From assembly GCA_013178275.1 (NCBI GenBank), contig JABLWZ010000005.1:124001-188000 (forward strand): DNA of 64,000 nt, written 5' to 3'. Positions within the stretch are counted from its first letter, which is position 1. The number at the start of each line of letters is the position of its first letter. The DNA is from Bacillota bacterium. Lineage in GTDB: Bacteria; Bacillota; Ch66; Ch109. A program made the translations under genes and the position numbers. The notes beneath the pieces were generated by a model, which was given only the letters and a program-made list of their open reading frames with translations, did not search any database and was not told the origin of the DNA. Of this stretch, positions 1 to 64,000 are shown piece by piece.

Positions 1-2577
1 GGCAAAGGTGCCGGTCTCACCGAGATGACCGGCATAGGTCTGCCGGTTCCGCCAGGTCTTACCATTACCACCGAGGCCTGCAACGAGTATTACGTTCTGG
101 GCAAGCAGTTTCCTCCCGGCATGGAGGAGCAGTTGATGTCCAAGTTGAAGACAGTAGAGCAGCAGGTGGGCAAGAAGTTCGGGGACCCCGAGGACCCGCT
201 GCTGGTTTCCGTGAGGTCGGGGGCTCCCGTCTCGATGCCGGGGATGATGGACACCATCCTCAACCTGGGATTGAACGACCAGACGGTACAGGGGCTGACC
301 CGGGCCACCGGGGACGAGCGGTTCGCTCTCGACTGCTACCGCCGTTTCATCTCCATGTTCGCCGACGTGGTCATGAAGGTCGAGCGGAGCAAGTTCGAGA
401 ACGTCCTGCACCGCCATAAGCAGCGGATGAAAGTGGAGTTCGACTCGCAGTTGGACGTGGAATCGATGAAGCAGGTCCTGCTGGACTACAAGCAGGTGGT
501 TCGCAACACCACCGGGCAGCCGTTCCCCCAGGACACCTACCAGCAGCTGATGATGGCCATCCAGGCGGTATTCAGCTCCTGGGACAACGACCGCGCGATT
601 TTATACCGCAAGATCAACAAGATACCCGACGAGCTGGGCACCGCGGTAAACGTTCAGTGCATGGTCTTCGGCAACATGGGCAGCGACAGCGGGACCGGGG
701 TGGCATTCACCCGCAACCCCTCCACCGGGAAGCACGACCTGTTCGGTGAGTTCCTGGTCAACGCCCAGGGTGAAGACGTGGTGGCGGGTATCCGTACCCC
801 GCAGCCGATCAGCAGCCTGGAGACGGAGCTGCCGGGGGTGTTCGAGCAGTTCGTCAACACCTGCCGGAACCTGGAAAAGCACTACCGTGATATGCAGGAC
901 ATCGAGTTTACCGTGGAGCGGGGCCGGCTGTACATGCTGCAGACCCGCACCGGCAAGAGGACCTCAGCGGCCTCCGTCAAGATAGCCCTGGATATGTACG
1001 AGGAGGGGCTGATCTCCAAGGAAGAGGCGCTGCTCCGGGTCGACCCCAACCAGTTGAACCAGCTTTTACATAGACAGATCGATCCCGAGGCCAAGCTGAA
1101 CATCCTGGCCAAGGGGCTGCCGGCCTCTCCGGGGGCGGCCACCGGGGCGGTCGTATTCGACGCCGACGAGGCTGAGCGGCTCGGTAAGGCGGGGAACAAG
1201 GTCATCCTGGTGAGAAACGAGACCACCCCCGACGACTATCACGGGATCGTAGTAGCACAGGGAGTGCTGACCAGCCGGGGCGGGATGACCAGCCACGCGG
1301 CGGTGGTGGCCCGCAGTATAGGAAAACCCTGCATCTGCGGCGCCGAGTCCATATCCATCAACTACAACCTCGGCCAGTTCACGGTGGGCGGGGTCAAGGT
1401 AAACGCGGGGGACATCGTCTCCATGGACGGCTCTACCGGGAACATCTTCCTGGGAGAGATCCCCCTGGTCGACCCGACTTCCAGCCAGGAACTCGAGAAG
1501 CTGCTGGGCTGGGCCGATGAGATCCGCCGCCTGAAGGTCAGGGCCAACGGGGACACCCCCGAGGACGCCACCAAGGCGCGGGCTTTTGGGGCGGAGGGGA
1601 TCGGACTCTGCCGCACCGAGCACATGTTCATGGGGCAGGACCGGCTGCCGATCGTGCAGCAGATGATCCTGGCCGACAGCATTGAGGAGAGGAACGCCGC
1701 GCTGCACAAACTGCTCCCGATCCAGCAGGGAGACTTCTACGGCATCTTCAAGGCCATGGAGGGACTGCCGGTCACCATCCGGCTGCTGGACCCCCCGCTG
1801 CACGAGTTCTTGCCCAACCAGGAGGAGCTTGTCGTGGAGATAACCAAGCTCAAGGTGATGCACGGCGACCACAAGGAGATCGCCGCCAAGGAAAACCTGC
1901 TGCGCAAGGTCCGGGCCCAGTCCGAGCAGAATCCCATGCTGGGGCACCGGGGATGCCGGCTGGGGATAACCTTCCCCGAGATATACGCCATGCAGGCGCG
2001 GGCCATCTTCCAGGCGGTCTGTGAACTGGTCGAGGAAGGCTGCCGGATAATCCCGGAGGTGGAGATACCGCTGGTGAACCACCCCAACGAGCTTAAGATA
2101 CTGAGAAAGCAGACCGAGGAGATCGCGGAACAGGTCATGGCGGAAAAAGGGATACGCTTCGACTACTCGATCGGGACCATGATCGAGCTGCCGAGGGCCT
2201 GCCTGGTGGCCGACGAGATTGCCCAGGACGCGGAGTTCTTCTCCTTTGGGACCAACGACCTGACCCAGACCACCTTCGGCTTCAGCCGGGACGACGCGGA
2301 GGGCAAGTTCCTGGCCCATTACGTGGAGCAGAAGGTGCTGAAGGAGAACCCGTTCGTGGTGATAGACCGTAGCGGCGTGGGGAAACTGATGCGGATGGCG
2401 GTGGAACTGGGGAGGAAGACCAAACCCGACCTGGAGATCGGCATCTGCGGGGAACACGGGGGCGAGCCCGACTCGATCGAGTTCTGCCACCTGGTGGGAC
2501 TGAACTACGTGAGTTGCTCCCCCTACCGGGTGCCCATCGCCCGGCTGGCGGCGGCGCAGGCGGCGTTAGCAAAATAG
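1..2577 (+). CDS. ppdK: Pyruvate, phosphate dikinase (5'-truncated by window edge)
   Basis: Interconverts pyruvate + ATP + Pi and PEP + AMP + PPi in the cytoplasm, an enzyme of PEP-centred metabolism in anaerobes. The reading frame is open from base 1 (GKGAGLTEMTGIGLPVPPGL), so the ATG at 25 is internal and only about 20 N-terminal residues are missing from a family length near 880. Order seen: N-terminal ATP-grasp-like nucleotide-binding part, phosphohistidine swivelling domain with GGMTSHAAVVAR (His codon at 1294-1296), then the PEP/pyruvate TIM barrel ending in GICGEHGGEP (catalytic Cys codon 2446-2448). All key residues are present. A strong hairpin follows the stop codon. Confidence 0.97.
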   Translation, partial: GKGAGLTEMTGIGLPVPPGLTITTEACNEYYVLGKQFPPGMEEQLMSKLKTVEQQVGKKFGDPEDPLLVSVRSGAPVSMPGMMDTILNLGLNDQTVQGLTRATGDERFALDCYRRFISMFADVVMKVERSKFENVLHRHKQRMKVEFDSQLDVESMKQVLLDYKQVVRNTTGQPFPQDTYQQLMMAIQAVFSSWDNDRAILYRKINKIPDELGTAVNVQCMVFGNMGSDSGTGVAFTRNPSTGKHDLFGEFLVNAQGEDVVAGIRTPQPISSLETELPGVFEQFVNTCRNLEKHYRDMQDIEFTVERGRLYMLQTRTGKRTSAASVKIALDMYEEGLISKEEALLRVDPNQLNQLLHRQIDPEAKLNILAKGLPASPGAATGAVVFDADEAERLGKAGNKVILVRNETTPDDYHGIVVAQGVLTSRGGMTSHAAVVARSIGKPCICGAESISINYNLGQFTVGGVKVNAGDIVSMDGSTGNIFLGEIPLVDPTSSQELEKLLGWADEIRRLKVRANGDTPEDATKARAFGAEGIGLCRTEHMFMGQDRLPIVQQMILADSIEERNAALHKLLPIQQGDFYGIFKAMEGLPVTIRLLDPPLHEFLPNQEELVVEITKLKVMHGDHKEIAAKENLLRKVRAQSEQNPMLGHRGCRLGITFPEIYAMQARAIFQAVCELVEEGCRIIPEVEIPLVNHPNELKILRKQTEEIAEQVMAEKGIRFDYSIGTMIELPRACLVADEIAQDAEFFSFGTNDLTQTTFGFSRDDAEGKFLAHYVEQKVLKENPFVVIDRSGVGKLMRMAVELGRKTKPDLEIGICGEHGGEPDSIEFCHLVGLNYVSCSPYRVPIARLAAAQAALAK

Positions 2578-2594
2578 ACCTATCGGACATCAAG

Positions 2595-2630
2595 CAGGGT
2601 ATCGTATACGTGGTACGATACCCTGTTTCT
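2595..2630 (+). terminator. Rho-independent terminator of ppdK
   Basis: A perfect 12-bp stem, CAGGGTATCGTA paired with TACGATACCCTG, a 7-nt loop and then TTTCTATTCTT, 18 bases after the ppdK stop. A near copy of this hairpin with a compensating stem change lies at 3843-3878, on the far side of the sigma factor pair. Confidence 0.85.
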
Positions 2631-2858
2631 ATTCTTGCTAAAGATTTTGTGTTGTATATGCATAGAAAACGTAATATGGTTAGGTGCATTTACAGATAAT
2701 GAAAATAATACTCATTTGGCAAATTAGAATTTTATAAAAGGCGGGGTTTTGAGCGGAAAAATGGTTCTCTCCGCTTTTATTCAAAACAATTTTTTCCTCT
2801 GTAACGAAACTCTCATTTTCGGGATATATAAGTAGAATCAATTGAAGGAGGCGAGGTA

Positions 2859-3341
2859 GTGGGTGACCGCATTGAAGAAATATACCAAGAACACGCCCGA
2901 AGCGTATACAGGTTCTTGCTCTCCCTGTCTCACGATGCGGATACGGCGGAAGAACTGACTCAGGAAACTTTCTATCGCGCCGTCTATTCTATCGGCAAAT
3001 ATGATGGTAGCTGTAAAATATCAGTTTGGCTCTGTCAGATTGCTAAACACGCCTGGTATCAAGAATTACGGAGGCGAAACCGACACGCCGCGCAGGAGTT
3101 GACTGAAGATATACCTGACTCGTCAACGCTCGAACAATCGATTCTGCTGACCAGTGATAAGTTATCCTTGTATAAGGCAATCCATGTCTTGAGCGAGCCG
3201 ATGAGAGAAGTTGTTCATATGAGGCTTTCCGGCGAGTTCTCCTTTTCGGAAATCGGGGAAGTCCTCGGCAAAAGCGAAAACTGGGCGCGGACAACTTTTT
3301 ATAGGGCAAAGCAAAAAATATTGGAGGTGTTGTCATGCTGA
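2859..3341 (+). CDS. ECF-type RNA polymerase sigma factor
   Basis: 160-residue sigma-70 family protein of extracytoplasmic-function size. Region 2 is seen around residues 10-65 (EELTQETFYRAVYSI, with the aromatic-rich stretch after it) and region 4, a helix-turn-helix, at about 110-155 (FSFSEIGEVLGKSENWARTT). It should direct core polymerase to a small regulon when released from its anti-sigma factor. The start is GTG, chosen because AAGGAGGCGAG lies just before it. It overlaps the downstream anti-sigma gene by 7 bases, so the two are co-translated. Base composition is clearly more AT-rich than ppdK, suggesting acquisition. The stimulus is unknown. Confidence 0.9.
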   Translation: MGDRIEEIYQEHARSVYRFLLSLSHDADTAEELTQETFYRAVYSIGKYDGSCKISVWLCQIAKHAWYQELRRRNRHAAQELTEDIPDSSTLEQSILLTSDKLSLYKAIHVLSEPMREVVHMRLSGEFSFSEIGEVLGKSENWARTTFYRAKQKILEVLSC

Positions 3342-3706
3342 AATGCTATATCGTCAAAGACTTATTGCCGGGTTATGTCGACGGACTGCTCAGCGAAGAA
3401 ACGACAGCGGAAGTCGAGAAGCATTTGAAGGAATGTAACGACTGCCGTTCGGACTATGAAAAGATGAAATCCCCTGTCAAGACACCGCTGCCGCCAACTA
3501 CGGGTAAAGAGGTGGACTTTTTGAAGAAAGTTAGGCGCAAGGCGTGGGGCATCGCTATCTGCCTATTTGTCATCGGTGTATTGGTTGGCATTGCCGGCAT
3601 TTACATTGGGGAAACCGATGACGCGCCCGGCGCTGCTCTAATTGGTATCCTGCTGATGATAGGCTTGGTGGTGCTTGGCGTGAAAGCCGCTTGGCGCAGA
3701 CGCTGA
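3335..3706 (+). CDS. Zinc-binding anti-sigma factor, membrane protein (zf-HC2 type)
   Basis: 123 residues. The N-terminal cytoplasmic part has the ZAS pattern: a His followed by three residues and CxxC (HLKECNDC, about residues 31-38) plus an early Cys, followed by two hydrophobic segments (roughly 68-90 and 98-117). This is the usual design of anti-sigma factors that hold an ECF sigma factor at the membrane until a signal is sensed. The gene overlaps the sigma gene by 7 bases, which supports partnership. What it senses cannot be told from the sequence. Confidence 0.88.
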   Translation: MLKCYIVKDLLPGYVDGLLSEETTAEVEKHLKECNDCRSDYEKMKSPVKTPLPPTTGKEVDFLKKVRRKAWGIAICLFVIGVLVGIAGIYIGETDDAPGAALIGILLMIGLVVLGVKAAWRRR

Positions 3707-3778
3707 GTGTTCCATAATGTGAAAAAATAGCTATAGGTCTTTGTTGCTAGCAGCGGCCCAGGCGGCACTGAAATCTTA

Positions 3779-3830
3779 GCCAGTTCCCTCCTTTGAGGGA
3801 GCTGGCGCAAAGCGCCTGAGGGAGTTTCTT
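3779..3830. repeat. Short palindromic intergenic repeat (BIME/MITE-like)
   Basis: Two stacked inverted repeats: GCCAGTTCCCTC with GAGGGAGCTGGC (one G-T mismatch, 4-nt loop), then GGCGC/GCGCC, followed by a second GAGGGAG. Such GAGGGAG-bearing palindromes are dispersed in many Clostridia genomes (general recollection, not checked). Only one copy is seen in this window. It lies between the anti-sigma gene and the second terminator-like hairpin. Confidence 0.5.
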
Positions 3831-3842
3831 TATAAAATCAGA

Positions 3843-3878
3843 CAGGGTATCGCATAGAAAGGTGCGATACCCTGCTTA
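3843..3878 (+). terminator. Terminator-like hairpin, near-duplicate of the ppdK terminator
   Basis: Stem CAGGGTATCGCA with TGCGATACCCTG, 8-nt loop, then CTTATATTATT. The stem is the same as the ppdK terminator except for a paired T-to-C/A-to-G change that keeps base pairing. It lies 137 bases past the anti-sigma stop and probably ends that transcript. It may also be a relic of the original ppdK 3' flank. Confidence 0.7.
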
Positions 3879-3952
3879 TATTATTCCGGTTGTTCTTTGT
3901 TTTGAACCTTGCAAATATTACAATCAAGTATTATTAAATATAAGATTAACTA

Positions 3953-3994
3953 TTGACTTTAATAATATTAAATGATAAATTTAATATTATTAAA
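3953..3994 (+). promoter_or_regulatory. Promoter with 15-bp palindromic operator candidate
   Basis: TTGACT (3953-3958) and TAAATT (3976-3981) are spaced by 17 bases. A perfect 15-bp inverted repeat, TTTAATAATATTAAA (3958-3972) and its complement (3980-3994), separated by 7 bases, covers the -10 and runs up to the ribosome-binding site of the next gene. The placement is typical of an autorepressor site; the downstream HTH protein is the natural candidate (inference). Confidence 0.6.
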
Positions 3995-4006
3995 GGGGGG
4001 CTGGCT

Positions 4007-4309
4007 ATGTCAATTGAAGTTGTCCCTGAATGGATGATAAATCTTGATGATGAAGATGTCTCATTCATTAAGAAATTCATTTTGGCGTCAGGCTCATTAA
4101 AGGAGATTGCAAACCAATACGGCGTGACATATCCGACTGTGAGATTAAGGCTTGACAGACTGATACAGAAAATCCAAATAGGCGAGGATACAGCAAACGA
4201 ACCCTACATCGCTTTAATTAAGCGTCTTGCGGTCAACGAAAAGGTTGATTTTAATACTGCAAAAATTCTGATTAACGAATACAAAAAATTGAAGGGGGCG
4301 CCGCAATGA
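4007..4309 (+). CDS. DUF2089-family DNA-binding protein
   Basis: 100 residues from the ATG at 4007, which follows AAAGGGGGG; the longer frame from 3953 has no ribosome-binding site and would overlap the promoter. It resembles DUF2089 proteins: an acidic stretch DDEDVSFIKKFILASGSL followed by a helix-turn-helix (KEIANQYGVTYPTVRLRLDR). A transcription regulator role fits the HTH and the palindrome at its promoter. The stop overlaps the next start (ATGA), and the following gene encodes a membrane protein, an arrangement common for DUF2089 loci. Target and signal are unknown. Confidence 0.75.
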   Translation: MSIEVVPEWMINLDDEDVSFIKKFILASGSLKEIANQYGVTYPTVRLRLDRLIQKIQIGEDTANEPYIALIKRLAVNEKVDFNTAKILINEYKKLKGAPQ

Positions 4310-4640
4310 GCAGAATAAGCAATATCCTTATTGTTATACCCACAGCACTTATTATCTTTGCGGTTCTCATATTTCTACAAGTTTTTCTATCAAAAAGAAA
4401 TAATAAGTGGTTGGGTTTAATGCTTCCTATAATTTGCTTCTGCGTGGCACTTGCCGGTTCTGGATATCAGGTTTATGAGTGGTCAACCAGCGCTGATGGC
4501 GGTGCTTTTGGCTGGATTAGTTCGAGCTCTTCACTTACAACATACCGACTGTCATTTTACTTGTGATTTACCTTGCTTACAGGGGAAAGCATCAGCGCAA
4601 ACAGGCTCTTGACAAAATGAACATTCAGGATTTGGAATGA
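4306..4640 (+). pseudogene. Small membrane protein, frameshifted
   Basis: The first frame gives two hydrophobic segments (residues about 6-29 and 36-52) and then runs into an unrelated tail, stopping at 4566. From about 4530 a different frame continues naturally as FTYNIPTVILLVIYLAYRGK and ends DKMNIQDLE at 4640, a C-terminus of the kind found on membrane proteins that accompany DUF2089 genes. A single frameshift near 4515-4530 therefore splits a three-helix protein of about 110 residues. It could be a real mutation or a sequencing error. Translationally coupled to the upstream regulator. Confidence 0.7.
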
Positions 4641-4757
4641 CAGTTTTACTAATGCGTGTCATAATAATAAAAACATGGATAGAGTGGAAAATGTTCGATA
4701 AACAGGGATTTGTCAAGTAGTTTGAAATTCGGGTTATTTATAGCAGAGGTTGACGTA

Positions 4758-5087
4758 ATGAAAAGAAAAGGATTTTACATAGCTGTTGGTATTTTAGCTG
4801 TTATTGTATTAAATTGTTCTATTTATGTTTTTACAGGAACAAAGAATACAGAAAAGCTTATGTGGTCATATCTTGAAGATAAAGGATATACCGGACAGGA
4901 AATACAAAGCATTGACGTTAATCACTCTTTTTTAAATACTATCTTATCATATAACGAATGGATCATACATGTTCGGTATGCTGATGAACCAGATGCAGTA
5001 TATATTTATACAGTTAAAAATGGGCAAATTAAAGCTGCGGGAGTTTCCGGAAGTGTTGATAAGGAAAAATTGAAGCATAAAGAGTGA
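4758..5087 (+). CDS. DUF3139-family membrane-anchored protein
   Basis: 109 residues from ATG 4758 (preceded by AGAGGTTGACGTA); the in-frame start at 4710 is less likely. One N-terminal membrane segment (about residues 5-24) is followed by an extracytoplasmic domain with the run VNHSFLNTILSYNEWIIHVRY, split here as VNHSFLNTILS and YNEWIIHVRY, typical of DUF3139. Function unknown. AT-rich like the two genes before it, and probably part of the same acquired group. Confidence 0.75.
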   Translation: MKRKGFYIAVGILAVIVLNCSIYVFTGTKNTEKLMWSYLEDKGYTGQEIQSIDVNHSFLNTILSYNEWIIHVRYADEPDAVYIYTVKNGQIKAAGVSGSVDKEKLKHKE

Positions 5088-5107
5088 AACAGGCAAATGA
5101 AATCATA

Positions 5108-5740
5108 TTATTTTAGGTTGCCATGCTCGGCCTGCCAAGACAGTGACCCTTCACGCGGATAGGTGTACTGCACCAGGGGTGCTTCCAACGCCGCGTGCGT
5201 TATGCCCGGACGGCCGAACACCCTCCGGCAGAAATCCAAGTCCTCTGTGTTTTCCATGTCCTCCCGGAAGCGCTCATCGCCTATCATTTCCCGTCGCCAG
5301 GCCCGCGACCATACGTTCCACCAATAACGCCCGTTATTTCCTTTCACAGACAAATATTTTTCCCCGCACATAAAGCCGAAATGCAGAGCGTCCACTGCGT
5401 GCTTACGAAGCGCTGAGTCCAGCATTGCAAACGCCCGGGTCGTAAAATACTCGTCATCCGAATCCAAAAACAGGATATACTCGCCCTTCGCGCTGTCCAG
5501 TCCGGCGTTCCGGGCGGCTCCCGCGTTGCCCCGGTCTATGAGGATCGGATCTGTGCCGCGCTGCCGCGCTATTTCTTCCGCGCCGTCCGAACAGGCGTCG
5601 CAAACAACGATCAGTTCGTAATCTTTAAATGTCTGCGCTGTTACGCTGTCAATCGCCCGGCCCAGATAGTCCGCCGTATTATGGGCGGGGATGATAACCG
5701 AAAATCTAACACTTTGCGATTCCCTGGCCGCATGGATCAC
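5108..5740 (-). CDS. Family 2 glycosyltransferase
   Basis: 210 residues, GT-A fold. FSVIIPAHNTADYLGRAIDS near the N-terminus is the nucleotide-sugar binding strand, and LFLDSDDEY (about residue 95) is the metal-binding DxD-type motif. Later ENTEDLDFCRRVF resembles the ED catalytic-base segment. It lies 8 bases downstream of the radical SAM gene and is the last gene of a four-gene minus-strand cassette led by a small GG-type peptide. It may glycosylate that peptide or a glycan; the acceptor cannot be told from sequence. Confidence 0.85.
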   Translation of the reverse strand: MIHAARESQSVRFSVIIPAHNTADYLGRAIDSVTAQTFKDYELIVVCDACSDGAEEIARQRGTDPILIDRGNAGAARNAGLDSAKGEYILFLDSDDEYFTTRAFAMLDSALRKHAVDALHFGFMCGEKYLSVKGNNGRYWWNVWSRAWRREMIGDERFREDMENTEDLDFCRRVFGRPGITHAALEAPLVQYTYPREGSLSWQAEHGNLK

Positions 5741-5748
5741 CTACATCC

Positions 5749-6918
5749 TCAGCTTTCCTCAAAAATACGATACGGCAGCGCCTTTGGGCTCTGCAGCCCG
5801 CGAGGCGCCGGCGTCCTGCCTCCCAGGCAATAACGGCAGGCCGTCAGGTGGGTCCGGCGCGTTTGAAAACGGATGAGACGCTCCCGCAGATGAACGGTAT
5901 CGCGTAAATCAACATATTCATCCGTCGGCTTTGGTACGGCGCCCAGGGCCGCCCCATGCGCCGCCACGGGGCACAGATAGAGCTCATGGCCCAGCAGGGC
6001 GGCACAGCTTTCTTTTATACGGCACCGGCGGTACAATTCCTGAGTCTCCTCAAGGGTACGTTCGTAGCGGATTAAATCTCCCACGTCGTACCACGGGGAA
6101 TCCGCGGGATAAAGCAGATGCGCGACATGATATTCCCTGAGCTGGGCTGTCAATTCCCCGGCACGGCTCTTCGCCACCCCGTAATCACTGATCAAAACAG
6201 TGGCCTTGGGACAGCCCGCAAGTGCGGCCAGAGTTTTTTCCGGCAGCAGCAGCGTACCGTTGGTGGGGATGTCGATGCAGAAGATCTGGTCCGACTCGCC
6301 GAAACATTCGATGAACCTGTTAATTCGTTCAGGAAACAGGAACGGTTCCCCGCCGATGACGCGCACGCTGGTCACCCCGACGCCTGCGCGCAGGATATTC
6401 CCGAACGATTTAAGGTAATCCTGCTCGTCGTACTCCCGGGGCGAGGTGTAAAACTGCATCCGGTGGGCGCAATAGCGGCAGCGGAGATTGCAGCGCTGGC
6501 TCACGACCACATCGATTCCCGGCATGATAAAAACCTCGCTGCGCCGCCGGAAAAAACGGCCCATGAGGTTTTCATAGCCCTTGCGCTCATACGGGTCTTG
6601 CAGGAGCAGGCTCATATAGAACCAGCTGTTCAGCGTCATTTCGGGCAAAAATCGCCGGTACCTCGCATAGAAGACCTTGCCGCCCAGCAGGAAGTTGTTT
6701 CCGCGCTGACGGGGCAAGGATTCCGCGCCGATGATTTGGGCCTGCCGGTAGCTGCCGCCAGCCCTTTCGTCGTCGCAGATAAACACGCTGTCCCTGACGC
6801 CGTTTTCCCAGAGGAAATCAACAGCCGGGGCAACCTTCGCCAAAACGCCGCACAGGACGATCGGGCGCCCGTTCCATTTTTTCAGTTCGAATTGCCTGAT
6901 CCGCGGCGCTTCCATCAT
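5749..6918 (-). CDS. Radical SAM protein with N-terminal Rossmann-like segment
   Basis: 389 residues. A CxxxCxxC motif, CNLRCRYC, at residues 143-150 binds the 4Fe-4S cluster that cleaves S-adenosylmethionine, and GGEPFLFPE follows. The first ~90 residues look like a nucleotide-binding Rossmann-type unit (GRPIVLCGV, ICDDER). The C-terminal part has further cysteines (CRIKESC, LYLCP, CRYCLGG) that could hold auxiliary clusters in SPASM style. ATGA overlap with the upstream glycosyltransferase gene means co-translation. In this context it may modify the peptide encoded first in the cassette, or act in surface-glycan synthesis as some rSAM/GT neighbours do. Confidence 0.85.
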   Translation of the reverse strand: MMEAPRIRQFELKKWNGRPIVLCGVLAKVAPAVDFLWENGVRDSVFICDDERAGGSYRQAQIIGAESLPRQRGNNFLLGGKVFYARYRRFLPEMTLNSWFYMSLLLQDPYERKGYENLMGRFFRRRSEVFIMPGIDVVVSQRCNLRCRYCAHRMQFYTSPREYDEQDYLKSFGNILRAGVGVTSVRVIGGEPFLFPERINRFIECFGESDQIFCIDIPTNGTLLLPEKTLAALAGCPKATVLISDYGVAKSRAGELTAQLREYHVAHLLYPADSPWYDVGDLIRYERTLEETQELYRRCRIKESCAALLGHELYLCPVAAHGAALGAVPKPTDEYVDLRDTVHLRERLIRFQTRRTHLTACRYCLGGRTPAPRGLQSPKALPYRIFEES

Positions 6919-8027
6919 ACAGTCCTCTCCCCGTCTCGGGCAAGGCTCGCGAAATACAGGCGGTTCAGCGCCGCGCTGAGGCTTTCCGGGCAGGCGGCGG
7001 CAGCTTTTTCGTTGTATTCGGCGGCCTTTCCCATGCGGCCGGCCCGGGCGTAAAGCTTGCTCAGCTTCAGGCAGGGGACGTAAACATCGTAGGCCGGAAA
7101 GGCAAGGCCGAAGCCGCGCAGGTCAAAGGGACAGGAAAGGGCTTTGAGGTACCAGAACTCCGCCTGCGAATCCTCACCTAAACGGGCGAAACCGTTGCCC
7201 ATCTCGCAGCACAACAGGGAGGTGGGCTTAAACCGCTCCAAGGCTTCGGCCAGCTCGTCCAGCGAATCCCGCCAGCGCTCCAGGCACTGCAGGCTCCAGA
7301 TGGCAAACGGCAGCGCGTGGGCGATATCGCTCAGGCTTCGGCTCTCTTTAAGCCGGAGGTATCTGGCGTACGCTTTTTCGTAATGTCGGTGCGCGTATAG
7401 CTCGCGGCAGTAGTAGGCGTCGTTGAAGGGTATAAAGGCTGTTCCTTCCGCTTCCATTTTCTCGAAAATGCGGAGGTTCCGGCCCGGGTCGTTTACCAAG
7501 GCTTTTTTGTGCCAGATGGTGATATTTTCGGCAATATAGCCCTTATATTCCCTGACCTGGCCGTCGGGTGACGCGGCGCGCATGGGGATGCCTTCGTGGA
7601 CGGGGAATACCCACCTGGCTCCCAGACTGCGCCGAATCATCCGGTCCCGCAGCACTGCCGTCGCCAGATTGCTTTTTTCCGCGCCCCGCATCACCATATA
7701 AACCACGTCGATATCCGGCGGCAGGGTGCGCTTTAAGGCCGCGATCCGTTCGCAGTCCTCCGCCTCGACGACCTCATCCGCGTCAAGCCACATGATATAA
7801 TCGTAGTTCGCGAGGGAATAGGAGAAATTCCGCGCCTCGGCAAAATCATCGTGCCAGGCAAATTCATAGACCTGATCCGTAAAGCCGCGCGCGATCTCCC
7901 GCGTGCGGTCGGCCGAACCCGTGTCCACGACGATAATCTCGTCCGCGAACCGCTTCGCGCAGGCAAGGCAACGGGCCAGCACCGGCTCCTCATCCTTGGC
8001 GATTAGGCACACACTCAGGGTGAACAT
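6915..8027 (-). CDS. SunS-like family 2 glycosyltransferase with TPR-like C-terminus
   Basis: 370 residues. The N-terminal domain has LSVCLIAKDEEPVLARCL, VVDTGSADRTREIA and MWLDADEV, the hallmark strings of the SunS/TPR-type GT2 group, which includes the peptide S-glycosyltransferase of sublancin. The C-terminal 150 residues are helical repeats (AYARYLRLKES, AEFWYLKALS, AAEYNEKAAAACPE) resembling TPRs. It lies 50 bases downstream of a small GG-leader peptide gene and overlaps the radical SAM gene by 4 bases. Glycosylation of the peptide is a reasonable inference; the core has no cysteine, so O- or N-linked transfer would be needed. Confidence 0.85.
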   Translation of the reverse strand: MFTLSVCLIAKDEEPVLARCLACAKRFADEIIVVDTGSADRTREIARGFTDQVYEFAWHDDFAEARNFSYSLANYDYIMWLDADEVVEAEDCERIAALKRTLPPDIDVVYMVMRGAEKSNLATAVLRDRMIRRSLGARWVFPVHEGIPMRAASPDGQVREYKGYIAENITIWHKKALVNDPGRNLRIFEKMEAEGTAFIPFNDAYYCRELYAHRHYEKAYARYLRLKESRSLSDIAHALPFAIWSLQCLERWRDSLDELAEALERFKPTSLLCCEMGNGFARLGEDSQAEFWYLKALSCPFDLRGFGLAFPAYDVYVPCLKLSKLYARAGRMGKAAEYNEKAAAACPESLSAALNRLYFASLARDGERTV

Positions 8028-8076
8028 GCCATACTTCTTTCAACTGCAGGGCCTGTCATTTTATCACTCCTGCCTA

Positions 8077-8328
8077 TTACCCGAAGGTTGTGTTTCCGAA
8101 TGCAAATGTTGAGTTAACAATATTATGACCTTGAATGCCCAAACCGCCCACGATATCGTTCAGATCGTCGTCGTCGAGGGGGAACCCGTCAAAATCCCGG
8201 ACCGCAGCCTCGATTTCCTCCGCCTTGTAACCGAGTTCTGCTGCCGCTTTCCTGAAGGCCTGCTCCGAGGCCAAGGCATTTGCTCCAAGCTTTTCAAAGA
8301 TTTTTTTCAGCATGTCAGTCATTGCCAT
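8077..8328 (-). CDS. Putative RiPP precursor peptide with Gly-Gly leader
   Basis: 83 residues starting at the ATG at 8328, preceded by CGGAGGG at 8-nt spacing; the frame is open to 8367 but without a ribosome site. Residues 1-62 form an acidic, helical leader ending FPLDDDDLNDIVGG, of the Nif11/NHLP-like kind cut by C39 peptidases after GG. The predicted core is 21 residues, ending NSTFAFGNTTFG: rich in Asn, Thr, Ser, Phe and Gly, with two N-x-T sequons and no Cys. The next three genes on the same strand encode two glycosyltransferases and a radical SAM protein. No peptidase or ABC exporter is seen nearby. I do not recognise the family. Confidence 0.7.
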   Translation of the reverse strand: MAMTDMLKKIFEKLGANALASEQAFRKAAAELGYKAEEIEAAVRDFDGFPLDDDDLNDIVGGLGIQGHNIVNSTFAFGNTTFG

Positions 8329-8720
8329 AACGCTTTCCCTCCGTAATTTATTTATTTCCTTCCTCATAATTACGCTTTCAGCAAAGGCGACGAGCCGGCA
8401 GCGTCACGGAGAATATAAGGATGACATCGTACCGGGGGCTGCCGCCGAAGAATAGGTACGGAATGTCTTTCCGCCGGACTGTCGAGGGTACGGTCCTATT
8501 GACCGGGATGAAGCATAGAATTACTTCTCCCCGGCGGCATGCCGCATTTTTCCTCGCGCCAATCTGCCGAAAGTATTGCTCCGTTACAAAATTATACCAT
8601 AATATCTGCATAAAACAGCAGGTATCGTTATTAGACGCAATAACGTTCTGATATTATATATAAGCATACACCGGTAAGAACAAAGGAGGTCGGGCCAGAA
8701 TGGAACGGGGACAGGTCCCT
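8329..8720 (-). other. Upstream region of the peptide cassette
   Basis: About 390 bases without a convincing gene. On the minus strand TATAAT (complement of 8591-8596) is a possible -10, which would give a leader of roughly 260 nt. Its -35 is poor. The frame covering 8378-8611 on the minus strand has no ribosome-binding site or recognisable motif. A short near-palindrome, GGGGACAGGTCCC, is at 8707-8719 next to the stop of the enoate reductase gene. Confidence 0.35.
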
Positions 8721-10658
8721 TTACTTCCAGTTGTGGGCCAGCATCTCGCCGTCGAAGATAGCCTCCTCCACCCCCCGCGCCTGGTTGGCGTCGCCGATCA
8801 GGACGACCCGGGGGACCAGGGGGGCGATCTCGTCGTAGAGCTGGCTCTGCGGGGAGTAGCCGGCTGCGACCACGACCGAGTCGGCCTTCAGGGTCAGGCT
8901 CTCGGGGCGCTGCACGTGGCGGACCTGTATGCCGGCCTCGTCGACCGACTGCACCAGGTGCGAGGTCAACTCCGTGACCGGGTGTTCCTTCAGCCGGTCC
9001 AGGAGGTCGCGGCGGTTCTTCCTTTCCATGTCATCAGCGAGCTGGGGCCTTATCTCGACGATAGTCACCCGGTTGCCGCGCTGGGCCAGGACCTCAGCCA
9101 CCTCGCAGCCGCTCCTCCCGCCCCCGATGACCACCACCGTTTTACCCGCGGGTTCCTGGCCGCGCAGCACGTCCTCGACGTCGTACAGTTCGGTATGGTG
9201 GAGCCCCCGGATGTCGGGCTTGATGGGCAGGGCCCCGGTAGCGATCACGACCAGGTCCGGGACCCTCGACAGGATATACCCGGCGTCGACCGTGGTGTTT
9301 AGCTTCACCTCGATGGGAAGCTGTCCGACCTGGTAAACCAGGTAGTCCCGGAGTTTTATCAGGCGGTGCTTGTGCGGGGGTAGCCCGGCTATGTTCAGCA
9401 AACCTCCCAGGTGCCCGTTTTTTTCCACCAGTTCGACCCGGTGGCCGCGCCGGCTGAAAGCGATGGCGGCCTGTAGCCCGGCGGGACCGCTGCCCACCAC
9501 CAGCACGCTCCGGCCGGGCCGGTACCGGTTCTCCAGCCTAAAACGGGATTCCCGGCCGGTTTCGGGGTTGACCGCGCAGCGGATGTGTAGGCCGGAAAAG
9601 TCGCGGTTGATGCAGGTGTTGCAGGAAACGCAGGGTCGGATATCGAGCACCTTCCCGACCTGAGCCTTGTTCGGCCAGTCGGGGTCAGCCAGGAGTCCCC
9701 GACCGATGAAGACGAAATCGGTTTCCCCCTTTTCCAGGGCGGCCTCCGCCACCTGGGGGTCTCTTATCACCCCGCCCGCCAGCACCGGGATCTTGACCAC
9801 CGACTTTATCTTCTGCGCCAGGTAAAGGCGCCAGCCCTGCTGGTAGGAGACGGGCTCGATAGAGGTCAGGCCCGACTCGTACATCCCGCTGGAGATGTTC
9901 AGGGCGTCGACCCCCGCCTGTTCGAGGGTGCGGGCGATCGCCATCCCCTCCTCGATATCTATCCCCCCGGGCAGAAAGTCGGAGGCGTTGAAACGGACGG
10001 ATATGGGGTAGTCGTTCAGGACCTCGCGGATTTTTTCGATGATTTCGAGCAGAAACCGCATGCGGTTTTGATGGCTTCCTCCGTAATCGTCGGTCCGGTG
10101 ATTGGTGTAGGGGGAGAGGAATTCGCTGAGGAGATAGCCGTGAGCGGCGTGTATCTCTATCCCGTCGAAACCCGCTACCCGAGCGTGGATGGCGGCCTTG
10201 ACGTATTTCTGCACCAGGGTCCAGATCTCAGGTACGCTCAGTTCCCGAGGCTGGCTTTTAAGGACTCGGCAGGGTATGGCGGAGGGGGCGACCGGGGTCT
10301 CCCCCTGGGTGATGGTGGTCGAGGTCTGCCGACCCGAGTGGAACAGCTGGATGAAGGCCCGGGTCTGGTGGGCGTGGATGGCCTCCACCAGTTCGTTGAG
10401 TCCGGCTATGTACTTGGGTTGATCGATGCAGAGGTCGTTGAAACCCTGCTGCCCCACCGGCGGGTCCACACAGGCCACCTCCACGGTGATCAGGCCCACG
10501 CCCCCCGCGGCGCGTTTCTCGTAGTAGTCGATCATCTGAGGGGTCACTTCTCCGTTGACGGTAGCCAGGCCGGTTGCCATGGAAGGCATTGTGACGCGGT
10601 TTTTTATCCTGAGACTGCTGATTTGGCCGGGAGAAAAAATTAGTGGAAATCTTGACAT
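8721..10658 (-). CDS. NADH:flavin oxidoreductase / 2,4-dienoyl-CoA (enoate) reductase family
   Basis: 645 residues from the ATG at 10658, behind GGAAGGAG; the frame extends 19 codons further upstream without support. The N-terminal ~370 residues are an Old-Yellow-Enzyme TIM barrel (FSPGQISSLRIKNRVTMPSM; HAAHGYLLSEFLSP). A cluster motif CVSCNTCINRDF...C binds 4Fe-4S. Two Rossmann motifs follow: VLVVGSGPAGLQAAIAF for FAD and VVVIGGGRSGCEVAEVL for NAD(P)H. This is the FadH/enoate reductase architecture, which reduces activated C=C bonds of enoates or dienoyl-CoA. The substrate is not predictable. Transcribed divergently from dapF. Confidence 0.92.
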   Translation of the reverse strand: MSRFPLIFSPGQISSLRIKNRVTMPSMATGLATVNGEVTPQMIDYYEKRAAGGVGLITVEVACVDPPVGQQGFNDLCIDQPKYIAGLNELVEAIHAHQTRAFIQLFHSGRQTSTTITQGETPVAPSAIPCRVLKSQPRELSVPEIWTLVQKYVKAAIHARVAGFDGIEIHAAHGYLLSEFLSPYTNHRTDDYGGSHQNRMRFLLEIIEKIREVLNDYPISVRFNASDFLPGGIDIEEGMAIARTLEQAGVDALNISSGMYESGLTSIEPVSYQQGWRLYLAQKIKSVVKIPVLAGGVIRDPQVAEAALEKGETDFVFIGRGLLADPDWPNKAQVGKVLDIRPCVSCNTCINRDFSGLHIRCAVNPETGRESRFRLENRYRPGRSVLVVGSGPAGLQAAIAFSRRGHRVELVEKNGHLGGLLNIAGLPPHKHRLIKLRDYLVYQVGQLPIEVKLNTTVDAGYILSRVPDLVVIATGALPIKPDIRGLHHTELYDVEDVLRGQEPAGKTVVVIGGGRSGCEVAEVLAQRGNRVTIVEIRPQLADDMERKNRRDLLDRLKEHPVTELTSHLVQSVDEAGIQVRHVQRPESLTLKADSVVVAAGYSPQSQLYDEIAPLVPRVVLIGDANQARGVEEAIFDGEMLAHNWK

Positions 10659-10754
10659 GGCGGCTCCTTCCATTTGCATCTTGTTTTTTAGATTAATTTT
10701 ATCACAGTTCTTCATATACTAACATAAAAAGGACGAGGACTGACACTCCCAAAT

Positions 10755-10808
10755 ACCATGGTACGGTTGCATTTCAGGTATTCCGACCAGATAAAAAAGT
10801 GTTATAAT
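10755..10808 (+). promoter_or_regulatory. dapF promoter and nearby palindrome
   Basis: TATAAT at 10803-10808 with TTCCGA 16 bases upstream is the likely promoter of dapF. A perfect 10-bp palindrome, TACCATGGTA, lies just upstream (about 10754-10763) and is a possible protein-binding site shared with the divergent reductase gene. The palindrome's role is inference. Confidence 0.5.
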
Positions 10809-10854
10809 AGGTGACAATGATAAAAACCACAACTAACGTCAGGAGGTTGAACAG

Positions 10855-11715
10855 GTGTCGGGGTTTGTGAAGATGCATGGGCTCGGCAATGACTTTGTGA
10901 TAATGAACTTCATGCTAGGGGAACCGAACCGGGACTGGGCCGAGGAAGCAAGGCAGATCTGCGACCGGCGTTTTGGCATCGGGGCTGACGGACTGGTCCT
11001 GCTGCTCCCTTCCGATGTAGCTGACCTGCGGATGATGATAATGAACCCTGATGGTTCGGAGGCTGAGATGTGCGGCAACGCTATCCGGTGCGTGGCCAAA
11101 TACGTATACGAAAAAGGCCTGATCGACGATATCTCCATCACCGTCGAAACCGGGGCCGGGGTCCTGGTCCCGGAACTGGTCTGGGGGGACCTGGCGGACG
11201 ATACCGATTTTAAGGTCAGGGTGGACATGGGAAAGCCGGTCCTGGCGCCGGTCGATATCCCGGTGGCGGTGGAGGGCGACCGGGCGATAGCGCGCGAGCT
11301 TACCCTGGATGGAAAAGCTATCACCTACAGCGCGGTATCCATGGGCAATCCCCACTGTGTGGTGTTCGTGCCGGACCTGGAATCGGTGGATTATTACCGC
11401 CTGGGGCCGGCCCTCGAGCAGCACCCGCTGTTTCCCAAAAAGACCAACGTAGAGTTCGTACAGGTGGTAAACCCTTCGGAACTTAAGGTCCGGGTGTGGG
11501 AGCGGGGAGCGGGCGAGACCCTGGCCTGCGGCACCGGCGCATGTGCGGTGGCGGTGGCAGGGGTTTTGAACCAGTACTCCGACCGCCGGGTAAAGGTCGT
11601 ACTCCCGGGAGGGAGTCTGGATATAGAGTGGGCGGAAGACGGCCGGTTGTTTATGACCGGCCCGGCGGAAAACGTATTTGAAGGCAACTGGTTGAGGTGG
11701 CAGGTAAAGTACTAG
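10855..11715 (+). CDS. dapF: Diaminopimelate epimerase
   Basis: 286 residues. Converts LL- to meso-diaminopimelate for lysine and peptidoglycan synthesis. Starts MHGLGNDF-type after a few residues. Both catalytic thiols are present: AEMCGNAIRCVAKY (Cys about 73) and ETLACGTGACAVA (Cys about 222). Start is GTG behind AGGAGG. The length is normal for the family. The gene stands alone; dapB is 44 kb away in the same window. Confidence 0.96.
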   Translation: MSGFVKMHGLGNDFVIMNFMLGEPNRDWAEEARQICDRRFGIGADGLVLLLPSDVADLRMMIMNPDGSEAEMCGNAIRCVAKYVYEKGLIDDISITVETGAGVLVPELVWGDLADDTDFKVRVDMGKPVLAPVDIPVAVEGDRAIARELTLDGKAITYSAVSMGNPHCVVFVPDLESVDYYRLGPALEQHPLFPKKTNVEFVQVVNPSELKVRVWERGAGETLACGTGACAVAVAGVLNQYSDRRVKVVLPGGSLDIEWAEDGRLFMTGPAENVFEGNWLRWQVKY

Positions 11716-12012
11716 CTCTAAACGTATTACATTCCACAAAACAGTCTAAGCTAAAAAGGAGGGGATGACGGAAGAAGTGAAGGTCGTTTAAAGACCTGCC
11801 GCATTGCCCGGTCAGACCGGGAGACGATATTGGATTCTGTATACCTTCAATCCGTTTTCTTGTAAGTTAAAAAATCCGTCGACTGCTGTAGAAAAATAAT
11901 GCCAAATCCAGAAAATGATGTTTCAAGAGAATAAGGTATGTGATATACTATTTCTATGGTTATTACCTTATGGTCAGTTTTAGGCTAAAATGTTAGAAAG
12001 CTAGGGGGAAGA
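11716..12012. other. Intergenic region with mini-ORF and hairpin
   Basis: Just under 300 bases between dapF and the PadR gene. It holds an eight-codon mini-ORF (ATG at 11765) right behind a good AAGGAGGGG site, and a CCCGGT-CAG-ACCGGG hairpin (11807-11821). This could be a small leader or the remains of a lost gene. No terminator T-run follows the hairpin. Confidence 0.3.
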
Positions 12013-12405
12013 ATGGTGGCAAGGCAGAGTAAGAATGTTGAAAAGACCGGGGAAGCCAGCCAGAACTCAAGGGGAAAAGCAGGAAAATTGATCGAACCGT
12101 GTCTGTTGTTGCTGCTTCACGAGAAGCCATCTCACGGATACGACTTGATCGACAAACTGGTTGAGTTCGGATTTGAAGAGGATGCCCCGGACCCAGGGAC
12201 GGTCTACCGTAACCTGAGGAGGATGGAAGAGGAAGGACTCGTAAAATCCACCTGGATTACCGAAGGACCGGGACCGGCCAAGAGGCTGTATGAGGTCACC
12301 CCAAAGGCGACCGAATTACTGGGGACCTGGGTTAAAGAAGTGGAGAAGAGCATCGAACGTCTTGAGAACTTCCTGGTAAGACTGAAGGAGTTCGCCAAGG
12401 TTTAA
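12013..12405 (+). CDS. PadR-family transcriptional regulator
   Basis: 130 residues. After a polar ~25-residue N-terminal stretch comes the PadR winged helix: LIEPCLLLLLHEKPSHGYDL, then DPGTVYRNLRRMEEEGLV (recognition helix and wing) and a C-terminal dimerisation helix (VEKSIERLENFLVRL). Start ATG is preceded by AGGGGGA. Binds DNA and usually represses neighbouring transport or stress genes. No co-transcribed target is apparent, since its terminator follows directly. Confidence 0.9.
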   Translation: MVARQSKNVEKTGEASQNSRGKAGKLIEPCLLLLLHEKPSHGYDLIDKLVEFGFEEDAPDPGTVYRNLRRMEEEGLVKSTWITEGPGPAKRLYEVTPKATELLGTWVKEVEKSIERLENFLVRLKEFAKV

Positions 12406-12424
12406 CCGCCGGTTTTAAAAAAAC

Positions 12425-12466
12425 GGGATACGCCAATCAAGGGGGTGCGGCGTATCCCAGTTTTTT
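12425..12466 (+). terminator. Terminator of the padR gene
   Basis: 10-bp stem GGGATACGCC with GGCGTATCCC, followed by AGTTTTTT, 20 bases after the stop. Confidence 0.85.
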
Positions 12467-12599
12467 GACCGGGGATTTCGCTTTACGATAACCATCGACA
12501 AAAAGCCAGTTCGGTACTTTAATACTGGCTGATACCGGTCAGTCAATTAAATAGGGGCCGAACCCGGCTCGAACGTCCAGACGTCCCGCCGGGTATGAA

Positions 12600-12620
12600 A
12601 AGCGACTGGTTCAGTCGCTT
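12600..12620 (-). terminator. Terminator of the universal stress protein gene
   Basis: 8-bp stem AAGCGACT/AGTCGCTT with a 5-nt loop. Read on the minus strand it is followed by TTTTCAT and lies just after the usp stop. Confidence 0.65.
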
Positions 12621-12622
12621 TC

Positions 12623-13072
12623 TTATTTTACGACCAGAACCGAGCAGCGGGCATGGGAGGTCACCTTGCCGCTGACGCTCCCGATCAGGAACCGCTGCAG
12701 ACGGTTTAACCCCCGGTGCCCGATGACGATCAGGTCGAAATGCTCCTTCTCCGCGATCTCACAGATGGTGTCCGCCGCCGGACCGTTTTCCACCCGGGCG
12801 ATCGCGGCGATCCTGGGCCCCATCCTTTCCAGGGCCTTGTCCAGTATCTCCTTGGCGATCTCGTTTACCTTTTCCATCAGCTCTTCCTGAAACGCCGGAA
12901 AATCCAGACGGGTATAGAAACCCTCCACTAGGATGACGTCACGCGGGTTGAGGGTGACGTGGAGCAGGGTAACCTCTTTGGCCGAGCCTTCCTCTACCAA
13001 CTGCCGGGCGGTATCGACCGCTCTCATGGAGGGCAGTGAACCGTCTACCGGAACCAGTACTTTTTGGTACAT
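12623..13072 (-). CDS. Universal stress protein (UspA family)
   Basis: 149 residues from ATG at 13072, which sits 7 bases after GGGAGGT; the GTG at 13081 overlaps that ribosome site. Starts YQKVLVPVDGSLPSMRAV and ends with the ATP-binding pattern GHRGLNRLQRFLIGSVSG...VLVVK. Cytoplasmic adenine-nucleotide-binding stress protein, usually dimeric. Monocistronic, with its own hairpin terminator. Confidence 0.93.
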   Translation of the reverse strand: MYQKVLVPVDGSLPSMRAVDTARQLVEEGSAKEVTLLHVTLNPRDVILVEGFYTRLDFPAFQEELMEKVNEIAKEILDKALERMGPRIAAIARVENGPAADTICEIAEKEHFDLIVIGHRGLNRLQRFLIGSVSGKVTSHARCSVLVVK

Positions 13073-13268
13073 CAACGACACCTCCCTTACAGTATTTTAT
13101 CACGGACCTGCAGGGTGAGCCAACTTCTACGTGCTCCCGATGCCGAGACCAGATAAAAATTGCTTAAATTATCTAAAACCAGCCTACCGCAATAAAAATC
13201 CCGGCCCGGCAGGAAACTGGACCCCGGTAGAGAATTTCATATGAGTTAAAACCGGAGAAAACGAGGAC

Positions 13269-13988
13269 ATGGATAAAGACGCTCCTGACCTTTCAACGAA
13301 AGACGTGAACAGATCCCACAGCTACTGGTGGACCGGGGCCAAAAGCGCTCTGCCGATCGTTTTCGGGTACATCCCCATCGGGTTCGCGTTCGGGGTGCTC
13401 GCGGTCAAGGCCGGGATCGGGTTTCTCCCCGCCCTGCTGATGTCAGTGTTCGTTTACGCGGGGTCGGCCCAGCTGATAGCGGTAGGACTTATCGGGGCGG
13501 GGGCGGACCTGGTGTCGATAACCCTGACCACCTTTGTGGTCAACCTGCGTCACCTCCTGATGAGCGCGGCGCTGGCGCCTTATCTCAGACACCTCTCACG
13601 CGGGGAGGCCGCCTGGTTCGGCTTCGAGCTGACGGATGAGTCCTTCGCGGTGCACAGCTCTGAACTGGCGAAAGAAGAATCCAGTCGCTCGCACCTCTTT
13701 GCCCTCAACGGGACCGCTCAGCTGGCCTGGGTGGTAGGGACGATGCTGGGAGCGCTGCTGGGGGTGAGCATGGGGGATACCGGCAGGTGGGGGCTGGATT
13801 TCGCACTCCCCGCTATGTTCATCGCGCTCCTGATACTGCAGTGCAAAAGCCGGCGGCACATCCTGGTGGCGGTCGCCGCGGCGGTCATTTCGGTGGCCCT
13901 GGCAGCAGGTTTTACCGCCCGCTGGAATGTCATCATAGCTACCCTGATTGCGGGAATACTGGGGGTATATTTAGAAAAATGGAGTTAG
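13269..13988 (+). CDS. azlC: AzlC-family branched-chain amino acid permease, large subunit
   Basis: 239 residues, polytopic membrane protein (about five to seven segments). Family strings: ALPIVFGYIPIGFAFGVLAV, VYAGSAQLIAVGLI, FVVNLRHLLMSAAL and a FELTDESFAV motif. AzlC and AzlD together export branched-chain amino acids or analogues. The stop overlaps the azlD start by 10 bases, so the pair is coupled. Confidence 0.92.
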   Translation: MDKDAPDLSTKDVNRSHSYWWTGAKSALPIVFGYIPIGFAFGVLAVKAGIGFLPALLMSVFVYAGSAQLIAVGLIGAGADLVSITLTTFVVNLRHLLMSAALAPYLRHLSRGEAAWFGFELTDESFAVHSSELAKEESSRSHLFALNGTAQLAWVVGTMLGALLGVSMGDTGRWGLDFALPAMFIALLILQCKSRRHILVAVAAAVISVALAAGFTARWNVIIATLIAGILGVYLEKWS

Positions 13989-14305
13989 AATACCTTATCC
14001 TGGTGGTTCTGGCCATGATGCTGGTCACCTATCCGCCGAGGGCGCTGCCTCTGGTACTGTTGAGCGGCCGCGACCTGCCGGGGTGGCTGACCTCCTGGCT
14101 GGGGTACGTTCCGGTCGCCGTCATCTCGGCTCTGCTGGCCCCGGGACTGCTGATCCAGGATCAAAGGCTGACCATCTACTGGCAGAACCCGTACCTGCTG
14201 GCGGCCATCCCCACCTTTCTGGCGGCCATCAAGACCAGGAACCTGTTTATCAGCGTGTTGGTAGGGATGTTGAGCCTGGTGCTGGTCAACCGGCTGCTGG
14301 GATAG
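13979..14305 (+). CDS. azlD: AzlD-family permease small subunit
   Basis: 108 residues from ATG 13979; the longer frame from 13787 lies wholly inside azlC and is not used. Four hydrophobic segments. The string VTYPPRALPLVLL is typical of AzlD. Partner of AzlC in amino acid export. Confidence 0.9.
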   Translation: MELEYLILVVLAMMLVTYPPRALPLVLLSGRDLPGWLTSWLGYVPVAVISALLAPGLLIQDQRLTIYWQNPYLLAAIPTFLAAIKTRNLFISVLVGMLSLVLVNRLLG

Positions 14306-14414
14306 GTTTTAGTTTTGATGGCATATTCAGAACCGGAGATTAATAAAGAAGATGAAAAGGTTATTTGCCCCGGAAGTTTACCGGGCGGCAATAAGTACTA
14401 ATGGAGGGAAATAG

Positions 14415-15419
14415 ATGCACCGGGTCCGGGAGGAGATCGAGGCCAGGGAAGCCCAGATCCTTTCTCCGTTTGCGGTTCTCAGCCGAAATTCGATAGGACG
14501 CCAGGAGCAGGAGGAACAGTGCATGGTCCGGACCGTTTTTCAGCGTGACCGCGACCGCATCATACACTCCAAGGCGTTCCGCCGGTTAAAGCACAAGACC
14601 CAGGTTTTTATAGCCCCCGAGGGAGACCACTTTCGGACCCGGATCACCCACACCCTGGAGGTGGCCCAGATATCCCGCACCGTGGCGCGGGCACTCAGCC
14701 TGAACGAGGACCTGGTCGAGGCCATCGCCCTGGGACACGACCTGGGGCACACCCCTTTCGGTCACGGCGGGGAGGAGGTCCTGAACGCGATCTACCACCA
14801 GGGGTTCCACCACAGCGAGCAGAGCCTCCGGGTGGTGGACCACCTGGAGGTGACCGAGCGGCGGCGGGGGCTGAACCTGACCGGGGAGGTGCGGGACGGC
14901 ATCCTTCACCACACCGGCGAAGGGGTCCCTTTCACCCTGGAGGGGCAGATCGTAAAGATATGCGACCGGATAGCTTACATCAATCACGACATCGATGACG
15001 CCGTGCGGGCCGGCATCATACGCCGGGTGGACCTTCCCCAGGAGGCGATCGACCGGCTGGGCGACCTGCACCGATCCAGGATCAACACCATGGTGCTGGA
15101 CCTGATAGAGAACAGCATGGACAAACCGCTGATCGAGATGAGTGATGGTGTTTACCAGGCGATGGACCAGCTGCGCAACTTCCTGTTCGAATACGTTTAC
15201 CTGGGCGAGGGGGCCCGGCGGGAGGAGAAAAAAGTTCGGGAGATCATAACCAGTCTTTACGGCTGCCTGCGGGAGCGGCCCGAGGATATCCCAGAGGACT
15301 TCAAGAGCGGGATGGAGAACTCCGACCCGGAAAGAACGGTGGTGGACTATATCGCAGGCATGACCGACCGCTACGCGGTCAAGGTCTACGAGAAGTATTT
15401 CTCCCGGTCCCCCTGGTAA
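14415..15419 (+). CDS. dgt: Deoxyguanosinetriphosphate triphosphohydrolase-like HD protein
   Basis: 334 residues. Hydrolyses dNTPs to deoxynucleosides and triphosphate. HD-domain ligands are seen: RTRITHTLEVAQISR (first His), ALGHDLGHTPFGHGGE (His-Asp pair plus two His) and a later CDRIAYINHDIDD (Asp). Start ATG is preceded by GGAGGGAAATAG. Its place upstream of dnaG and sigA is a common Firmicutes order. Confidence 0.93.
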   Translation: MHRVREEIEAREAQILSPFAVLSRNSIGRQEQEEQCMVRTVFQRDRDRIIHSKAFRRLKHKTQVFIAPEGDHFRTRITHTLEVAQISRTVARALSLNEDLVEAIALGHDLGHTPFGHGGEEVLNAIYHQGFHHSEQSLRVVDHLEVTERRRGLNLTGEVRDGILHHTGEGVPFTLEGQIVKICDRIAYINHDIDDAVRAGIIRRVDLPQEAIDRLGDLHRSRINTMVLDLIENSMDKPLIEMSDGVYQAMDQLRNFLFEYVYLGEGARREEKKVREIITSLYGCLRERPEDIPEDFKSGMENSDPERTVVDYIAGMTDRYAVKVYEKYFSRSPW

Positions 15420-15526
15420 CGGTCGATTTAATTTAAAAAAAGAATGGTTCGCAATCAAAAGTACTGGAAGGAAAAACGGCGGTTTTGGCGAATTATTTAC
15501 TATCAAAGTCAAAACTCGGAAAAATA

Positions 15527-15979
15527 ATGAAGATATTGGTTGATGCCGACGCCTGCCCGGTGAAAGAAGAGGCGATAAGCCTGGCGGGAGAATATGAGGT
15601 CGAGGTCTGGCTGGTGGCCAGTGTGAATCACGTCCTGCCAGCCGGGACCAGCGCGCGGTTGATCCAGGTGGATGATTTCCCGGAGGCGGTGGACCTGGCG
15701 CTGATATCCCGCGCGGAACCCGGGGACGTGGTGGTGACCGCCGACCATGGGTTGGTCGCTCTGGCGATGGCGAAGAGCTGCCGGGCCGTATCCCCCCGGG
15801 GAAGGATATTCCGCCCCGATGAGGTGGAAAGCCTCCTGGCGAGCCGGCACCTCGCGAAGAAGCTGAGAGGCAGAAAGGGAGTCCGGCTAAAAGGCCCCCC
15901 TCCTTTCAAGGAGAAGGACCGCAACCAGTTCGTGGAATCCCTAAGTTATTTGTTAAGGCAGGGTAAATCAAATAAATGA
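15527..15979 (+). CDS. yqxD: YaiI/YqxD family (DUF188) protein
   Basis: 150 residues, starting MKILVDADACPVKEEA; an upstream TTG at 15485 is an alternative start but would add residues not usual for the family. PIN-like nuclease-fold protein with Asp residues near the N-terminus and RAEPGDVVVTADHGLVALAM further on. Biochemical function is not established. Stop overlaps the dnaG start (ATGA), as is usual in the yqxD-dnaG-sigA operon of Firmicutes. Confidence 0.9.
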   Translation: MKILVDADACPVKEEAISLAGEYEVEVWLVASVNHVLPAGTSARLIQVDDFPEAVDLALISRAEPGDVVVTADHGLVALAMAKSCRAVSPRGRIFRPDEVESLLASRHLAKKLRGRKGVRLKGPPPFKEKDRNQFVESLSYLLRQGKSNK

Positions 15980-17811
15980 CGTTCGCCAAGGATGATCTGG
16001 TAACAGAAATAATAGAACGGGTGGATATCGTCGAAGTCATTTCTGAACATGTAGTTTTAGGAAAAAGAGGCAAGGACTACTGGGGCAGGTGTCCCTTTCA
16101 CGCTGAGAATACGCCGTCCTTCTCCGTCTCCGCGGAGAAAAAGCTGTTTTACTGTTTCGGGTGCCAGGCCGGGGGGAACGTGATAACGTTCCTGAAGCTG
16201 AAGGAGAACCTGAGTTTTGGGGAGGCGGTCAACCGCCTGGCGGAGCGGGCCGGGATCGAGAGGAGGAGCCAGGAGCACCCCGCTCGTCAGAGGCAGCGGA
16301 GTGAACGGGAGAGGTTTTTTAAGCTCAATGAGTTGGCCGCCCGGTTTTTCGCCCAGAACCTGATAAACGACCCCGATGCCGAGAAGGCGCGCCGTTACCT
16401 GGAGCAGCGGGGAGTCAACGAGACCAGCATAAAAGGTTTTAATCTCGGCTACGCACCCCGGAGCTGGGATAAAACGTTAAACTACTTGGTGAGACAGGGT
16501 TACATGCCCCCCGAACTGGAACGCTACGGCCTGGTGTCGAGCCGTTCGGGCGGTGGGGGATACTACGACAGGTTCCGCGGTCGGCTGATGTTTCCGATCA
16601 AGAACTACTCCGACCAGGTTGTCGGTTTCGGGGCCCGGTCGCTCGATGGGGAGGACCCCAAGTACCTGAACTCCCCGGAGAGCAAGTTCTTTGAGAAGGG
16701 ATCTCACCTGTACGGCCTGGGGGCGGCGCGAAGGTCGATCGGGACGGCCGATCAGGTGGTGGTGGTGGAGGGATACCTAGACGCCTTGAGCGCCCACCAG
16801 TTTGGGGTCACCAACGTGGTCGCCACGATGGGCACGGCGCTGACCAACGCACAGCTGCAGCTGCTGTTGAGGTATGCCGCCGAGGTGGTCCTGGCCTTTG
16901 ACAACGACGAGGCGGGAAGGAACGCCGCCGTCAGGTCAGCCTCGCTGATCCGCGGCAGCGGGGGCCGGGTCAAGATAGCCTCGCTGGCGGGATGCAAGGA
17001 CCCCGACGAATACTTGCAGAAAAACGGCGGGGAGGCATTCCAGAGGGTCCTGGCAGGCGCCTCCGATTACCTGATCTTCAGGCTGCAGACCCTGCTGGCC
17101 AGGGGAGAGCACCAGTCCAGTTCGGGAAAGCTGCAGGTGATCGACGAGTTCTGGAACGACTACCAGTCTTCCGAGAGCGAGCTGGAGAGGCAGTCAGCCA
17201 TCCAGTACCTCTCCCAGGCGCTCCAGGTTCCGGAGCTGACCATCAGGAAGGAGTTCCAGCAGCGGCAGCGGCGAAGAAAGATAGACGCTAAATTGGATAA
17301 TAATACAAATATTGTTCATACTAAAAATGGGAAATTAGTGGCCTGGGAATTGGCCGAGAGGCAGCTTCTGCGGATGATGCTGCGGGATAAGAAGGTCTAC
17401 CGCCAGGTGCTTGACGAATATGGAATAGAGGTATTCATCAGTCCCGGGATGCGGGCGATACTGGAGGCTTACGCGGAGGTCATCTCCGACGGGGATGACG
17501 GGAAGGCCGTCGACCCCGCCTGGTTGGCGGAGACGATCGAGGATGACGTGGTCCGGCAGACGTACCTGAAGCTGCACATGGAGGGGGAGACTATCCCCCT
17601 GGAGAAAGAGGCTCAGAGGCAGAAGGCGCTGGCGGATTTCCTCCGCACCCTGGTCGCGGAGAAGCACCGATCCCGGATAGAGCAGATCGATCACGAACTG
17701 ATCGAAGCGATTCGAGCAGGGGAACAGGAGAAAAGCAGAGAGTTGATGAGCGAGAAGAAGGCCCTGGAAGCGGAGAGGAAGTCCTGGGGAAGGGGGGAGA
17801 AGAGGCTGTGA
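15976..17811 (+). CDS. dnaG: DNA primase
   Basis: 611 residues. Makes RNA primers for replication. Zinc-binding domain [13 protein letters not shown]...YCFGCQ at about residues 38-65, catalytic core, Toprim motifs [15 protein letters not shown] and [12 protein letters not shown], then a C-terminal helicase-interaction region. An AT-rich low-complexity linker ([13 protein letters not shown], nt 17290-17335) precedes the C-terminal domain and stands out from the GC-rich gene. Overlaps yqxD and sigA by 4 bases each. Confidence 0.97.
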
Positions 17812-18902
17812 AGGAAGAATTGAAAGTGGACGCGGTAAAAAACCTGATCCAAAAAGGCAGAAAACGTGGAAACCTGACCTACCGGGAGATCATGGACGCC
17901 CTGCACGGGATCGAGCTGAGCACCGAGCAGATCGAGGAGATATATGAGCACCTGGGCGGATTGGGGATCGAAGTAGTGCCCGAAAGCGGCGAGATCGAGC
18001 CTCTGGAGAGTTCCGAAGCTGAGACCCACCCCGAGGAGTTCGAGGTCATCGACCTTTCCGTCCCCGAAGGGATCGGAATCGACGACCCGGTGCGCATGTA
18101 CCTGAAGGAGATCGGAAGGGTACCCCTGCTCACCGCGGAAGAGGAAATAGAGCTGGCCAAGCGGATGGAGAAGGGCGACGAGGAGGCCAAGCGGAGGCTG
18201 GCCGAGGCCAACCTGCGCCTGGTGGTAAGCATCGCCAAGCGCTACGTGGGCCGGGGTATGCTGTTTTTGGACCTGATCCAGGAAGGCAACCTCGGACTGA
18301 TAAAGGCGGTCGAGAAGTTCGACTTCCGAAAGGGTTTCAAGTTCAGCACCTACGCCACCTGGTGGATCCGCCAGGCCATCACCCGGGCGATCGCCGATCA
18401 GGCCCGGACCATCCGGATACCGGTACATATGGTGGAGACCATCAACAAACTGATCCGGGTCTCCCGGCAGCTGCTGCAGGAACTGGGCCGTGAGCCGGCC
18501 CCCGAGGAGATAGCGCAGGAGATGGAGATCCCGGTCGAGCGGGTGCGGGAGATCATGAAGATCGCCCAGGAGCCGGTATCGCTGGAGACGCCGATCGGGG
18601 AGGAAGAGGACAGTCACCTGGGTGACTTCATCGAGGACGAAGACGCCCCGGCGCCGGCGGAGGCCGCATCCTTCATACTGCTGAAGGAGCAGCTGGAGGA
18701 GGTGCTGGAGACCCTCACCCCGCGCGAGAAGAAGGTCCTGAGGCTCCGGTTCGGCCTGGACGACGGTCGGGCGCGCACCCTGGAAGAGGTGGGGCAGGAG
18801 TTTGGGGTCACCCGCGAGCGGATAAGGCAGATCGAGGCCAAGGCGCTAAGGAAGCTCCGGCACCCGAGCCGCAGCAAAAAGCTGAAGGACTACCTGGAGT
18901 AG
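17808..18902 (+). CDS. rpoD: Primary sigma factor SigA/RpoD
   Basis: 364 residues; main vegetative sigma-70. Region 1.1 at the N-terminus, region 1.2/2 ([37 protein letters not shown]-type core is seen as [20 protein letters not shown]), region 3, and region 4 with [23 protein letters not shown] start, coupled to dnaG by a GTGA overlap. Acidic stretch [20 protein letters not shown] between regions 3 and 4 is standard for the family. A terminator follows. Confidence 0.97.
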
Positions 18903-18926
18903 AGGGCCAAAACACGCCTGAAGACC

Positions 18927-18953
18927 AAGCCGCTCTACGAGGAGCGGCTTTTC
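18927..18953 (+). terminator. Terminator of the dnaG-rpoD operon
   Basis: 9-bp stem AAGCCGCTC/GAGCGGCTT with a 6-nt loop and TTTC after it. Confidence 0.75.
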
Positions 18954-18954
18954 A

Positions 18955-19060
18955 CGCTATCGGAAAGTATATCAGAGAACTTTCCGATGCGAGCAAGTGC
19001 ACTCCGAAGCAAGTGCAACTATGGCTCTCGCCTTTGGCTATAGCCAGGTATTCTTCGCTT
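18955..19060. repeat. Dispersed structured repeat, copy A
   Basis: About 100 bases similar to 37252-37348. Shared parts: a 10-bp hairpin (here ATCGGAAAGT/ACTTTCCGAT, 18959-18988), the string GCAAGTGCACT, a second small hairpin TGGC-TATA-GCCA (19035-19046) and TTCTTCG at the end. The two copies differ at paired positions in the first stem so that pairing is kept. Each copy lies just after a terminator hairpin. Could be a mobile REP-like element or a structured RNA. Confidence 0.6.
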
Positions 19061-19108
19061 ACAGCCGTTGGGGTCCGCCGGGCGGTCTCATCCGCCGTGA
19101 AACGGCTC

Positions 19109-19138
19109 TTGACTTTCGAGCCGGTCATATATTATAAT
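19109..19138 (+). promoter_or_regulatory. Promoter of the tRNA cluster
   Basis: TTGACT (19109-19114) and TATAAT (19133-19138) with 18-base spacing, about 30 bases before the first tRNA. Confidence 0.75.
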
Positions 19139-19169
19139 AAGCGTTGCCTGATTGAAGAGAGGCGATTTT

Positions 19170-19244
19170 GGGCCTATAGCTCAGCGGTAGAGCGGCCGGC
19201 TCATAACCGGTTGGTCCCTGGTTCGATCCCAGGTGGGCCCACCA
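19170..19244 (+). tRNA. tRNA-Met or tRNA-Ile2, anticodon CAT
   Basis: 75 nt with encoded CCA. The acceptor stem GGGCCTA/TGGGCCC, D arm, anticodon loop CTCATAA and T arm (GGTTCGATCCC) all fold. CAT reads Met, or Ile if the C is lysidinylated; sequence alone does not settle which. Confidence 0.95.
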
Positions 19245-19293
19245 ATCCGATTTCCAAACCCTCGACAGTTGGCGATAGATGACAGCTAAACCA

Positions 19294-19368
19294 GGCCCCT
19301 TGGTCAAGCGGTTAAGACACCGGCCTTTCACGCCGGCAACACGGGTTCGAATCCCGTAGGGGTCACCA
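19294..19368 (+). tRNA. tRNA-Glu, anticodon TTC
   Basis: 75 nt with CCA. Acceptor GGCCCCT/AGGGGTC, anticodon stem CCGGC/GCCGG with loop CTTTCAC, T loop GGTTCGAATCC. Confidence 0.96.
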
Positions 19369-19375
19369 GATTTTC

Positions 19376-19450
19376 GGGCGCGTAGCTCAGTGGGGGAGCA
19401 CCTGCCTTACAAGCAGGGGGTCATAGGTTCAAATCCTATCGCGCCCACCA
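19376..19450 (+). tRNA. tRNA-Val, anticodon TAC
   Basis: 75 nt with CCA. Acceptor GGGCGCG/CGCGCCC, anticodon stem CCTGC/GCAGG with loop CTTACAA, T loop GGTTCAAATCC. Confidence 0.96.
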
Positions 19451-19463
19451 ATTTAATACAAAT

Positions 19464-19490
19464 AACCGTGCGGTTTCGCACGGTTTTTGC
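19464..19490 (+). terminator. Terminator of the tRNA cluster
   Basis: 9-bp stem AACCGTGCG/CGCACGGTT with loop GTTT, followed by TTTGCTTT. Confidence 0.85.
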
Positions 19491-19564
19491 TTTACTTCGG
19501 AAAATCGTCCAGGGGAATTTTGCCGCCCATTTGTCGATCCCACCCAGCCCCGGCTCAATCTATT

Positions 19565-21856
19565 TTACCGCAGGGTTCGGATGGGAATCGAGGGGGCTAT
19601 AATTTTGGGTATGTCCACCAGAGGTGGCGGGCCGGTGCGGACCGCCACCCAGCCATAGTAGCTGCCGCCTTCTGGAGTCGATCCGGTCATGATCCCCTTC
19701 TCCCAGGAGAACATGATCCCACTGAAGGGCTGTGGAGAGTTTCCCCCAAACGCGATGTCCATCATGAGGCGCCGGCCTTCCGTGACATACCCGGTAACCG
19801 CCAGGGTTTTACCTTCCCGGGTCTGGTAGGAGGCATTGATCTTGTTGGAGGAGTCTACGCTGTAGATGGTGAGGGTGCCTTTCCATCCGTCGTGGTCCAT
19901 ATCCCAGACACCCGCAAAATCTGACGGCTTGATCCCATCACCCGCAGCCCCGGCGCCGCTGAAGTAATCCTCTTTGGTGGCATAGAAGCCATAGGGCTGC
20001 CCGTCGCTGGCCATGGTTCCCGCCATCAGCGTGGGTTCCCAGCCGAACAGGTAGCCGATAAACCGTTTGCCGCGGACCTCGTCGAATTTCAGGTTGGGCT
20101 GATCAAAGTCGATAAAAAACTCGATGCGATTGCCTTCAATACTGCCGTTTACCCGATAAGCTTTTCCCTGGTCGTCATAGTAGGTGCCGATTCTCTTGTC
20201 GCTGGTGCCGAACTTATCTTCGCGCGGCCAGTCATTCTGGAAGAAACCGGGGACATGGTAAATATCCAGGGTTCCTTTCCATCCATCGTTATCCATTTTC
20301 CAGCGGCCCAGGAACCTCTGCTCGGGGCGGGTGTACTCGTTGGGGTTGGTGATGACGCTGGTTATGTATCCAGCCTCGGTGATATGGCCGGCAGTGACCC
20401 AATCATAACTGAACAGGGTGAATCCGTTTTCGAGAATGCTGTCATAGCCCCAGGAGTTCTTCACGATGAAGCACTGCCGGTCGTCGTCGTAACCGACCAT
20501 AAGCATGGCGTGGCCGCCGATTTTTTTCTTACCGGGGTTCCAGATATAATCATCCGGCGTGGGGTCAGGGTCCATGATGTTCGCGGAAAAAGCGATATCG
20601 TAGCCGGCCGCCAGCACGTTTTTATAGTAATTGAGGTCGGTGAGGCTCCCCCAGGGAATGGTTGAATAGCTGTTAATGCCGTAAGTGGCTCCATCTAACG
20701 CGGCCAGGGGGAATTCTGTGTCCATGAAGTTGACATCGTCCACATCCTTCTGCGTAAGCCATCCATAGTCCGGGTCCAGGTAGGGTTTATCGCCGTATTC
20801 GTGGGTGTTCTCGTAGCTGCCGCCTCCGGCAACGTACGGCAGCAGCTCCTCTTTAGGCACGCTGTACGGCCGGGCAAACAGGGCCATGGCGTATAGGGTC
20901 CCGCTGTAGCCCCAGCGGCCCAGTGCGTTTTCGTAATAGTGCGGCTGGCTCGGCGCAACGTCCTTCAGGAAGACCATTTTCTGAAGCAGGTGACTGTACT
21001 GTTCCGACAGGTCGAGGTTTTTGTATTTTACCGGGTCCAGGCGTTTGTAAGCAGCCTCCATCGCCGCCAGCACCGCAAAGCTCACGCAGGTGTTACGGCC
21101 GTCCTGGTCTTTGATGCTGGTCTGGTACTGGCGCCAATCGACGGTCGCCTCCGGAGGGGTGATGTTCAGCCGTTTCTGTACCGCTGCTGGCGTGGGATAG
21201 AGCGACTGGAACTTGTCGCTGGGAACGATTGTCTCCGGCATCAGCGGAACTAGCTTATTGTTGGACAGGCGGAGCCGGGGCATTTTTGGATCGGAATCAT
21301 CGATTCCTAAGATGCGAAGTCGGTTCAAGTCGGTCTTTGGTGGCTGAACGGATGGCCGCTGGGTTTCAGTTTCGGGGGCCCCGCTTACCGGCGGGCCGCT
21401 GGCTGTGATTATAGTGACCTGCCGTTTGGCGTTGTCCCAGCCGACCCCGGCGCCCAGTGATTCACTTACAAACCGCACCGGCACCAGGGTTCGTCCGTTG
21501 ACGATCTGGGGCGGGACATCAACAGTTACCGGGGTGCCGTTCTTTAATGCCGAGGCATTACCGATTTGAAGGTGTACCGTAAGATCACCCTTGGTGGCAT
21601 TGATGCTCCGTTCGCTGTCGTTCCAATCGACCTTCGCTTCCAGGGCTTCGAATATAGCCCGCAGGGGCACCAGGGTTCGTCCGTTTTCGATGACCGGGCT
21701 GGCGTCGGTAGTGAGCAGCTTTCCATCAATCAATATCGTGATCGGGATCGGCGGTTCGGGTTGGGGATCCAGGGCGAAAGCAGATGGGGTGATGAGGGAT
21801 ACGACCAGCGCAAACACCAGACAGACGAGCGAAAACCTCCCAGGCCTCTTATTCAT
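19565..21856 (-). CDS. Secreted papain-like (C1A) peptidase with copper-amine-oxidase-like N-terminal domain
   Basis: 763 residues. Signal peptide at 1-28 (hydrophobic core, then AFA). Residues about 35-150 are a duplicated copper amine oxidase N-terminal-like unit (ENGRTLVPLRAIFEALEAKV and NGRTLVPVRFVSESLGAGVG), a domain clostridia use on exported proteins. The C1A fold follows with Cys in DQDGRNTCVSFA, His in GGHAMLMVGYDDD and Asn in IVKNSWG. Two C-terminal repeats share the core WKMDNDGWKGTL / WDMDHDGWKGTL with calcium-site-like acidic spacing. Probably works at the cell surface. The substrate is unknown. Monocistronic. Confidence 0.92.
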   Translation of the reverse strand: MNKRPGRFSLVCLVFALVVSLITPSAFALDPQPEPPIPITILIDGKLLTTDASPVIENGRTLVPLRAIFEALEAKVDWNDSERSINATKGDLTVHLQIGNASALKNGTPVTVDVPPQIVNGRTLVPVRFVSESLGAGVGWDNAKRQVTIITASGPPVSGAPETETQRPSVQPPKTDLNRLRILGIDDSDPKMPRLRLSNNKLVPLMPETIVPSDKFQSLYPTPAAVQKRLNITPPEATVDWRQYQTSIKDQDGRNTCVSFAVLAAMEAAYKRLDPVKYKNLDLSEQYSHLLQKMVFLKDVAPSQPHYYENALGRWGYSGTLYAMALFARPYSVPKEELLPYVAGGGSYENTHEYGDKPYLDPDYGWLTQKDVDDVNFMDTEFPLAALDGATYGINSYSTIPWGSLTDLNYYKNVLAAGYDIAFSANIMDPDPTPDDYIWNPGKKKIGGHAMLMVGYDDDRQCFIVKNSWGYDSILENGFTLFSYDWVTAGHITEAGYITSVITNPNEYTRPEQRFLGRWKMDNDGWKGTLDIYHVPGFFQNDWPREDKFGTSDKRIGTYYDDQGKAYRVNGSIEGNRIEFFIDFDQPNLKFDEVRGKRFIGYLFGWEPTLMAGTMASDGQPYGFYATKEDYFSGAGAAGDGIKPSDFAGVWDMDHDGWKGTLTIYSVDSSNKINASYQTREGKTLAVTGYVTEGRRLMMDIAFGGNSPQPFSGIMFSWEKGIMTGSTPEGGSYYGWVAVRTGPPPLVDIPKIIAPSIPIRTLR

Positions 21857-22087
21857 CGATGTACCTCCCCTATAATACTATTGTAAGTATTGCTGCCGGA
21901 CGTGATTATCTCTTGGGTATAGTATAATGGATATATTTTACTACAAGTAACCTAAATTTCGTTTTTTAGGATACTGCCGGATAAAATTATTTAGAGGCGC
22001 AAGATAAATGCACTCGGCTGGTTTCAGGGGGGATTTTTAGGATTAAATTAAAGCGGTCTATTGCTGTCTGGTGACACCCGGTCCTGG

Positions 22088-22309
22088 CTAACGGCCCAGC
22101 AGCACTATCCTCTCGAACTGCTCCCGGGTCACGGGCTCCAGTTCACGGACGAAGGAGTCGTTGTACCTGACGTCCGGGTGGATCGAGAACAGGTCATTCA
22201 CCAGGTGGGTCATGGCATTGGCGGTGAGCGGCGGGGTCCCCAGCACCGTCCCGTCGTTGAAGCGCTCTATCCAGTAAATTTCTCCCCGGCGGGGATTGCG
22301 GTAAAACAC
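22088..22309 (-). CDS. Hypothetical protein, 73 aa
   Basis: Starts at GTG behind TGAGGTAAAAAC. Sequence MFYRNPRRGEIYWIERFNDG...LEPVTREQFERIVLLG. No domain recognised. Looks like a soluble, mixed alpha/beta small protein. The reverse-strand frame in the same place has no motif. A neighbouring short frame (22432-22530) has a nearly identical ribosome-site context, which supports both being real. Confidence 0.5.
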   Translation of the reverse strand: MFYRNPRRGEIYWIERFNDGTVLGTPPLTANAMTHLVNDLFSIHPDVRYNDSFVRELEPVTREQFERIVLLGR

Positions 22310-22431
22310 GTTTTTACCTCACAGGTCGATTTGCTGTCGGTATAAACATTGTAATCCCAAATGACTGCCGAGCAAATATTCCCAGATTAAATGTCGATAA
22401 GTATACATAGAGGGGTACAGCCTAACAGTGC

Positions 22432-22530
22432 TTATTTTCCTGACTGGTCCTGAGCCGGGCTGGTCTCCAACGCCTCATGCTTTTCCAGACCGACGCTCTG
22501 CAGTATCTCTTCGATTAAATCCCAGCGCAC
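22432..22530 (-). CDS. Small hypothetical protein, 32 aa
   Basis: Starts at GTG 22530 right after GGGAGGTGAAAAAC, an excellent ribosome-binding site. Sequence begins MRWDLIEEILQSVGLEK, an amphipathic helix, then a polar tail. The longer frame to 22623 has no site. Function unknown. Confidence 0.4.
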   Translation of the reverse strand: MRWDLIEEILQSVGLEKHEALETSPAQDQSGK

Positions 22531-22786
22531 GTTTTTCACCTCCCTGGAGTCACGCGACAGAATCAAGTTTAGCAAAACGGACCAGCCGTCGTAAAGCGAA
22601 ACGGCTCGAGGGAAAAGCAACATACTGACTTTATATGTCGATGCCGGTAAAAATATACCCAGAATTTACAAGGAATTTGATCCGACTTATTAAAAAACAA
22701 AAAATAGTAGCGTGAAACTATAGCTGAGGGCTGATTTTTGGTATATCCTCTATAATAGAAGGCAAAAATGGTTAGCAATCCAGGGT

Positions 22787-24331
22787 TTGGGGTGGTGTCA
22801 CCTGGGTGAGGCCGGAGGGGTAAGCAAGCAGGAGCTTTTTCTGGTTACGAACGGGTTGTTGAGTCGGTCGGGCATCGCTTCCCCGTTTATCGATAATATC
22901 GGCCACCCGGTGGTGGTTATCGACTCTCAGGGCCGGGTCGTGTTCGTCAACCAGACCGGCCGCCAGGCCACCGGTTGCACCCTGGACGAGTTAAAAGGCA
23001 GGTTCTTCTGGGATGTGATACCATCCCCGGAAGACCGCGAGTGGGCAAGAGAGGCCTTCTCCAAGCCGGGACTCGACCATTTCCCCTACCAGCACGAAGG
23101 CCCCTGGGCATCCCGCGACGGGGAGCCCCGCCTGATCCATTCGACCTGCACCGCCGTGACCGACCCGTCGGGAAGACCCGAGTACTTCATCATCATCGGC
23201 TTTGATGTCACCCCGATCAAAAAATACGAAGAAGAGTTGAAACGGCTCAGCCTCCATGACTCCCTGACCGGTCTCTATAACCGGGTCTACTTCGAGGAGG
23301 AACTGCAGCGGCTGGAGGGAAGCCGCAACCACCCGATCGGCCTGATCCTCTGCGACCTCGACGGTCTGAAACTGGTCAATGACACCCTCGGTCACGACGC
23401 GGGGGACGTGCTGCTGGCCACTGCCGCCGAGATCATCCGGGAGTGTTTCCGTAAAAGCGATGTGGTGGCCCGTATCGGAGGGGACGAGTTTGCGGTCCTT
23501 CTGCCGGGCAGTTCCCGGGAGATCGTGGAGAACGCCTACCGTCGGATACTTTTGAATGTCGAGGAGTACAACAAGTCCCAGCCGGTCTACCCGTTGAGTA
23601 TCTCGATGGGTTACGCGGTATCGGAGGCGCCGGCGGTCAGCCTCGGCAGCCTTTTCCGGGAAGCGGACAACAACATGTACCGCGAAAAGACCCAGCGCAG
23701 CCAGGCCATGCGGAACCAGACCGTGCGCTCTCTGCTGAAGAAGCTGGAGGCGAAGGACTTCGCGAACCAGGGGCACACCGAGCGGCTGCTGACCCTAGCC
23801 GCGGGACTGGCCCGAACCGTGGGGCTGGCGGGAGGGCTGGGCAACCTGAGGAGGCTGGTCCAGTTTCATGACCTGGGCAAGCTCAGCATCCCGGACCCGA
23901 TACTCTTTAAAACCGGTCCCCTCAACTCCGAGGAAAAGGCCTTGATCCAGCGGCACAGTGAGATAGGGCGCCGGATCGCCCTCTCGGTGCCGGCCCTGGC
24001 GCCCATCGCGGACCTGATCCTGAAGCACCACGAGTGGTGGGACGGCGGGGGTTACCCCCTGGGCCTCAGGGAAGAGGCGGTGCCGATAGAGTGCCGCATC
24101 CTCTCCGTCGCGGAGGCCTACGAGGTGATGACCAGCGTGAGGCCTTACCGGGGCGCGCTGAACCATGAGGAGGCGGTGGCCGAGCTGAGGCGATGCGCGG
24201 GCAGCCAGTTCGACCCCTGGATGGTCAGCCGGTTCATCGTCCTGCTGGAGAAAAAGCAGCACCTGCTGTCAGGCTCCCCTTTACGCTCTGACAAACAGCA
24301 TCAGTTATCCATGTTTGATTTCCTCAAGTGA
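22787..24331 (+). CDS. PAS-GGDEF-HD-GYP cyclic-di-GMP signalling protein
   Basis: 514 residues in the frame; the exact start (TTG at 22787 or a later codon) is unsure. PAS domain about 25-145 (NIGHPVVVIDSQGRVVFVNQ). GGDEF domain about 150-310 with intact RIGGDEFAVLLPG, so diguanylate cyclase activity is possible. C-terminal HD-GYP domain: FHDLGKLSIPDPILFKTGPL, HHEWWDGGGYPLGL, VRPYRGALNHEEA; the usual VADAYDA reads VAEAYEV. It thus has both a synthase and a phosphodiesterase module for c-di-GMP. No membrane segment, so sensing is cytoplasmic via PAS. Confidence 0.9.
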   Translation: MGWCHLGEAGGVSKQELFLVTNGLLSRSGIASPFIDNIGHPVVVIDSQGRVVFVNQTGRQATGCTLDELKGRFFWDVIPSPEDREWAREAFSKPGLDHFPYQHEGPWASRDGEPRLIHSTCTAVTDPSGRPEYFIIIGFDVTPIKKYEEELKRLSLHDSLTGLYNRVYFEEELQRLEGSRNHPIGLILCDLDGLKLVNDTLGHDAGDVLLATAAEIIRECFRKSDVVARIGGDEFAVLLPGSSREIVENAYRRILLNVEEYNKSQPVYPLSISMGYAVSEAPAVSLGSLFREADNNMYREKTQRSQAMRNQTVRSLLKKLEAKDFANQGHTERLLTLAAGLARTVGLAGGLGNLRRLVQFHDLGKLSIPDPILFKTGPLNSEEKALIQRHSEIGRRIALSVPALAPIADLILKHHEWWDGGGYPLGLREEAVPIECRILSVAEAYEVMTSVRPYRGALNHEEAVAELRRCAGSQFDPWMVSRFIVLLEKKQHLLSGSPLRSDKQHQLSMFDFLK

Positions 24332-24439
24332 AAAAATATTTGATTCGATAATTTAATTTTGTGATACCTGTCATATAATTAATCTACAATTTTGTCTTAT
24401 TATTTATATCAGTCTTAGATTTTCGAAGAGGGGCTGTCG

Positions 24440-24664
24440 ATGGAGTTTCTGAACTGTCCCGAATGCGGGAGGATGTTCCGTTACACAAACAGTTTGCTCT
24501 GCAACGCCTGCCAGAGAGCGGAGGACTCCGAGTTCCAGAAGGTGCGCGAGTTCATCCGCGAAAACCCTGGTAGCGACGTCCTCCAGGTCAGTGAGGCCAC
24601 CGGGGTGCGGCTGGAGAAGATAATGCGTTTCCTGCGGGAGGGCCGGATAACCTCCTGCACTTAG
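24440..24664 (+). CDS. YvyF/TIGR03826-like flagellar-region protein
   Basis: 74 residues. Zinc-ribbon-like start (NCPECGRMFRYTNSLLCNACQ) followed by a helical part, SEFQKVREFIRENPGSDVLQ, VSEATGVRLEKIMRFLREGRI, much like the small proteins found before flgM in Firmicutes flagellar operons. Here no flagellar gene is adjacent. Probably a regulatory or adaptor protein; function not known. ATG start behind GAAGAGGGG. Confidence 0.8.
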   Translation: MEFLNCPECGRMFRYTNSLLCNACQRAEDSEFQKVREFIRENPGSDVLQVSEATGVRLEKIMRFLREGRITSCT

Positions 24665-24774
24665 CCGTTCGCCCCTTTTAACCCTTCGTTTTTTTCCTCC
24701 GGTGAATCCTTGACATATTCCGGTAAAATCCCCAGGATAATAATAACGATAAAGGGTATACGGGTCGGAGGTTT

Positions 24775-25491
24775 ATGAAGATAACCCCCAGGCTTAAAGC
24801 CATCGCGAAAAAGGTGCCCCCGGGGTCGGTGACAGCCGACATCGGCACCGACCACGCTTACCTGCCGGTCTTCCTGGTCAGGCAGGGCCTTGTTCCACGG
24901 GCGATCGGGATTGAAAAGGCGGAACACCCCTTAAATAACGCCCGCGATCAGGTGCACGCGGCGGGTTATTCGCATCTGATCCAGATCCGCCAGGGCTATG
25001 GCCTGGAGCCGTTAGCGCCGGGGGAGGTAGAGACGGCCGTTATAGCGGGTATGGGAGGGAAGACCGTCACCGAGATCATGGATCGAAGCCCGGAGCAGTT
25101 AGCCCGGCTGAAACGGCTCATCCTGCAGCCGATGAACGATGTCCCCGAGGTTAGAGCCTGGCTTTTGGACAACTCCTGGGACCTGGTGGAGGAGGACCTG
25201 GTCCGGGAGGGTAAGATGTTTTACTTCATAATCGTGGCCGAGCCGGCCGCGGCACCTCATCTCCCGCCCACCCCTTACAGCGGGCTGGAGATGGAGATCG
25301 GGCCGCTGCTGATCCGCGATCGGCACCCGGTATTGAAAGAATACCTGGGTGTATTGATGGCCCGGGAGGAAAAAACCCTGGCGTCACTGAAGAACAGCGG
25401 CCGGCCGGAGGTCAGGCGGCAGGAAGCCCGGGTCAGCGACCGGCTCGAAGAACTCAAGGAACTGAACCGGAAGATACAGCAAGAAAGGTGA
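24775..25491 (+). CDS. trmK: tRNA (adenine22-N1)-methyltransferase
   Basis: 238 residues. SAM-dependent enzyme that methylates A22 of tRNA. Motifs: VTADIGTDHAYLPVFLVRQG (SAM-binding loop), IGIEKAEHPLNNA, VIAGMGGKTVTEIM, and LILQPMNDVPEVRAWL, typical of TrmK (YqfN). Followed directly by nif3, as in many Firmicutes where the pair is downstream of sigA; here tRNAs, a protease and a signalling gene separate them from sigA. Confidence 0.93.
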   Translation: MKITPRLKAIAKKVPPGSVTADIGTDHAYLPVFLVRQGLVPRAIGIEKAEHPLNNARDQVHAAGYSHLIQIRQGYGLEPLAPGEVETAVIAGMGGKTVTEIMDRSPEQLARLKRLILQPMNDVPEVRAWLLDNSWDLVEEDLVREGKMFYFIIVAEPAAAPHLPPTPYSGLEMEIGPLLIRDRHPVLKEYLGVLMAREEKTLASLKNSGRPEVRRQEARVSDRLEELKELNRKIQQER

Positions 25492-25496
25492 AGACG

Positions 25497-26630
25497 ATGC
25501 GCGCGTCACAAGTGATCGATTACCTCGAAAAACTGGCCCCGCTTTCCCTGGCCGAGGAATGGGACAACCCCGGCTGGCAGGTGGGCGACCCGGGAGAGGA
25601 GGTCAGGGGCATCATGTTTACCCTGGACCTGACCCCGGCGGTAGTGGAGCGGAGTGTCCAGGCGGGGGCCAATCTCATCATCTCCCACCACCCGCTTTTA
25701 TTCCGGCCCGTCTCCAAGCTCAGGCTGGACCAGTACCCGGGGTCCCTGATACAGCGGTTGATCGAGCACCGTCTGATGCTCTACACCGCCCATACCAATC
25801 TGGACAGCGCCCCCCAGGGGATAAGCCACACCCTGGGGCGGGTCCTGGGCCTGCAGGAGATGGAGGTTCTGGGCGGCAGCCGCCGGCTGGGGATGTTTAA
25901 GCTGGTGGTGTTCGTACCCGAATCGCACCTGGAAGCGGTGCGGGAGGCGATCTGCAAGGCGGGTGCGGGATGGATCGGCCGTTACAGCGACTGCACCTTC
26001 CGGACCCCCGGGACCGGCACCTTCCGTCCCCGGGAAGGAACCAATCCCTTTCTGGGCCGGCTGGGGGTGCTGGAGGAGGCCAGCGAGTACCGGATCGAGA
26101 CGGTGGTCACCGGGGAGAACCGGGAAGCGGTCGTCAAAGCCATGCTTCAGGCTCATCCCTACGAGGAAGCGGCCTACGACCTGTATCCCCTGGCCGAACC
26201 GGTATCGACCAGCGGCCCTGCCCGGATAGGGCGGCTCGACGCCCCGATGAGGCTCAGCCAGATGGTGGAGATGGTCAAGGAGAGGCTTAACGTGAAGCAC
26301 TTGCTGCTGTCCGCCGCCCGGGGGGAGGTCCCGGTTGAGCGGGTGGCGGTCTGCGGAGGAAGCGGGGCTGAGTTTATAAGCGCCGCCGCCCAGCAGGGAG
26401 CGCAGCTGTTGGTGACCGGGGACCTGAAGTATCACGAGGCCCAGGAGGCCAACCGGAGGGGGATAGCGGTCATCGCGGCCGGGCACGCCGCGACCGAACA
26501 GCCAGGGCTGCAGGCAGCGGCCGCATGGCTTGAGAAACAGCTACTTCAGGCGGGTGCCGCAGAGGGTGGGGCTTCGATCCCACGGGTAGAGGTCAATCAG
26601 GTCCTGGAGGATGAGATAGTGATCGGGTAG
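25497..26630 (+). CDS. Nif3-like dinuclear metal-centre protein (YqfO type)
   Basis: 377 residues from ATG 25497 (AAAGGTG before it); GTG 25488 is the alternative. Long Nif3/YqfO form with an inserted P-II-like middle domain. Metal-ligand motifs: LIISHHPLLFRP (His-His), YTAHTNLDSA (His, Asp) and, near the end, AAGHAATEQ (His, Glu). Possibly a GTP cyclohydrolase-like or structural metal protein; biological role is not settled. Coupled with trmK. A strong bidirectional terminator follows. Confidence 0.9.
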   Translation: MRASQVIDYLEKLAPLSLAEEWDNPGWQVGDPGEEVRGIMFTLDLTPAVVERSVQAGANLIISHHPLLFRPVSKLRLDQYPGSLIQRLIEHRLMLYTAHTNLDSAPQGISHTLGRVLGLQEMEVLGGSRRLGMFKLVVFVPESHLEAVREAICKAGAGWIGRYSDCTFRTPGTGTFRPREGTNPFLGRLGVLEEASEYRIETVVTGENREAVVKAMLQAHPYEEAAYDLYPLAEPVSTSGPARIGRLDAPMRLSQMVEMVKERLNVKHLLLSAARGEVPVERVAVCGGSGAEFISAAAQQGAQLLVTGDLKYHEAQEANRRGIAVIAAGHAATEQPGLQAAAAWLEKQLLQAGAAEGGASIPRVEVNQVLEDEIVIG

Positions 26631-26652
26631 TTAAGAAAAAGCGTAAAAAAAG

Positions 26653-26690
26653 AGTCAAGGCCGTAATTGGGTTACGGCCTTGACTTTTTA
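26653..26690. terminator. Bidirectional terminator between nif3 and the acetate transporter
   Basis: Perfect 14-bp stem AGTCAAGGCCGTAA/TTACGGCCTTGACT with a 5-nt loop, T-run on the right and A-run on the left, so it can end both convergent transcripts. Confidence 0.9.
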
Positions 26691-26707
26691 TTTTTAAAGA
26701 AACCCGG

Positions 26708-27355
26708 CTACTTCATCACCGGTCCGCCAACCGGGAGTATAGTACGGCCGTAACGCCCGTTCAGGACGTTGGCGGCGGAGCCGTAGAAGGAGACTATGGA
26801 AATCAGGAGCTCGGCGTAAGCCGCCATATTGTGGCCAAAGTGACCCATTTCTGAAGTCGCGTCTCCTATGGTCGACATGCTGAGCCCGAGGAATAGGATA
26901 TCGATTAAAATAAGGTCGATAAGCAGAACCTTGTTGGTATTGGCGAAACCTACTGTGAGGTAAATAGAAAAGATCAGGTAACCTAAGAAAGCGAAACCAA
27001 GCTGTCTAGTATCACCGGTCGCAAGGGTAGCGCCGAAAACACCAGCCTTGATCATCCAGGACATTGCAACACCGTACCAGAACAGGGCGTATCCGAAGAA
27101 GGTAGTGCCACCGAGCTGATTGAGATGTTTGAAGTCGTAGATGCCTGCCACGAGCTGGGCGGTAGCGCCAAGGAAGATAGCCCAGGGGATAACCATCGCG
27201 GTTGCGTTCATGGTTGCGCCGGCGGCGGCTACACCAGTTATGCCGAGTTTCTGTGAAGAGGCCACCAAGGTCACCAGGGCGAGGCCGAAAAGGCCGAGCG
27301 CGCTGGGATCTGCGACCATGGATTGGACCTTCGTAACATTTCCGTCAGACGACAT
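26708..27355 (-). CDS. Acetate/succinate uptake transporter (GPR1/FUN34/YaaH, SatP family)
   Basis: 215 residues with six hydrophobic segments. The family signature NPxPLGL appears as DPSALGLFGLALVTLVAS at the N-terminus. It carries small carboxylic acids, mainly acetate, across the membrane. ATG start behind GGGAGG. Divergent from the OFA-type transporter, so the two organic-acid transporters share a 500-base upstream region. Confidence 0.92.
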   Translation of the reverse strand: MSSDGNVTKVQSMVADPSALGLFGLALVTLVASSQKLGITGVAAAGATMNATAMVIPWAIFLGATAQLVAGIYDFKHLNQLGGTTFFGYALFWYGVAMSWMIKAGVFGATLATGDTRQLGFAFLGYLIFSIYLTVGFANTNKVLLIDLILIDILFLGLSMSTIGDATSEMGHFGHNMAAYAELLISIVSFYGSAANVLNGRYGRTILPVGGPVMK

Positions 27356-27875
27356 TAAAGAACCTCCCTTTACTCTTCTTTCTCTCTCTTAATAATTAAA
27401 AAAGACATAATACACCATAAAACGACATAGCTTACCCCCTTTAATATCCATTTGTTATCAGAATAACATGGATGGGCAGAGGCGTCAATCGCATAAATAT
27501 CAAGGGATAGAGCGGGTTGCAGCATGTAAAATATATATAAAATATTTATAAAATTCATAAGTAAAAAACAATTTAAAATCGACAAAAAACAACACTGATA
27601 TTAGAAATAAATTACCAAATGTGACTAATATATATTTTTCTGAAGACTGTTCTTTACAGTCCAAAGCTCATCCAGTACAATGGAAAAGTAGTGCATTTTT
27701 TCACTACACTGCCAGCCAAGAGTAGAGACCGTCGAACCAGTTTAAACCATTTATACCATATATTACCGTATTCTATATTTGACCCCTAAAAAAATGGAGA
27801 GGGGTGGTAAGTGAAGGGATTTTTGCTTCTGATTCGGGAGGGATGTTGAATTCTATTACCAAGGAGGAGAAGGGA
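27356..27875. other. AT-rich intergenic region between two divergent organic-acid transporters
   Basis: About 500 bases, much more AT-rich than its flanks. It should hold both promoters but no single strong match stands out. The short minus-strand frame 27370-27585 has no ribosome site and is not counted as a gene. A run of tandem A/T-rich text (27530-27660) could bend DNA. Confidence 0.4.
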
Positions 27876-29084
27876 TTGGCAGAGAAAGAAACGAATCGCT
27901 GGATAATTGTATTAGGGGCATTATTGATTCAGGTTTGTTTAGGAGCGGTCTATATCTGGAGCGTTTTTAAGGCTCCGCTCATAGCGCAGTTTCAATGGGA
28001 TGCGGCATCGGTAAGCTTTACGTTTTCATTGACGATTCTGGTATTCTCTATCACCACCATCTTGGCGGGAAAACTTCAGGACGCCATAGGCCCCCGTTGG
28101 GTAGCGACCGGCGGAGGTATTTTATATGCCCTGGGCCTTATACTGGCAAGTAAGACCACCTCGCTGGGATACCTGTACGCGACCTTCGCGGTGGTTGGCG
28201 GTATCGGTATCGGCGCCGGCTACGTCTGCCCACTGGCCTGCTGCGTAAAGTGGTTCCCGGACAAGAAGGGCCTCATCACCGGCTTGGCGGTGGCCGGGTT
28301 CGGCCTGGGGGGGATGATCTTCACCCCGGTCGCCAACGCCCTGAGAGAGTCTTTCGGTCTGCTGCCGGCGTTCGCTTACTTGGGGATTATTTACGGGGTT
28401 GTTGTTGTCCTCGGCGCCCAGCTGCTGAAAAACCCGCCCGCGGGTTATAAGCCGGCGGGCTGGAATCCCCCGGCCCCGGTAGCCGGCAAGGCCGGTGGAG
28501 CGGACTTTTCCACGGGTGAAATGGTCAAAACCCCTCAGTTTCTTATCATGTGGGTAACCTACCTCGCTGGCGCCGCCGCGGGTCTGATGATTATCGCCAA
28601 CGCTCTGCCCATCGCCACCGCTCAGGGCCTGAGCGCGGGTCTCGCCGCCTCGGCAGTCATGATCGTCTCCCTGTTCAATGCCGCTGGCCGTATCGCGTGG
28701 GGCGTGGTCTCCGACAAGCTGGGCCGCACCAAGACCCTGATGGCCATCTTCCTGATCTGCGGGTTGACCATGCTCGCCCTTAAGATGCTGACCGGCACCA
28801 TGATCCTGATCGGCGTGGCGCTGGTGGGATTCTGTTTCGGCGGCTTCTTGGCCCTGTACCCCTCTTTGACCGCCGACTACTTTGGCACCAAGTCCTACGG
28901 TATGAACTACGGCACGGTGTTTATGGCCTACGGTATCGGCGCTGTTGTCGGCCCGATGCTGTATGACCTGATGAAGAGCCCGGTACCCGGCCAGTTGAGC
29001 GCCGTTCCGCTGATGGTGTCAGGGGTGGCGTGTCTGGTGGGTCTGGGACTGATATTTATCCTCAAGCCACCTTCGAAGGCCTAA
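27876..29084 (+). CDS. OFA-family MFS transporter (oxalate/formate antiporter-like)
   Basis: 402 residues from the TTG at 27876, which follows AAGGAGGAGAAGGGA; the GTG at 27804 would add 24 residues with a weaker site. Twelve-segment MFS protein: RWIIVLGALLIQVCLGAVYI, VFKAPL, GIGAGYVCPLACCVKWFPDK (OFA signature) and the second-half GRIAWGVVSDKLGR. OFA proteins move formate, oxalate, pyruvate or other monocarboxylates. Close to the acetate transporter, which suggests organic-acid exchange. Confidence 0.92.
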   Translation: MAEKETNRWIIVLGALLIQVCLGAVYIWSVFKAPLIAQFQWDAASVSFTFSLTILVFSITTILAGKLQDAIGPRWVATGGGILYALGLILASKTTSLGYLYATFAVVGGIGIGAGYVCPLACCVKWFPDKKGLITGLAVAGFGLGGMIFTPVANALRESFGLLPAFAYLGIIYGVVVVLGAQLLKNPPAGYKPAGWNPPAPVAGKAGGADFSTGEMVKTPQFLIMWVTYLAGAAAGLMIIANALPIATAQGLSAGLAASAVMIVSLFNAAGRIAWGVVSDKLGRTKTLMAIFLICGLTMLALKMLTGTMILIGVALVGFCFGGFLALYPSLTADYFGTKSYGMNYGTVFMAYGIGAVVGPMLYDLMKSPVPGQLSAVPLMVSGVACLVGLGLIFILKPPSKA

Positions 29085-29107
29085 ACAGACTGATCCAATC
29101 GAGAGGC

Positions 29108-29135
29108 AGAAGCCAGGGCACGGGCCCTGGCTTTT
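29108..29135 (+). terminator. Terminator of the OFA transporter gene
   Basis: 9-bp stem AAGCCAGGG/CCCTGGCTT, 6-nt loop, then TTCTTTC. Confidence 0.8.
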
Positions 29136-29143
29136 CTTTCACC

Positions 29144-30103
29144 TTACCACCACAGCAGCCGCCATACCGCCAGGTACAGTGGGTAGGCCGCTGCCAGGAG
29201 CAGCAGCAGCAGCGGCGTGATGCCCAGCGGGCCGCGGGCCCGGTTCTCCAGCGCCAGCAGGAGGAGGGCCGCGATGGTCAGGGCGGCCAGGCCCGGCCAA
29301 TCCAGGGACCAGCCGCTCCAGGTGATGATCAGGGCCGGCAGGATGGTGAACTGAGGGATCAGGCTGCTGACGAGGTAAGCACCGGCCAGGTGATCCTGGC
29401 CGTTTTTCATGTAACGCAGCAGGCTCAGCAGGATGACCAGGAACGCCGGAAGGGGCATCACCAGCAGGGTGTGCCAGGCCCGCGAACTGGCCTCGAACCC
29501 GGGACGTGGCATCAGCTCGACCAATCGGCAGGAACCGTAACCGATCAGGATCAGGGCCAACCAGAGCCCCAACAAGGCGGCGGGCTGATACGACCGGTTA
29601 AGCTGAAGCCCGGTCTGGAAGGGAGGTGTTGATACCTGCTGCCGCCGGAGCAGGAAAAAAAAGACCCAGAACAGGCAGACCGCCCCGAGCCACGGCAGAG
29701 GCTGAAACTGAAACACCGACAGCAGGATTACCAGGGCCAGGGACCCCAAAACCGCCGGCCCCGAGGGCATGAAGCCCTGTCGGGTATCCCATACCGGGGT
29801 CCGGGAAGGCCAGCGGCGGCCGAGGATGAAGTACAGGCCCAGAACCCCGAGCCCCAGGCTGGTCAGGGTGAAGATCCCGCCTGCCACTATACGGGAGCTG
29901 ACTGGTCCGGCCTCGTAATCGGGGAGTATTGCGAGGGCTGCCGCCGGAACCGACAGAACGAGCAGGGTGTTGTAAACCGACCAGCAGAGGGAGTGCCAGG
30001 GGGTTCTGGCGGGGGTGAGCGAAAGCAGCAAGCCCTGGAGGGACCCGGCCAGCAGGAGGAACCCGCATACCAGCAGCAGGGATGAAAGGATCCAGTCGAA
30101 CAT
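29144..30103 (-). CDS. Hypothetical polytopic membrane protein
   Basis: 319 residues from ATG 30103 (GAGGGG ten bases before it; GTG 30112 is an alternative). About nine or ten strongly hydrophobic segments, Leu-rich, with short polar loops. No transporter signature I can name. Ends close to the terminator of the convergent OFA gene. Function unknown. Confidence 0.7.
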   Translation of the reverse strand: MFDWILSSLLLVCGFLLLAGSLQGLLLSLTPARTPWHSLCWSVYNTLLVLSVPAAALAILPDYEAGPVSSRIVAGGIFTLTSLGLGVLGLYFILGRRWPSRTPVWDTRQGFMPSGPAVLGSLALVILLSVFQFQPLPWLGAVCLFWVFFFLLRRQQVSTPPFQTGLQLNRSYQPAALLGLWLALILIGYGSCRLVELMPRPGFEASSRAWHTLLVMPLPAFLVILLSLLRYMKNGQDHLAGAYLVSSLIPQFTILPALIITWSGWSLDWPGLAALTIAALLLLALENRARGPLGITPLLLLLLAAAYPLYLAVWRLLWW

Positions 30104-30284
30104 TCGTCTCACCCCTCTGGATAAACCCTTCTTAACTTTTCTTATGCACAGACGAAAATAAACTTGCCCCCCAACCTACATGCAAATAATTTAAAATCTG
30201 CATATTTATTCAATTCCCTAGAGAAAATAAGTTAGGGGTCAAAATCCCCCAGCAATCAAAAGAACAGGAGGGTCAAAAAAACAA

Positions 30285-31286
30285 ATGGATCGCATGATTC
30301 AACTGCAGAACCAGATTTCCACCCTGCGCCAGAACCTTGACCAGATCTCACAGATGGCGGCTTACATGTCACAGTCTGAGCGCAACAACCAGGTTCAACT
30401 CGAACACCTGGCACAGGCGGAGCGGGCTGCTACCCAACAGCTGCAGCACATCCAGCAGATGTGCAACTCCCTCAGCCAGCAGCTCAGCTCCATCAGCACA
30501 GTAGACCAGTTTGGCACCAACTACTCAACCCAGGCTTTTAATCCTTCTTTCAGCGGCATGGGGACCCAGAGCTATACCCCCAGCTACTTCACCGGGAGCT
30601 CCTTCGCCCCTTCCGCCTCTTTCAGCGGGCTGGGATCAAACCTGGGCGGCATCGGCAGCGGCCTGGGGGTCAGCTCCAGCATCCCCTTCACCGGAATGAC
30701 CGGGACTTCTACTGCTTACAACCCTTCCGGGATTGGGGCGGGGGCTTTCCAGTACCCCCGGTATATTCAGGGGATAGGCGCCGGTGACTGGCAGACCAGT
30801 GGGGTGAATGTATCGGGTCTGGGCGCAGCCGGGCTCGGGACCGCCGGTTTTGGCACCACCGCGGCGACCTCGTTTCCCTCCGCCAATTTCCCGCTGACTT
30901 CCACCGCGGGCCTGGGGACGGCAAACTTTGGTACGACCACAGCGGGTCTGGGGGCGTCAAACTGGGGCGCGACAGCAACCGCTTATAACCCGGCCGGCAT
31001 CGGGGCCAGTACCTACCAGTATCCCAAGGTGATACCGGGAATCGGCACCAACGACTGGGTTACCAGCGGCCAGGGGACCGGCGTGATGGGGACCAGCGGG
31101 GTCGGCGCGTCGACCTATCTCCCCTTCAGCGGTATCGGCGCCAGTGGTTTCGGATCCAGCGGCTCCAATGCCAGCGCGGTCGGCACCGGAATGGGCATGG
31201 GTTCGATGGGGCTGGGCTCGACTGCGGGGTTAGGAAACTTCTCCGCCTTACCGAGTTCCATCTACCAGTCGCCCAACTACCGTTAG
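30285..31286 (+). CDS. Low-complexity Gly/Ser/Thr-rich protein with coiled-coil head, coat-like
   Basis: 333 residues. Residues 1-70 are a Gln-rich coiled coil (IQLQNQISTLRQNLDQISQM). The remaining 260 are Gly/Ser/Thr/Ala with a long internal duplication: AYNPSGIGAGAFQYP and AYNPAGIGASTYQYP each followed by IxGIGxxDWxTSG, and many GLGTA/GFGTT units. No signal peptide or cysteine. The composition recalls spore coat/exosporium structural proteins (inference). AGGAGG precedes the ATG by 13 bases, and a terminator follows. Confidence 0.75.
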   Translation: MDRMIQLQNQISTLRQNLDQISQMAAYMSQSERNNQVQLEHLAQAERAATQQLQHIQQMCNSLSQQLSSISTVDQFGTNYSTQAFNPSFSGMGTQSYTPSYFTGSSFAPSASFSGLGSNLGGIGSGLGVSSSIPFTGMTGTSTAYNPSGIGAGAFQYPRYIQGIGAGDWQTSGVNVSGLGAAGLGTAGFGTTAATSFPSANFPLTSTAGLGTANFGTTTAGLGASNWGATATAYNPAGIGASTYQYPKVIPGIGTNDWVTSGQGTGVMGTSGVGASTYLPFSGIGASGFGSSGSNASAVGTGMGMGSMGLGSTAGLGNFSALPSSIYQSPNYR

Positions 31287-31313
31287 CTAAAGACCAGTTT
31301 TCCCTAATAAATA

Positions 31314-31356
31314 GAAGCCCTGGCCGATGCAAAACGGCCCGGGGCTTCATATTTTT
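31314..31356 (+). terminator. Terminator after the low-complexity gene
   Basis: GAAGCCC...GGGCTTC stem, extended by GGCC/GGCC with a bulge, followed by ATATTTTTATT. Confidence 0.75.
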
Positions 31357-31446
31357 ATTGGCTGGGTAATAATAACTAGATAGAAGGAATTTTGCTGACC
31401 TTTCACGAATTGTTAGTTTATCTTTTTGGAAAAGGGAGGGCTTTCG

Positions 31447-31959
31447 GTGAAGGATTTTTTTGGCAAGGTTACTGGGGCGGTCTCCAAAACGGTCGGTCAG
31501 GTGGTTGAAGGGGCGGAAAACGCGACTGAAACCGCTAAGTTAAAGATGGCAATCAACAAAGCTAAGGGCAGGATGGATGAGAAGAAGACCGAATTGGGCG
31601 GGGTGGTTTACCAGTGCTACAAGGACCAGCAGAGCGATGACGCCAAGATGAACGCCCTGTGCGAGGAGATCAAGGCCATCGAAGCCGAGATAACCCGCCT
31701 GGAAATCGCGGTCAAAGAAGTGGGACACCAGGCGGCGCAGCAGCCGGTACAGCAGCCAGCGGCGGGGGCAGCGGGCATCGTCTGTGTCAACTGCGCCAGC
31801 CCGTTGACCGAGAAGGACGTCTTCTGCGCAAACTGCGGGACCAAACAACCTCCGAAGGCCGAACCGCAGCCGGCCGGGCCGCTTACCTGTCCGAACTGCA
31901 GCAGCGTGGTGACCGAGAAGGACGTTTTCTGCAACAGCTGCGGCAACAAGCTGAAATAG
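31447..31959 (+). CDS. Double zinc-ribbon protein with coiled-coil N-terminus
   Basis: 170 residues from GTG 31447 behind GGGAGGG; the frame start at 31426 is inside that site. N-terminal ~95 residues are helical (MAINKAKGRMDEKKTEL; EEIKAIEAEITRLEIAVKEV). After a Gln/Ala/Pro linker come two zinc ribbons, CVNC...CANCG and CPNC...CNSCG, both carrying TEKDVFC. Probably a cytoplasmic scaffold or regulator; function unknown. Confidence 0.8.
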   Translation: MKDFFGKVTGAVSKTVGQVVEGAENATETAKLKMAINKAKGRMDEKKTELGGVVYQCYKDQQSDDAKMNALCEEIKAIEAEITRLEIAVKEVGHQAAQQPVQQPAAGAAGIVCVNCASPLTEKDVFCANCGTKQPPKAEPQPAGPLTCPNCSSVVTEKDVFCNSCGNKLK

Positions 31960-31983
31960 AATCGTAGTCTGTGAGGCGGCATT

Positions 31984-32244
31984 ATGAAAAAGAACCCACT
32001 GCTTAACCTGGCGGAACGGGCGGGTGACCCGGAGGTCGCTCCCGGCCTCAGGGGGGTAATAGTATCGTTGATAATCTTCAAGGCCATCACCGCCCAGTTA
32101 TTGAAGCAGTACGGAAGCGGCTTCTTCGTGTGGCTGGACCGGGTCGGATGGGTAGGGCTGGGGCTCGGAATCCTGGCTCTTATCTTGCTTTTCATCAACA
32201 AGTACTATATAAACCCACCGCCGAAGAGAACGAAAAAACGATAG
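31984..32244 (+). CDS. Hypothetical membrane protein, 86 aa
   Basis: Starts MKKNPLLNLAERAG. Hydrophobic segment at about residues 58-75 (VGLGLGILALILLFI) and a weaker one around 25-40, then a basic tail PPPKRTKKR. 24 bases downstream of the zinc-ribbon gene and 16 before the queuosine transporter, so likely co-transcribed. No family recognised. Confidence 0.65.
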   Translation: MKKNPLLNLAERAGDPEVAPGLRGVIVSLIIFKAITAQLLKQYGSGFFVWLDRVGWVGLGLGILALILLFINKYYINPPPKRTKKR

Positions 32245-32260
32245 GAACGGGTGGAACGGT

Positions 32261-32920
32261 TTGCGTAATTATCTGGCCATCATAACCGGCCTGTTTGTAG
32301 CGGTACTGTGCATCAGCAACGTGGCCTCGACCAAGATTGTTCAGCTGGGCCCCTTGGCCTTTGACGGGGGGACCCTGCTTTTTCCCCTGTCTTATATCTT
32401 TGGGGACATCCTTACCGAGGTCTATGGGTATCAGCAGAGCCGGCGGGTGATCTGGACCGGGTTCGTGTCCCTGGCCCTGATGGCGGGCGTGTTCATCATC
32501 GTGGGCAAGCTTCCCCCGGCCTCCGGGTGGGAACTCCAGTCTTCATACGAGTCCATCCTGCTTACGACCCCCCGGATAGTAGCCGCTTCCCTGATCGCCT
32601 ACTTCGCGGGTGAGTTTGCCAACAGCGCGATCCTGTCCCGCATGAAGGTTTGGACCCAGGGACGGTGGCTCTGGACCCGCACCATCGGGTCGACTCTGGT
32701 GGGAGAGATGGTGGATACGCTTATCTTCGTCACCATCGCCTTCTATGGGACGCTGCCGGGTGAACTGCTGGTGGTGGTGCTGTTCAGCAACTACGCATTC
32801 AAGGTTGGGGTAGAGGTGGTGGCGACCCCGCTGACTTACTACCTGACGGGGATGCTGAAGCGAGCGGAGGGCATCGACACCTACGACTGGCAGGTGAACT
32901 ACAACCCGTTTTCGTTTTAA
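32261..32920 (+). CDS. Queuosine precursor transporter (YhhQ/VUT family)
   Basis: 219 residues; about six membrane segments. Family strings: LCISNVASTKIVQLG, FPLSYIFGDILTEVYGY, GSTLVGEMVDTLIFV. Imports 7-deazapurine precursors for tRNA queuosine. TTG start. Last gene of the short run starting with the zinc-ribbon gene. Confidence 0.92.
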   Translation: MRNYLAIITGLFVAVLCISNVASTKIVQLGPLAFDGGTLLFPLSYIFGDILTEVYGYQQSRRVIWTGFVSLALMAGVFIIVGKLPPASGWELQSSYESILLTTPRIVAASLIAYFAGEFANSAILSRMKVWTQGRWLWTRTIGSTLVGEMVDTLIFVTIAFYGTLPGELLVVVLFSNYAFKVGVEVVATPLTYYLTGMLKRAEGIDTYDWQVNYNPFSF

Positions 32921-32942
32921 TAGCATCTATATGCAATAACTG

Positions 32943-32966
32943 GACCGGCATCTTTCGATGCCGGTC
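32943..32966. terminator. Terminator-like hairpin between convergent genes
   Basis: Perfect 10-bp stem GACCGGCATC/GATGCCGGTC, loop TTTC. It lies between the convergent stops at 32920 and 32974, and T-richness on the right is weak. Confidence 0.65.
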
Positions 32967-32973
32967 TCTGCCT

Positions 32974-33858
32974 TTATTCTTCAGGCTCGGTGCCGATGCA
33001 GACCAGATGGCCGACGTACAGCTTCTTGTCCGGCCCGTACCAGTAAAGGGCGTCGACCTCGGGGGGCAGCGGTTTTTCACATCGGCTGCAGACCAGTCCT
33101 TCCTTGCGGGTGGCCTTGATGACCGCCTCGACCTCTTCTCCCTGGAAGGTAATCTTCTGCAGCTTCAGCTTGTTCTTGCCGGGAGCGACCGGAGTGCATT
33201 CGGGATGGAAAAAGCTTCGGCGCCGGCTGCCGTTATTCTTGTACTGGTACTCCACCATGGGGGTATAGGGATCGATGTTCTGCCGGCACTTCTGGCAGAA
33301 TTGGCGCCGGTGGCCGTTGCTCCGCAGCAGGTAGTGCAGCTCCAGGGGCTTGGCGCGGCAGACGCGGTCTTTCAGGTACCTCTGCCGCTCCGGCTGCTGC
33401 GCTATCCAGTGCTCGACGAAGGAATAGAAGAGCCGGTAGTTGTGGTCCGAGGGACGGACAAACGCGGGGAAGCCGGCCTCCAACATTTGCTGGTAAAAGG
33501 TCTCCTCGGCTATCTCGTGCGCCAGTCCATCCATCTTATGATAGTCCCAGCGGTAGTTTTCCTCGGTCAGGGTCCGGTGCAGCTCGTGGAAGATGTTGCC
33601 GGAGCATACCAGGAGGTAGTCTTCCCTGGTAACCCCCGCTTTTCGCATCATCTCCTTGACCAACTGACAGGCCAGCTGCTCTATGGTAGTGCCGTCATCC
33701 CAGGTGAGCGGCACCTGGGATGAATAAACAAGCTGCGGTTCTTCGCAGACTAAAACCAGCACCTCGGAAAAGGCCCGGCACCCTCCGCCGGCGTCCTCTA
33801 TATACCAGGTTTTCAAGGGATAAACAACGCCCCCTTTCAATCTTATTTGCTTCGGCAT
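32974..33858 (-). CDS. Hypothetical protein with two zinc-binding CxxC pairs
   Basis: 294 residues. N-terminal half mixed alpha/beta, with YLLVCSGNIFHELHRTL. C-terminal half has CQKC...HPEC and CSRC...HLVC, likely two zinc-binding sites, and a basic run (RSNGHRRQFC, GSRRRSFFH). Soluble. It may be nucleic-acid binding by its zinc/basic character, but I do not recognise the family. Convergent with the queuosine transporter. Confidence 0.7.
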   Translation of the reverse strand: MPKQIRLKGGVVYPLKTWYIEDAGGGCRAFSEVLVLVCEEPQLVYSSQVPLTWDDGTTIEQLACQLVKEMMRKAGVTREDYLLVCSGNIFHELHRTLTEENYRWDYHKMDGLAHEIAEETFYQQMLEAGFPAFVRPSDHNYRLFYSFVEHWIAQQPERQRYLKDRVCRAKPLELHYLLRSNGHRRQFCQKCRQNIDPYTPMVEYQYKNNGSRRRSFFHPECTPVAPGKNKLKLQKITFQGEEVEAVIKATRKEGLVCSRCEKPLPPEVDALYWYGPDKKLYVGHLVCIGTEPEE

Positions 33859-33946
33859 CAGCAGGCGTTTTTCCTGCCGGGTGGTGCTGGCAAAACTGTG
33901 CCGGTTGAGTTATCATGGAAAAGTGAATTATTTAGGGGGTGGAGGC

Positions 33947-35140
33947 ATGCAACCAGATTCCAGTTCTTTCTATGAAGAGGCTAAAAAATCGATACTGTAT
34001 GTAACCAACCGTCCCGAGCCGGTCATGGAACGGGGCGAGGGGATGTATCTTTGGGACACCGACGGCAAACGCTACCTGGACTATATCGGCGGTTGGGCGG
34101 TCACCAACCTGGGGCACTCCCCCGAGGTCATAGCCCAGGCCCTGGAGAAGCAGGCCCGCCGGCTGGTTAACGCCAGCCCCGGTTTTTATAACGACCAGAT
34201 GCTAAAGTTCGCCAGGCTGCTGACCGATATCTCCTGCTTCGATAAGGTCTTCTTTGTCAACTCTGGTTCGGAGGCCAACGAGGGAGCCATCAAGCTGGCC
34301 CGCAAGTACGGATCCAAGTTCAAAAGCGGGGCCAACGAGGTGATAACCACCATCGGCAGCTTCCACGGAAGGACCCTGGCCATGATGGCGGCCACCGGCA
34401 AGCCGGCCTGGCAGACCCTGTTTCCGCCACGGGTGGAGGGGTTTGTCCACGTGCCTTACAACGATGTCGAAGGCGTCCGGGCGGCGATGGGCCCCCAGAC
34501 CTGCGCGGTGATGCTGGAGCCGATCCAGGGGGAGGGCGGGGTAAACGTCGCTGACGCGGAGTACATCTCCGGGCTCAGAAAGCTTTGTGATGACAACCAG
34601 ATCCTCCTGATATTCGACGAGGTGCAGACCGGAATCGGTCGGACCGGCACCATGTTCGCCTATGAACAATACGGGGTGGAGCCCGATATAATGACCCTCG
34701 CCAAGGGGATCGGCGGCGGAGTTCCCCTGTCCGCGGTGCTGGCCAAGGCCCGGCTCGACATCTTCGACGCCGGCGACCAGGGGGGGACCTACTCGGGCCA
34801 GCCGCTGATGGCGGCGGTAGGCCAGGCGGTGGTAAGGGAGATCATCGACGGTGGATGGTGCGAGAACGCCAGACAGCAGGGGGAATACATCGTCCAGCGT
34901 CTGGAGGAGATCAAGGAAAGGTTTGGCCTGCAGAGGATAAGGGGCCGCGGGCTGCTGCTCGGCTTCGACCTGCCGCGCGAGATGGGGCAGGAGGTGGTCG
35001 CGGCCGCCCGGGAGGAGGGGCTGCTGCTGAACTCGCCCCAACCCGCGACCATACGGTTGATGCCGCCGCTGATCGTGGCCCGGGAGCAGGTCGACGAGAT
35101 GATCGAGATCCTGGTGAAGGTGCTGTCCAGACTGGTTTAA
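33947..35140 (+). CDS. Class-III PLP aminotransferase (acetylornithine aminotransferase-like)
   Basis: 397 residues from ATG 33947 behind GGGGGTGGAGGC. Fold-type I aminotransferase: NSGSEANEGAIKLARKYG, SFHGRTLAMMAATGK, FDEVQTGIGRTG, and PLP lysine in TLAKGIGGGVPLSAVLAK. Closest by eye to ArgD/acetylornithine-type enzymes. Transfers an amino group from an omega-amine to 2-oxoglutarate; whether its substrate is acetylornithine, 4-aminobutyrate or another is not decidable. No arginine gene is adjacent. Confidence 0.92.
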   Translation: MQPDSSSFYEEAKKSILYVTNRPEPVMERGEGMYLWDTDGKRYLDYIGGWAVTNLGHSPEVIAQALEKQARRLVNASPGFYNDQMLKFARLLTDISCFDKVFFVNSGSEANEGAIKLARKYGSKFKSGANEVITTIGSFHGRTLAMMAATGKPAWQTLFPPRVEGFVHVPYNDVEGVRAAMGPQTCAVMLEPIQGEGGVNVADAEYISGLRKLCDDNQILLIFDEVQTGIGRTGTMFAYEQYGVEPDIMTLAKGIGGGVPLSAVLAKARLDIFDAGDQGGTYSGQPLMAAVGQAVVREIIDGGWCENARQQGEYIVQRLEEIKERFGLQRIRGRGLLLGFDLPREMGQEVVAAAREEGLLLNSPQPATIRLMPPLIVAREQVDEMIEILVKVLSRLV

Positions 35141-35167
35141 TCTTTTAATAGCGAGGGGGTCCGCCTT

Positions 35168-35341
35168 ATGTGGTGGATTTTGGCGCTGCTGGGGATGGTA
35201 GTGGCAGTGGCCTGTTTCATAGGTGTGATGGTGGGGATGTATCGGCACGACTATCGATTGATAAAAAGGGGAATCCTGGGGTTCGTGTTCAGCTTCCTGG
35301 TATCCTTCGTTTCAGTGGGGCTGGCGGGGATCTACTCCTGA
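35168..35341 (+). CDS. Small two-helix membrane protein, 57 aa
   Basis: ATG 35168 follows GCGAGGGGGTCC. Encodes MWWILALLGMVVAVACFIG..., a hydrophobic segment at 3-23, a charged turn (YRHDYRLIKR) and a second segment at 35-56. Stop lies directly against the stop of the convergent LysE gene. Function unknown; likely co-transcribed with the aminotransferase. Confidence 0.6.
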   Translation: MWWILALLGMVVAVACFIGVMVGMYRHDYRLIKRGILGFVFSFLVSFVSVGLAGIYS

Positions 35342-36046
35342 TTAATTAGGGAAGAAAGCCAGGTAGATAAAAGACAGTGCGAACAGCACCAGGCAGATGG
35401 AGAGTACCAGCATCAGGCCCCGGTAGAACCGCTGGCCGAAAAGCCGCTGGCCGGTAGAGGCGGCCACGGCGAACAGCACGAAGCAGAAAATATCAGCGGA
35501 GATGTGTCCGGCGAAAAAGGCCCCCAGGCCGGGAAGCCCCTGGCCCTGGACCTGTATCCCGGCCACCATCCCGGCCCCGATGGTGAGCCACCATAAAATC
35601 CAGTACGGGTTGGTGAGGGTAGCTGCCGCGCCGGCCCCGATTATCGGCAGCCAGGGGATACTGGCGGGATAGGCTGGCGCAGAGGAGACGCCCAGGGCAT
35701 CCACGCTGGCGGTGGCGGGAGCGGACGTCCAGCCCGCGCTGCCGGACCTAGACTCCCGGAACGAACCCCATGCCATCCAGACCAGCACCAGGGCGCCCAG
35801 GATAAAAATGAAGCTTTTTATCCCCGCGTTCTGTAAAACTGAAACCTGCTCCAGTGCGAAAACCAGGACCACGAGCATGGCCAGTTCGATTACCGCGTGA
35901 CCGATGGAAATGGCGACCCCGGCCCAGTGACCGCTACGTACCCCGTGGCGCATGGTTATGACCATGAGCGGGCCCGGAGCCATCGCTCCCGAAAAGGCTA
36001 CCCCAAATGCGGCTAGAAACAATCCCAGTAATCCCATAGTCCTCAT
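35342..36046 (-). CDS. LysE-family exporter
   Basis: Frame to 36073; starts at 36046, 36037 or 36073 are all poor in ribosome site, and 36046 is used here (234 residues). Six hydrophobic segments. AFSGAMAPGPLMVITMRHGVRSG is the LysE/RhtB signature, and the later TNPYWILWWLTIG fits. A linker with SSAPAYPAS is between halves. Exports an amino acid or related metabolite. Confidence 0.85.
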   Translation of the reverse strand: MRTMGLLGLFLAAFGVAFSGAMAPGPLMVITMRHGVRSGHWAGVAISIGHAVIELAMLVVLVFALEQVSVLQNAGIKSFIFILGALVLVWMAWGSFRESRSGSAGWTSAPATASVDALGVSSAPAYPASIPWLPIIGAGAAATLTNPYWILWWLTIGAGMVAGIQVQGQGLPGLGAFFAGHISADIFCFVLFAVAASTGQRLFGQRFYRGLMLVLSICLVLFALSFIYLAFFPN

Positions 36047-36095
36047 GTTATCACGGTTCTGGGCTCCAATCAACCCATGTGGGGAGGAAGTAAGA

Positions 36096-36998
36096 TTGCG
36101 AGAGGACTCGACTCTGCTGACTCCAGCCCAGGTCGGCCAACTGCTGAAGATCGCTCCCGACCAGCTTAAATGGCTGAATCGACGGGGTTGGCTGGAGGCG
36201 GCCCAGGTTGTCCGTTACCGCAACGGCGAGATGAGCCTCTTCGAACGGGAGAAGGTACTGTCCCTGATCCCGCAGATGCCAAACCTCCGACGCGCCTGGA
36301 TGGCGGAGGAGAATCAGCGTTACGGGGGCAGCACCGCCGCGCGCAAGCGGGAAGAGGACCGGCGGCAGGCAGAGGGATTAAAAAACCGTAAACAGAGGTT
36401 CCTGGCGGATTTGACGGAGATCCCCGAACCTTTCAGCCATCTCCTGAAGGCGGGTTTCTACCTGTATCACCTGAACCACTACGCCAAACGCGGCGAGACT
36501 TACCTGTACGACCTGAAAGAACAGGTGCTGAGGCTGCTGGTGGGGGAAAGAGAGTCTTTCGGCCCATCGTTGAAGGTCCTCTTCGTACCCGGGAGCGAGA
36601 GGGTCAGGCTCTGCAGCCGCTGCCAGGAGAGGGCCGACCGGCTGGGCAAGAGCCGTCCCGAGTATATCAGGCTCTACGGCGGCTGCACCCAGTGCTCCCG
36701 TGACGAAAACTACTACAGCCTGTACGAGTTTATCATCTCCTACGAGGACTACCGGTTCTGTTTCCACGTCCCGTTTATGACCGCCCGCAAGTGGTTTAAG
36801 GAGTGGACCCCTCCCGCCAAGGAGGGCCGTCCCGAGCGGGAAGGCTTTAGCGTGTACGGCCGCCCGATCTTCGCGGCCGAGACCCAGGCGGTGGAGATGA
36901 TCGAGGTGGTGGAAGAACTGGAGGCGCTGACGCGCCCCCTGGACCCGGAGGGGGAGGACCGGTCCGGGGAAGGCCCGGACTATCCATCGGCTGTCTAA
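36096..36998 (+). CDS. Hypothetical protein with MerR-like HTH head and zinc-binding motif
   Basis: 300 residues from TTG 36096 behind GGGGAGGAAG; the longer frame overlaps the divergent LysE gene. N-terminus (LLTPAQVGQLLKIAPDQLKW, LNRRGWLEAAQVVRYRNGEM) looks like a MerR/excisionase-type winged helix. Mid-protein CSRCQERADRL...CTQC is a zinc-binding pair. The C-terminus is acidic. May be a DNA-binding regulator; no family recognised. Confidence 0.7.
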   Translation: MREDSTLLTPAQVGQLLKIAPDQLKWLNRRGWLEAAQVVRYRNGEMSLFEREKVLSLIPQMPNLRRAWMAEENQRYGGSTAARKREEDRRQAEGLKNRKQRFLADLTEIPEPFSHLLKAGFYLYHLNHYAKRGETYLYDLKEQVLRLLVGERESFGPSLKVLFVPGSERVRLCSRCQERADRLGKSRPEYIRLYGGCTQCSRDENYYSLYEFIISYEDYRFCFHVPFMTARKWFKEWTPPAKEGRPEREGFSVYGRPIFAAETQAVEMIEVVEELEALTRPLDPEGEDRSGEGPDYPSAV

Positions 36999-37216
36999 AA
37001 AAGCATACCGGGTGTCGCCAGGCGGTGTCCCTGAATATAATATCCTGAAGGATGGCGCAGTGCACTGCAAAGTCCTTAAGAGGCGCCTGGTTGAGCGCAT
37101 TGAACCAGGCGTCTGCGCATTTTCCCGGCTTTATTTGAGTGGAACGATTCTACTCGCCGTCCTGCCCGATACCGGCGAGAGGTACCCAAGCCCGGGCATC
37201 TTTTTAAGGAAAAGAC
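36999..37216 (+). other. Gene-free stretch with strong hairpins; possible small RNA
   Basis: Contains TATAAT at about 37036-37041, a 9-bp hairpin CGCCTGGTT/AACCAGGCG (37084-37111) and, at 37163-37198, TGCCCG...CGGGCA followed by TCTTTTT (to 37205). That order is what a non-coding RNA of about 150-170 nt would show. No known RNA family was recognised, and the -35 is poor. The frame 37012-37284 is not convincing as protein. Confidence 0.4.
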
Positions 37217-37247
37217 AAAGGCCCTGGTGGTTGGCACCGGGGCCTTT
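37217..37247 (+). terminator. Terminator-like hairpin
   Basis: 13-bp stem AAAGGCCCTGGTG with CACCGGGGCCTTT (one G-T pair), loop of 5, then ATTG. It lies just before repeat copy B. Confidence 0.6.
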
Positions 37248-37251
37248 ATTG

Positions 37252-37348
37252 CGCTATCAGAAAGTATATAAGGGAACTTTCTGATGCAAGCAAGTGCACT
37301 AGGGCTTTCGCCTGCGCCAGAGGCTTGGCGATAGCCAAGTTTTCTTCG
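37252..37348. repeat. Dispersed structured repeat, copy B
   Basis: Counterpart of 18955-19060. First stem ATCAGAAAGT/ACTTTCTGAT (37256-37285) differs from copy A by a compensating pair change. GCAAGTGCACT is shared, the second hairpin is CTTGGC-GATA-GCCAAG (37324-37339), and the end is TTTCTTCG. Like copy A it follows a terminator hairpin. Confidence 0.6.
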
Positions 37349-37630
37349 TCACACCCATGCCCTTTCGTAGTCGCCGGTGGCTGAAACCGTTGGGACCGGT
37401 GCGTATATAGTATACATCTTTAGCTCCTTGATCCGTTTGGCGATTGCCTCCATATCCCCAGCCCGGGACTCGGTCAAAACCTGGTTCTTCTCGTCGACAT
37501 CCCAGACCGTATACTGCTCGTCGAGCTTAGCCACCATCAGGCGATAGTTATCTCCCGCAAGCAAGATACCCCCCACGTCCGGGCGATCCAGCAGTTTGAA
37601 GATAATATTTTCTGTAAACAGAACAATCAT
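37349..37630 (-). CDS. Hypothetical protein, 93 aa
   Basis: MIVLFTENIIFKLLDRPDVGG..., ending TVSATGDYERAWV. GCAGGAG abuts the ATG, an unusually tight spacing. Soluble alpha/beta protein, no motif recognised. Confidence 0.55.
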   Translation of the reverse strand: MIVLFTENIIFKLLDRPDVGGILLAGDNYRLMVAKLDEQYTVWDVDEKNQVLTESRAGDMEAIAKRIKELKMYTIYAPVPTVSATGDYERAWV

Positions 37631-37833
37631 CTCCTGCCCATCGTCTTGCTATATGATAAGCAACCCTCCTTTTTTTGGCTCCTCAAAAATAATCCCAGTC
37701 CGGGATTTAACCGGCAAGATTGGGTAGACAAGCCAGGATAGAAATAGTGACAAAATTAATTAGTCATAAACCCTCCAATATGAGAAAATATTCCCAGGAC
37801 TCCCTTAGACCAACTGACCGGAGGGATGAACGC

Positions 37834-38556
37834 TTGATACTGGACGCTCATGTTCACTGCGGCCTCACCCTGCCCTTCGAGAGGGTCCACAGCCGCTGGG
37901 TAGCGGGAGGGATCGGCGGCGGACTCCTGATCTCACCGGTGGAAGAGGTTTACGACCGCTACGACTACTCTTTTACCGATAGTGAATACTATGCCAAATC
38001 CCGGCAGGCGGTTCACCGCTACCTGCTTTCCCTCGACCGCCCCAACCTGTACCGGCTTTGGTTCGTGTGGAACGACTTCGCTGTGCCGGAGAAGGGATTT
38101 TCGGGAATAAAGTGGCACCGCCACTCGTATGAACCCAATTACAATTATGCCTCGCCCGCCTGTGAGGTGTTTATCCAGCACGCGGTCAAAGAACAGCTCC
38201 CGATCCTGCTGGAGGAGGAGTTCCACAACACCCTGGAGTTCGTTGAGCGGATCGACGGGCGAACCATCGTCATCATACCCCACATGGGCGGTCTGAACGG
38301 GGGCTACCAGAGCCTTAAACGGGCGGGGATTTTCGATCGGGACAACATCTTTGTGGATACCGCCCTCGGCTCCGAGGGGGAGATCGCCAACTTCGTTCGC
38401 AGCTACGGGAGCGACCGCATCATGTTTGGGAGCGATTACCCTTTTGGCGACCCCGCGTCCGAAAAGCGGAAGGTCGAGCGGCTGTTCGAGGGGGAAGAAC
38501 TGGAAAAGATACTGAGCCTGAACGCGATAAAGGTGTACGGGAAAAAAACGACTTAG
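37834..38556 (+). CDS. Amidohydrolase-family metal-dependent hydrolase
   Basis: 240 residues from the TTG at 37834, 8 bases after CGGAGGG; the frame to 37720 is open but unsupported. TIM-barrel amidohydrolase: DAHVHCG (metal His pair) at the start, GIKWHRH, a later IIPHMGG (His) and FGSDYPFGDP (catalytic Asp). Resembles the ACMSD/uronate-isomerase-like Amidohydro_2 group. The substrate is unknown. 19 bases upstream of the DnaC-like gene. Confidence 0.85.
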   Translation: MILDAHVHCGLTLPFERVHSRWVAGGIGGGLLISPVEEVYDRYDYSFTDSEYYAKSRQAVHRYLLSLDRPNLYRLWFVWNDFAVPEKGFSGIKWHRHSYEPNYNYASPACEVFIQHAVKEQLPILLEEEFHNTLEFVERIDGRTIVIIPHMGGLNGGYQSLKRAGIFDRDNIFVDTALGSEGEIANFVRSYGSDRIMFGSDYPFGDPASEKRKVERLFEGEELEKILSLNAIKVYGKKTT

Positions 38557-38575
38557 GATAAAGGATGGACCGCGT

Positions 38576-39325
38576 ATGGAGAGAGAAAGTCAGGCAGCCT
38601 GCCAGATATGCCAGGGGCGGGGGGTGCTGCTGGAGGATACCCCCGGGGGGCTGGTCACCCGGCCCTGCCGCTGCCAGTTGGAGCGCATCAAGCAGATGCA
38701 CCGCGAGCAGGCGGGGATAGGGCAGAAGCGCTACGAGGGGATGACCCTGAAGAACTTTAAGCCCCGGAACCCGCATCAGAAGAAGGCCCTCCAGGGGGTC
38801 GCGGACTACGTGAAGAACTATGACCGGATCAAGGGCATGAAGAGCAACTCGGTCCTCCTGGTGGGGGACGTGGGGGTGGGGAAGACCCATCTGCTGGTGG
38901 GGGCCGCCCGGGCCCTGATCGATAAAGGGGTGCCGGTGGTATTCGCCAGCACCGTGGAGCTGATCGAGAACCTCAGGGAGGCCGAACTGAACAAGACCAA
39001 CCCCGAATACGACGGCGAGAGCATCCATACCCAGGTGGAGACGCTCAGCCGGGCCGAGGTGGTCTTCTTCGACGACATCGGCAAGGAGAAGATATCCGAG
39101 TGGGTGCAGGTCCAGTACTACCGCATCATCAACCGGCGCTACCTGGCGATGCTGCCGACCCTTTTTTCCACCAACCTGGGCAAGGAGGAGCTGAAGCAGG
39201 CGGTCGGGGAGACGGTCGCGTCCAGGATGGCGGAGATGAGCGCGGGGCGGATCTATGTGGTCCTGGGAGAGGACATCCGCTACGAGAACACCAACGGCTA
39301 CATGGCGGGACCCGGCAGTGAGTGA
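38576..39325 (+). CDS. DnaC/DnaI-like AAA+ ATPase with zinc-finger head
   Basis: 249 residues. N-terminal CQICQGRG...CRCQ zinc motif, then the AAA+ core: Walker A GDVGVGKTHLLVGAA, Walker B VVFFDDIGKEK, and sensor region LFSTNL. Typical of helicase loaders (DnaC/DnaI) and IstB proteins. No transposase is next to it, so a replication or phage-type helicase-loader role is more likely than IstB. ATG behind a weak site; linked to the amidohydrolase gene. Confidence 0.85.
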   Translation: MERESQAACQICQGRGVLLEDTPGGLVTRPCRCQLERIKQMHREQAGIGQKRYEGMTLKNFKPRNPHQKKALQGVADYVKNYDRIKGMKSNSVLLVGDVGVGKTHLLVGAARALIDKGVPVVFASTVELIENLREAELNKTNPEYDGESIHTQVETLSRAEVVFFDDIGKEKISEWVQVQYYRIINRRYLAMLPTLFSTNLGKEELKQAVGETVASRMAEMSAGRIYVVLGEDIRYENTNGYMAGPGSE

Positions 39326-39362
39326 GACGGGTTGATCTCTATATAAGTTATACGGTTTTTTG

Positions 39363-39388
39363 CAGGAGCGCCCGAAGGGGCGCTCCTG
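39363..39388. terminator. Hairpin after the DnaC-like gene
   Basis: Perfect 11-bp stem CAGGAGCGCCC/GGGCGCTCCTG with a 4-nt loop. It lacks a T-run downstream, and T6 lies before it instead, so termination is uncertain. Confidence 0.5.
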
Positions 39389-39453
39389 GTGTATCCAGGG
39401 CGGGAATTGATAACCCGGAAGTGGGAAAACTAACCCTGTCTGGGGGTTAGTTT

Positions 39454-41397
39454 ATGCCATTTTTGGAGGATTTAAAACAATTTTTGCTGTTTCAGGAGCC
39501 TCGGCAGCAGCATCCTTTCGAATTGCTGGACGCGCCCTCGGAGGGGGCTGTCAATGCGGATGCTTCTGAACCGGGTAATGCCGGGCCGGGCTCAGGTGGC
39601 CAAGCCTCGGGAAGAAAGCAGCGGAAAAAGCGGGCCCCGCGCAAGCCTCAGCAGCAGCAGCCCGGTGGAAGCGGCCCCCAAGAGGCTGGCGGCGGGGGAG
39701 GTGAGGGGCAGTCCAGCGGCGGTCCGAAATCAGCCGGCACGGGTACCCCCGCCGGGGATGAACCCCAGGCGGGGACCAGAGGGACGGATTCTGAGTCCCC
39801 GGATGGAAGCGGCGGACCTGGCGGGGGGACTGGTTCGGGCAAATCGAAAGATATCCCGCCCCCCTCCGAGGTAGAGGTCTCCCAGCGGCTGGAGGAGAAT
39901 CTCGATTACCTTAAAGGCCTGTTCAACTGGCCGCGCGACCAGGGTTTTATCGTACGCGAATTTACCCTGGGGACCGAGCCGGGGGCAAAGGCGGCGGCAA
40001 TATACTTGGAGGGCCTGACGGACTCCCAGCGACAGGCGCTGGACATCTTCAAACCGCTCATGCTCGAAGCATCCTCGGTGCCCCTAAAGTCCAGCGGTAC
40101 TTTGCTTTCCGCTCTGGAGAAACAGCTAATCCCCTCCAATTCTGTAATTATTATTGATAAGATGACCGATGTGGTGGAGAATATCTGCTCGGGCAGTACG
40201 GTCCTGTTCTTCCAGGGGGTTCCCCAGGCCTTATCGGTGGAGACCTCCGGGTGGTCGCACCGGGGAGTCGAGCAGCCCACCACCGAGCGGGTGGTGCGCG
40301 GTTCCCAGGAGGCCTTCAACGAAGACCTGATGAGCAACGTCTCCCTGCTCCGCCGACTCATCCGCGATCCCAAGCTGAACAAGGAGTCTCTGGTGGTGGG
40401 GCGGCGCACCCGCAGCGAGGTGGCCATCATGTACATCTCGGATATCGCCAGTACCAGACTGGTGGACGAGGTGCGGCGGCGGATCCAGTCGCTGGAGATA
40501 GAGGGCATCCTGGGCATGGGGGAACTCCAGCAGCTGATCGATGACGAGTCCCGGTCGATTTACCCTCTTTCTGAGTCATCGGAGCGTCCGGATCGGGTCA
40601 GCCACGCCCTGCTGGAGGGGCGGGTGGCGGTGCTGATAGAAGGCGATCCGTTCGTCGCCACCTACCCCTCGACGGTATGGGGACTGCTGCAGACCTCGGA
40701 GGACTACAACGTCCGGGGAATTCCAGCCTCCATGCTGCGCATCATCCGCTGGCTGTCAGCTCTGGTGGTCATCCTGCTGCCGGGATTCTATTTAGGGGTG
40801 GTAGGGTTCCACCACGAGATGATCCCCACCGACCTGCTGATGTCGATCGCCGCCGCTCGGGAGCGGGTGCCCTTCCCCTCGGTGGTGGAGGTCGTGCTGA
40901 TGGAGGTCTCTTTCGAGCTGATACGCGAGGGCGGCATCCGCATCCCCGGCATCATCGGCCCTACCCTGGGGATAGTCGGCGCCATCATCCTGGGACAGGC
41001 CGCGGTGGCGGCGAATATCGTGAGCCCCATAGTCATTATAATCGTGGCCATGACCGGGATCGCCTCCTTCGCCATCCCTTCTTATACACTGTCCCTGGCG
41101 CTGCGGGTATGGCGGTTCGCCTACATCGCCGCCGCCAGCGTCCTCGGGCTGTACGGGATGGGGATTCTGCTCGCCATGCAGCTGATGCTGACAAGCAGTT
41201 TCAAGTCGTTCGGGGTGCCCTACCTTTCACCGATGAGCCCGGTGACCCGCAGAAACCCGGATATCCTCTTTCGGGGAGAGATTTGGGACCTGGAAGAAAG
41301 GCCGGACTTCCTGCAACCGCAGGATAAGTACGTCCAGCCGCCCATCTCCCGCAGGTGGATATTGAACCCAAGGCAAAAAGGCGGTGGTTCATCGTGA
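39454..41397 (+). CDS. Spore germination protein, GerA family (A subunit)
   Basis: 647 residues. Receptor subunit in the spore inner membrane. N-terminal ~25 residues are followed by a Gly/Pro/Gln/Ser-rich linker (about 30-130), then the conserved GerA core with EVSQRLEENLDYLKGLFNW, LRRLIRDPKLNKESLVVGRR, and GRVAVLIEGDPFVATYPS, and five membrane segments near the C-terminus (LSALVVILLPGFYLGVVGF onward). The linker is longer than usual. Start ATG; stop overlaps the gerB start. Confidence 0.93.
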   Translation: MPFLEDLKQFLLFQEPRQQHPFELLDAPSEGAVNADASEPGNAGPGSGGQASGRKQRKKRAPRKPQQQQPGGSGPQEAGGGGGEGQSSGGPKSAGTGTPAGDEPQAGTRGTDSESPDGSGGPGGGTGSGKSKDIPPPSEVEVSQRLEENLDYLKGLFNWPRDQGFIVREFTLGTEPGAKAAAIYLEGLTDSQRQALDIFKPLMLEASSVPLKSSGTLLSALEKQLIPSNSVIIIDKMTDVVENICSGSTVLFFQGVPQALSVETSGWSHRGVEQPTTERVVRGSQEAFNEDLMSNVSLLRRLIRDPKLNKESLVVGRRTRSEVAIMYISDIASTRLVDEVRRRIQSLEIEGILGMGELQQLIDDESRSIYPLSESSERPDRVSHALLEGRVAVLIEGDPFVATYPSTVWGLLQTSEDYNVRGIPASMLRIIRWLSALVVILLPGFYLGVVGFHHEMIPTDLLMSIAAARERVPFPSVVEVVLMEVSFELIREGGIRIPGIIGPTLGIVGAIILGQAAVAANIVSPIVIIIVAMTGIASFAIPSYTLSLALRVWRFAYIAAASVLGLYGMGILLAMQLMLTSSFKSFGVPYLSPMSPVTRRNPDILFRGEIWDLEERPDFLQPQDKYVQPPISRRWILNPRQKGGGSS

Positions 41398-42485
41398 TCC
41401 CTCAGGGAAAGATCGGCTCCAAGGGCGCGGTTATTGTAATCGCGATGTTCATCGCCCTGAACTTTTTCTTTGCCCCCACTATCGCCTCTACTTACGGTTT
41501 CACAGCCGCCTGGCTGGTGGTCCTTCTGGCTGGACTGCTGGCCATGCTGGCGGCCGTCCTCCCCTGGCTGCTGATGCGGAAGTTCCCCGACCAGACTATC
41601 ATCGAGGTGGGATACACCCTGGCGGGTAAGTATCTTGGTTTTATAATAAATTTACTTATTTTCAACTATTTCTTACTGGATATGGTCTTTACCTTGAGGA
41701 TTAGTGCCGAACGGATACAGGTGGCATACCTGCCAGTGACCCCTCTGGAGGTAGTGATGCTGACCCTGCTGCTGGTCGGGGTGGGTGGGGCCTGCCTGGG
41801 TCTGGAGTCGATCGCCCGGTCCATCGTAATCGCCAGCGGCCTGCTGCTGGCGAGTATTTTAATCCCCATAATCCTGACCTACAACTTCTGGAACGCCTAT
41901 AACTTTTTCCCCCTGCTGGGGTCCGGCTTTAAGCCCATCGCTATCGGAGGGATATCCATGATAGGAGTCTTTTCGGATGTCATCATGCTGGCGCTTATTT
42001 ACCCCAGCATCAGTAAAAGTCAGGGGGGAAAGAGCAACCTGTGGTCACGGTCTGTGTTGTGGGGGATGGTGCTGGGCCTGGTCATGACCGTCGGTAGCCA
42101 GCTTTTGTTCCCCTACCTGGTGCTGAACGAGAGTCTTTTTCCGTTCCTTCAGGTTTCCCGGATAGTTTATCTCGGCCGTTTCGTACAGCGGCTGGACGTA
42201 TTTCTGGCCTTCTTCTGGTTCGGTGCCTACGCTCTCCGGTTTGCGATGGTATATCTGCTGACGATGTTTTCTCTCGCTCAGCTGCTCCGCCTCCCCTACC
42301 ACCATCCCTTCCTCTACAGCCTGGGGGTGATAGCCTTTACCCTGGCGCTGATTCCCCACGACATCGTTGAAGCGACCAACATCGTGTCCGGGGTGTTCTG
42401 GCGTACCAGCTGGCTGGTGGCTTTCATCCTGCCGGGCGTCCTGCTCCTGGTCTCTCAGTTTCGCGGTAGGGAGGGAGCGAAATGA
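41394..42485 (+). CDS. Spore germination protein, GerB-type permease
   Basis: 363 residues from GTG 41394, which overlaps the A-subunit stop (GTGA); GTG 41355 is an alternative that overlaps by 43 bases. Ten hydrophobic segments of the amino acid/polyamine permease-like GerAB fold (QGKIGSKGAVIVIAMFIALN start). Inner-membrane partner that binds the germinant. Coupled to both neighbours. Confidence 0.92.
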   Translation: MIPQGKIGSKGAVIVIAMFIALNFFFAPTIASTYGFTAAWLVVLLAGLLAMLAAVLPWLLMRKFPDQTIIEVGYTLAGKYLGFIINLLIFNYFLLDMVFTLRISAERIQVAYLPVTPLEVVMLTLLLVGVGGACLGLESIARSIVIASGLLLASILIPIILTYNFWNAYNFFPLLGSGFKPIAIGGISMIGVFSDVIMLALIYPSISKSQGGKSNLWSRSVLWGMVLGLVMTVGSQLLFPYLVLNESLFPFLQVSRIVYLGRFVQRLDVFLAFFWFGAYALRFAMVYLLTMFSLAQLLRLPYHHPFLYSLGVIAFTLALIPHDIVEATNIVSGVFWRTSWLVAFILPGVLLLVSQFRGREGAK

Positions 42486-43771
42486 AGAATAGACGCTGGG
42501 CTCTTCTCACCCTCCTCCTGTTTCTGGTCAACCTTTTTCCTCTCGGCTGCTGGGATTACCAGGAGGTGGACGAGACCGCCTACGTGCTGGTGCTGGGATT
42601 TGACAAGGGGAAGGAGAACAAGCTTACCGTTACAGCTCAGATAGCCGCTCCCCGCCGGATAGCCGGGGGAGGTGCTGGAGGCATGCCCAGCCAGGAAGGA
42701 GGACCGGCCGGGGCTAAGACCACCGAGGTGGTTACAGCGGAGGCACCGACCGCTGTCGCGTCTTTCAACATGCTGAACACTTTCGTCAACCGCCGCATCT
42801 CCATGAAGCACACCAAGGTGGTGGTATTTTCCGAGGAACTGGCTCGGGAAGGGCTGCTGCCTTTTTTAAGGGTGATAGGCCGATACCCGGAGTTCCGGCG
42901 TAATATCTTTATCGGTGTCGCCCGAGGGGTCTCCGCCCGGGAGCTGTTGGAAAAAAACCAACCGGTGCTGGAGATCAACCCCTCCAAGTACGTGGAACTG
43001 GCCACCCTGGCCTCGAAGTATACCGGACTCAGCATGACTCAGCCTTTCCTCAACCGTTATTATAACGCGGTCTACTCGCTGGGCTCTGAACCGGCCGCGA
43101 TCATGTGGGGTTTAAAGCGCCAGACTCCGCCGGGGGAGGGAACTCCCATCCAGCATCCGTACGGCTGGAGGAGTGAGGGCGATTATTTATCGGGTGCGAT
43201 ACCGCGCAGCGGGGGCAACCCGGTCGAGCAGATAGGATCCGCGCTGTTCAAGGGGGATAAGATGGTGGGAGAGATCACCGGAGATCAGACCACCGCTATG
43301 GTGATGATGCGGAACCAGTTGAACCAGAGTTTGTATTCACTGCCTGATCCGTTGGAGCCACAGCTCGTGGATATGGTGAGCATTTTACAGCGACGGCCCC
43401 CGAAGTTCAAGATCGACGTCTCTGAACCGGTGCCGAAGATATCGATACAGATACCCCTGGAGGGTTATGTAGAGGGCATCCAGGGCCACAGCAACTACGA
43501 AGACCCCAGCTTCCGGCCGATACTGGAGGAGGCCGTGGCGGAGCGGATAACCAGAGATGTGGTTGGACTGCTGCAGAAGACCCAGGCCCTGGGGATCGAC
43601 ACCCTGGGGATCGGGACCCGGGCGAAGGTGCACTTCCTCACCTGGCAGGAGTGGGTGGATTACAACTGGAACGAGGTCTATCCCCAGGCGTCAATCGATG
43701 TGAAGGTCATTGTAAACCTGCACAGCTTCGGCCTGCTCCGGAAAAACGCCGAAGAACCGGCTAGAAAGTGA
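42482..43771 (+). CDS. Spore germination lipoprotein, Ger(x)C family
   Basis: 429 residues. Signal peptide with lipobox FPLGCWDYQEVDE, so Cys is lipidated. Core strings include VLVLGFDKGKENKLTV and VGLLQKTQALGIDTLGIG. It is anchored on the outer face of the spore inner membrane as C subunit of the receptor. ATGA overlap with the B gene. A Gly-rich loop (GGGAGGMPSQ) occurs near residue 65. Confidence 0.92.
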   Translation: MKNRRWALLTLLLFLVNLFPLGCWDYQEVDETAYVLVLGFDKGKENKLTVTAQIAAPRRIAGGGAGGMPSQEGGPAGAKTTEVVTAEAPTAVASFNMLNTFVNRRISMKHTKVVVFSEELAREGLLPFLRVIGRYPEFRRNIFIGVARGVSARELLEKNQPVLEINPSKYVELATLASKYTGLSMTQPFLNRYYNAVYSLGSEPAAIMWGLKRQTPPGEGTPIQHPYGWRSEGDYLSGAIPRSGGNPVEQIGSALFKGDKMVGEITGDQTTAMVMMRNQLNQSLYSLPDPLEPQLVDMVSILQRRPPKFKIDVSEPVPKISIQIPLEGYVEGIQGHSNYEDPSFRPILEEAVAERITRDVVGLLQKTQALGIDTLGIGTRAKVHFLTWQEWVDYNWNEVYPQASIDVKVIVNLHSFGLLRKNAEEPARK

Positions 43772-43959
43772 TGAAAGGGGTGCTGCCCGTGAGCTTTTTC
43801 GTTCTGGGAATCGCTTTAATGGCGGCGGTGTATACCGGCAGTTACGGCTGGTGGGCCTGGCAGAAGAAGTACTATCTGGGGGCGATCGGGACCTGGGTGG
43901 TGGCCCTGGCCGGCCTGGGACTGCCGCTCTATGCAATCCTGAGGGGGGGCGGTTTCTAG
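43768..43959 (+). CDS. Small membrane protein in the ger operon
   Basis: 63 residues from GTG 43768 (GTGA overlap with gerC); GTG 43789 is an alternative. Two hydrophobic segments (residues about 5-25 and 36-57) with a Trp-rich turn WWAWQKKYY. Small fourth genes (GerD-like or GerX 'D' subunits with two helices) accompany some GerA operons. Identity as such a D subunit is inference. Confidence 0.7.
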   Translation: MMKGVLPVSFFVLGIALMAAVYTGSYGWWAWQKKYYLGAIGTWVVALAGLGLPLYAILRGGGF

Positions 43960-43998
43960 GCTGCCGCCGCTGCCGGCAGAAAAAGCACACCAGATTAT

Positions 43999-44082
43999 TT
44001 ATTTTGTATACATTACATTTTTAGATTATACAAAATAATAGACCTCAGCTTATTGACTGGACTTTCCCTGGTTTGCTAGTAT
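43999..44082 (+). promoter_or_regulatory. Promoter of the glutamate synthase operon and upstream palindrome
   Basis: TTGACT (44053-44058) and TAGTAT (44077-44082), 18 apart. A perfect 12-bp inverted repeat, TTATTTTGTATA/TATACAAAATAA, separated by 16 bases, sits just upstream (43999-44038). It could be a repressor/activator site or the AT-rich terminator of the ger operon. Confidence 0.6.
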
Positions 44083-44095
44083 GAACTAGGAAAAA

Positions 44096-44180
44096 AGAAA
44101 CAGATTTTTGGCTGAATGTGAAAGACAACGGCGTCTTGAGACATAGGGCTAAGTTAACCTATGGAGAGGCGCTTTTTCTT
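44096..44180 (+). promoter_or_regulatory. ANTAR-type antitermination leader of the glutamate synthase operon
   Basis: Hairpin AAGAC-AACGGC-GTCTT (44122-44137) has a hexaloop with A at 1 and G at 4, the ANTAR-binding signature. Its 3' arm is also the 5' arm of a terminator: GCGTCTT (44131-44137) pairs with GAGGCGC (44166-44172), enclosing CATAGG/CCTATG, followed by TTTTTCTTT. The two folds exclude each other. A weaker upstream hairpin with loop ACAGAT (44100-44105) may be the partner stem-loop. Regulator: the ANTAR protein at 49339. Confidence 0.7.
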
Positions 44181-44213
44181 TGGCCAAAATGAGGTTCGCT
44201 GGGGGGTAATCAA

Positions 44214-45305
44214 GTGTTAAAAGAAGGCGAGATTAGAATACCATCGGGGTGTGCTATCTCGGGGATCATCAACCGCAACAAGGAATTGATGAACTGCAGC
44301 AACATCGTCAGTTCGATGGCCTTGATGCGGGAGCGTTCCAATGGACTCGGCGGAGGATTCGCGTCCTACGGGATATACCCTGCGTACAGCAAATACTACG
44401 CGCTGCACCTGTTTTACGACAACCAACAGGCCCGCCACCAGGTCGAACCCGAACTACATAAGTCGTTCGACATCATCCACTCGGAGGAGATAAAGACCCG
44501 CCGCACGCGGCAGGTCAGGACCTCCCCCATCATATACCGGTACTTCGCCAAGCCGCGTCTGCTGTTCGAGGACGATAACGAGGAAGACCTGGTGGTCTCG
44601 ATCATCATGCAGTTAAACAGCCAAAACAACGGGGCGTACGTCTTCTCCAGCGGCAAAAACATGGGCAGCTTCAAGGGAGTTGGATACCCTGAGGACATCG
44701 CCGAGTTTTACTGCCTGGAAGACTACCGGGGCTACATCTGGACCGCCCACGGGAGGTTCCCCACCAACACCCCGGGCTGGTGGGGGGGAGCGCATCCCTT
44801 CTGCCTGCTGGACTGGTCGGTGGTGCATAACGGGGAGCTGTCCTCCTACGGCAACAACCGGGCCTATCTGGAGATGTTCGGATACAACTGCGCCCTGCAG
44901 ACCGATACCGAGGTGGTCGCCTACACCTTCGACCTGCTGGTCAGGCGGCACGGGCTTTCCATGGAGCACGCGGTCAACTGCGTCTGCCCGCCGTTCTGGG
45001 CCCAGATCGCCAGGATGGACGGGGAGAAGGCCGCGGTGATGAAATCACTCCGGGTAGTCTACGGCAACGCCCTGCTGAACGGGCCATTCTCCATCGTGCT
45101 GGCCACCGGGCGGGGGATGATGGGACTGAATGACCGGATCAAGCTGCGGCCGCTGGTCGCCGCCACCAAGGGCGACGTGCTGGCGGTCTCCAGCGAGGAA
45201 TCGGCGGTAAGGGTCTTATGCCCCGAGCCGGAGCAGGTCTGGCAGCCGGAGGGAGGGCATCCGGCACTCGGATTGGTGAAGGGAGAGACGAGTTTATGGG
45301 CTTAA
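44214..45305 (+). CDS. Glutamate synthase, glutamine amidotransferase subunit (archaeal-type split GltS)
   Basis: 363 residues. Class II (Ntn) amidotransferase domain releasing ammonia from glutamine. Cys13 in PSGCAISGI is the nucleophile, exposed after removal of a 12-residue propeptide. Further strings: TAHGRFPTNTPGWWGGAHPF, DWSVVHNGELSSYG. GTG start behind GGGGGGTAA. First gene of a five-subunit set; overlaps the next by 10 bases. Confidence 0.9.
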   Translation: MLKEGEIRIPSGCAISGIINRNKELMNCSNIVSSMALMRERSNGLGGGFASYGIYPAYSKYYALHLFYDNQQARHQVEPELHKSFDIIHSEEIKTRRTRQVRTSPIIYRYFAKPRLLFEDDNEEDLVVSIIMQLNSQNNGAYVFSSGKNMGSFKGVGYPEDIAEFYCLEDYRGYIWTAHGRFPTNTPGWWGGAHPFCLLDWSVVHNGELSSYGNNRAYLEMFGYNCALQTDTEVVAYTFDLLVRRHGLSMEHAVNCVCPPFWAQIARMDGEKAAVMKSLRVVYGNALLNGPFSIVLATGRGMMGLNDRIKLRPLVAATKGDVLAVSSEESAVRVLCPEPEQVWQPEGGHPALGLVKGETSLWA

Positions 45306-46801
45306 ACTTATCACAGCAACCGCAATTTATAGTAGAACGCGACCCGGAACGCTGCATCGGCTGCCGGGTCTGCGAGAACCAGTGCGCCAACCTAGTACAT
45401 ACCTGGGACGAGGAGCTGCAGGTGATGGCGGCGAACGACGAACTTTGCGTGGGCTGTCACCGCTGCGTGGAACTCTGCCCCACCCGGGCGCTGAATATAG
45501 GGCTTACTCCCCTGCGTTTTCGGCCTAATGCTCAATGGACCGACCGGACCATCAAAGAGATATACCAGCAGGCGGAGAGCGGGCAGGTCCTGCTCACCGG
45601 GATGGGCAACGACCGGGACTACCGGATCTACTGGGACCACCTGCTGCTGAACGCCTGCCAGGTAACCAACCCCTCCATCGACCCGCTGCGGGAGCCGATG
45701 GAGACCAAGACCTTTATTGGGTCGAAGCCCGACGCCCTGACCTTCAAGGACGGGAGACTCGAAACCAAGCTTCCGCCGCAGCTCGAACTGGAGGTCCCGG
45801 TTTTATTCGCCGCGATGTCACTGGGGGCGATTAGCCTGAACGTGCATAAGGGGATGACCCGGGCGGCGGAGAGCGAAGGTTCCATGTACAATACGGGAGA
45901 AGGCGGCCTGCACAAGGACCTTCGTAAATATGGGAAGAATACTATCGTACAGGTGGCATCCGGGCGCTTTGCGGTAGACATCGACTACCTGGAGGCTGGA
46001 GCCGCCATCGAGATCAAGATCGGGCAGGGGGCCAAACCCGGCATCGGGGGGCACCTGCCGGGGTCCAAGGTTACCCAGTTAATCTCCGAGACCCGCATGA
46101 TACCCACGGGTTCGGACGCGCTGTCGCCGTACCCGCATCACGACATCTATTCGATCGAAGACCTGAAACAGCTTATATACACCCTGAAGGAAGCAACCCG
46201 CTACCGCAAGCCGGTGGGGGTCAAGATATCGGCGGTCCACAACGTGGCCGCTATCGCCTCGGGGATCGCCCGAGCGGGAGCCGACTTCATCACCATCGAC
46301 GGGTTCCGCGGAGGCACCGGGGCGGCCCCCTTGCGGATCAGGGACAACGTGGGCATACCCATCGAACTGGCCCTGGCCAGCGCGGACAATCGGCTGCGGG
46401 ACGAGGGGATCAGGAATCGCGTATCCATCATCGCGGCGGGCAGTATCCGCAACAGCGCTGACGTGGTAAAAGCGATCGCACTGGGGGCGGACGCGGTGTA
46501 TATCGGGACTGCCGCGCTGGTGGCGGTCGGCTGCCACCTCTGTCAGAAGTGCCACACCGGCAAGTGCAACTGGGGGATAGCTACCCAGGACCCCTGGCTG
46601 GTGAAGCGGGTCAACCCCGAGGTGGCCTACCGCCGTCTGTCCAACCTGCTCCGGGCCTGGAAGCACGAGATCAAGGAAATGATGGGCGGAATGGGGATTA
46701 ACAGCCTGGACAGCCTGCGCAGCAACCGTCTGATGCTGCGGGGTATCAACCTCGACGCCAAGGAGAGGGAGATACTGGGCGTGCTGGCGCCTGGTGAGTA
46801 G
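45296..46801 (+). CDS. Glutamate synthase, FMN-binding synthase subunit with N-terminal ferredoxin domain
   Basis: 501 residues from ATG 45296, inside the end of the previous gene; the longer frame from 45218 is not used. Residues about 20-80: two 4Fe-4S motifs (CIGCRVCENQC; CVGCHRCVELCP). Then the Glu_synthase TIM barrel: SEGSMYNTGEGGLHKDL, KIGQGAKPGIGGHLPG, TIDGFRGGTGAAPL, and the cluster ligands CHLCQKCHTGKCNWG. Transfers ammonia to 2-oxoglutarate using electrons from the FAD/Fe-S subunits. Confidence 0.93.
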   Translation: MGLNLSQQPQFIVERDPERCIGCRVCENQCANLVHTWDEELQVMAANDELCVGCHRCVELCPTRALNIGLTPLRFRPNAQWTDRTIKEIYQQAESGQVLLTGMGNDRDYRIYWDHLLLNACQVTNPSIDPLREPMETKTFIGSKPDALTFKDGRLETKLPPQLELEVPVLFAAMSLGAISLNVHKGMTRAAESEGSMYNTGEGGLHKDLRKYGKNTIVQVASGRFAVDIDYLEAGAAIEIKIGQGAKPGIGGHLPGSKVTQLISETRMIPTGSDALSPYPHHDIYSIEDLKQLIYTLKEATRYRKPVGVKISAVHNVAAIASGIARAGADFITIDGFRGGTGAAPLRIRDNVGIPIELALASADNRLRDEGIRNRVSIIAAGSIRNSADVVKAIALGADAVYIGTAALVAVGCHLCQKCHTGKCNWGIATQDPWLVKRVNPEVAYRRLSNLLRAWKHEIKEMMGGMGINSLDSLRSNRLMLRGINLDAKEREILGVLAPGE

Positions 46802-46820
46802 TGTGAAGGAGGCTTCAACC

Positions 46821-47285
46821 GTGAAGAAGATAAAGCATTTAACCGAATACTGCCTGGGGTGCGGCCTTTGTTCCGTGTACTGCTCCGCCGCTCATGCCGG
46901 TCTGCCCAAGCTGGACCTGGTCAAGGCTTTTAAACGGCGGACCCCGCCGCCGCCCAACGTAATAGTGGAAAGAGGAGCCGACTCGGCGTTCGCGGCATCC
47001 TGCCACCACTGCACCACCCCCTACTGCGTGATGAGCTGCATTACCGGGGCGATGAGCAAGGACCCGGCGACCGGGCTGGTCAGCTGCGACACCGACCGCT
47101 GCGTGGGGTGCTGGACCTGCGTGGCCGCCTGCCCGTACGGTATGGTGGCTGTCGTCGAAAACCAGTCGGCGAAACCGAAGGCCAATAAATGCGATCACTG
47201 CAACGGCGTCTCGGAGGTCCCGATGTGCGTGCAGCACTGTCCTAACGAGGCGCGAATCTGGATAGAGGAGGAGGCCGGGCAATGA
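46821..47285 (+). CDS. Four-cluster ferredoxin-like subunit of glutamate synthase
   Basis: 154 residues from GTG 46821, 8 bases after AAGGAGG. Cys groups CLGCGLCSVYC, CHHCTTPYCVMSC, CVGCWTCVAACP and CDHC...CVQHCP fit a DMSO-reductase-beta-type electron-transfer protein. It probably passes electrons between the FAD subunit and the synthase. ATGA-type overlap with the next gene. Confidence 0.88.
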   Translation: MKKIKHLTEYCLGCGLCSVYCSAAHAGLPKLDLVKAFKRRTPPPPNVIVERGADSAFAASCHHCTTPYCVMSCITGAMSKDPATGLVSCDTDRCVGCWTCVAACPYGMVAVVENQSAKPKANKCDHCNGVSEVPMCVQHCPNEARIWIEEEAGQ

Positions 47286-48538
47286 AAAAAGAGCAGCGCT
47301 ACGTCATACTGGGAAACTCGACGGCGGCCGTCGCGGCGGCGGAAGCTATCCGCTCCGTGGATTCGCCGGGATCGATCACCCTAGTGGCCGAGGAGCCCTA
47401 TCATACCTACTCCCGGCCCCTGATCTCCTACTACCTCAGCGGGCAGGTCAGTGAGGAGCAGATGCTCTACCGGCCGCTGGAGTTTTACCAGGAAAACCGG
47501 ATAGCGACCAGGTTGGGGACCACCGCAGCCCTGCTCGATACCGTGAAGCGGCGGGTATACCTCACCACCAAAGTGGACAAAAACCAGGAAACCTATATAG
47601 AATACGATAAACTCCTGCTGGCCACCGGGAGCCGGCCGGCCTCCCCGCCCATCCCGGGGATAAAGCTAAAAGGGGTCCACTACTTTTACACCCTGGACCA
47701 CATCAAGGCCATCCAGGCCAGCCTGAAGAAGGGTTCTCCGGTCGTCGTCCTGGGGTCAGGACTGATCGGTATGAAGGCGGCGGAAGCCCTCTGCAAGCTG
47801 GGTCTTCCGGTGACCGTGGTAGAGATGGCCGACCGGATACTCCCCACCATCCTCGATCGCGAGGCGGCTTTTATGGTGCAGTCCTGGATGGAGGAGCACG
47901 GGATAAGGTTCCTCCTGGACAATCGGGCGGCCGCGATCTGCGGCGAAAAGCAGGTGGACGGGGTCCAGCTGGCGGACGGGACCGAGCTGCCGGCGCAGCT
48001 GGTCATCATCGCCACCGGGGTCAGGCCTAATGTCGAACTGGCGGCGGACACCCCGATAGAGGTCCGACAGGGGATAGTGGTCAACGAGTACCAGGAGACC
48101 AGCGTGCCCGGGATCTACTGCGCAGGCGACGTCTGTGAAGGCTACGATCCGCTGTACGGCCAGCACCGGCTCTCCCCGATCCTGCCCAACGCCTATCACC
48201 AGGGGAGGGTGGCCGGGCTCAACATGGCGGGAGAAAAAACCGTCAACAGCGGACTGATCGCGTTCAACTCCACCACCTTTTTCGGCATGCCGGTGGCGAC
48301 CATGGGATTGAGTTCCGCCGCGGCGGAGGGAGAGAGCTTCAACTATTCCCGGGATCGTGAATACCGCAGCCTGATGTTTAAAGGCGAGCAGCTGGTGGGA
48401 GGAATATTCGTCAACTGCGCGCAGCGGGCGGGGATATTCCAGCAGCTTATAAAAGAGCGGGCGCCGGTGAAGCAGCAGAAAGACTACCTGCTGCAATCGG
48501 TACCCCGACTGATAGATTTCCCAAGTATTCAGTGGTAA
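47282..48538 (+). CDS. FAD/NAD(P)-dependent oxidoreductase subunit of glutamate synthase
   Basis: 418 residues. Pyridine nucleotide-disulfide oxidoreductase fold of the NirB/nitrite-reductase-like group: FAD motif YVILGNSTAAVAAAEAIR, LLLATGSRPASPP, NAD motif PVVVLGSGLIGMKAAEAL, and the FAD-binding YCAGDVCE. No redox-active CxxxxC. It likely oxidises NAD(P)H and feeds the ferredoxin subunit. Overlaps it by 4 bases. Confidence 0.9.
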   Translation: MKKEQRYVILGNSTAAVAAAEAIRSVDSPGSITLVAEEPYHTYSRPLISYYLSGQVSEEQMLYRPLEFYQENRIATRLGTTAALLDTVKRRVYLTTKVDKNQETYIEYDKLLLATGSRPASPPIPGIKLKGVHYFYTLDHIKAIQASLKKGSPVVVLGSGLIGMKAAEALCKLGLPVTVVEMADRILPTILDREAAFMVQSWMEEHGIRFLLDNRAAAICGEKQVDGVQLADGTELPAQLVIIATGVRPNVELAADTPIEVRQGIVVNEYQETSVPGIYCAGDVCEGYDPLYGQHRLSPILPNAYHQGRVAGLNMAGEKTVNSGLIAFNSTTFFGMPVATMGLSSAAAEGESFNYSRDREYRSLMFKGEQLVGGIFVNCAQRAGIFQQLIKERAPVKQQKDYLLQSVPRLIDFPSIQW

Positions 48539-48559
48539 GGTAGGAAGGAGGTCGGCACT

Positions 48560-49324
48560 ATGGGGGAAGCACTGCTTCAGGAACCGGTGTACGAGATCGA
48601 CGCCTCTGGTGTGCACTACCAGCAGCTCAACCAGGACATCCACGAACTGCTGGACAGCGGGATCAGCAACATCCTGGTGAAGAATGTCGCGGGACAGAGG
48701 TTTATCGGATGTGGGATCAAGGGCAGCCCACATCTCACCCTGGCAGGGGTGCCGGGCAACAACCTGGGTTCGTACATGGACGGGATGCATATCGAAGTCC
48801 TGGGGAACTGCCAGGACGGTATCGGAAACACCATGAATAGTGGTACAATAGTGGTGCATGGTCATGCGGGGGATATTGTTGGCTATGCCATGAGGGGGGG
48901 AGTTATTTACGTCCGCGGCGATGTCGGGTACCGTTCCGGAATCCATATGAAGGCCTACCAGAATAAATTCCCGGTCATCGTGGTCGGAGGAAGGGCCGGC
49001 AATTTTTTAGGCGAGTACATGGCGGGGGGAGTAATTATCATCTTGGGATTGAACCTGAGAGAGGAGCTATCCGCTGTGGGCGATTACCTGGGGACCGGCA
49101 TGCACGGCGGGGCCATTTATGTGAGAGGCCAGGTGGAGAAGCATCGATTGGCGAAAGAGGTAATAGTAAGCGAACTGGACGATAAAGACCGGGATCTGCT
49201 GGACGAATACGTCGGCAGCTTCTGCAGCACGTTCGCGGTTAAAATTGACTACAAAAACGACACCTGGACAAAACTGGTTCCCGGCAGCAGCCGGCCTTAT
49301 GGCGCTTTATACAATCATAAATAG
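48560..49324 (+). CDS. Glutamate synthase GXGXG (alpha C-terminal) subunit
   Basis: 254 residues. Beta-helix GXGXG domain with repeats such as GNTMNSGTIVVHGHAGDIVG, MRGGVIYVRGDVG and LGTGMHGGAIYVRG. In fused GltB this domain joins amidotransferase and synthase; here it is a separate protein, as in archaeal-type sets. Good GGAAGGAGG site 10 bases before ATG. Confidence 0.92.
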   Translation: MGEALLQEPVYEIDASGVHYQQLNQDIHELLDSGISNILVKNVAGQRFIGCGIKGSPHLTLAGVPGNNLGSYMDGMHIEVLGNCQDGIGNTMNSGTIVVHGHAGDIVGYAMRGGVIYVRGDVGYRSGIHMKAYQNKFPVIVVGGRAGNFLGEYMAGGVIIILGLNLREELSAVGDYLGTGMHGGAIYVRGQVEKHRLAKEVIVSELDDKDRDLLDEYVGSFCSTFAVKIDYKNDTWTKLVPGSSRPYGALYNHK

Positions 49325-49338
49325 CCAAGGGGTATTAG

Positions 49339-49923
49339 ATGAGCAGATTAAGAGTGCTATTGGGTGAACCGGATGGCCGATCGCGCAACCGAATAAAAAA
49401 AATGCTGGAGGCCGAGGGGTACCTGGTAGTAGCGGAGACAGACGATGGGATGGGGACTCTCCGCCAGGCGCGGATGGTTAGGCCCGACATAGCGGTGGTC
49501 AGCGAGGACCTGATGGGGATGAAGATCTCGCAGGTGATAACGGTCCTTCTGGAAGACCGTATCTGTCCTACCGTGATGATTACCGGCAGCAGTTCCTCCG
49601 AGGTGATAGAAGCGGCCAAGCAGGTAGGGGTTCTCGGATTGGTCAGCCGGCCGGTACAGAAGCACATGCTGGTGGCTTCACTGGAACTGGCGTATGAGCA
49701 CTACCGGCGGATGTCCGAGATGGAACATGAGATAGAAGAACTCAAGGATAAACTGGAAAACCGCAAGCTGATCGAAAAGGCCAAGGGGATAGTGATGAGC
49801 AATCTGAGACTTTCGGAAAGCGAGGCTTACCGGTATATACAGACCCGCAGCATGAACCAGAAGACGCCCATGAAGCAGATTGCCCAGGCCATCATCCTGG
49901 CTTTCGAAAATAGCGAAAAATGA
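49339..49923 (+). CDS. ANTAR-domain response regulator (NasT/NitR-like antiterminator)
   Basis: 194 residues. Receiver-like domain 1-120, but the phospho-acceptor Asp position is Ser in [13 protein letters not shown], and the conserved Lys is Arg (LVSRPV), so classical phosphorylation is doubtful. A coiled coil ([17 protein letters not shown]) leads to the ANTAR domain 135-190 ([35 protein letters not shown]), which binds hexaloop RNA hairpins. It sits between the glutamate synthase operon and glnA. Two matching leaders at 44096 and 52583 are likely targets. Overlaps the ATG at 49920. Confidence 0.9.
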
Positions 49924-49949
49924 TTAAAAAACAGGAGGGGAAGATACCA

Positions 49950-51278
49950 TTGGCTGCCACTAAAGAAGACATTCTGAGACAAGTTAAAGACCTGAACGTG
50001 AGATTCGTCTACCTGCAGTTGATCGACATCACCGGGATCCTAAAGAGCGTTACCATACCAATCTCCCAGCTGGAGAAGGCGTTGGACGGGGAATTGATGT
50101 TTGACGGTTCCTCGATCGAAGGGTATGTGCGGATCGAGGAGTCCGACATGTACCTGAAGCCTGACCTGGACACCTTTGTGGTGCTCCCCTGGAGGCCGCG
50201 TGGGGAGGCGGAGGCCCGCCTGATCTGCGACGTCTTCAATCCCGACGGGACTCCGTTCGCGGGATGCCCCCGCTGCAACCTGAAGCGGGTGGTTAAGGAG
50301 GCCGCTGACATGGGGTTTGGGATGCAGGTTGGACCGGAGGCCGAGTTCTTCCTCTTCCATACCGACCGGGAAGGAAACCCCACCACCCTGACCCATGACC
50401 AGGCGGGGTACTTCGACCTGGCCCCGATCGACCTTGGAGAAAACGCCCGGCGCGACATGGTGCTGGCGCTGGAGGAGATGGGTTTCGAGGTTGAGGCGTC
50501 CCACCACGAGGTTGCCCCGGGACAGCATGAGATCGATTTCAAGTACGGCTGTGCCGTGAACACCGCCGACAAGATCGCCACCTTCAAGCACGCCGTGAGG
50601 GTTATCGCCCAGCGGCACGGGCTGCACGCCAGCTTCATGGCCAAACCCGTGTACGGTGAGAACGGTTCCGGGATGCACTGCCACCAGTCGCTGTTCACTG
50701 GCAAGGAAAACGCGTTTTTCGACCCGAACACACCCAACCAGCTCAGCCAGATTGCATTGAGCTACATGGCCGGGGTCCTGGCTCACGCGCGCGGACTGGC
50801 CGCTGTGACCAACCCCACGGTCAACTCATACAAGCGTATCGTCCCGGGTTACGAGGCCCCGGTGTACATCGCCTGGTCCGAACGCAACCGCAGCCCACTC
50901 ATCCGCATTCCCGCGAGGAGAGGACTGGGCACTCGGATCGAGGTAAGACACCCCGACCCGTCCTGCAACCCTTACCTGGCCCTGGCGGTTATGCTCAAGG
51001 CGGGTCTGGACGGGATCAAGAACAAGATGGTGCCCCCCGCGCCGGTGGATGAGAACCTGTACGAGATGAACACGGCGGAAAGGGAGAAGCGGGGCATCGC
51101 GTCGCTGCCCGGCAGCCTGGAAGAAGCCCTGCAGGAGCTGCAGAAGGATAAGGTCATCCAGGAGGCCCTGGGCGATCATATCTACAACCGCTTCGTGGAA
51201 GCCAAGATGCGGGAGTGGGACGAGTACCGGACCCAGGTTCACAAGTGGGAACTCGACCGCTACCTGACCCTTTTTTAA
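49950..51278 (+). CDS. glnA: Glutamine synthetase type I, copy 1
   Basis: 442 residues from TTG 49950, 11 bases after AGGAGG, which aligns with the start of copy 2; the ATG at 49920 would add ten residues. ATP + NH3 + glutamate to glutamine. GSI core: [78 protein letters not shown]. About 440 residues without the extra insert of adenylylated GSI-beta, so GSI-alpha. Probably feedback-inhibited rather than adenylylated. About three-quarters identical by eye to copy 2. Confidence 0.95.
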
Positions 51279-51306
51279 AAATGCAGCAAGATTATAAGGT
51301 ATAACG

Positions 51307-51336
51307 TTGACAACATCTCAGGGATAGGCCTATGAT
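51307..51336 (+). promoter_or_regulatory. carA promoter
   Basis: TTGACA (51307-51312) and TATGAT (51331-51336), 18-base spacing. A small GGCTG/CAGCC hairpin follows at about 51342-51359 without a T-run after it. Confidence 0.65.
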
Positions 51337-51386
51337 ACCGGGGCTGTGTTTTTGCAGCCAGTTTAAAGATAGGGAGTTAAAAAGGC

Positions 51387-52571
51387 ATGGAGGGTTACCT
51401 GGTTCTAGCCGATGGAACCGTGTACAAAGGAGAATCTTTCGGAGCGGAAGGTCCTGCAGTCTCCGAGGGCGAGGTGGTGTTCAACACCAGCATGACCGGC
51501 TACCAGGAGCTGCTCACCGACCCTTCGTACAGCGGGCAGATAGTCACCCTGACTTACCCCCTAGCGGGTAACTACGGGGTAAACCTTATCGACGACGAAT
51601 CCAACCGGATTCAGGTGAAGGGTCTGGTGGTCCGGGAGTCCTGCGAGTCACCCAGCCACTGGCAGAGGGAGTATACCCTGGGACAATGGCTGAAGTCGCA
51701 GAACATCATCGGCCTGTCAGGGATAGACACCCGCTCGCTGACCCGGAAGATACGGAGGTACGGCACCATGAACGGCATCATCGTGTCGGGCCGCCGTACC
51801 GAACAGGAACTGGAGCGGATGGCTCAGAACCTGAAAGAGAGCACCGGATGGGAGGGGTGCGACCTGACTGCGGTGGTCACCGCCGACGCCCCCTACCTGA
51901 TACCCTATAGACCGGGCCAGGGGGACAGCGATCCCTTCCTGGACGGCTCGCTGGTCAAAGACGTCAGACCCGGAGACCTGGGGCCAAAACAGCAGGGGGT
52001 CCCGCGCCTGGTGGTGGTGGACTACGGGGTCAAGCGCAACATCCTCCGAAACCTCGCGGGTTACGGGTGCGAGCTGGTGGTCGTTCCGCAGAATGCTTCC
52101 GCCGAGTCGATTATAGGGTATGATCCTGATGGAATCGTACTATCCAACGGGCCGGGGGATCCTAAAGAGGTTCGGGGGGCGATCGAGACGGTCCGTTCGC
52201 TGCTTGCGACCCGGATACCGACCCTGGGTATCTGCCTGGGCCACCAGATCCTGGGGCTGGCCCTGGGAGGCAACACCCGCAAGATGCTGTTCGGCCACCG
52301 GGGAGGAAACCACCCGGTCAAGGACCTGGCCAGCGGTAAGATATACATCACCTCCCAGAACCACGGCTACATGCTGGAAGAGGAGTCGCTGGACCCATCG
52401 GTCATCGAGATCACCGCCATGAACGGCAACGACGGGACCCTGGAAGGATTCCGCCACCGGGAACTCCCGATCGTCTCTATCCAGTACCACCCCGAAGGGA
52501 ACCCCGGGCCCGATGACTCGAAGTACCTGTATAAAGAGTTTTTCGATCTGTTAAAGAAGCGAACCGCTTAA
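51387..52571 (+). CDS. carA: Carbamoyl-phosphate synthase small (glutaminase) subunit
   Basis: 394 residues. Hydrolyses glutamine and channels ammonia to CarB for arginine and pyrimidine synthesis. N-terminal CarA domain (FNTSMTGYQELLTDPSYSGQ), then class I amidotransferase with Cys in LGICLGHQILGLALGG and His-Glu in SIQYHPEG. No carB or other pyr/arg gene follows; the next gene is glnA copy 2. ATG preceded by GGGAG. Its placement in a nitrogen operon is unusual. Confidence 0.94.
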   Translation: MEGYLVLADGTVYKGESFGAEGPAVSEGEVVFNTSMTGYQELLTDPSYSGQIVTLTYPLAGNYGVNLIDDESNRIQVKGLVVRESCESPSHWQREYTLGQWLKSQNIIGLSGIDTRSLTRKIRRYGTMNGIIVSGRRTEQELERMAQNLKESTGWEGCDLTAVVTADAPYLIPYRPGQGDSDPFLDGSLVKDVRPGDLGPKQQGVPRLVVVDYGVKRNILRNLAGYGCELVVVPQNASAESIIGYDPDGIVLSNGPGDPKEVRGAIETVRSLLATRIPTLGICLGHQILGLALGGNTRKMLFGHRGGNHPVKDLASGKIYITSQNHGYMLEEESLDPSVIEITAMNGNDGTLEGFRHRELPIVSIQYHPEGNPGPDDSKYLYKEFFDLLKKRTA

Positions 52572-52582
52572 CCGAATAAACT

Positions 52583-52656
52583 GATACAAAGTAGTATCGC
52601 TTAGCAATGGCGCTGTTGTCTCTGGTATTTACCAGAGAAGATGGCGCTTGTTTTTT
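52583..52656 (+). promoter_or_regulatory. ANTAR-type antitermination leader before glnA copy 2
   Basis: Two hairpins with hexaloops that have A at 1 and G at 4: GATAC-AAAGTA-GTATC (52583-52598) and TAGC-AATGGC-GCTG (52602-52615), 3 bases apart, the classic ANTAR pair. The second overlaps the 5' arm of a 17-bp terminator: GCGCTGTTGTCTCTGGT (52610-52626) with its partner ending GGCGC at 52647, one mismatch, then TTGTTTTTT. Binding of the ANTAR protein should free glnA from termination. It lies 12 bases after the carA stop, so carA transcripts are also gated. Confidence 0.8.
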
Positions 52657-52702
52657 ATTACACCTTGATTGGGAAGGATAAGAAAAAAAGGAGGAAGCAA
52701 CC

Positions 52703-54025
52703 ATGAACAAACAGGATGTGCTGGAACAGGCCAAGAGTATGAATGTCAAGTTTATCTACCTTCAGTTTACCGACATCACCGGGGTGTTGAAGAGTGTGAC
52801 CATCCCGGTATCCCAGCTGGAGAAGGCGCTGGATAACGAGCTGATGTTCGACGGGTCTTCGATCGAAGGGTTCGTCAGGATTCAGGAATCGGATATGGTG
52901 CTGGTCCCCGACCCGAACACCTTCTCGATCATCCCCTGGCGGCCCCGCTTTGAGAGCGAGGCGCGACTGATCTGCGACATCGCCGAGCCCGACGGTACGC
53001 CGTTTTCGGGCTGCCCCCGCACCGCCCTGAAGAAGGTGGTGGCGGAAGCGGCCAAGATGGGGTACTCGATGATGGTCGGCCCGGAGGCGGAGTTCTTCAT
53101 GTTCCGGATCAGTGAAAACGGCAAACCCACCACCCTGACCCATGACCAGGCGGGGTACTTCGACCTGTCCCCGGTCGACCTGGGGGAAAACGCCCGGCGC
53201 GACATGGTGCTGGCGCTGGAGGAGATGGGTTTCGAGGTAGAGGCCTCCCACCACGAGGTGGCCCCCGGGCAGCACGAGATAGACTTTAAGTACGACGACG
53301 CGGTGGCCACCGCCGACAAGATCGTAACCTTCAAACACTTGGTAAGGACCATCGCCCAGAACCACGGACTGCACGCCACTTTCATGCCCAAACCCGTGTT
53401 TGGGGAAAACGGCTCGGGGATGCACTGCCATCAGTCGCTCTTCAAGGGTGATAAGAACGCCTTTTTCGACCCCAAGGGGGAAGACCAGCTCAGCAACGTC
53501 GCCCGCCAGTACGTGGCCGGCATCCTGGCTCACGCTCGGGGTTTCTGCGCCATCACCAACCCGCTGGTAAACTCCTACAAGCGGCTGGTACCCGGTTACG
53601 AGGCCCCGGTTTACCTGGCCTGGGCCCAGCGCAACCGCAGCCCGCTGATTCGGGTCCCGGCCAAGCGGGGCCTGAGCACCCGCATCGAGGTCCGCAACCC
53701 CGACCCGGCCTGCAACCCTTACCTGGCCGTCGCGGTCATGCTGAAGGCGGGACTAGACGGGATAAAGAAGAAGATGACCCCGCCCGCTCCCATCGACCGC
53801 AACCTGTACCATATGGAAGAGGAAGAGCGTTCCTTCCTGGGTGTGGCCAGCCTTCCCGCCAATCTGCAGGAGGCGGTGGAGGAACTGAAGAGCGACAAGG
53901 TGATCCAGGAGGCCCTGGGAGAACACATCTTCGAACGCTTCCTGGAAGCCAAGCGGATCGAGTGGGATACCTACCGCACCCAGGTCCATCCCTGGGAGAC
54001 CGAGCAGTACCTGACCAAGTTCTAA
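52703..54025 (+). CDS. glnA: Glutamine synthetase type I, copy 2
   Basis: 440 residues, GSI-alpha length. Same motifs as copy 1: [59 protein letters not shown]. Start ATG behind AAAAGGAGGAAG. Long nucleotide blocks are identical to copy 1 while other parts differ, which points to gene conversion after duplication. Controlled by its own ANTAR-type leader. Confidence 0.96.
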
Positions 54026-54055
54026 CCGGCCGTGATGGTGTGGGGAGGGATGGAA

Positions 54056-54532
54056 ATGGGGCCGCTGCGGGTGATATTAATCAACGAGGTGGACGGGGCG
54101 AGAAGAAACCTAAAAAACATGCTGACCCGGCACGGGTTCATCATTGTGGCCGAGGTGAAGGATGCCGCCTCGGGAATCATGGCTATCCTGAACACCGACG
54201 CGGAATTGATTATAACCGAGGATGCGACTGTCGGGTGGCAGGAGGTCGCTAACTGCGCGCAGGAGAGGCAGCGTGCGCCGGTTATGCTGATCGTTTCCCA
54301 GGAGGACGAGCGGATCGCCGAAGAGGCCGCCAAACTCGGAGTGCTGGGGTTGATCGTGCGCCCCCTGACGGAGCGCAATCTGGCGATAATGGCCAGGTTC
54401 ACCGCCCTGGGATCCCTTTTCGGGCTGCCGCGTACCCCGGCCCGGGTATCCGAGGGGTTGAAGGCCAAATCCCGGCGGGAACTGTTGAGCGATAAGGGAA
54501 TCCGGGTGATACTTAAAAAAGAACTGCCCTGA
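54056..54532 (+). CDS. Degenerate response-regulator receiver protein
   Basis: 158 residues from ATG 54056, 7-8 bases after GGGGAGG. Resembles the receiver of the ANTAR protein upstream (RVILINEVDGARRNLKNML; LGVLGLIVRPLTERNL) but has no conserved phospho-acceptor Asp (ELIITEDA) and no ANTAR domain; the C-terminus is short and basic. It may be a decoy or partner of the ANTAR protein. Lies between glnA copy 2 and the P-II gene, so likely in nitrogen control. Confidence 0.75.
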   Translation: MGPLRVILINEVDGARRNLKNMLTRHGFIIVAEVKDAASGIMAILNTDAELIITEDATVGWQEVANCAQERQRAPVMLIVSQEDERIAEEAAKLGVLGLIVRPLTERNLAIMARFTALGSLFGLPRTPARVSEGLKAKSRRELLSDKGIRVILKKELP

Positions 54533-54581
54533 TTGCCAAACCTGGATTTAAATGTATCATATTATTTAGGAGATGAGACTT

Positions 54582-54920
54582 ATGAAAAAGGTGGAGTGCA
54601 TAATCAGGCCGTCATGCCTGGATCAGGTCAGAAAGGCCCTGAGCGATATTGGGCTCAGGGGGATGACCGTGACCCAGGTCCTGGGCAGCGGCAACCAGCG
54701 CGGGACCAGGGAGTATTACCGGGGCAGGGCCCATGACCCGGAGCTGCTGCAGAAGATTAAGCTGGAGGTGGTGGTCGAGGACGTGGCGCTGGACCAGGTG
54801 CTGAAGATAATTTTGGAGAAGGCCCGCACCGGGGAGAAGGGTGACGGGAAGATTTTCATAACCAGCGTCGAACAGGCCATCCGGATCCGCACCGGGGAGT
54901 CGGGCATGACGGCGCTGTAA
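54582..54920 (+). CDS. Nitrogen regulatory protein P-II
   Basis: 112 residues from ATG 54582, 9 bases after TAGGAG. P-II fold with KKVECIIRPSCLDQVRKALS, T-loop region GNQRGTREYYRGRAHDPELL (with Tyr of the signalling loop) and GDGKIFITSVEQAIRIRTGE. Senses ATP/ADP and 2-oxoglutarate and controls nitrogen enzymes or transporters. No ammonium transporter is adjacent. Last gene of the nitrogen block. Confidence 0.93.
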   Translation: MKKVECIIRPSCLDQVRKALSDIGLRGMTVTQVLGSGNQRGTREYYRGRAHDPELLQKIKLEVVVEDVALDQVLKIILEKARTGEKGDGKIFITSVEQAIRIRTGESGMTAL

Positions 54921-54943
54921 AGCGGCCTTTAACCCTACGACTG

Positions 54944-54968
54944 AGCCCCCGCCTGAAGGCGGGGGCTT
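54944..54968 (+). terminator. Terminator after the P-II gene
   Basis: 10-bp stem AGCCCCCGCC/GGCGGGGGCT, loop TGAA, then TGT. T-run is short. Confidence 0.7.
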
Positions 54969-54975
54969 GTGTCCG

Positions 54976-55461
54976 TCACTGCTCATTGACGATTATCCCG
55001 TCGAACGGTCCTCCCTGAACCTGTTTCAGCGCCTCCTCGGTCGAACGGACCCAGACCAGGCGTACCCCCAGGTGCTGGAACAGCCGCTCGACGTATTCCC
55101 GGTTTTCGGGGTCCTTCTCGATCCAGATGATAGAACGGCTGGAGAGGGGCTTAAAACTCCCCTGGACCGACGGCGGGGCACCCAGCAGTTTACCCAGCTC
55201 CTCCCGCAGGAGGTTCAGGAACCGCTCCGGGTCGTCCCTAAAATGCTCGGAGCTTACCTCGAGCATATCCCGAAAGGCCTGGGCCGAAGCGGGGGAAAAC
55301 TCGAAGCCCCCGGGGGCCCGGGTGAGCCGGCGCCCGATATCGGTTATCAGGCCGCCCACCTCCCGGCGGAAGAAAAAGGCAACGAAGATCACCACCACCG
55401 GCCAGGTGGCCAGCGCCCCCAGCATCTTGACGATCAGGTCGACCGCGTCTCTTACCCCCAT
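54976..55461 (-). CDS. Membrane-anchored protein with C-terminal half-receiver domain
   Basis: 161 residues. One membrane segment near the N-terminus (about 13-30). Middle is helical (FRDMLEVSSEHFRDDPERFLNLL). The C-terminus looks like the first half of a CheY-type domain (IIWIEKDPENREYVERLFQH... GGPFDGIIVNEQ) and stops where the phospho-acceptor strand would end. Full-length membrane-receiver proteins of this kind exist, so this may be a truncated copy. Convergent with the P-II gene. Confidence 0.65.
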   Translation of the reverse strand: MGVRDAVDLIVKMLGALATWPVVVIFVAFFFRREVGGLITDIGRRLTRAPGGFEFSPASAQAFRDMLEVSSEHFRDDPERFLNLLREELGKLLGAPPSVQGSFKPLSSRSIIWIEKDPENREYVERLFQHLGVRLVWVRSTEEALKQVQGGPFDGIIVNEQ

Positions 55462-55491
55462 ACCATCACCCGGAAAAATTCATGTTCAACA

Positions 55492-56346
55492 TTAAGCGAT
55501 ATCTGCCTGGGTAGAACTCGAACGCCTTTTCCCCGGCGGGACCAGTCCCAGCACCTCCTCCACCGTGTAAAAGCCCGGCAGAGCCAGCACCGCGAACCGG
55601 ATAAGGTGTTCCAGGCACTCGACAAAAGCGCTGCGGGAAAAAGACTCGTGCCTTATCTCCAGCTTTTCGTTCTCGCTCAAGAAGACCACCTGGTGCACAC
55701 CCACCACGCCGCCGCCGCGGACAGCGTGGATGGCGATGGTATTCGGGCCGCGCTGCCCCACTCGCTCGTGTCCGAAAGAGATGGACTCCTCGGGGCGGTC
55801 CAGGTGGTCGGCCAGCAGCTTTCCGATCTTCACCGCGGTCCCCGAGGGGGCGTCCTTCTTATGGCGGTGATGGGTCTCGATGATCTCGATATCCCAGTTG
55901 GGCAGGACCTCGGCGGTTTTGATCACCAGGTTCATCAGGACGTTGATCCCCAGGGTCATGTTGGGGGCGAACAGGATCGGGGCCCGGTTCTGTAGGGCCA
56001 TCATCCTCAAAAACTGGATCTGCTGGGAGTCGAAGCCCGTGGTCCCGATAATGATCGGTTTTTCGTGACGGGCAACCAGGTGGATGTTCCGGAGGCAGGC
56101 CTCGGGGGACGTGAAGTCCACGATCACCTGCGGATTGGCGGCTGTCAGTTCGCTCTCCAGGTGGTTGCCTCCCTTTATCGACAGGCCGCGGCTGCCGATA
56201 CCGAGATACTCCCCGATGTCCAAACCGGCCCGGGCGCTGCCGGGACTGACTAGCGACATCACCAGCTGAAAATCCGGGTGGTTGAGCAGCTCCCGGGCTA
56301 CGATGGAGCCGGTGCGTCCAAGCCCTATTAAACCGACTCTGGTCAC
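55492..56346 (-). CDS. dapB: 4-Hydroxy-tetrahydrodipicolinate reductase
   Basis: 284 residues. NAD(P)H-dependent reduction in lysine/DAP synthesis; the same route feeds dipicolinate in spores. Motifs: VGLIGLGRTGSIVARELL (nucleotide binding), IIIGTTGF, and ETHHRHKKDAPSGTA with catalytic His and Lys. GTG start behind AAGGAGG. Somewhat longer than typical (about 270) because of a basic C-terminal tail (PPGKRRSSSTQADIA). Confidence 0.93.
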   Translation of the reverse strand: MTRVGLIGLGRTGSIVARELLNHPDFQLVMSLVSPGSARAGLDIGEYLGIGSRGLSIKGGNHLESELTAANPQVIVDFTSPEACLRNIHLVARHEKPIIIGTTGFDSQQIQFLRMMALQNRAPILFAPNMTLGINVLMNLVIKTAEVLPNWDIEIIETHHRHKKDAPSGTAVKIGKLLADHLDRPEESISFGHERVGQRGPNTIAIHAVRGGGVVGVHQVVFLSENEKLEIRHESFSRSAFVECLEHLIRFAVLALPGFYTVEEVLGLVPPGKRRSSSTQADIA

Positions 56347-56770
56347 TATGACGCCTCCTTTCTGATTAAAGCGTTTCTTAACCCAACCCTATAGAAAACA
56401 CCGAAAAGGGCATGACAAAGACAAGTCAGTAAAGGGTAAAACTGGAAAGGTCAGACCAGGAAGAAAGGCAAATAGATAGACGGAGCGATACCAGAAATCA
56501 CAGCTTGGTTTCCGCCTTGACTAGAGGCTGGAAAGCGGATTTTTCTCTAATATAGCAGATAACCCATGCAAAATATGTATAAAGGTGTTGTGATAGGAAC
56601 GAATTGGAAATGTTTGACTGCTTTCAAAATAATTAACGTACTAAAAGAGAATAAAGGTACGGGGATCCAAGCCAAAATTTGAAACAGTACCGGCCACGCG
56701 TGGGAAGGGCACAACTTGCTTGACCGAGCAATATAATAGAACATCTCACAGCACAGAGAGCGGGATGATT
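56347..56770. other. Gene-free region upstream of a small peptide gene
   Basis: About 420 bases. TATAAT at about 56732-56737 could be the -10 for the small membrane peptide at 56771; the -35 is not clear. TTGCT...AGCAA inverted repeat lies just before it. No protein-coding frame is convincing. Confidence 0.35.
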
Positions 56771-56884
56771 ATGGCGAATAACAACCTGGAAGACGCCCAG
56801 CGTACTCTACTTATGGTGGTTTTCTTTCTGCTGGTGTTTCTTTTTGCCAGCGGGCTTGAGACTGGAAGGATTCCCCCTCCTTAA
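56771..56884 (+). CDS. Small membrane peptide, 37 aa
   Basis: MANNNLEDAQRTLLMVVFFL..., one hydrophobic segment (residues 13-28) and a short polar tail ending RIPPP. GAGAGCGGG lies before it, and an in-frame ATG at 56765 is an alternative. A spore-related or regulatory peptide is possible from context; no family recognised. Confidence 0.4.
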   Translation: MANNNLEDAQRTLLMVVFFLLVFLFASGLETGRIPPP

Positions 56885-56936
56885 CCCGCATCTAACCAAT
56901 GTCTCATAGACAATTAAGACTAAGAGGTAAAACCTT

Positions 56937-57263
56937 GTGCTCACATCGGATCAGTTCAGTTCACTAATTTATGAATTATTGGGGCAGTTTGGCCAGGGTG
57001 AGTCTGCCGATGGCAACAGCAGCTGCAAAAAGGGCGGCGACGCTAAAAAGAACAACCTGTCGCCTTCACAGCTGCTGGTGATAGCCGCTCTCCTGAGTGG
57101 GGTATTAGAGGTTGCCGAGGTCCTGATATCCAGGGAACAGACCGTGCAGATCCGCCTGGACGGTTCCTTGAAGCGAAAGACCGAACTGGACCGGACCATG
57201 GAGAAGATAGGGGGCTATTCCTTCGACGAGGTAGTACAGGCGCTGATGGGTCGTTTTACCTAA
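56937..57263 (+). CDS. Hypothetical protein, 108 aa
   Basis: GTG start behind AAGAGGTAAAACC. N-terminal helix (FSSLIYELLGQFGQ), a basic Ser/Lys/Asn-rich linker (SSCKKGGDAKKNN), then a helical hydrophobic part (QLLVIAALLSGVLEVAEVLI) and RLDGSLKRKTELDRTMEKI. Lies next to coat-like genes, so possibly sporulation-related. Family not recognised. Confidence 0.6.
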   Translation: MLTSDQFSSLIYELLGQFGQGESADGNSSCKKGGDAKKNNLSPSQLLVIAALLSGVLEVAEVLISREQTVQIRLDGSLKRKTELDRTMEKIGGYSFDEVVQALMGRFT

Positions 57264-57393
57264 AAAACGAAGAACCAGGGAGTAAGTTCCGGGAGGGAAA
57301 AACCCCGGGGCTTTTTTTATTTGGTATAGATAAGGGGCAACCGGAAAAAAATATTATCGGTTAAACCAAATTTGGGAAAGGAGATGCCTTGAT

Positions 57394-57579
57394 ATGGCCC
57401 AGTTAAACCAGCAGGAGCTGCAGAACCTCCGACACCTGATCGGATCGCACGAAACCGCCGCCAAAAAGCTGGAGACCTACAGCCAGCAGTCGGTCGATCC
57501 GCAGATCAAGCAGATCTTTCAGAAGTCAGCCCAGGACGCGATGAACACCAAACAAAAACTGATGTCATTTTTAAGCTAG
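57394..57579 (+). CDS. CotF-like spore coat protein, 61 aa
   Basis: MAQLNQQELQNLRHLIGSHE... QQSVDPQIKQIFQKSAQDAM, an all-helical short protein in the style of the CotF N-terminal/coat F domain family. AAAGGAGATG precedes the ATG. Likely part of the spore coat or an adaptor for it. The next gene encodes a related helical protein. Confidence 0.75.
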   Translation: MAQLNQQELQNLRHLIGSHETAAKKLETYSQQSVDPQIKQIFQKSAQDAMNTKQKLMSFLS

Positions 57580-57629
57580 GGTTGCGCGGGAGCGCCGACC
57601 AATATCGGTATAGAAAGGAAGGATACTGG

Positions 57630-57881
57630 ATGCAGGAAAAGGACATGGTCAACGATGTACTGTCGATGGTAAACAGCAGCCTCACGGGTTACGCGAACGT
57701 CATAGCCCAGACCGCGAACCCCCAGCTGAGGGAAACCCTGCGGCAGATCAGGGATAATGACGAGAGGTTCCAGTACGACCTGTTTAAGCTGGCCGAGAGC
57801 AAGGGTTTTTACAAGCCGGCGCAGATGGCCGCTCAGAACGACATCATGCAGGTGAAGTCGCAGCTGGGCGGTACTATGTAG
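57630..57881 (+). CDS. CotF-like spore coat protein, 83 aa
   Basis: From ATG 57630 behind AAAGGAAGG; the frame start at 57582 is not used. VNDVLSMVNSSLTGYANVIA and LRETLRQIRDNDERFQYDLF, ending FYKPAQMAAQNDIMQVKSQL, typical of the CotF coat-F fold. Works with the 61-residue protein 50 bases upstream. Confidence 0.8.
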   Translation: MQEKDMVNDVLSMVNSSLTGYANVIAQTANPQLRETLRQIRDNDERFQYDLFKLAESKGFYKPAQMAAQNDIMQVKSQLGGTM

Positions 57882-58334
57882 GTATCACCGCACAGTGTCC
57901 GGACAGCACGACTCCCCATATAAACCTGGCCCTGGGCAGCAAGTCCAGGGCTTGTGTATTGGGGGCGAAAAAAATAGCCCTTATCGGGCTAAGGGGGATT
58001 GGGGTAATTAAAATGGAGGACGCTGTTTGACCTACACGCAGGATAATAAAGCAAAAAGCGTGCCATATACCTGCTGATGGCGCAAAAAAAGAGTGCCCAT
58101 TATGGGCAGGAAAGGGGGTGTTATTGGAGGTGGGTAAAGTGACTACTTAATATTTTTTACGCAATAATCATGCCAAGGTGCGTGCGGGTAAAAAACATCT
58201 TTTTCATCCGGTGTGCAGTACGATAAATGAACTGAGAAATACAATTTTTGCACTTCGGTTTCCAATGTAATAAAAGGTTTAAATCTGTCCGTGTTATACA
58301 TTATCTAAGCGCGTTGAGATTACATAAATAGGTC
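57882..58334. other. Gene-free region between coat genes and the ars operon
   Basis: About 450 bases. It contains three small hairpins (CCCTGG/CCAGGG near 57930-57950; TAGCCC/GGGCTA near 57976; TGCCCA/TGGGCA near 58093), the first likely terminating the coat gene transcript. The rest is AT-rich upstream sequence of arsR. No convincing coding frame. Confidence 0.4.
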
Positions 58335-58383
58335 TTGACTGAAGCTGGTAAAACGTTAAAATATTATATAAGCATATACTTAT
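58335..58383 (+). promoter_or_regulatory. arsR promoter and operator
   Basis: TTGACT (58335-58340) and TAAAAT (58357-58362), 16 apart. An inverted repeat ATAAG-CATATA-CTTAT (58368-58383) sits just downstream of the -10, the usual place for an ArsR/SmtB operator, so ArsR likely represses its own operon. Confidence 0.7.
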
Positions 58384-58400
58384 TTAAGGAGGTCGAGTTG

Positions 58401-58787
58401 TTGCTGAAAGGACTTGAGATCATATTTAAAGCCCTGGGGGAAACGACCAGGCTGAAGATAGTCAAGCTGGTTGCCGACCGGGAACTCTGTGTCTGCGAGA
58501 TCGTTGCCGTGCTGGGGACCAATCAGCCCCGGGTTTCGCAGCACCTGAAGGTGCTGAAGGCCGCGGGTATCCTGGAGGAGCGGAAGGAACGCCAGTGGTC
58601 CTTTTACAGGCTGAATCAGGAGTTTAGGGAGGGCCTGGTCAGGCAGTACATCGACTACATGAAGGCTGATATCCGGGACCTGAAGGAGTTTGCCCACGAG
58701 GTGGAGCATCTGGACGGTCTGGCGGGCAACGAGGAGGTCAACGCCTGTAAAAACACTCCGCTACAGATAATAAAAAGGGCCGAATAA
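58401..58787 (+). CDS. arsR: ArsR-family metalloid-responsive repressor
   Basis: 128 residues from TTG 58401, 7 bases after AGGAGGT. Winged helix with RELCVCEIVAVLGTNQPRVS, whose CVC pair is the As(III)-binding motif of classic ArsR, then SQHLKVLKAAGILEERKERQ. Arsenite binding should release the promoter. First gene of a five-gene set (permease, acr3, rhodanese, methyltransferase). Confidence 0.92.
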   Translation: MLKGLEIIFKALGETTRLKIVKLVADRELCVCEIVAVLGTNQPRVSQHLKVLKAAGILEERKERQWSFYRLNQEFREGLVRQYIDYMKADIRDLKEFAHEVEHLDGLAGNEEVNACKNTPLQIIKRAE

Positions 58788-58826
58788 GAGGAGCTTCAGC
58801 CGAAACTCGCAAAGGGGTGGATTGAG

Positions 58827-59780
58827 ATGTTCGAATGGACTGGCGATCTGGTCGCCTGGAAGCTGCTGGACCTGGTACCCGGGACCCAACTGGGCGAGGC
58901 GGTGCACTACTTCGTCGCCGACGCCCTGAAGATATTCGTCATGCTGGCGCTGATCATCTTCCTGGTGGCGGTTATCAGGAGCTTTTTCCCGCCCGAGAAG
59001 ACGCGCCGGATACTGAGCCACCGGCACCACTACCTGGGCAATATCGCCGCCGCCCTGCTGGGGGTGGTGACCCCGTTCTGAAGCTGCTCCGCCGTCCCGG
59101 TGTTCATCGGGTTTATCGAGGCAGGGGTCCCGCTGGGGGTTACCTTTTCCTTCCTGATATCCTCACCCATGGTCAATGAGGTGGCGCTGGTCCTGCTCTT
59201 CGGGATGTTCGGCCTCCGCATCGCGGCCATCTATATAGTGTCGGGCCTGATAGTGGCGATAGCCGCGGGCCTGGTGATCGGCCGGCTGAAGCTGGAGCGC
59301 CTGGTGGAGGGTTATGTCTACGAGATAAAGATGGGCGAGGTGGAGGCAGCCCAGCTTTCCTGGAACGGCCGATTCAGGTACGCTTACGATTACACCCTCC
59401 AGATTCTGCGCAGGGTCTGGCCTTACGTACTGATAGGCATCGCCCTGGGGGCGGGTATCCACGGGTACGTGCCCGAGGGCTTCCTGGCGGAGTGGGCGGG
59501 GCGGGACAATCCCCTGGCCGTGCCTATCGCGGTGATCCTCGGGGTGCCGCTGTACTCCAATCCCGCGGGCATCATCCCCATCGTGTCGGCGCTGCGGGAA
59601 AAGGGGATGGCCATGGGAACGGTGCTGGCCTTCATGATGGCCGTGACCGCGCTCTCCCTGCCCGAGATGATAATACTTCGGAACGTGCTGAAACCCAAGC
59701 TTATCTCGGTGTTCGCCGGCATCATGGCGGTCGCGATAACCATCGTGGGGTACATCTTCAACTGGCTTATCCCGATTTAG
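58827..59780 (+). CDS. ArsP/YraQ-like (DUF318) permease, predicted selenoprotein (Sec at in-frame TGA)
   Basis: 317 residues if the TGA at 59079-59081 (codon 85) is read as selenocysteine. Both sides are in the same frame and both match one permease: LLGVVTPF, then Sec, then SCSAVPVFIGFIEAG. The family motif here is TPFCSCS, so TGA replaces its first Cys. The downstream half continues with FSFLISSPMVNEVALVLL and several membrane helices, without a ribosome-binding site of its own. A SECIS-like hairpin is at 59096-59111. Family members export organoarsenicals or metals. If not Sec, the gene is a pseudogene. Lies between arsR and acr3. Confidence 0.8.
59082..59111 (+). promoter_or_regulatory. 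Predicted bacterial SECIS element
   Basis: Hairpin CCCGGT-GTTC-ATCGGG (59096-59111) begins 14 bases after the TGA. The apical loop starts with G 20 bases from the TGA, within the 16-37 nt window of bacterial SECIS models. It lies inside the coding frame as required in bacteria. Confidence 0.65.
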
Positions 59781-59809
59781 GTTATTAAAACTAGAGGGGG
59801 CATAATAGC

Positions 59810-60865
<1,056 letters not shown>

Positions 60866-60907
60866 CGGGGCAGATACCCGTGGTTGTGAACGGGAGGTGA
60901 TAGTAAT

Positions 60908-61228
60908 ATGGATAAAACTGAAACGGGAAGCATCTCCAGCGAGGACCTGGCGGCGGCCCTGGAGGCGGGGAAGCCGCTGGTCATCGTAGATGTGCGCCAG
61001 CCGGAGCAGTACCAGGCGGGGCACCTGCCGGGAGCGGTCAATATCCCGCTGGTGGACCTTTGGGACCGCCGTATGGAGCTGGACCCCACCAAGGACATAA
61101 TAACCTACTGCAACAGCGGCAACAGCGGCGGGACAGCCAAAAACGTCCTGCTGTCCCTGGGGTTCCGTTCGGTGTGCAACCTGGAGGGCGGATACAACGG
61201 CTGGAAGGCCTTGAAGGGTCTGGGATAG
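60908..61228 (+). CDS. Rhodanese-like sulfurtransferase
   Basis: 106 residues. One rhodanese domain: VIVDVRQPEQYQAGHLPGAV and active loop ITYCNSGNSGGTA with catalytic Cys. Single-domain rhodaneses near ars genes may handle sulfane sulfur or reduce metalloids. ATG behind GGGAGGTG. Between acr3 and the methyltransferase. Confidence 0.9.
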   Translation: MDKTETGSISSEDLAAALEAGKPLVIVDVRQPEQYQAGHLPGAVNIPLVDLWDRRMELDPTKDIITYCNSGNSGGTAKNVLLSLGFRSVCNLEGGYNGWKALKGLG

Positions 61229-61249
61229 CAGAAAAAGGAGAGATGAGCT

Positions 61250-61903
61250 GTGTCGATTGATTCTCTAAAATGCGGCTGCGGCGGGAGCAAGGAGTATTTT
61301 GACGATGTCGCGGATCAGTGGGACAGCATGCGGAAGGGTTTCTTTTCGGAAGCGGTCAGGGAAAAGGCCTACGAGGTGGCGGGGATAGAAAAGGGTGCGG
61401 TAGCCGCCGACATCGGGGCCGGCACCGGGTTCATCACCGAGGGACTGATCGGGGCGGGCCTCAGGGTCATCGCCGTAGACCAGTCGGAGTCCATGCTGGA
61501 CCGGATGAGGGAGAAGTTCGCCCGGACCGGCTTGATCGACCTGAGGGTGGGCGAATCGGAGAACCTTCCTATCCCGGACCAGGCGGTCGACTATGTATTC
61601 GCCAACATGTACCTACACCACGTCGAGTCGCCCCCGGCGGCCATCAAAGAGATGTCGCGGGTCCTGAAACCGGGCGGCCGGCTGGTGATTACCGACCTGG
61701 ACGAGCACGGCCATACCTTTCTGAGGACCGAGCAGCACGACCGCTGGATGGGCTTCAAGCGGGAGGACGTGAAACAGTGGCTGTCCGAGGCCGGGCTGAA
61801 GGACGCCATGACCGACTGCGTGGGCCAGAACTGCTGCGCTGATTCCTGCTGCGGGGAGGAGAGCGCCAGCATCAGCATCTTCGTCGCCCGCGGCGTCAAG
61901 TAA
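61250..61903 (+). CDS. SAM-dependent methyltransferase, ArsM-like, Cys-rich tail
   Basis: 217 residues. Class I fold with SAM motif VAADIGAGTGFITEGL and a C-terminal HHVESPPAAIKEMSRVLKPGG. Cys-rich ends: CGCGG near the start, and CVGQNCCADSCCGEE at 195-209. Paired C-terminal Cys is reminiscent of arsenite methyltransferases, and the ars context supports As(III) methylation, but the usual ArsM Cys positions could not be confirmed. GTG start behind AAAGGAGAG. Last gene of the operon. Confidence 0.8.
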   Translation: MSIDSLKCGCGGSKEYFDDVADQWDSMRKGFFSEAVREKAYEVAGIEKGAVAADIGAGTGFITEGLIGAGLRVIAVDQSESMLDRMREKFARTGLIDLRVGESENLPIPDQAVDYVFANMYLHHVESPPAAIKEMSRVLKPGGRLVITDLDEHGHTFLRTEQHDRWMGFKREDVKQWLSEAGLKDAMTDCVGQNCCADSCCGEESASISIFVARGVK

Positions 61904-61981
61904 GGATTTACCATGCCGCGAAAAGGTTTTTCCGTCGTTATAATTGGTTAATAATATATAATCGGATTAAGGGGTATGTAC

Positions 61982-63171
61982 ATGGATAATATCTCCGTAG
62001 AGCAAATTCGACAATTCCGGCTGCACACGCACCATCTGGATATATTTTATCAGAAAGCCGATACTGAGGATGTTGCTGGTTCCTGTGGCTTTCAAAACTC
62101 GCCGCCTGGCGCTTGGGAAATTGCGTTGCATAACCGTATCCCTGACTTCAAACTGGACGATATGAAGCAGATGCTTGAGGTCGAAAAAACACTGTTGCAG
62201 GCGTGGAGCTTTCGTGGTGTGCCCGTGGTCTTTCCCACTTCGGAAAGTGATGCGTTTTTGTCGGCGCTTGTTTCCAAGCAAGATGAACCTTGGATATATA
62301 TACCCAAGGAATACAACTGGCGCTTGATTTTTTAAAGATGTCCTTTGGAGAATCGCTGCTGTTACTAAAACAGGTGATACCGAAGCTGGACGGCGAGGTG
62401 GTAAAAAGCAAAACCACGTTAGACCAAACTTTGGCCGAATGGGTGCTTCCACTTCTTCCTAACGACAAAAGAGACTTGTGGAATAAGCCCTCTATGTACG
62501 GAAATCCAGAAAAACAGACCGTCGGCGGCGCAGTGGTTTCTTTTTTGCTTCGCCCTTGCGCGTTTATGGGTTTGCTTGTTTTTGCAAAGAGGGAGGGAAT
62601 TAGCCCGACATTTACTTCATACAAACACTGGATAGGCCATCCACTTGAAGCAACGGATGTACCCGAGTATAAATTGGTTCGGAAATACCTGCACTGTTTC
62701 GGTCCTGCATCCATAGACGGATTTGCGGATTGGCTTGGATGTTCCTCTGCACAGGCCGAACGAATATGGCAAACCGTTATTGATGAAATCGAGCCGGTCA
62801 GCGTATCCGGGAAAGAACGCTATGTGCTATCTGATGATAAAGACCTGCTTTTGTCTCCACCGCAACCAGAAAGGAAAATACACCTACTTGGAGGGCATGA
62901 CCCCTATTTGGGTTTGCAGGACCGTAATGTTGTCTTGGAAAACAAAGCAAAGCAAAAGCAAATTTGGCAGACCGTTTCAAACCCTGGCACTGTGTTATGG
63001 CAGGGCGAAATAGTCGGTATGTGGAAAGGCAAGAAAAAAGGTAAAGGATTGGAAATTGAAGCTACCTTGTGGGATAACGCAAAAATATCGAAAAAGGATA
63101 TACAGGATTTAGGTGATGAATATGCTTTGTTTCAACAAGTCAAGCTAAATAAGATCACTGTCTTGCCATAA
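61982..63171 (+). pseudogene. Winged-helix (HTH_42, AlkZ-like) protein, frameshifted
   Basis: Two frames join end to end: residues from ATG 61982 up to about 62293 (IRQFRLHTHHLDIFYQ, LLQAWSFRGVPVVFP), then a second frame from 62290 to 63171 (IQLALDFLKMSFGESLLLL, GGHDPYLGLQDRNVV, GTVLWQGEIVGMWKG). Together they match the winged-helix family that includes the interstrand-crosslink glycosylase AlkZ. The break is in an ATATATATA run (62294-62302), consistent with an extra TA. The gene is AT-rich, so likely acquired. Sequencing error is not excluded. Confidence 0.75.
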
Positions 63172-63238
63172 CTTGCTATATTTTATGACATGGAGCTGAT
63201 TTGGTTTGGCCGATGATCTGCGTTTTGAGTTCAGTGGA

Positions 63239-64000
63239 TTAGGACAAACACTCGATTACCACCCACATCACACCCCCGCAGACCATGCCCTCGTCCTCGG
63301 CGATTTGACCGGTCATGTCTATGCGTTTTTCCCGGTATCCCCGGTTTCTGATGACATTGCGAGCAGTGATTATCACCTCTCCTTCGCTGCACCCGCCGCC
63401 GATGCTTCCCAGGGTCCTCCCGTCCGGCCATACCAGCATCTTGGCCCCTGGTTTTCTAGGGACGGAGCCTTTGGCAGCAACCACCGTGACCAGCGCCCGG
63501 GGCTCAGTTTTATCCAGACTCAGTTCCGTAAGAACAGCCGGGTCGAGTTCCGGCCAGTTCACCCTGGAAGTCTTTAGTCCTGACGGCTCAATGATAAGCC
63601 TTTTATAGCTAACCACCTGTGCCATTATGGACAAGGCTATCTCCTCGGGGGTGACCGCGCCTATATCCAGGCCTATCGGGGCATTCACCCGGTCCAGCCG
63701 CTCCATTGAACACCCTTCACTGAGCAGCTGCTCCTTAACGCTTTTTACCCTTCTGCGGGAACCGATCATTCCGATATACGCGGTGTCGTATCTAAGAGCC
63801 GGTCTCAGGCAGTCCATATCATGGCGGTGACCCCGGGTCACGATCACCACGAAGGTGGACCGGTTCAGTGTGATAAGGTCGAAACACCTTTCGAAGCTCT
63901 CGCATATCACCCTCGCGGCGTTGGGAAAACGGTTCTTATTGGCGAATGAGGGCCGGTCGTCGATAACCGTGACCGAAAACCCGAGCCGGTCTGCAAACTC
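63239..64000 (-). CDS. XdhC/CoxI-family protein (5'-truncated by window edge)
   Basis: 254 residues visible; the frame is open to base 64000. N-terminal visible part is the Rossmann XdhC_C unit (GFSVTVIDDRPSFANKNRFP; YIGMIGSRRRVKSVKEQL). After a linker comes an XdhC_CoxI domain (TVVAAKGSVPRKPGAKMLVW; GSIGGGCSEGEVI; MVCGG). Usually CoxI precedes the Rossmann part; the order here is reversed or a third domain lies off the window. Such proteins insert the sulfurated molybdenum cofactor into hydroxylases. Last gene of the window. Confidence 0.85.
   Translation of the reverse strand, partial: EFADRLGFSVTVIDDRPSFANKNRFPNAARVICESFERCFDLITLNRSTFVVIVTRGHRHDMDCLRPALRYDTAYIGMIGSRRRVKSVKEQLLSEGCSMERLDRVNAPIGLDIGAVTPEEIALSIMAQVVSYKRLIIEPSGLKTSRVNWPELDPAVLTELSLDKTEPRALVTVVAAKGSVPRKPGAKMLVWPDGRTLGSIGGGCSEGEVIITARNVIRNRGYREKRIDMTGQIAEDEGMVCGGVMWVVIECLS

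Follow-up and report, generated by a model that had tools for sequence, protein, structure and literature searches.

What is made from a ribosomal peptide, two glycosyltransferases and a radical SAM protein when all four are encoded in one compact cassette? The question is raised by a stretch of DNA from a Bacillota bacterium (GCA_013178275.1, contig JABLWZ010000005.1, positions 124,001-188,000), the whole 64 kb of which we refer to as the window. The answer that we prefer, at a probability of roughly 0.5, is that the cassette makes a secreted glycopeptide bearing a sugar that has been altered by the radical SAM enzyme.

Gene organization

Four ORFs occupy positions 5108-8328 of the window on the minus strand, with the place and strand given in a first-pass annotation of this DNA. 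In the order of transcription, they encode an 83-residue precursor peptide (8077..8328), a GT-A (GT2) glycosyltransferase with C-terminal TPR helices (6915..8027), a radical SAM protein (5749..6918), and a short GT2 glycosyltransferase of 210 residues that begins with a GTG codon (5108..5740). The tight spacing described in the annotation was verified in the sequence at both junctions: the TPR glycosyltransferase and radical SAM genes overlap by 4 nt (ATGA), and 8 nt separate the radical SAM gene from the short GT2 gene. A gap of 49 nt lies between the peptide and TPR glycosyltransferase genes. Reading of this region reveals a 14-codon ORF on the minus strand (MTGPAVERSMACSP, 8015..8059) that is preceded by a strong Shine-Dalgarno sequence and overlaps the glycosyltransferase start, and that possibly plays a role in translational coupling. 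The cassette sits well within a contig of 197 kb, in a genome of 4.77 Mb, so an artifact at the edge of the assembly is excluded. No riboswitch or other RNA element was found upstream of the cassette, the one sub-threshold snoRNA hit being taken as chance.

The precursor peptide

The predicted leader comprises residues 1-62, carries a net charge of -7, and ends in Gly-Gly at residues 61-62; the predicted core comprises residues 63-83 (LGIQGHNIVNSTFAFGNTTFG) and contains no Cys. An acidic-leader-GG pattern, written after the peptide had been seen, selects 1 of the 252 ORFs of 50-130 residues in the window, and that one is the peptide ORF. In a pattern scan of one genome per species for about 85,000 species, we recovered two relatives, one in the Eubacteriales MAG S26M_St_34 (a Clostridium-type bacterium) and one in the Treponema MAG RUI140. 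Identity to the two relatives is 57% and 52% for the window leader, and 15% and 20% for the window core. All three leaders share ELGY, DFDGFPLDDDDL and GG. A conserved leader joined to a divergent core is the usual pattern for precursor peptides, and the peptide is real, its features being more than chance. The proposal that it is a GG-leader precursor has thus held up: the leader is kept in two unrelated genomes, and the GG site is invariant in both. With a three-member profile, no further members were found in 328 other genomes of the phylum or in 320 other genomes of the class to which the Eubacteriales MAG belongs, and plasmids gave no peptide match.

The cores of the three members (LGIQGHNIVNSTFAFGNTTFG in the window, and MTMHKAPMRNRGR and LGVAPLYRWNVKNGR in the relatives) are all free of Cys, and their C-termini are not conserved across the three. 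The Treponema core lacks Ser, Thr and Cys altogether, so that the three cores have none of these residues in common, and Asn is the sole polar side chain found in all of them. This speaks against simple glycocin chemistry on Ser, Thr or Cys. The leader matches neither Nif11 nor NHLP models (Pfam and NCBIfam, E up to 1), and hhalign of the peptide profile against the Nif11 peptides of the same genome gave a weak match with a probability of 18%.

Conservation of the gene cluster

Three genomes, which are the three known members, encode the peptide together with the TPR glycosyltransferase and the radical SAM protein, so that comparison of core and gene order in related genomes, as the first-pass annotation had proposed, finds the same genes linked in both relatives. 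In the Treponema genome, the order is a double TPR glycosyltransferase, the peptide, a double GT8, the radical SAM protein and a GT2. In the Eubacteriales genome, it is GT8, the radical SAM protein, two GT2s, two TPR glycosyltransferases and the peptide, followed by an NAD-dependent sugar epimerase/decarboxylase, another GT2, a short HlyD-like ORF, a C39 ABC protein and a second ABC protein. The sugar-nucleotide epimerase/decarboxylase and the GT8 of this cluster were counted in favor of sugar chemistry. In both relatives, the glycosyltransferase encoded directly beside the peptide is the one that matches the window enzyme best (43-44% along its length), and the other TPR glycosyltransferases match only the first half of the window enzyme. 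The radical SAM proteins of the two relatives are 33-34% identical to the window protein and 52% identical to each other. These two clusters encode five to six glycosyltransferase domains, to be set against cores of 13-15 residues. Nif11 peptides lie 1.1-1.7 kb past the Treponema cassette.

Searches with the radical SAM profile found no further cassettes in the Treponema family (274 genomes) or in the order of the Eubacteriales MAG (392 genomes), and returned one glycan-locus member. Viral contigs gave distant radical SAM core matches only, and phages gave none. Two members of the window genome's own family have neither the radical SAM protein nor the peptide. Otherwise, the peptide is absent only beside distant radical SAM relatives, in glycan loci. 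The cassette is very rare, and its scatter across genomes suggests horizontal transfer.

The glycosyltransferases

SunS and ThuS are glycocin S-glycosyltransferases that act on peptides. The first-pass annotation had called the TPR glycosyltransferase SunS-like, in agreement with which a fold search places ThuS and SunS at the top. The global TM-scores are low (0.25-0.3) and the rmsd values large, so this search backs the domain order and local fold only. The predicted model has a pLDDT of about 90 in much of the TPR tail and is poor in parts of the GT-A domain. Compared by sequence with solved structures, the enzyme, which also matches GT2 in Pfam, is closest to GmaR (1.9e-30), followed by SunS (3.4e-12) and ThuS entry 7msk (8.6e-9). 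The GmaR match, labeled GmaR or antirepressor in the database, is presumably the flagellin O-GlcNAc transferase. The SunS equivalog model TIGR04195 scores the enzyme at 39 bits, far under its cut-off of 350, indicating that it is not a SunS orthologue. Given that SunS and ThuS glycosylate peptides, the resemblance supports peptide glycosylation as the function, and the enzyme is probably a peptide glycosyltransferase.

The short GT2 glycosyltransferase (PF00535, 1.4e-23) is 30% identical to one GT2 of the Eubacteriales cluster. It is probably a chain-extending enzyme.

The radical SAM protein

The radical SAM protein (PF04055, 1.3e-10) has a Rossmann-like N-terminal region. The CxxxCxxC motif and extra Cys residues reported for it are readily located: C143-x3-C147-x2-C150 forms the core motif, and C299, C305, C316, C361 and C364 follow in the C-terminal part. 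Four of these five (C299, C316, C361 and C364) align with the C-terminal Cys residues of the solved structure 7WZV, C305 being extra. In this alignment and in that with the protein's relatives, the four residues conform to a twitch-domain pattern with one predicted auxiliary cluster. The match of the radical SAM profile to 7WZV (E 1.5e-17) spans both the core and the Cys-rich C-terminal domain. Matches to other solved proteins, namely MoaA, PqqE (6C8V, 7e-7) and 5WGG (1e-5), range from 3e-7 to 1e-5 and cover mainly the core. The database label of 7WZV is "4Fe-4S cluster-binding domain-containing protein", and we take it to be the spectinomycin dehydrogenase SpeY. BtrN, a twitch enzyme with an auxiliary cluster held by four Cys ligands, carries out an alcohol oxidation in butirosin biosynthesis (PMC9012708). 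AlphaFold gave an unusable model of this protein, with a mean pLDDT of 47.5, and its fold search was disregarded.

Glycan-type loci house the more distant relatives of the radical SAM protein, among ORFs that resemble, as named by eye, LicD, glycosyltransferase, sugar-nucleotide dehydrogenase and flippase genes. A CPRAAHG-type motif recurs in these glycan-locus relatives, some of which share a similar Rossmann-like N-terminus, and one relative on a Nonomuraea plasmid lies near a gene that by eye resembles an aldose epimerase. Weak NCBIfam matches, which include the peptide maturases ScmE/F, PapB and WgkB, are confined to the core and fall far under their cut-offs, and no PqqD/RRE domain was found by Pfam. 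Given that the protein is nearer to 7WZV and to glycan-locus proteins than to RiPP maturases, a sugar is its likelier substrate. We therefore part from the first-pass annotation, which had placed the radical SAM chemistry on the Cys-free core, and favor action on the attached sugar.

The exporter

A search for a C39-peptidase ABC exporter elsewhere in the genome had been proposed. The window genome has just one C39 domain that exceeds the Pfam cut-off, located in a complete NHLM export locus on a different contig (C3). All three parts of this locus score over curated cut-offs, and next to it lie six Nif11-type peptides and a further radical SAM/SPASM protein. Each of the three cassette genomes has exactly one NHLM C39 exporter over the TIGR03796 cut-off, whereas among 199 further genomes sampled from the phylum 9 (about 4.5%) carry one. 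Both NHLM ABC genes come after the peptide, within the cluster, in the Eubacteriales genome. The exporter is unlinked in the window and Treponema genomes, where export would take place in trans.

Proposed pathway and alternatives

With the genes, their homologies, the conserved neighborhood and the presence of the exporter as computed starting points, we infer a pathway that assigns an activity to each enzyme, a sequence to the events, a sugar substrate to the radical SAM protein and a trans-acting exporter to the peptide. The peptide would be made with its acidic leader, and the SunS/ThuS-like TPR glycosyltransferase would bind it and attach a sugar to the core. The short GT2 may lengthen this sugar. 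The twitch-type radical SAM enzyme would then alter the sugar, most likely by dehydrogenation or epimerization at a hydroxyl-bearing carbon. Finally, the C39 peptidase of the NHLM exporter encoded on the other contig would cut after Gly-Gly and the exporter would release the core, with the product, as a guess from the exporter class, probably being a bacteriocin or signal. More tentatively, the peptide could be a secreted scaffold for a short oligosaccharide, with SunS-like priming, extension by the other glycosyltransferases (five to six domains in the relatives), and an unusual sugar oxidized or epimerized by the radical SAM enzyme. To our knowledge, no earlier RiPP class has its radical SAM chemistry on the glycan instead of the peptide, and this one would be the first.

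Radical SAM proteins described next to GG-leader peptides are mostly regarded as maturases of the peptide, and this, together with the weak NCBIfam matches to ScmE/F, PapB and WgkB, speaks for a different arrangement in which the enzyme modifies the core itself, by C-C or ether crosslinking, epimerization or oxidation of Asn, Thr, Ser or aromatic residues, and glycosylation is a separate event. We consider this rather unlikely. The matches in question are core-only and far under cut-offs, 7WZV outscores the solved maturases of peptides or cofactors that were found by about ten orders of magnitude, and Pfam finds no PqqD/RRE. Moreover, relatives of the enzyme in glycan loci lack such a peptide, and no obvious crosslink motif is common to the cores.

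The same glycan-locus relatives raise the question of whether the peptide is involved at all. If the cassette were a miniature glycan locus, its three enzymes would assemble a glycan, either soluble or on the cell surface, and the peptide would be an unmodified GG bacteriocin or an accidental neighbor. The occurrence of the wider radical SAM family in surface-glycan loci is consistent with this, as is the large number of glycosyltransferase domains relative to the short cores of the two relatives. It is nevertheless improbable, in that the same peptide family, glycosyltransferase and radical SAM protein recur in three distant genomes, the closest glycosyltransferase is of the SunS/GmaR type, and no flippase, polymerase or lipid-carrier gene was seen in the cassette. 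We give very little credence to a mycofactocin-like cofactor, a small redox molecule that the radical SAM enzyme would form from residues of the core and that would later be glycosylated. Mycofactocin does combine a peptide, a radical SAM protein and GT2 glycosylation (PMC7491314, PMC3023750), but the cassette has no RRE, peptidase or FMN-dehydrogenase genes, its GG leader and the NHLM exporter point to secretion, the core C-termini are not conserved across all three members, and no mycofactocin model was matched above its cut-off (the TIGR03965 scores are given below).

If our preferred reading of a glycopeptide with a radical SAM-altered sugar is correct, peptide glycosylation and radical SAM chemistry would be united in one secreted product. 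It would also suggest that glycan-locus radical SAM enzymes have been recruited to RiPPs. The four-gene set, with its two divergent natural replicates, offers a test bed for radical SAM action on a peptide-attached sugar, and the Treponema core, lacking Ser, Thr and Cys, would reveal whether a different residue (Asn, Tyr, Trp or Arg, for example) can serve SunS-type enzymes as acceptor.

Comparison with known systems

Glycocins such as sublancin (SunS), thurandacin (ThuS) and thermoglycocin, whose features are described in PMC12457901, share with the cassette a leader-bearing precursor, C39-type export and a GT-A enzyme with a helical tail. They differ from it in that the cassette core has no Cys and hence no disulfides, no thiol-disulfide oxidoreductase was seen, and a radical SAM protein is added. 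A glycocin assignment was rejected on the absence of Cys from all three cores and on the SunS model score. Likewise, a sactipeptide or ranthipeptide was rejected because there is no Cys donor and the models for PapB (31 of 340 bits) and GggB (20 of 650 bits) score under their cut-offs. By the features tested, the annotation's statement that the cassette matches none of these three classes is upheld.

Mycofactocin (MftA/MftC/MftF) shares the combination of a ribosomal peptide, a radical SAM protein and a GT2. The cassette differs in having no counterparts of MftB, MftD or MftE that we could see, a twitch-like radical SAM protein, and a GG leader that points to secretion. The MftF model TIGR03965 gave 15.9 and 42.3 bits against a cut-off of 280, and a mycofactocin assignment was rejected; the 25 best NCBIfam matches listed, which extend to E 0.0011, do not include the MftC model TIGR03962. 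The BtrN/7WZV twitch dehydrogenases of aminocyclitol and aminoglycoside pathways have the same CX3CX2C core and one C-terminal auxiliary-cluster motif, whereas the cassette enzyme has an extra N-terminal Rossmann-like region and belongs to a peptide cassette.

The first-pass annotation had regarded the gene combination as unfamiliar. We found no description of it in the open-licence papers searched, and to this extent the view stands. The pairing of radical SAM chemistry with glycosylation, however, is precedented: it occurs on a ribosomal peptide in mycofactocin (PMC7491314; PMC3023750), and Bacteroidales regions identified in silico encode a radical SAM protein with LanC and a GlyS-type peptide S-glycosyltransferase (PMC10352776). 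Compared by description only, these regions differ in their LanC protein and in belonging to another phylum.

Nif11/NHLP peptides occur with a wide range of maturases but a single type of exporter (PMC3023750). The cassette resembles these leader RiPPs in its GG leader with an acidic end stretch, in the single NHLM exporter of each cassette genome, and in the Nif11 peptides past the Treponema cassette. It differs in that its leader matches neither model and has only weak profile likeness to the Nif11 peptides of its own genome. The best label for the cassette is a Nif11/NHLM-style RiPP tailored by glycosylation and by a radical SAM enzyme.

Additional features of the window and related loci

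The cassette is adjoined by a low-G+C stretch (window 2859-5087), where the G+C content is 41.5% compared with 57.8% in the cassette itself, and this stretch contains a sigma-factor/anti-sigma-like pair and small ORFs. At the start of the glycosyltransferase gene, we observed an overlapping 14-codon ORF (window 8015-8059) with a strong Shine-Dalgarno sequence, through which translation of the glycosyltransferase may be coupled to the peptide gene. Elsewhere, window 30285-31286 encodes a 333-aa protein whose repeated units, of the GIGAGAFQYPRYIQGIGAGDW type, are rich in Gly, Ser and Thr.

The same genome carries a separate RiPP-like locus on another contig (L005, 32-11667). It encodes six Nif11-type GG peptides, whose cores terminate in Trp, together with a complete NHLM exporter, a radical SAM/SPASM protein and a product resembling periplasmic binding proteins. 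Two Nif11-domain GG peptides are encoded 1.1-1.7 kb past the related Treponema cassette (L003, 14170-14502 and 14780-15097). A Treponema NHLM exporter locus that includes a minus-strand ORF fragment (L032, 3975-4517 and 5632-11727) was also identified; the fragment is similar to the L005 radical SAM protein, and L032 is perhaps a decayed relative of the L005 locus.

Members of an uncharacterised twitch-type radical SAM family occur in surface-glycan-like loci (L027, 2639-3811; L028, 9111-10010; L029, 8450-9361; L031, 8719-9969), some with a Rossmann-like N-terminus, and are likely to be sugar-modifying enzymes. A Nonomuraea gerenzanensis protein of this family (L067, 11065-12771, with the reading frame assigned in part by eye) is encoded near one aldose-epimerase-like gene and AMP-ligase-like genes, in what is possibly a secondary-metabolite locus.

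What the first reader, a model, noticed from the sequence alone, without database searches (positions are those of the whole stretch)
52583..52656. Textbook ANTAR dual-hairpin antitermination leader before glnA copy 2
Two adjacent stem-loops with hexaloops AAAGTA and AATGGC, both A at position 1 and G at 4. The second overlaps the 5' arm of a 17-bp terminator with a T6 run. The ANTAR protein gene is 2.7 kb upstream. The leader follows carA by 12 bases, so read-through from carA is also controlled.
Basis: partly seen in the sequence, partly recalled or inferred. Interest (0 to 1): 0.75.

Follow-up and report, generated by a model that had tools for sequence, protein, structure and literature searches.

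The report
ANTAR antitermination leader before glnA
The RNA just before a second glutamine synthetase gene can fold either into a stop signal or into two small hairpins that an RNA-binding protein encoded nearby almost certainly grips to let transcription continue; this is a well-formed new example of a nitrogen switch already described in related bacteria.

Summary
Window 52583-52614 holds two hexaloop hairpins (GATAC[AAAGTA]GTATC, 4-nt linker, AGC[AATGGC]GCT). The second overlaps the 5' arm of a 17-bp terminator (52609-52648) with T6 at 52651-52656. It is the only such element in the window; shuffled windows give 0.019 per window. A covariance model built without this sequence ranks it first in the 4.77-Mb genome. 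The same element precedes glnA, gltB, carA and ANTAR genes in related Bacillota. All 23 of 81 genomes with a model match encode an ANTAR protein; none of the 36 without one has a match. The genome has a single ANTAR-domain protein, encoded 2.7 kb upstream, with 8 of 11 EutV RNA-contact residues identical.

The reading as an ANTAR antitermination leader is well supported by sequence; binding and antitermination are untested. It is a new member of a known kind: Ramesh et al. 2012 reported such leaders before glutamine and glutamate synthase genes.

Beyond the finding: nifH carries a second dual-hexaloop leader; the glt operon has a single-hexaloop leader; the ANTAR receiver lacks the phospho-acceptor aspartate (Ser55); and a receiver-only, truncated ANTAR paralogue follows glnA2. 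What activates the system is therefore open.

The parts
52583..52598 (+). P1 hairpin GATAC[AAAGTA]GTATC, hexaloop 52588-52593
   Evidence: sequence, fold, held-out covariance model R3
52603..52614 (+). P2 hairpin AGC[AATGGC]GCT, hexaloop 52606-52611; 5' flank U and 3' flank G can add a wobble pair
   Evidence: sequence, growing-transcript folds: forms at 46-70 nt of transcript before the terminator displaces it, model R3
52609..52656 (+). intrinsic terminator: 17 bp (52609-52648, one mismatch, tetraloop) plus T6 at 52651-52656; 5' arm starts inside the P2 loop, so P2 and terminator exclude each other
   Evidence: -25.2 kcal/mol terminator against -1.8 for P2
52703..54025 (+). glnA2, glutamine synthetase (regulated gene)
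   Evidence: Pfam PF00120/PF03951; 74% identical to glnA1
49339..49923 (+). ANTAR regulator: receiver-like domain (Ser55 at the phospho-acceptor site) plus ANTAR domain 133-186; only ANTAR-domain protein of the genome
   Evidence: PF03861 E 2.8e-20; genome search; EutV/Rv1626 alignment; family alignment
51387..52571 (+). carA, small (glutamine amidotransferase) subunit of carbamoyl phosphate synthase; gene upstream of the leader and only carA found in the genome
   Evidence: Pfam, genome search
44122..44175 (+). second candidate leader at the head of the glt operon: one hexaloop hairpin AAGAC[AACGGC]GTCTT whose 3' arm is the 5' arm of a terminator with a T-rich tail; no clear partner hexaloop
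   Evidence: single hexaloop + terminator: 0.063 per shuffled window
49920..51278 (+). glnA1; overlaps the ANTAR stop codon, so no leader of its own
54032..54532 (+). receiver-only paralogue of the ANTAR protein; ANTAR domain truncated after its first helix
54573..54920 (+). glnB-type P-II signalling protein
   Evidence: PF00543

Best explanation
This is an ANTAR-protein-controlled transcription antitermination leader between carA and glnA2. By default, RNA polymerase coming through carA makes the 17-bp terminator and stops, so carA is expressed and glnA2 is not. When the ANTAR protein encoded upstream is active, its ANTAR domains bind the P1 and P2 hexaloops as P2 emerges. This holds P2 closed, so the terminator's 5' arm is not available and transcription continues into glnA2, the receiver-like gene and glnB (P-II). 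Shown here: the anatomy, the mutually exclusive folds, conservation with covariation, genomic co-occurrence with ANTAR genes, and conserved RNA-contact residues. Inferred: binding, direction (protein activates), and nitrogen limitation as the condition. Unknown: the activating signal, since the receiver lacks the usual phosphorylation site.
For: Dual hexaloop with A1/G4 and an overlapping terminator, chance 0.019 per window; 1 in 20,000 leader shuffles. Held-out covariance model: best match in the genome. The growing-transcript fold forms P1+P2 first and the terminator later; holding P1+P2 costs 11.9 kcal/mol, so a protein is needed. The same element with diverged stems but fixed loops occurs before glnA, gltB, carA and ANTAR genes in relatives; 6 of 8 pairs show changes on both sides, covariation score 0.486 against 0.229 shuffled. 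All 23 genomes with the RNA have an ANTAR protein; 0 of 36 without ANTAR have it (p 4e-8; 15 vs 0, p 1e-5, without seed genomes). In 80 glnA loci the matches fall only in Clostridia-type loci, none in Bacilli. The single ANTAR protein keeps R142, K143, K147, K149, E160, Y164, M172, N173 of EutV's RNA contacts. Same design and gene set as in PMC3369931.
Against: No binding or expression data. The 4-nt linker is below the 5-12 nt of E. faecalis eut leaders, where 3 nt impaired induction, though some relatives have linkers as short. The P2 stem is short. The receiver lacks the phospho-acceptor Asp. Pair statistics lean towards the structure because seeds were chosen by pairing.
Confidence: 0.92

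Rival explanations
1. An ordinary, unregulated intrinsic terminator that ends the carA transcript; the two small hairpins are accidental and glnA2 has its own promoter downstream.
For: The terminator is strong (-25.2 kcal/mol) and directly follows carA.
Against: Hexaloops with A1/G4 plus overlap are rare by chance and recur in relatives. No promoter-like site lies between terminator and glnA2 in the scan.
Confidence: 0.05
2. A leader controlled by something other than ANTAR (glutamine riboswitch, T-box, PyrR-type or ribosome-mediated attenuation).
For: The gene is glnA, next to carA, both known targets of other leader types (general knowledge).
Against: No Rfam match at gathering threshold, and none of relevance at relaxed threshold. 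In 81 genomes the RNA was found only where an ANTAR gene exists.
Confidence: 0.02
3. ANTAR acts on this RNA but as a terminator-promoting or translational regulator rather than as antiterminator.
For: Some ANTAR targets lie over ribosome binding sites (PMC3369931).
Against: Here P2 overlaps the terminator, and the Shine-Dalgarno sequence (about 52690) lies outside P1, P2 and the terminator.
Confidence: 0.03

Closest known systems
Predicted ANTAR leaders of Desulfotomaculum reducens and D. acetoxidans (glutamate synthase, glutamine synthetase, P-II; Ramesh et al. 2012, PMC3369931)
   Same: Same gene set, same dual-hexaloop/terminator design, leaders inside nitrogen operons, related Bacillota
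   Different: Here only one full dual-hexaloop leader in the operon (others seen before ANTAR and glnA in relatives are absent), and carA precedes it
EutV/eutP antitermination leader of Enterococcus faecalis (EutV structures 6wsh/6ww6; PMC8934654)
   Same: P1/P2 hexaloops with A1/G4, P2 overlapping the terminator; 8 of 11 RNA-contact residues of EutV identical in the window protein
   Different: Ethanolamine genes; EutV has a phosphorylatable Asp and partner kinase EutW, the window protein has Ser55 and no kinase gene was recognised beside it; linker 4 nt instead of 5-12
NasR/nasF and AmiR/amiE leaders
   Same: Same RNA architecture according to PMC3369931; from general knowledge, both are controlled without phosphorylation of a receiver
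   Different: Different sensory domains and target genes

Membership tests
ANTAR-target antitermination leader (Ramesh et al. 2012) | two adjacent hairpins of at least 3 bp with hexaloops | tested here: met
   5 bp and 3 bp
ANTAR-target antitermination leader (Ramesh et al. 2012) | A at loop position 1 and G at position 4 in both loops | tested here: met
   AAAGTA and AATGGC
ANTAR-target antitermination leader (Ramesh et al. 2012) | intrinsic terminator overlapping P2, in the right orientation | tested here: met
   5' arm starts at loop position 4 of P2; T6 tail
ANTAR-target antitermination leader (Ramesh et al. 2012) | short linker (5-12 nt in E. faecalis; 3 and 14 nt impair) | tested here: inconclusive
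   4 nt here; relatives range from about 1 to beyond 15 nt
ANTAR-target antitermination leader (Ramesh et al. 2012) | genome encodes an ANTAR protein | tested here: met
   exactly one, 2.7 kb upstream
ANTAR-target antitermination leader (Ramesh et al. 2012) | covariance model match | tested here: met
   held-out model R3 27.6 bits, rank 1 in genome; own models, not the published one; Rfam has no match
ANTAR-target antitermination leader (Ramesh et al. 2012) | loop-dependent binding by the ANTAR protein and protein-dependent antitermination | not testable with these tools
   needs gel shift and transcription assay
ANTAR response regulator (EutV type, two-component) | ANTAR domain with the RNA-contact residues of EutV | tested here: met
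   R142, K143, K147, K149, E160, Y164, M172, N173 identical; Q168, K175, P177 differ
ANTAR response regulator (EutV type, two-component) | phospho-acceptor aspartate and acidic pocket in the receiver | tested here: not met
   Ser55 in place of Asp, Pro11 in place of the second acidic residue; 37 of 61 relatives keep Asp

The most novel reading that the evidence does not exclude
The regulator is a kinase-independent antiterminator. Its pseudo-receiver would be switched by a protein partner or small molecule, for instance the receiver-only paralogue (54032-54532) or P-II (54573-54920), both encoded downstream of the very leader it controls. That would give a closed feedback loop over glnA2, the glt operon and nif.
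Probability: 0.2. Interest if true: 0.55.

Novelty: new member of a known kind. Interest (0 to 1): 0.3.

Why it matters
It adds a clean, sequence-verified example of ANTAR control over ammonium assimilation in a little-studied Bacillota lineage. It links glnA2, probably glt, and nifH to the genome's only ANTAR protein, which makes regulator-target pairing unambiguous and easy to test. The loss of the phospho-acceptor raises the open question of how such ANTAR proteins sense nitrogen.

Tried and rejected
Rfam at gathering and relaxed thresholds: no relevant family. The search for related loci with the single ANTAR protein found no relative in genome contigs, so glnA2 and the genome search were used instead. 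First alignment A1 was misregistered for four sequences and was replaced. Model R1 contains the window sequence, so its 36.3 bits were not used as proof; R3 was built without it. The further genome match at C1:13145 (22.8 bits) showed no terminator in the stretch read and was set aside as probable chance; its gene context was not checked. The C2:45665-45700 match before pycBA-like genes has a P1 that is a perfect palindrome, so it remains a weak candidate. Phage search with the leader: no match.

Full report
OBSERVATION. The sequence at 52583-52656 is as described. P1 is GATAC[AAAGTA]GTATC (52583-52598). After the linker GCTT comes P2, AGC[AATGGC]GCT (52603-52614). The terminator runs 52609-52648 with 17 pairs around one mismatch, and its tail has T6 at 52651-52656. 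The terminator begins at the fourth base of the P2 loop, so P2 and terminator cannot coexist. Only the carA-P1 distance needs correcting (11 nt). A scan of both strands for dual hexaloops (ANNGNN) with overlapping terminator finds exactly this element in 64 kb; dinucleotide shuffles give 0.019 per window, and 1 in 20,000 when only the leader is shuffled. The minus strand of the leader has no such element.

FOLDING. Folding the transcript at growing lengths shows P1 and P2 forming at 46-70 nt and the terminator taking over from about 73-76 nt. The terminator is worth -25.2 kcal/mol, P2 only -1.8, and holding P1+P2 costs 11.9 kcal/mol. Termination is therefore the default and a protein is needed to prevent it. 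This is a thermodynamic calculation, not a kinetic measurement.

RELATIVES. Using the ANTAR protein, related loci were collected from 81 genomes, and the same motif scan found elements before glnA, gltB, carA and ANTAR genes. Covariance model R1 finds further ones, including in 80 glnA loci of named organisms. There the matches fall in loci of Desulfotomaculum, Desulfovirgula, Pelotomaculum, Moorella, Desulforudis, Heliophilum, Dethiobacter and similar, and in none of the many Bacillus/Paenibacillus loci. In Desulfotomaculum copahuensis, leaders precede the ANTAR gene, the first glnA, the second glnA and the glt gene in turn, so leaders between genes of this operon occur repeatedly in the group. 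On 48 aligned elements (46 distinct), 6 of 8 pairs change on both sides and the covariation score is 0.486 against 0.229 for shuffles; the alignment is fitted to the structure, so this leans in its favour. All 23 genomes with a model match carry an ANTAR protein and 0 of 36 without do (Fisher p 4e-8; 15 against 0, p 1e-5, after removing seed genomes). A model without the window sequence (R3) still ranks the leader first in its genome: 27.6 bits, E 0.043.

THE PROTEIN. The genome has one ANTAR-domain protein, 49339-49923. Aligned with EutV (6wsh), it keeps Arg142, Lys143, Lys147, Lys149, Glu160, Tyr164, Met172 and Asn173, which contact the hexaloop in the EutV-RNA structure (PMC8934654); Q168, K175 and P177 differ from EutV, and Q168 and P177 are common among relatives. 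Its receiver has Ser55 where most relatives have the phospho-acceptor Asp, and Pro in the acidic pocket. Phosphorylation as in EutVW is thus unlikely and the signal is unknown. After glnA2 lies a receiver-like paralogue without a complete ANTAR domain, then P-II.

WIDER REGULON. Two more candidate targets lie in the same genome. At G000:C7:43863-43902 (L205), ATTAC[GATGAC]GTAAT and GGC[AAAGAC]GCT with an overlapping terminator stand about 55 nt before nifH, followed by two nifI-type P-II genes and nifD- and nifK-like genes (the nif names rest on sequence recognition, not on a family search); the relaxed motif occurs 0.0009 times in shuffles of the 80 kb searched. Loop 1 begins with G, as in some relatives' leaders. 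At window 44122-44175, a single hexaloop AAGAC[AACGGC]GTCTT overlaps a terminator ahead of the glt operon; since antitermination in EutV is reported to need both hexaloops (PMC8934654), this one may be only partly functional.

COMPARISON. The design, the gene set and the use inside nitrogen operons were predicted for Desulfotomaculum species, and nif leaders for Pelobacter, by Ramesh et al. 2012 (PMC3369931). This is a new member of a known kind, with confidence 0.92. The untested steps are binding, antitermination and the signal.

Noticed in passing
L205:3863-3950 (G000:C7:43863-43950): Dual-hexaloop leader with overlapping terminator before a nifH-nifI1-nifI2-nifD-nifK operon of the same genome, so nitrogen fixation is probably in the same ANTAR regulon.
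   Followed up: yes
44122-44175: Single hexaloop hairpin overlapping a terminator at the head of the glt operon; no clear second hexaloop.
   Followed up: yes
51387-52571: This is the only carA found in the genome although two carB genes lie elsewhere; a relative of the same order (L032) also keeps carA near its glnA/glt genes, with an ANTAR leader before it.
   Followed up: partly
54032-54532: Receiver-like protein with a truncated ANTAR domain between glnA2 and glnB; possibly a decoy partner or a decaying paralogue.
   Followed up: partly
L209:7622-7715 minus strand (G000:C2): GGC[AACGAT]GCC hairpin overlapping a strong terminator, preceded by a perfect palindrome, upstream of an ORF of about 50 codons and pycB/pycA-like genes; weak ANTAR leader candidate.
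   Followed up: partly
51307-51336: Near-consensus sigma-70 promoter (TTGACA-18-TATGAT) between glnA1 and carA, which could feed carA and the glnA2 leader independently of the glt promoter.
   Followed up: no

Follow-up and report, generated by a model that had tools for sequence, protein, structure and literature searches.

The locus raises the question of why a permease gene in an ars operon is interrupted by a TGA, and whether this codon ends the protein, marks a damaged gene or is read as selenocysteine (Sec). Within the window, by which we mean the whole 64,000-nucleotide stretch of Bacillota DNA that was analysed, the open reading frames 58827-59081 and 59100-59780 lie in the same frame on the forward strand and, just as a sequence-only reading had stated, are parted by the TGA at 59079-59081 alone. 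Translated across this codon the gene reads ...LLGVVTPF-U-SCSAVPVFIGF..., and the complete product of 317 amino acids (58827-59780) gives a single continuous match to the ArsP_1 family (PF03773), from residue 22 to 312 and from profile position 2 to 293 of 294 (E 2.2e-79). The score of 267.1 bits, as compared to a gathering score of 32.3, makes it a full-length member of the family.

The TGA is codon 85 and occupies the first Cys position of the motif TPF-C-S-C-S. That this is a conserved Cys, as proposed from the sequence, is borne out by the relatives; the aligned column is Cys (TGT or TGC) in all of the 80 nearest genome_contigs relatives, and in a 40-row alignment it is invariant as Cys/Sec. 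The motif TPF[U/C]SCS is present in every Sec copy and in the same 80 relatives. Taking together the reading frame, the Pfam match, the alignments and the other copies with a TGA, among them a second one in the same genome, it is very probable (about 0.93) that this is a functional selenoprotein gene, in which UGA codon 85 is read as Sec to give the full-length permease.

Decoding of the TGA

The sequence-only reading had made its proposal depend on a Sec system in the genome, and genes of such a system were found. The genome bin to which the window belongs (estimated contamination 6.4%) has tRNA-Sec (selC; 66.6 bits; ARAGORN calls it tRNA-SeC(tca)), selA (616 bits) and, adjoining selA, selB (336 bits, or 366 with the neighbouring piece; domains checked). 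Most probably SelB and the Sec-tRNA read the UGA at codon 85, aided by a hairpin just downstream, and the resulting 317-residue ArsP_1 permease would carry Sec in TPF-U-S-C-S.

The UGA could instead be read as Cys or as another residue, or two polypeptides could be made by termination and restart, in which case termination at codon 85 would yield a product of 84 residues. It fits with this that the relatives have Cys at the position and that a GTG is available downstream, at 59100. Speaking against these readings are, however, the presence of tRNA-Sec, selA and selB, and the adjacent acr3, which ends in TGA as a true stop, so that the genetic code is not globally changed. The same holds for the lack of any Shine-Dalgarno-like stretch before the GTG, in agreement with the earlier remark that the downstream part has no ribosome site, and for the six codons from the TGA to the GTG (SCSAVP), which are conserved at the protein level in both Sec and Cys copies. 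We regard both variants as very unlikely, and Sec remains the preferred reading of the codon.

A search for other TGA-carrying members, which the sequence-only reading had advised, was also successful. A second permease gene on another contig of the same genome (G000:C12:34950-35900), in a separate ars operon, has its TGA at the same codon, and is 88% identical to the window permease in amino acids and 83% in nucleotides. When 399 genomes of the phylum were scanned with a pattern, about 100 matches came up, a subset of which had DNA that was read in frame, and TGA permeases were seen in three more genomes, G031 and G247 (one family, 76-77% identical) and G060 (another family, 64.5%), neither family being that of the window's genome. 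All three also have a tRNA-Sec, with 75-77 bits. Most of the other matches to the pattern turned out to be unrelated sequence when read in frame.

Downstream of the TGA, the comparison between the window gene and the C12 copy gave a dN of 0.056 and a dS of 0.677 (dN/dS about 0.08), so the stretch that would go untranslated if the TGA were a stop is under strong purifying selection. A pseudogene, nonsense mutation or sequencing error happening on the conserved Cys is hardly credible, as the sequence-only reading had held for a chance mutation: Cys is the form most often met among family members and one step takes its codon to TGA, but the TGA is common to five genes in four genomes at exactly the same codon, two of them here on different contigs, with the codons behind it under selection, so neither damage nor error explains it.

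The hairpin downstream of the TGA

Directly after the TGA the RNA can be folded into a putative bSECIS (59084-59124, forward strand) with a lower helix of 5 bp, the apical stem CCCGGU/AUCGGG and the loop GUUC. The hairpin with a G-starting loop described from the sequence does exist, and its loop starts at the 21st nucleotide, but as a fold taken alone it is weak and not much above chance. Every copy folds in the same way, with a 5-bp lower helix, a 6-bp apical stem and the loop 21 nt past the UGA. The 11 pairs are kept in all copies, and G060 shows one compensatory change, from C-G to G-C.

The constraints given for a bSECIS are an upper stem of 4-16 bp, a G in the first two loop positions and a loop 16-37 nt after the UGA (PMC13188914). 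This geometry is seen in four of the five copies; in G060 the minimum-energy loop is AUUU, and its terminal pairs U-A and G-U have to open for the G rule to fit. The agreement is weak when compared to codon shuffles of the same peptide, about 4-9% of which fold just as well into a hairpin with a G-loop, and 4 of the 80 Cys relatives have a G-loop hairpin in their minimum-energy fold. Folds of this kind are not rare enough among shuffles and Cys relatives for the hairpin to count as decisive evidence, and it was rejected as such. Constraint on the synonymous sites behind the TGA was also set aside as only suggestive, being lowered in the three closer Sec copies and not against G060.

Evolution of the Sec form

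A tree of 87 proteins was built by a quick maximum-likelihood method, and three changes have to be assumed on it for the Sec state, at least two of them forced by well-supported branches. G060 is placed apart from the other four Sec copies, and the Cys relatives L018 and L019 are found among the closest group. A single origin of the Sec state is rejected on account of these three changes and the interspersed Cys relatives. Interchange between Sec and Cys is usual in selenoprotein families, and judging from the tree the two seem to interchange at the position of codon 85 as well. The permease of L018, the best-matching relative from another collection (79% identical), has Cys, which implies that the family can do without Sec. 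All plasmid relatives of the permease are less than 60% identical. Automatic annotation splits Sec genes of this kind, and their spread is therefore underestimated.

Operon context and substrate

The operon in the window is read from the forward strand in the order arsR, arsP(Sec), acr3, rhodanese and methyltransferase. The first gene encodes an ArsR/SmtB metalloregulator (58335-58787; NF033788 over the cut-off, start codon uncertain), and the permease gene is followed by the Acr3 arsenite efflux transporter (59810-60865; TIGR00832, 460.6 bits as compared to a cut-off of 282.8) and by a protein with a rhodanese domain (60908-61228; profile matches). The SAM methyltransferase that ends the operon (61250-61903) has a Cys-rich tail, CVGQNCCADSCCGEE, and is distant to ArsM-type enzymes, whose models were matched below cut-off only; it reached no NCBIfam cut-off.

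ArsP of Campylobacter jejuni is an efflux permease for MAs(III) and roxarsone(III), reported without export of inorganic arsenite (PMC6205960). It resembles the window permease in being an ArsP-type permease encoded together with acr3 in an ars operon, but the latter has Sec at the conserved Cys and its substrate is a predicted one. Because the Campylobacter protein moves trivalent organoarsenicals out of the cell and is found together with Acr3, a trivalent arsenical is by analogy the most likely substrate. This would be a compound of As(III), whether organic or inorganic, exported beside Acr3 under the control of ArsR, and Sec85 and Cys87 may serve as soft ligands for thiophilic trivalent metalloid species in the transport path. 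In the predicted structure (pLDDT 75.7, moderate) residue 85 is located in a break between the helices 68-81 and 86-98, and the motif would then sit between two transmembrane half-helices. A search of the PDB by sequence gave no significant match to the permease, and in the fold comparison the model showed sub-threshold similarity only, to TRAP/INDY-type transporters. In the setting with arsR and acr3, an exchange of Sec and Cys could show what part Sec plays.

The permease could also transport another thiophilic metal (Cu, Zn, Hg or organometals), as has been proposed for two related families, SO_0444 and SaoE. Such a substrate would agree with Sec at codon 85, and the alternative competes with the substrate step only. 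The nearest NCBIfam models are indeed those of SaoE (NF040736), the best match, homologous over residues 42-315, and of the related SO_0444 Cu/Zn efflux permeases (NF033936; E 2.2e-30). The scores of 126 and 106 bits are, however, below the cut-offs of 325 and 300, so the window permease is a member of neither family, and both copies of the window's genome are found in operons with arsR and acr3, a setting that also distinguishes them from SO_0444. Another metal is an unlikely substrate, to which we still give some weight, and an arsenical is preferred.

Relation to known selenoproteins

An inventory from 2026 holds 119 prokaryotic selenoprotein families and lists a Sec form of SO_0444 (UxC, WP_014809615.1) as annotated in GenBank (PMC13188914); its UxC site and that of the window permease would be equivalent. 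The same inventory already lists selenoproteins linked to metalloids, namely arsenite methyltransferase, arsenate reductase, a mercuric transport protein and the Sao proteins. They share with the window permease the use of Sec in the handling of metals or metalloids, but belong to other protein families, none being an ArsP permease. A term search of the inventory found no Sec-containing ArsP permease, while mention in other selenoprotein papers is possible. The scores far under the SO_0444 and SaoE cut-offs, together with this lack of ArsP, make the permease a new Sec-containing subfamily; a Sec form has already been annotated in the related SO_0444, so it is not the first. The sequence-only reading had called a Sec-containing metalloid permease a striking use of selenium, of which the Sec part is supported and the novelty is lessened by these earlier cases. 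An ArsP-family membrane permease is in this way added to the few transporters known with Sec.

A second selenoprotein candidate

The gene order around the other Sec copies differs from that in the window. It is arsR, Thioredoxin_3, a small thioredoxin-fold protein, arsP(Sec) and acr3 on C12, arsR, Thioredoxin_3 and arsP(Sec) in both G031 and G247, and Thioredoxin_3, arsP(Sec), arsR and acr3 in G060. The small thioredoxin-fold protein, encoded directly before the C12 permease (L106:7594-7932; G000:C12:34593-34931), has 112 residues and a TGA at codon 21, in the context GCGU. A homologue at L018:840-1187 is 46% identical, with a TGA that aligns with this codon (GxGU), whereas a homologue in L020 has Cys. 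The protein itself reached no Pfam or NCBIfam cut-off, and the Cys homologue is just over that of DUF1462 (29 as compared to 25 bits). Similarity of its predicted model to thioredoxins and to the structure 1xg8 (SA0789) was seen with low confidence, no match reaching E <= 0.001. It is probably a second, undescribed selenoprotein, and points to a small Sec-containing thioredoxin-fold family absent from the libraries searched.

In L018 the thioredoxin-fold partner keeps its Sec while the permease has Cys. One may speculate that some Sec-using Bacillota have a selenium-based module for arsenical export, where the GxGU protein would bind or reduce a trivalent arsenical and pass it to the Sec of ArsP, but we consider this improbable.

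Other frames with a TGA were also inspected. A split glutamate synthase frame at 45131 was rejected as a further case, all of its domains lying after the TGA, and the other split frames checked in the window gave no family match. Downstream of acr3, an FmdE-domain/zinc-finger protein (L106:10073-10825) has its TGA upstream of the likely true start and is therefore probably not a Sec candidate. The same genome has a third PF03773 permease, which is of the Cys form (TPFCSCS; G000:C12:32166-33107, L106:5164-6240 on the minus strand); its gene adjoins that of a PadR-type regulator and points away from the operon with the Sec-containing arsP.
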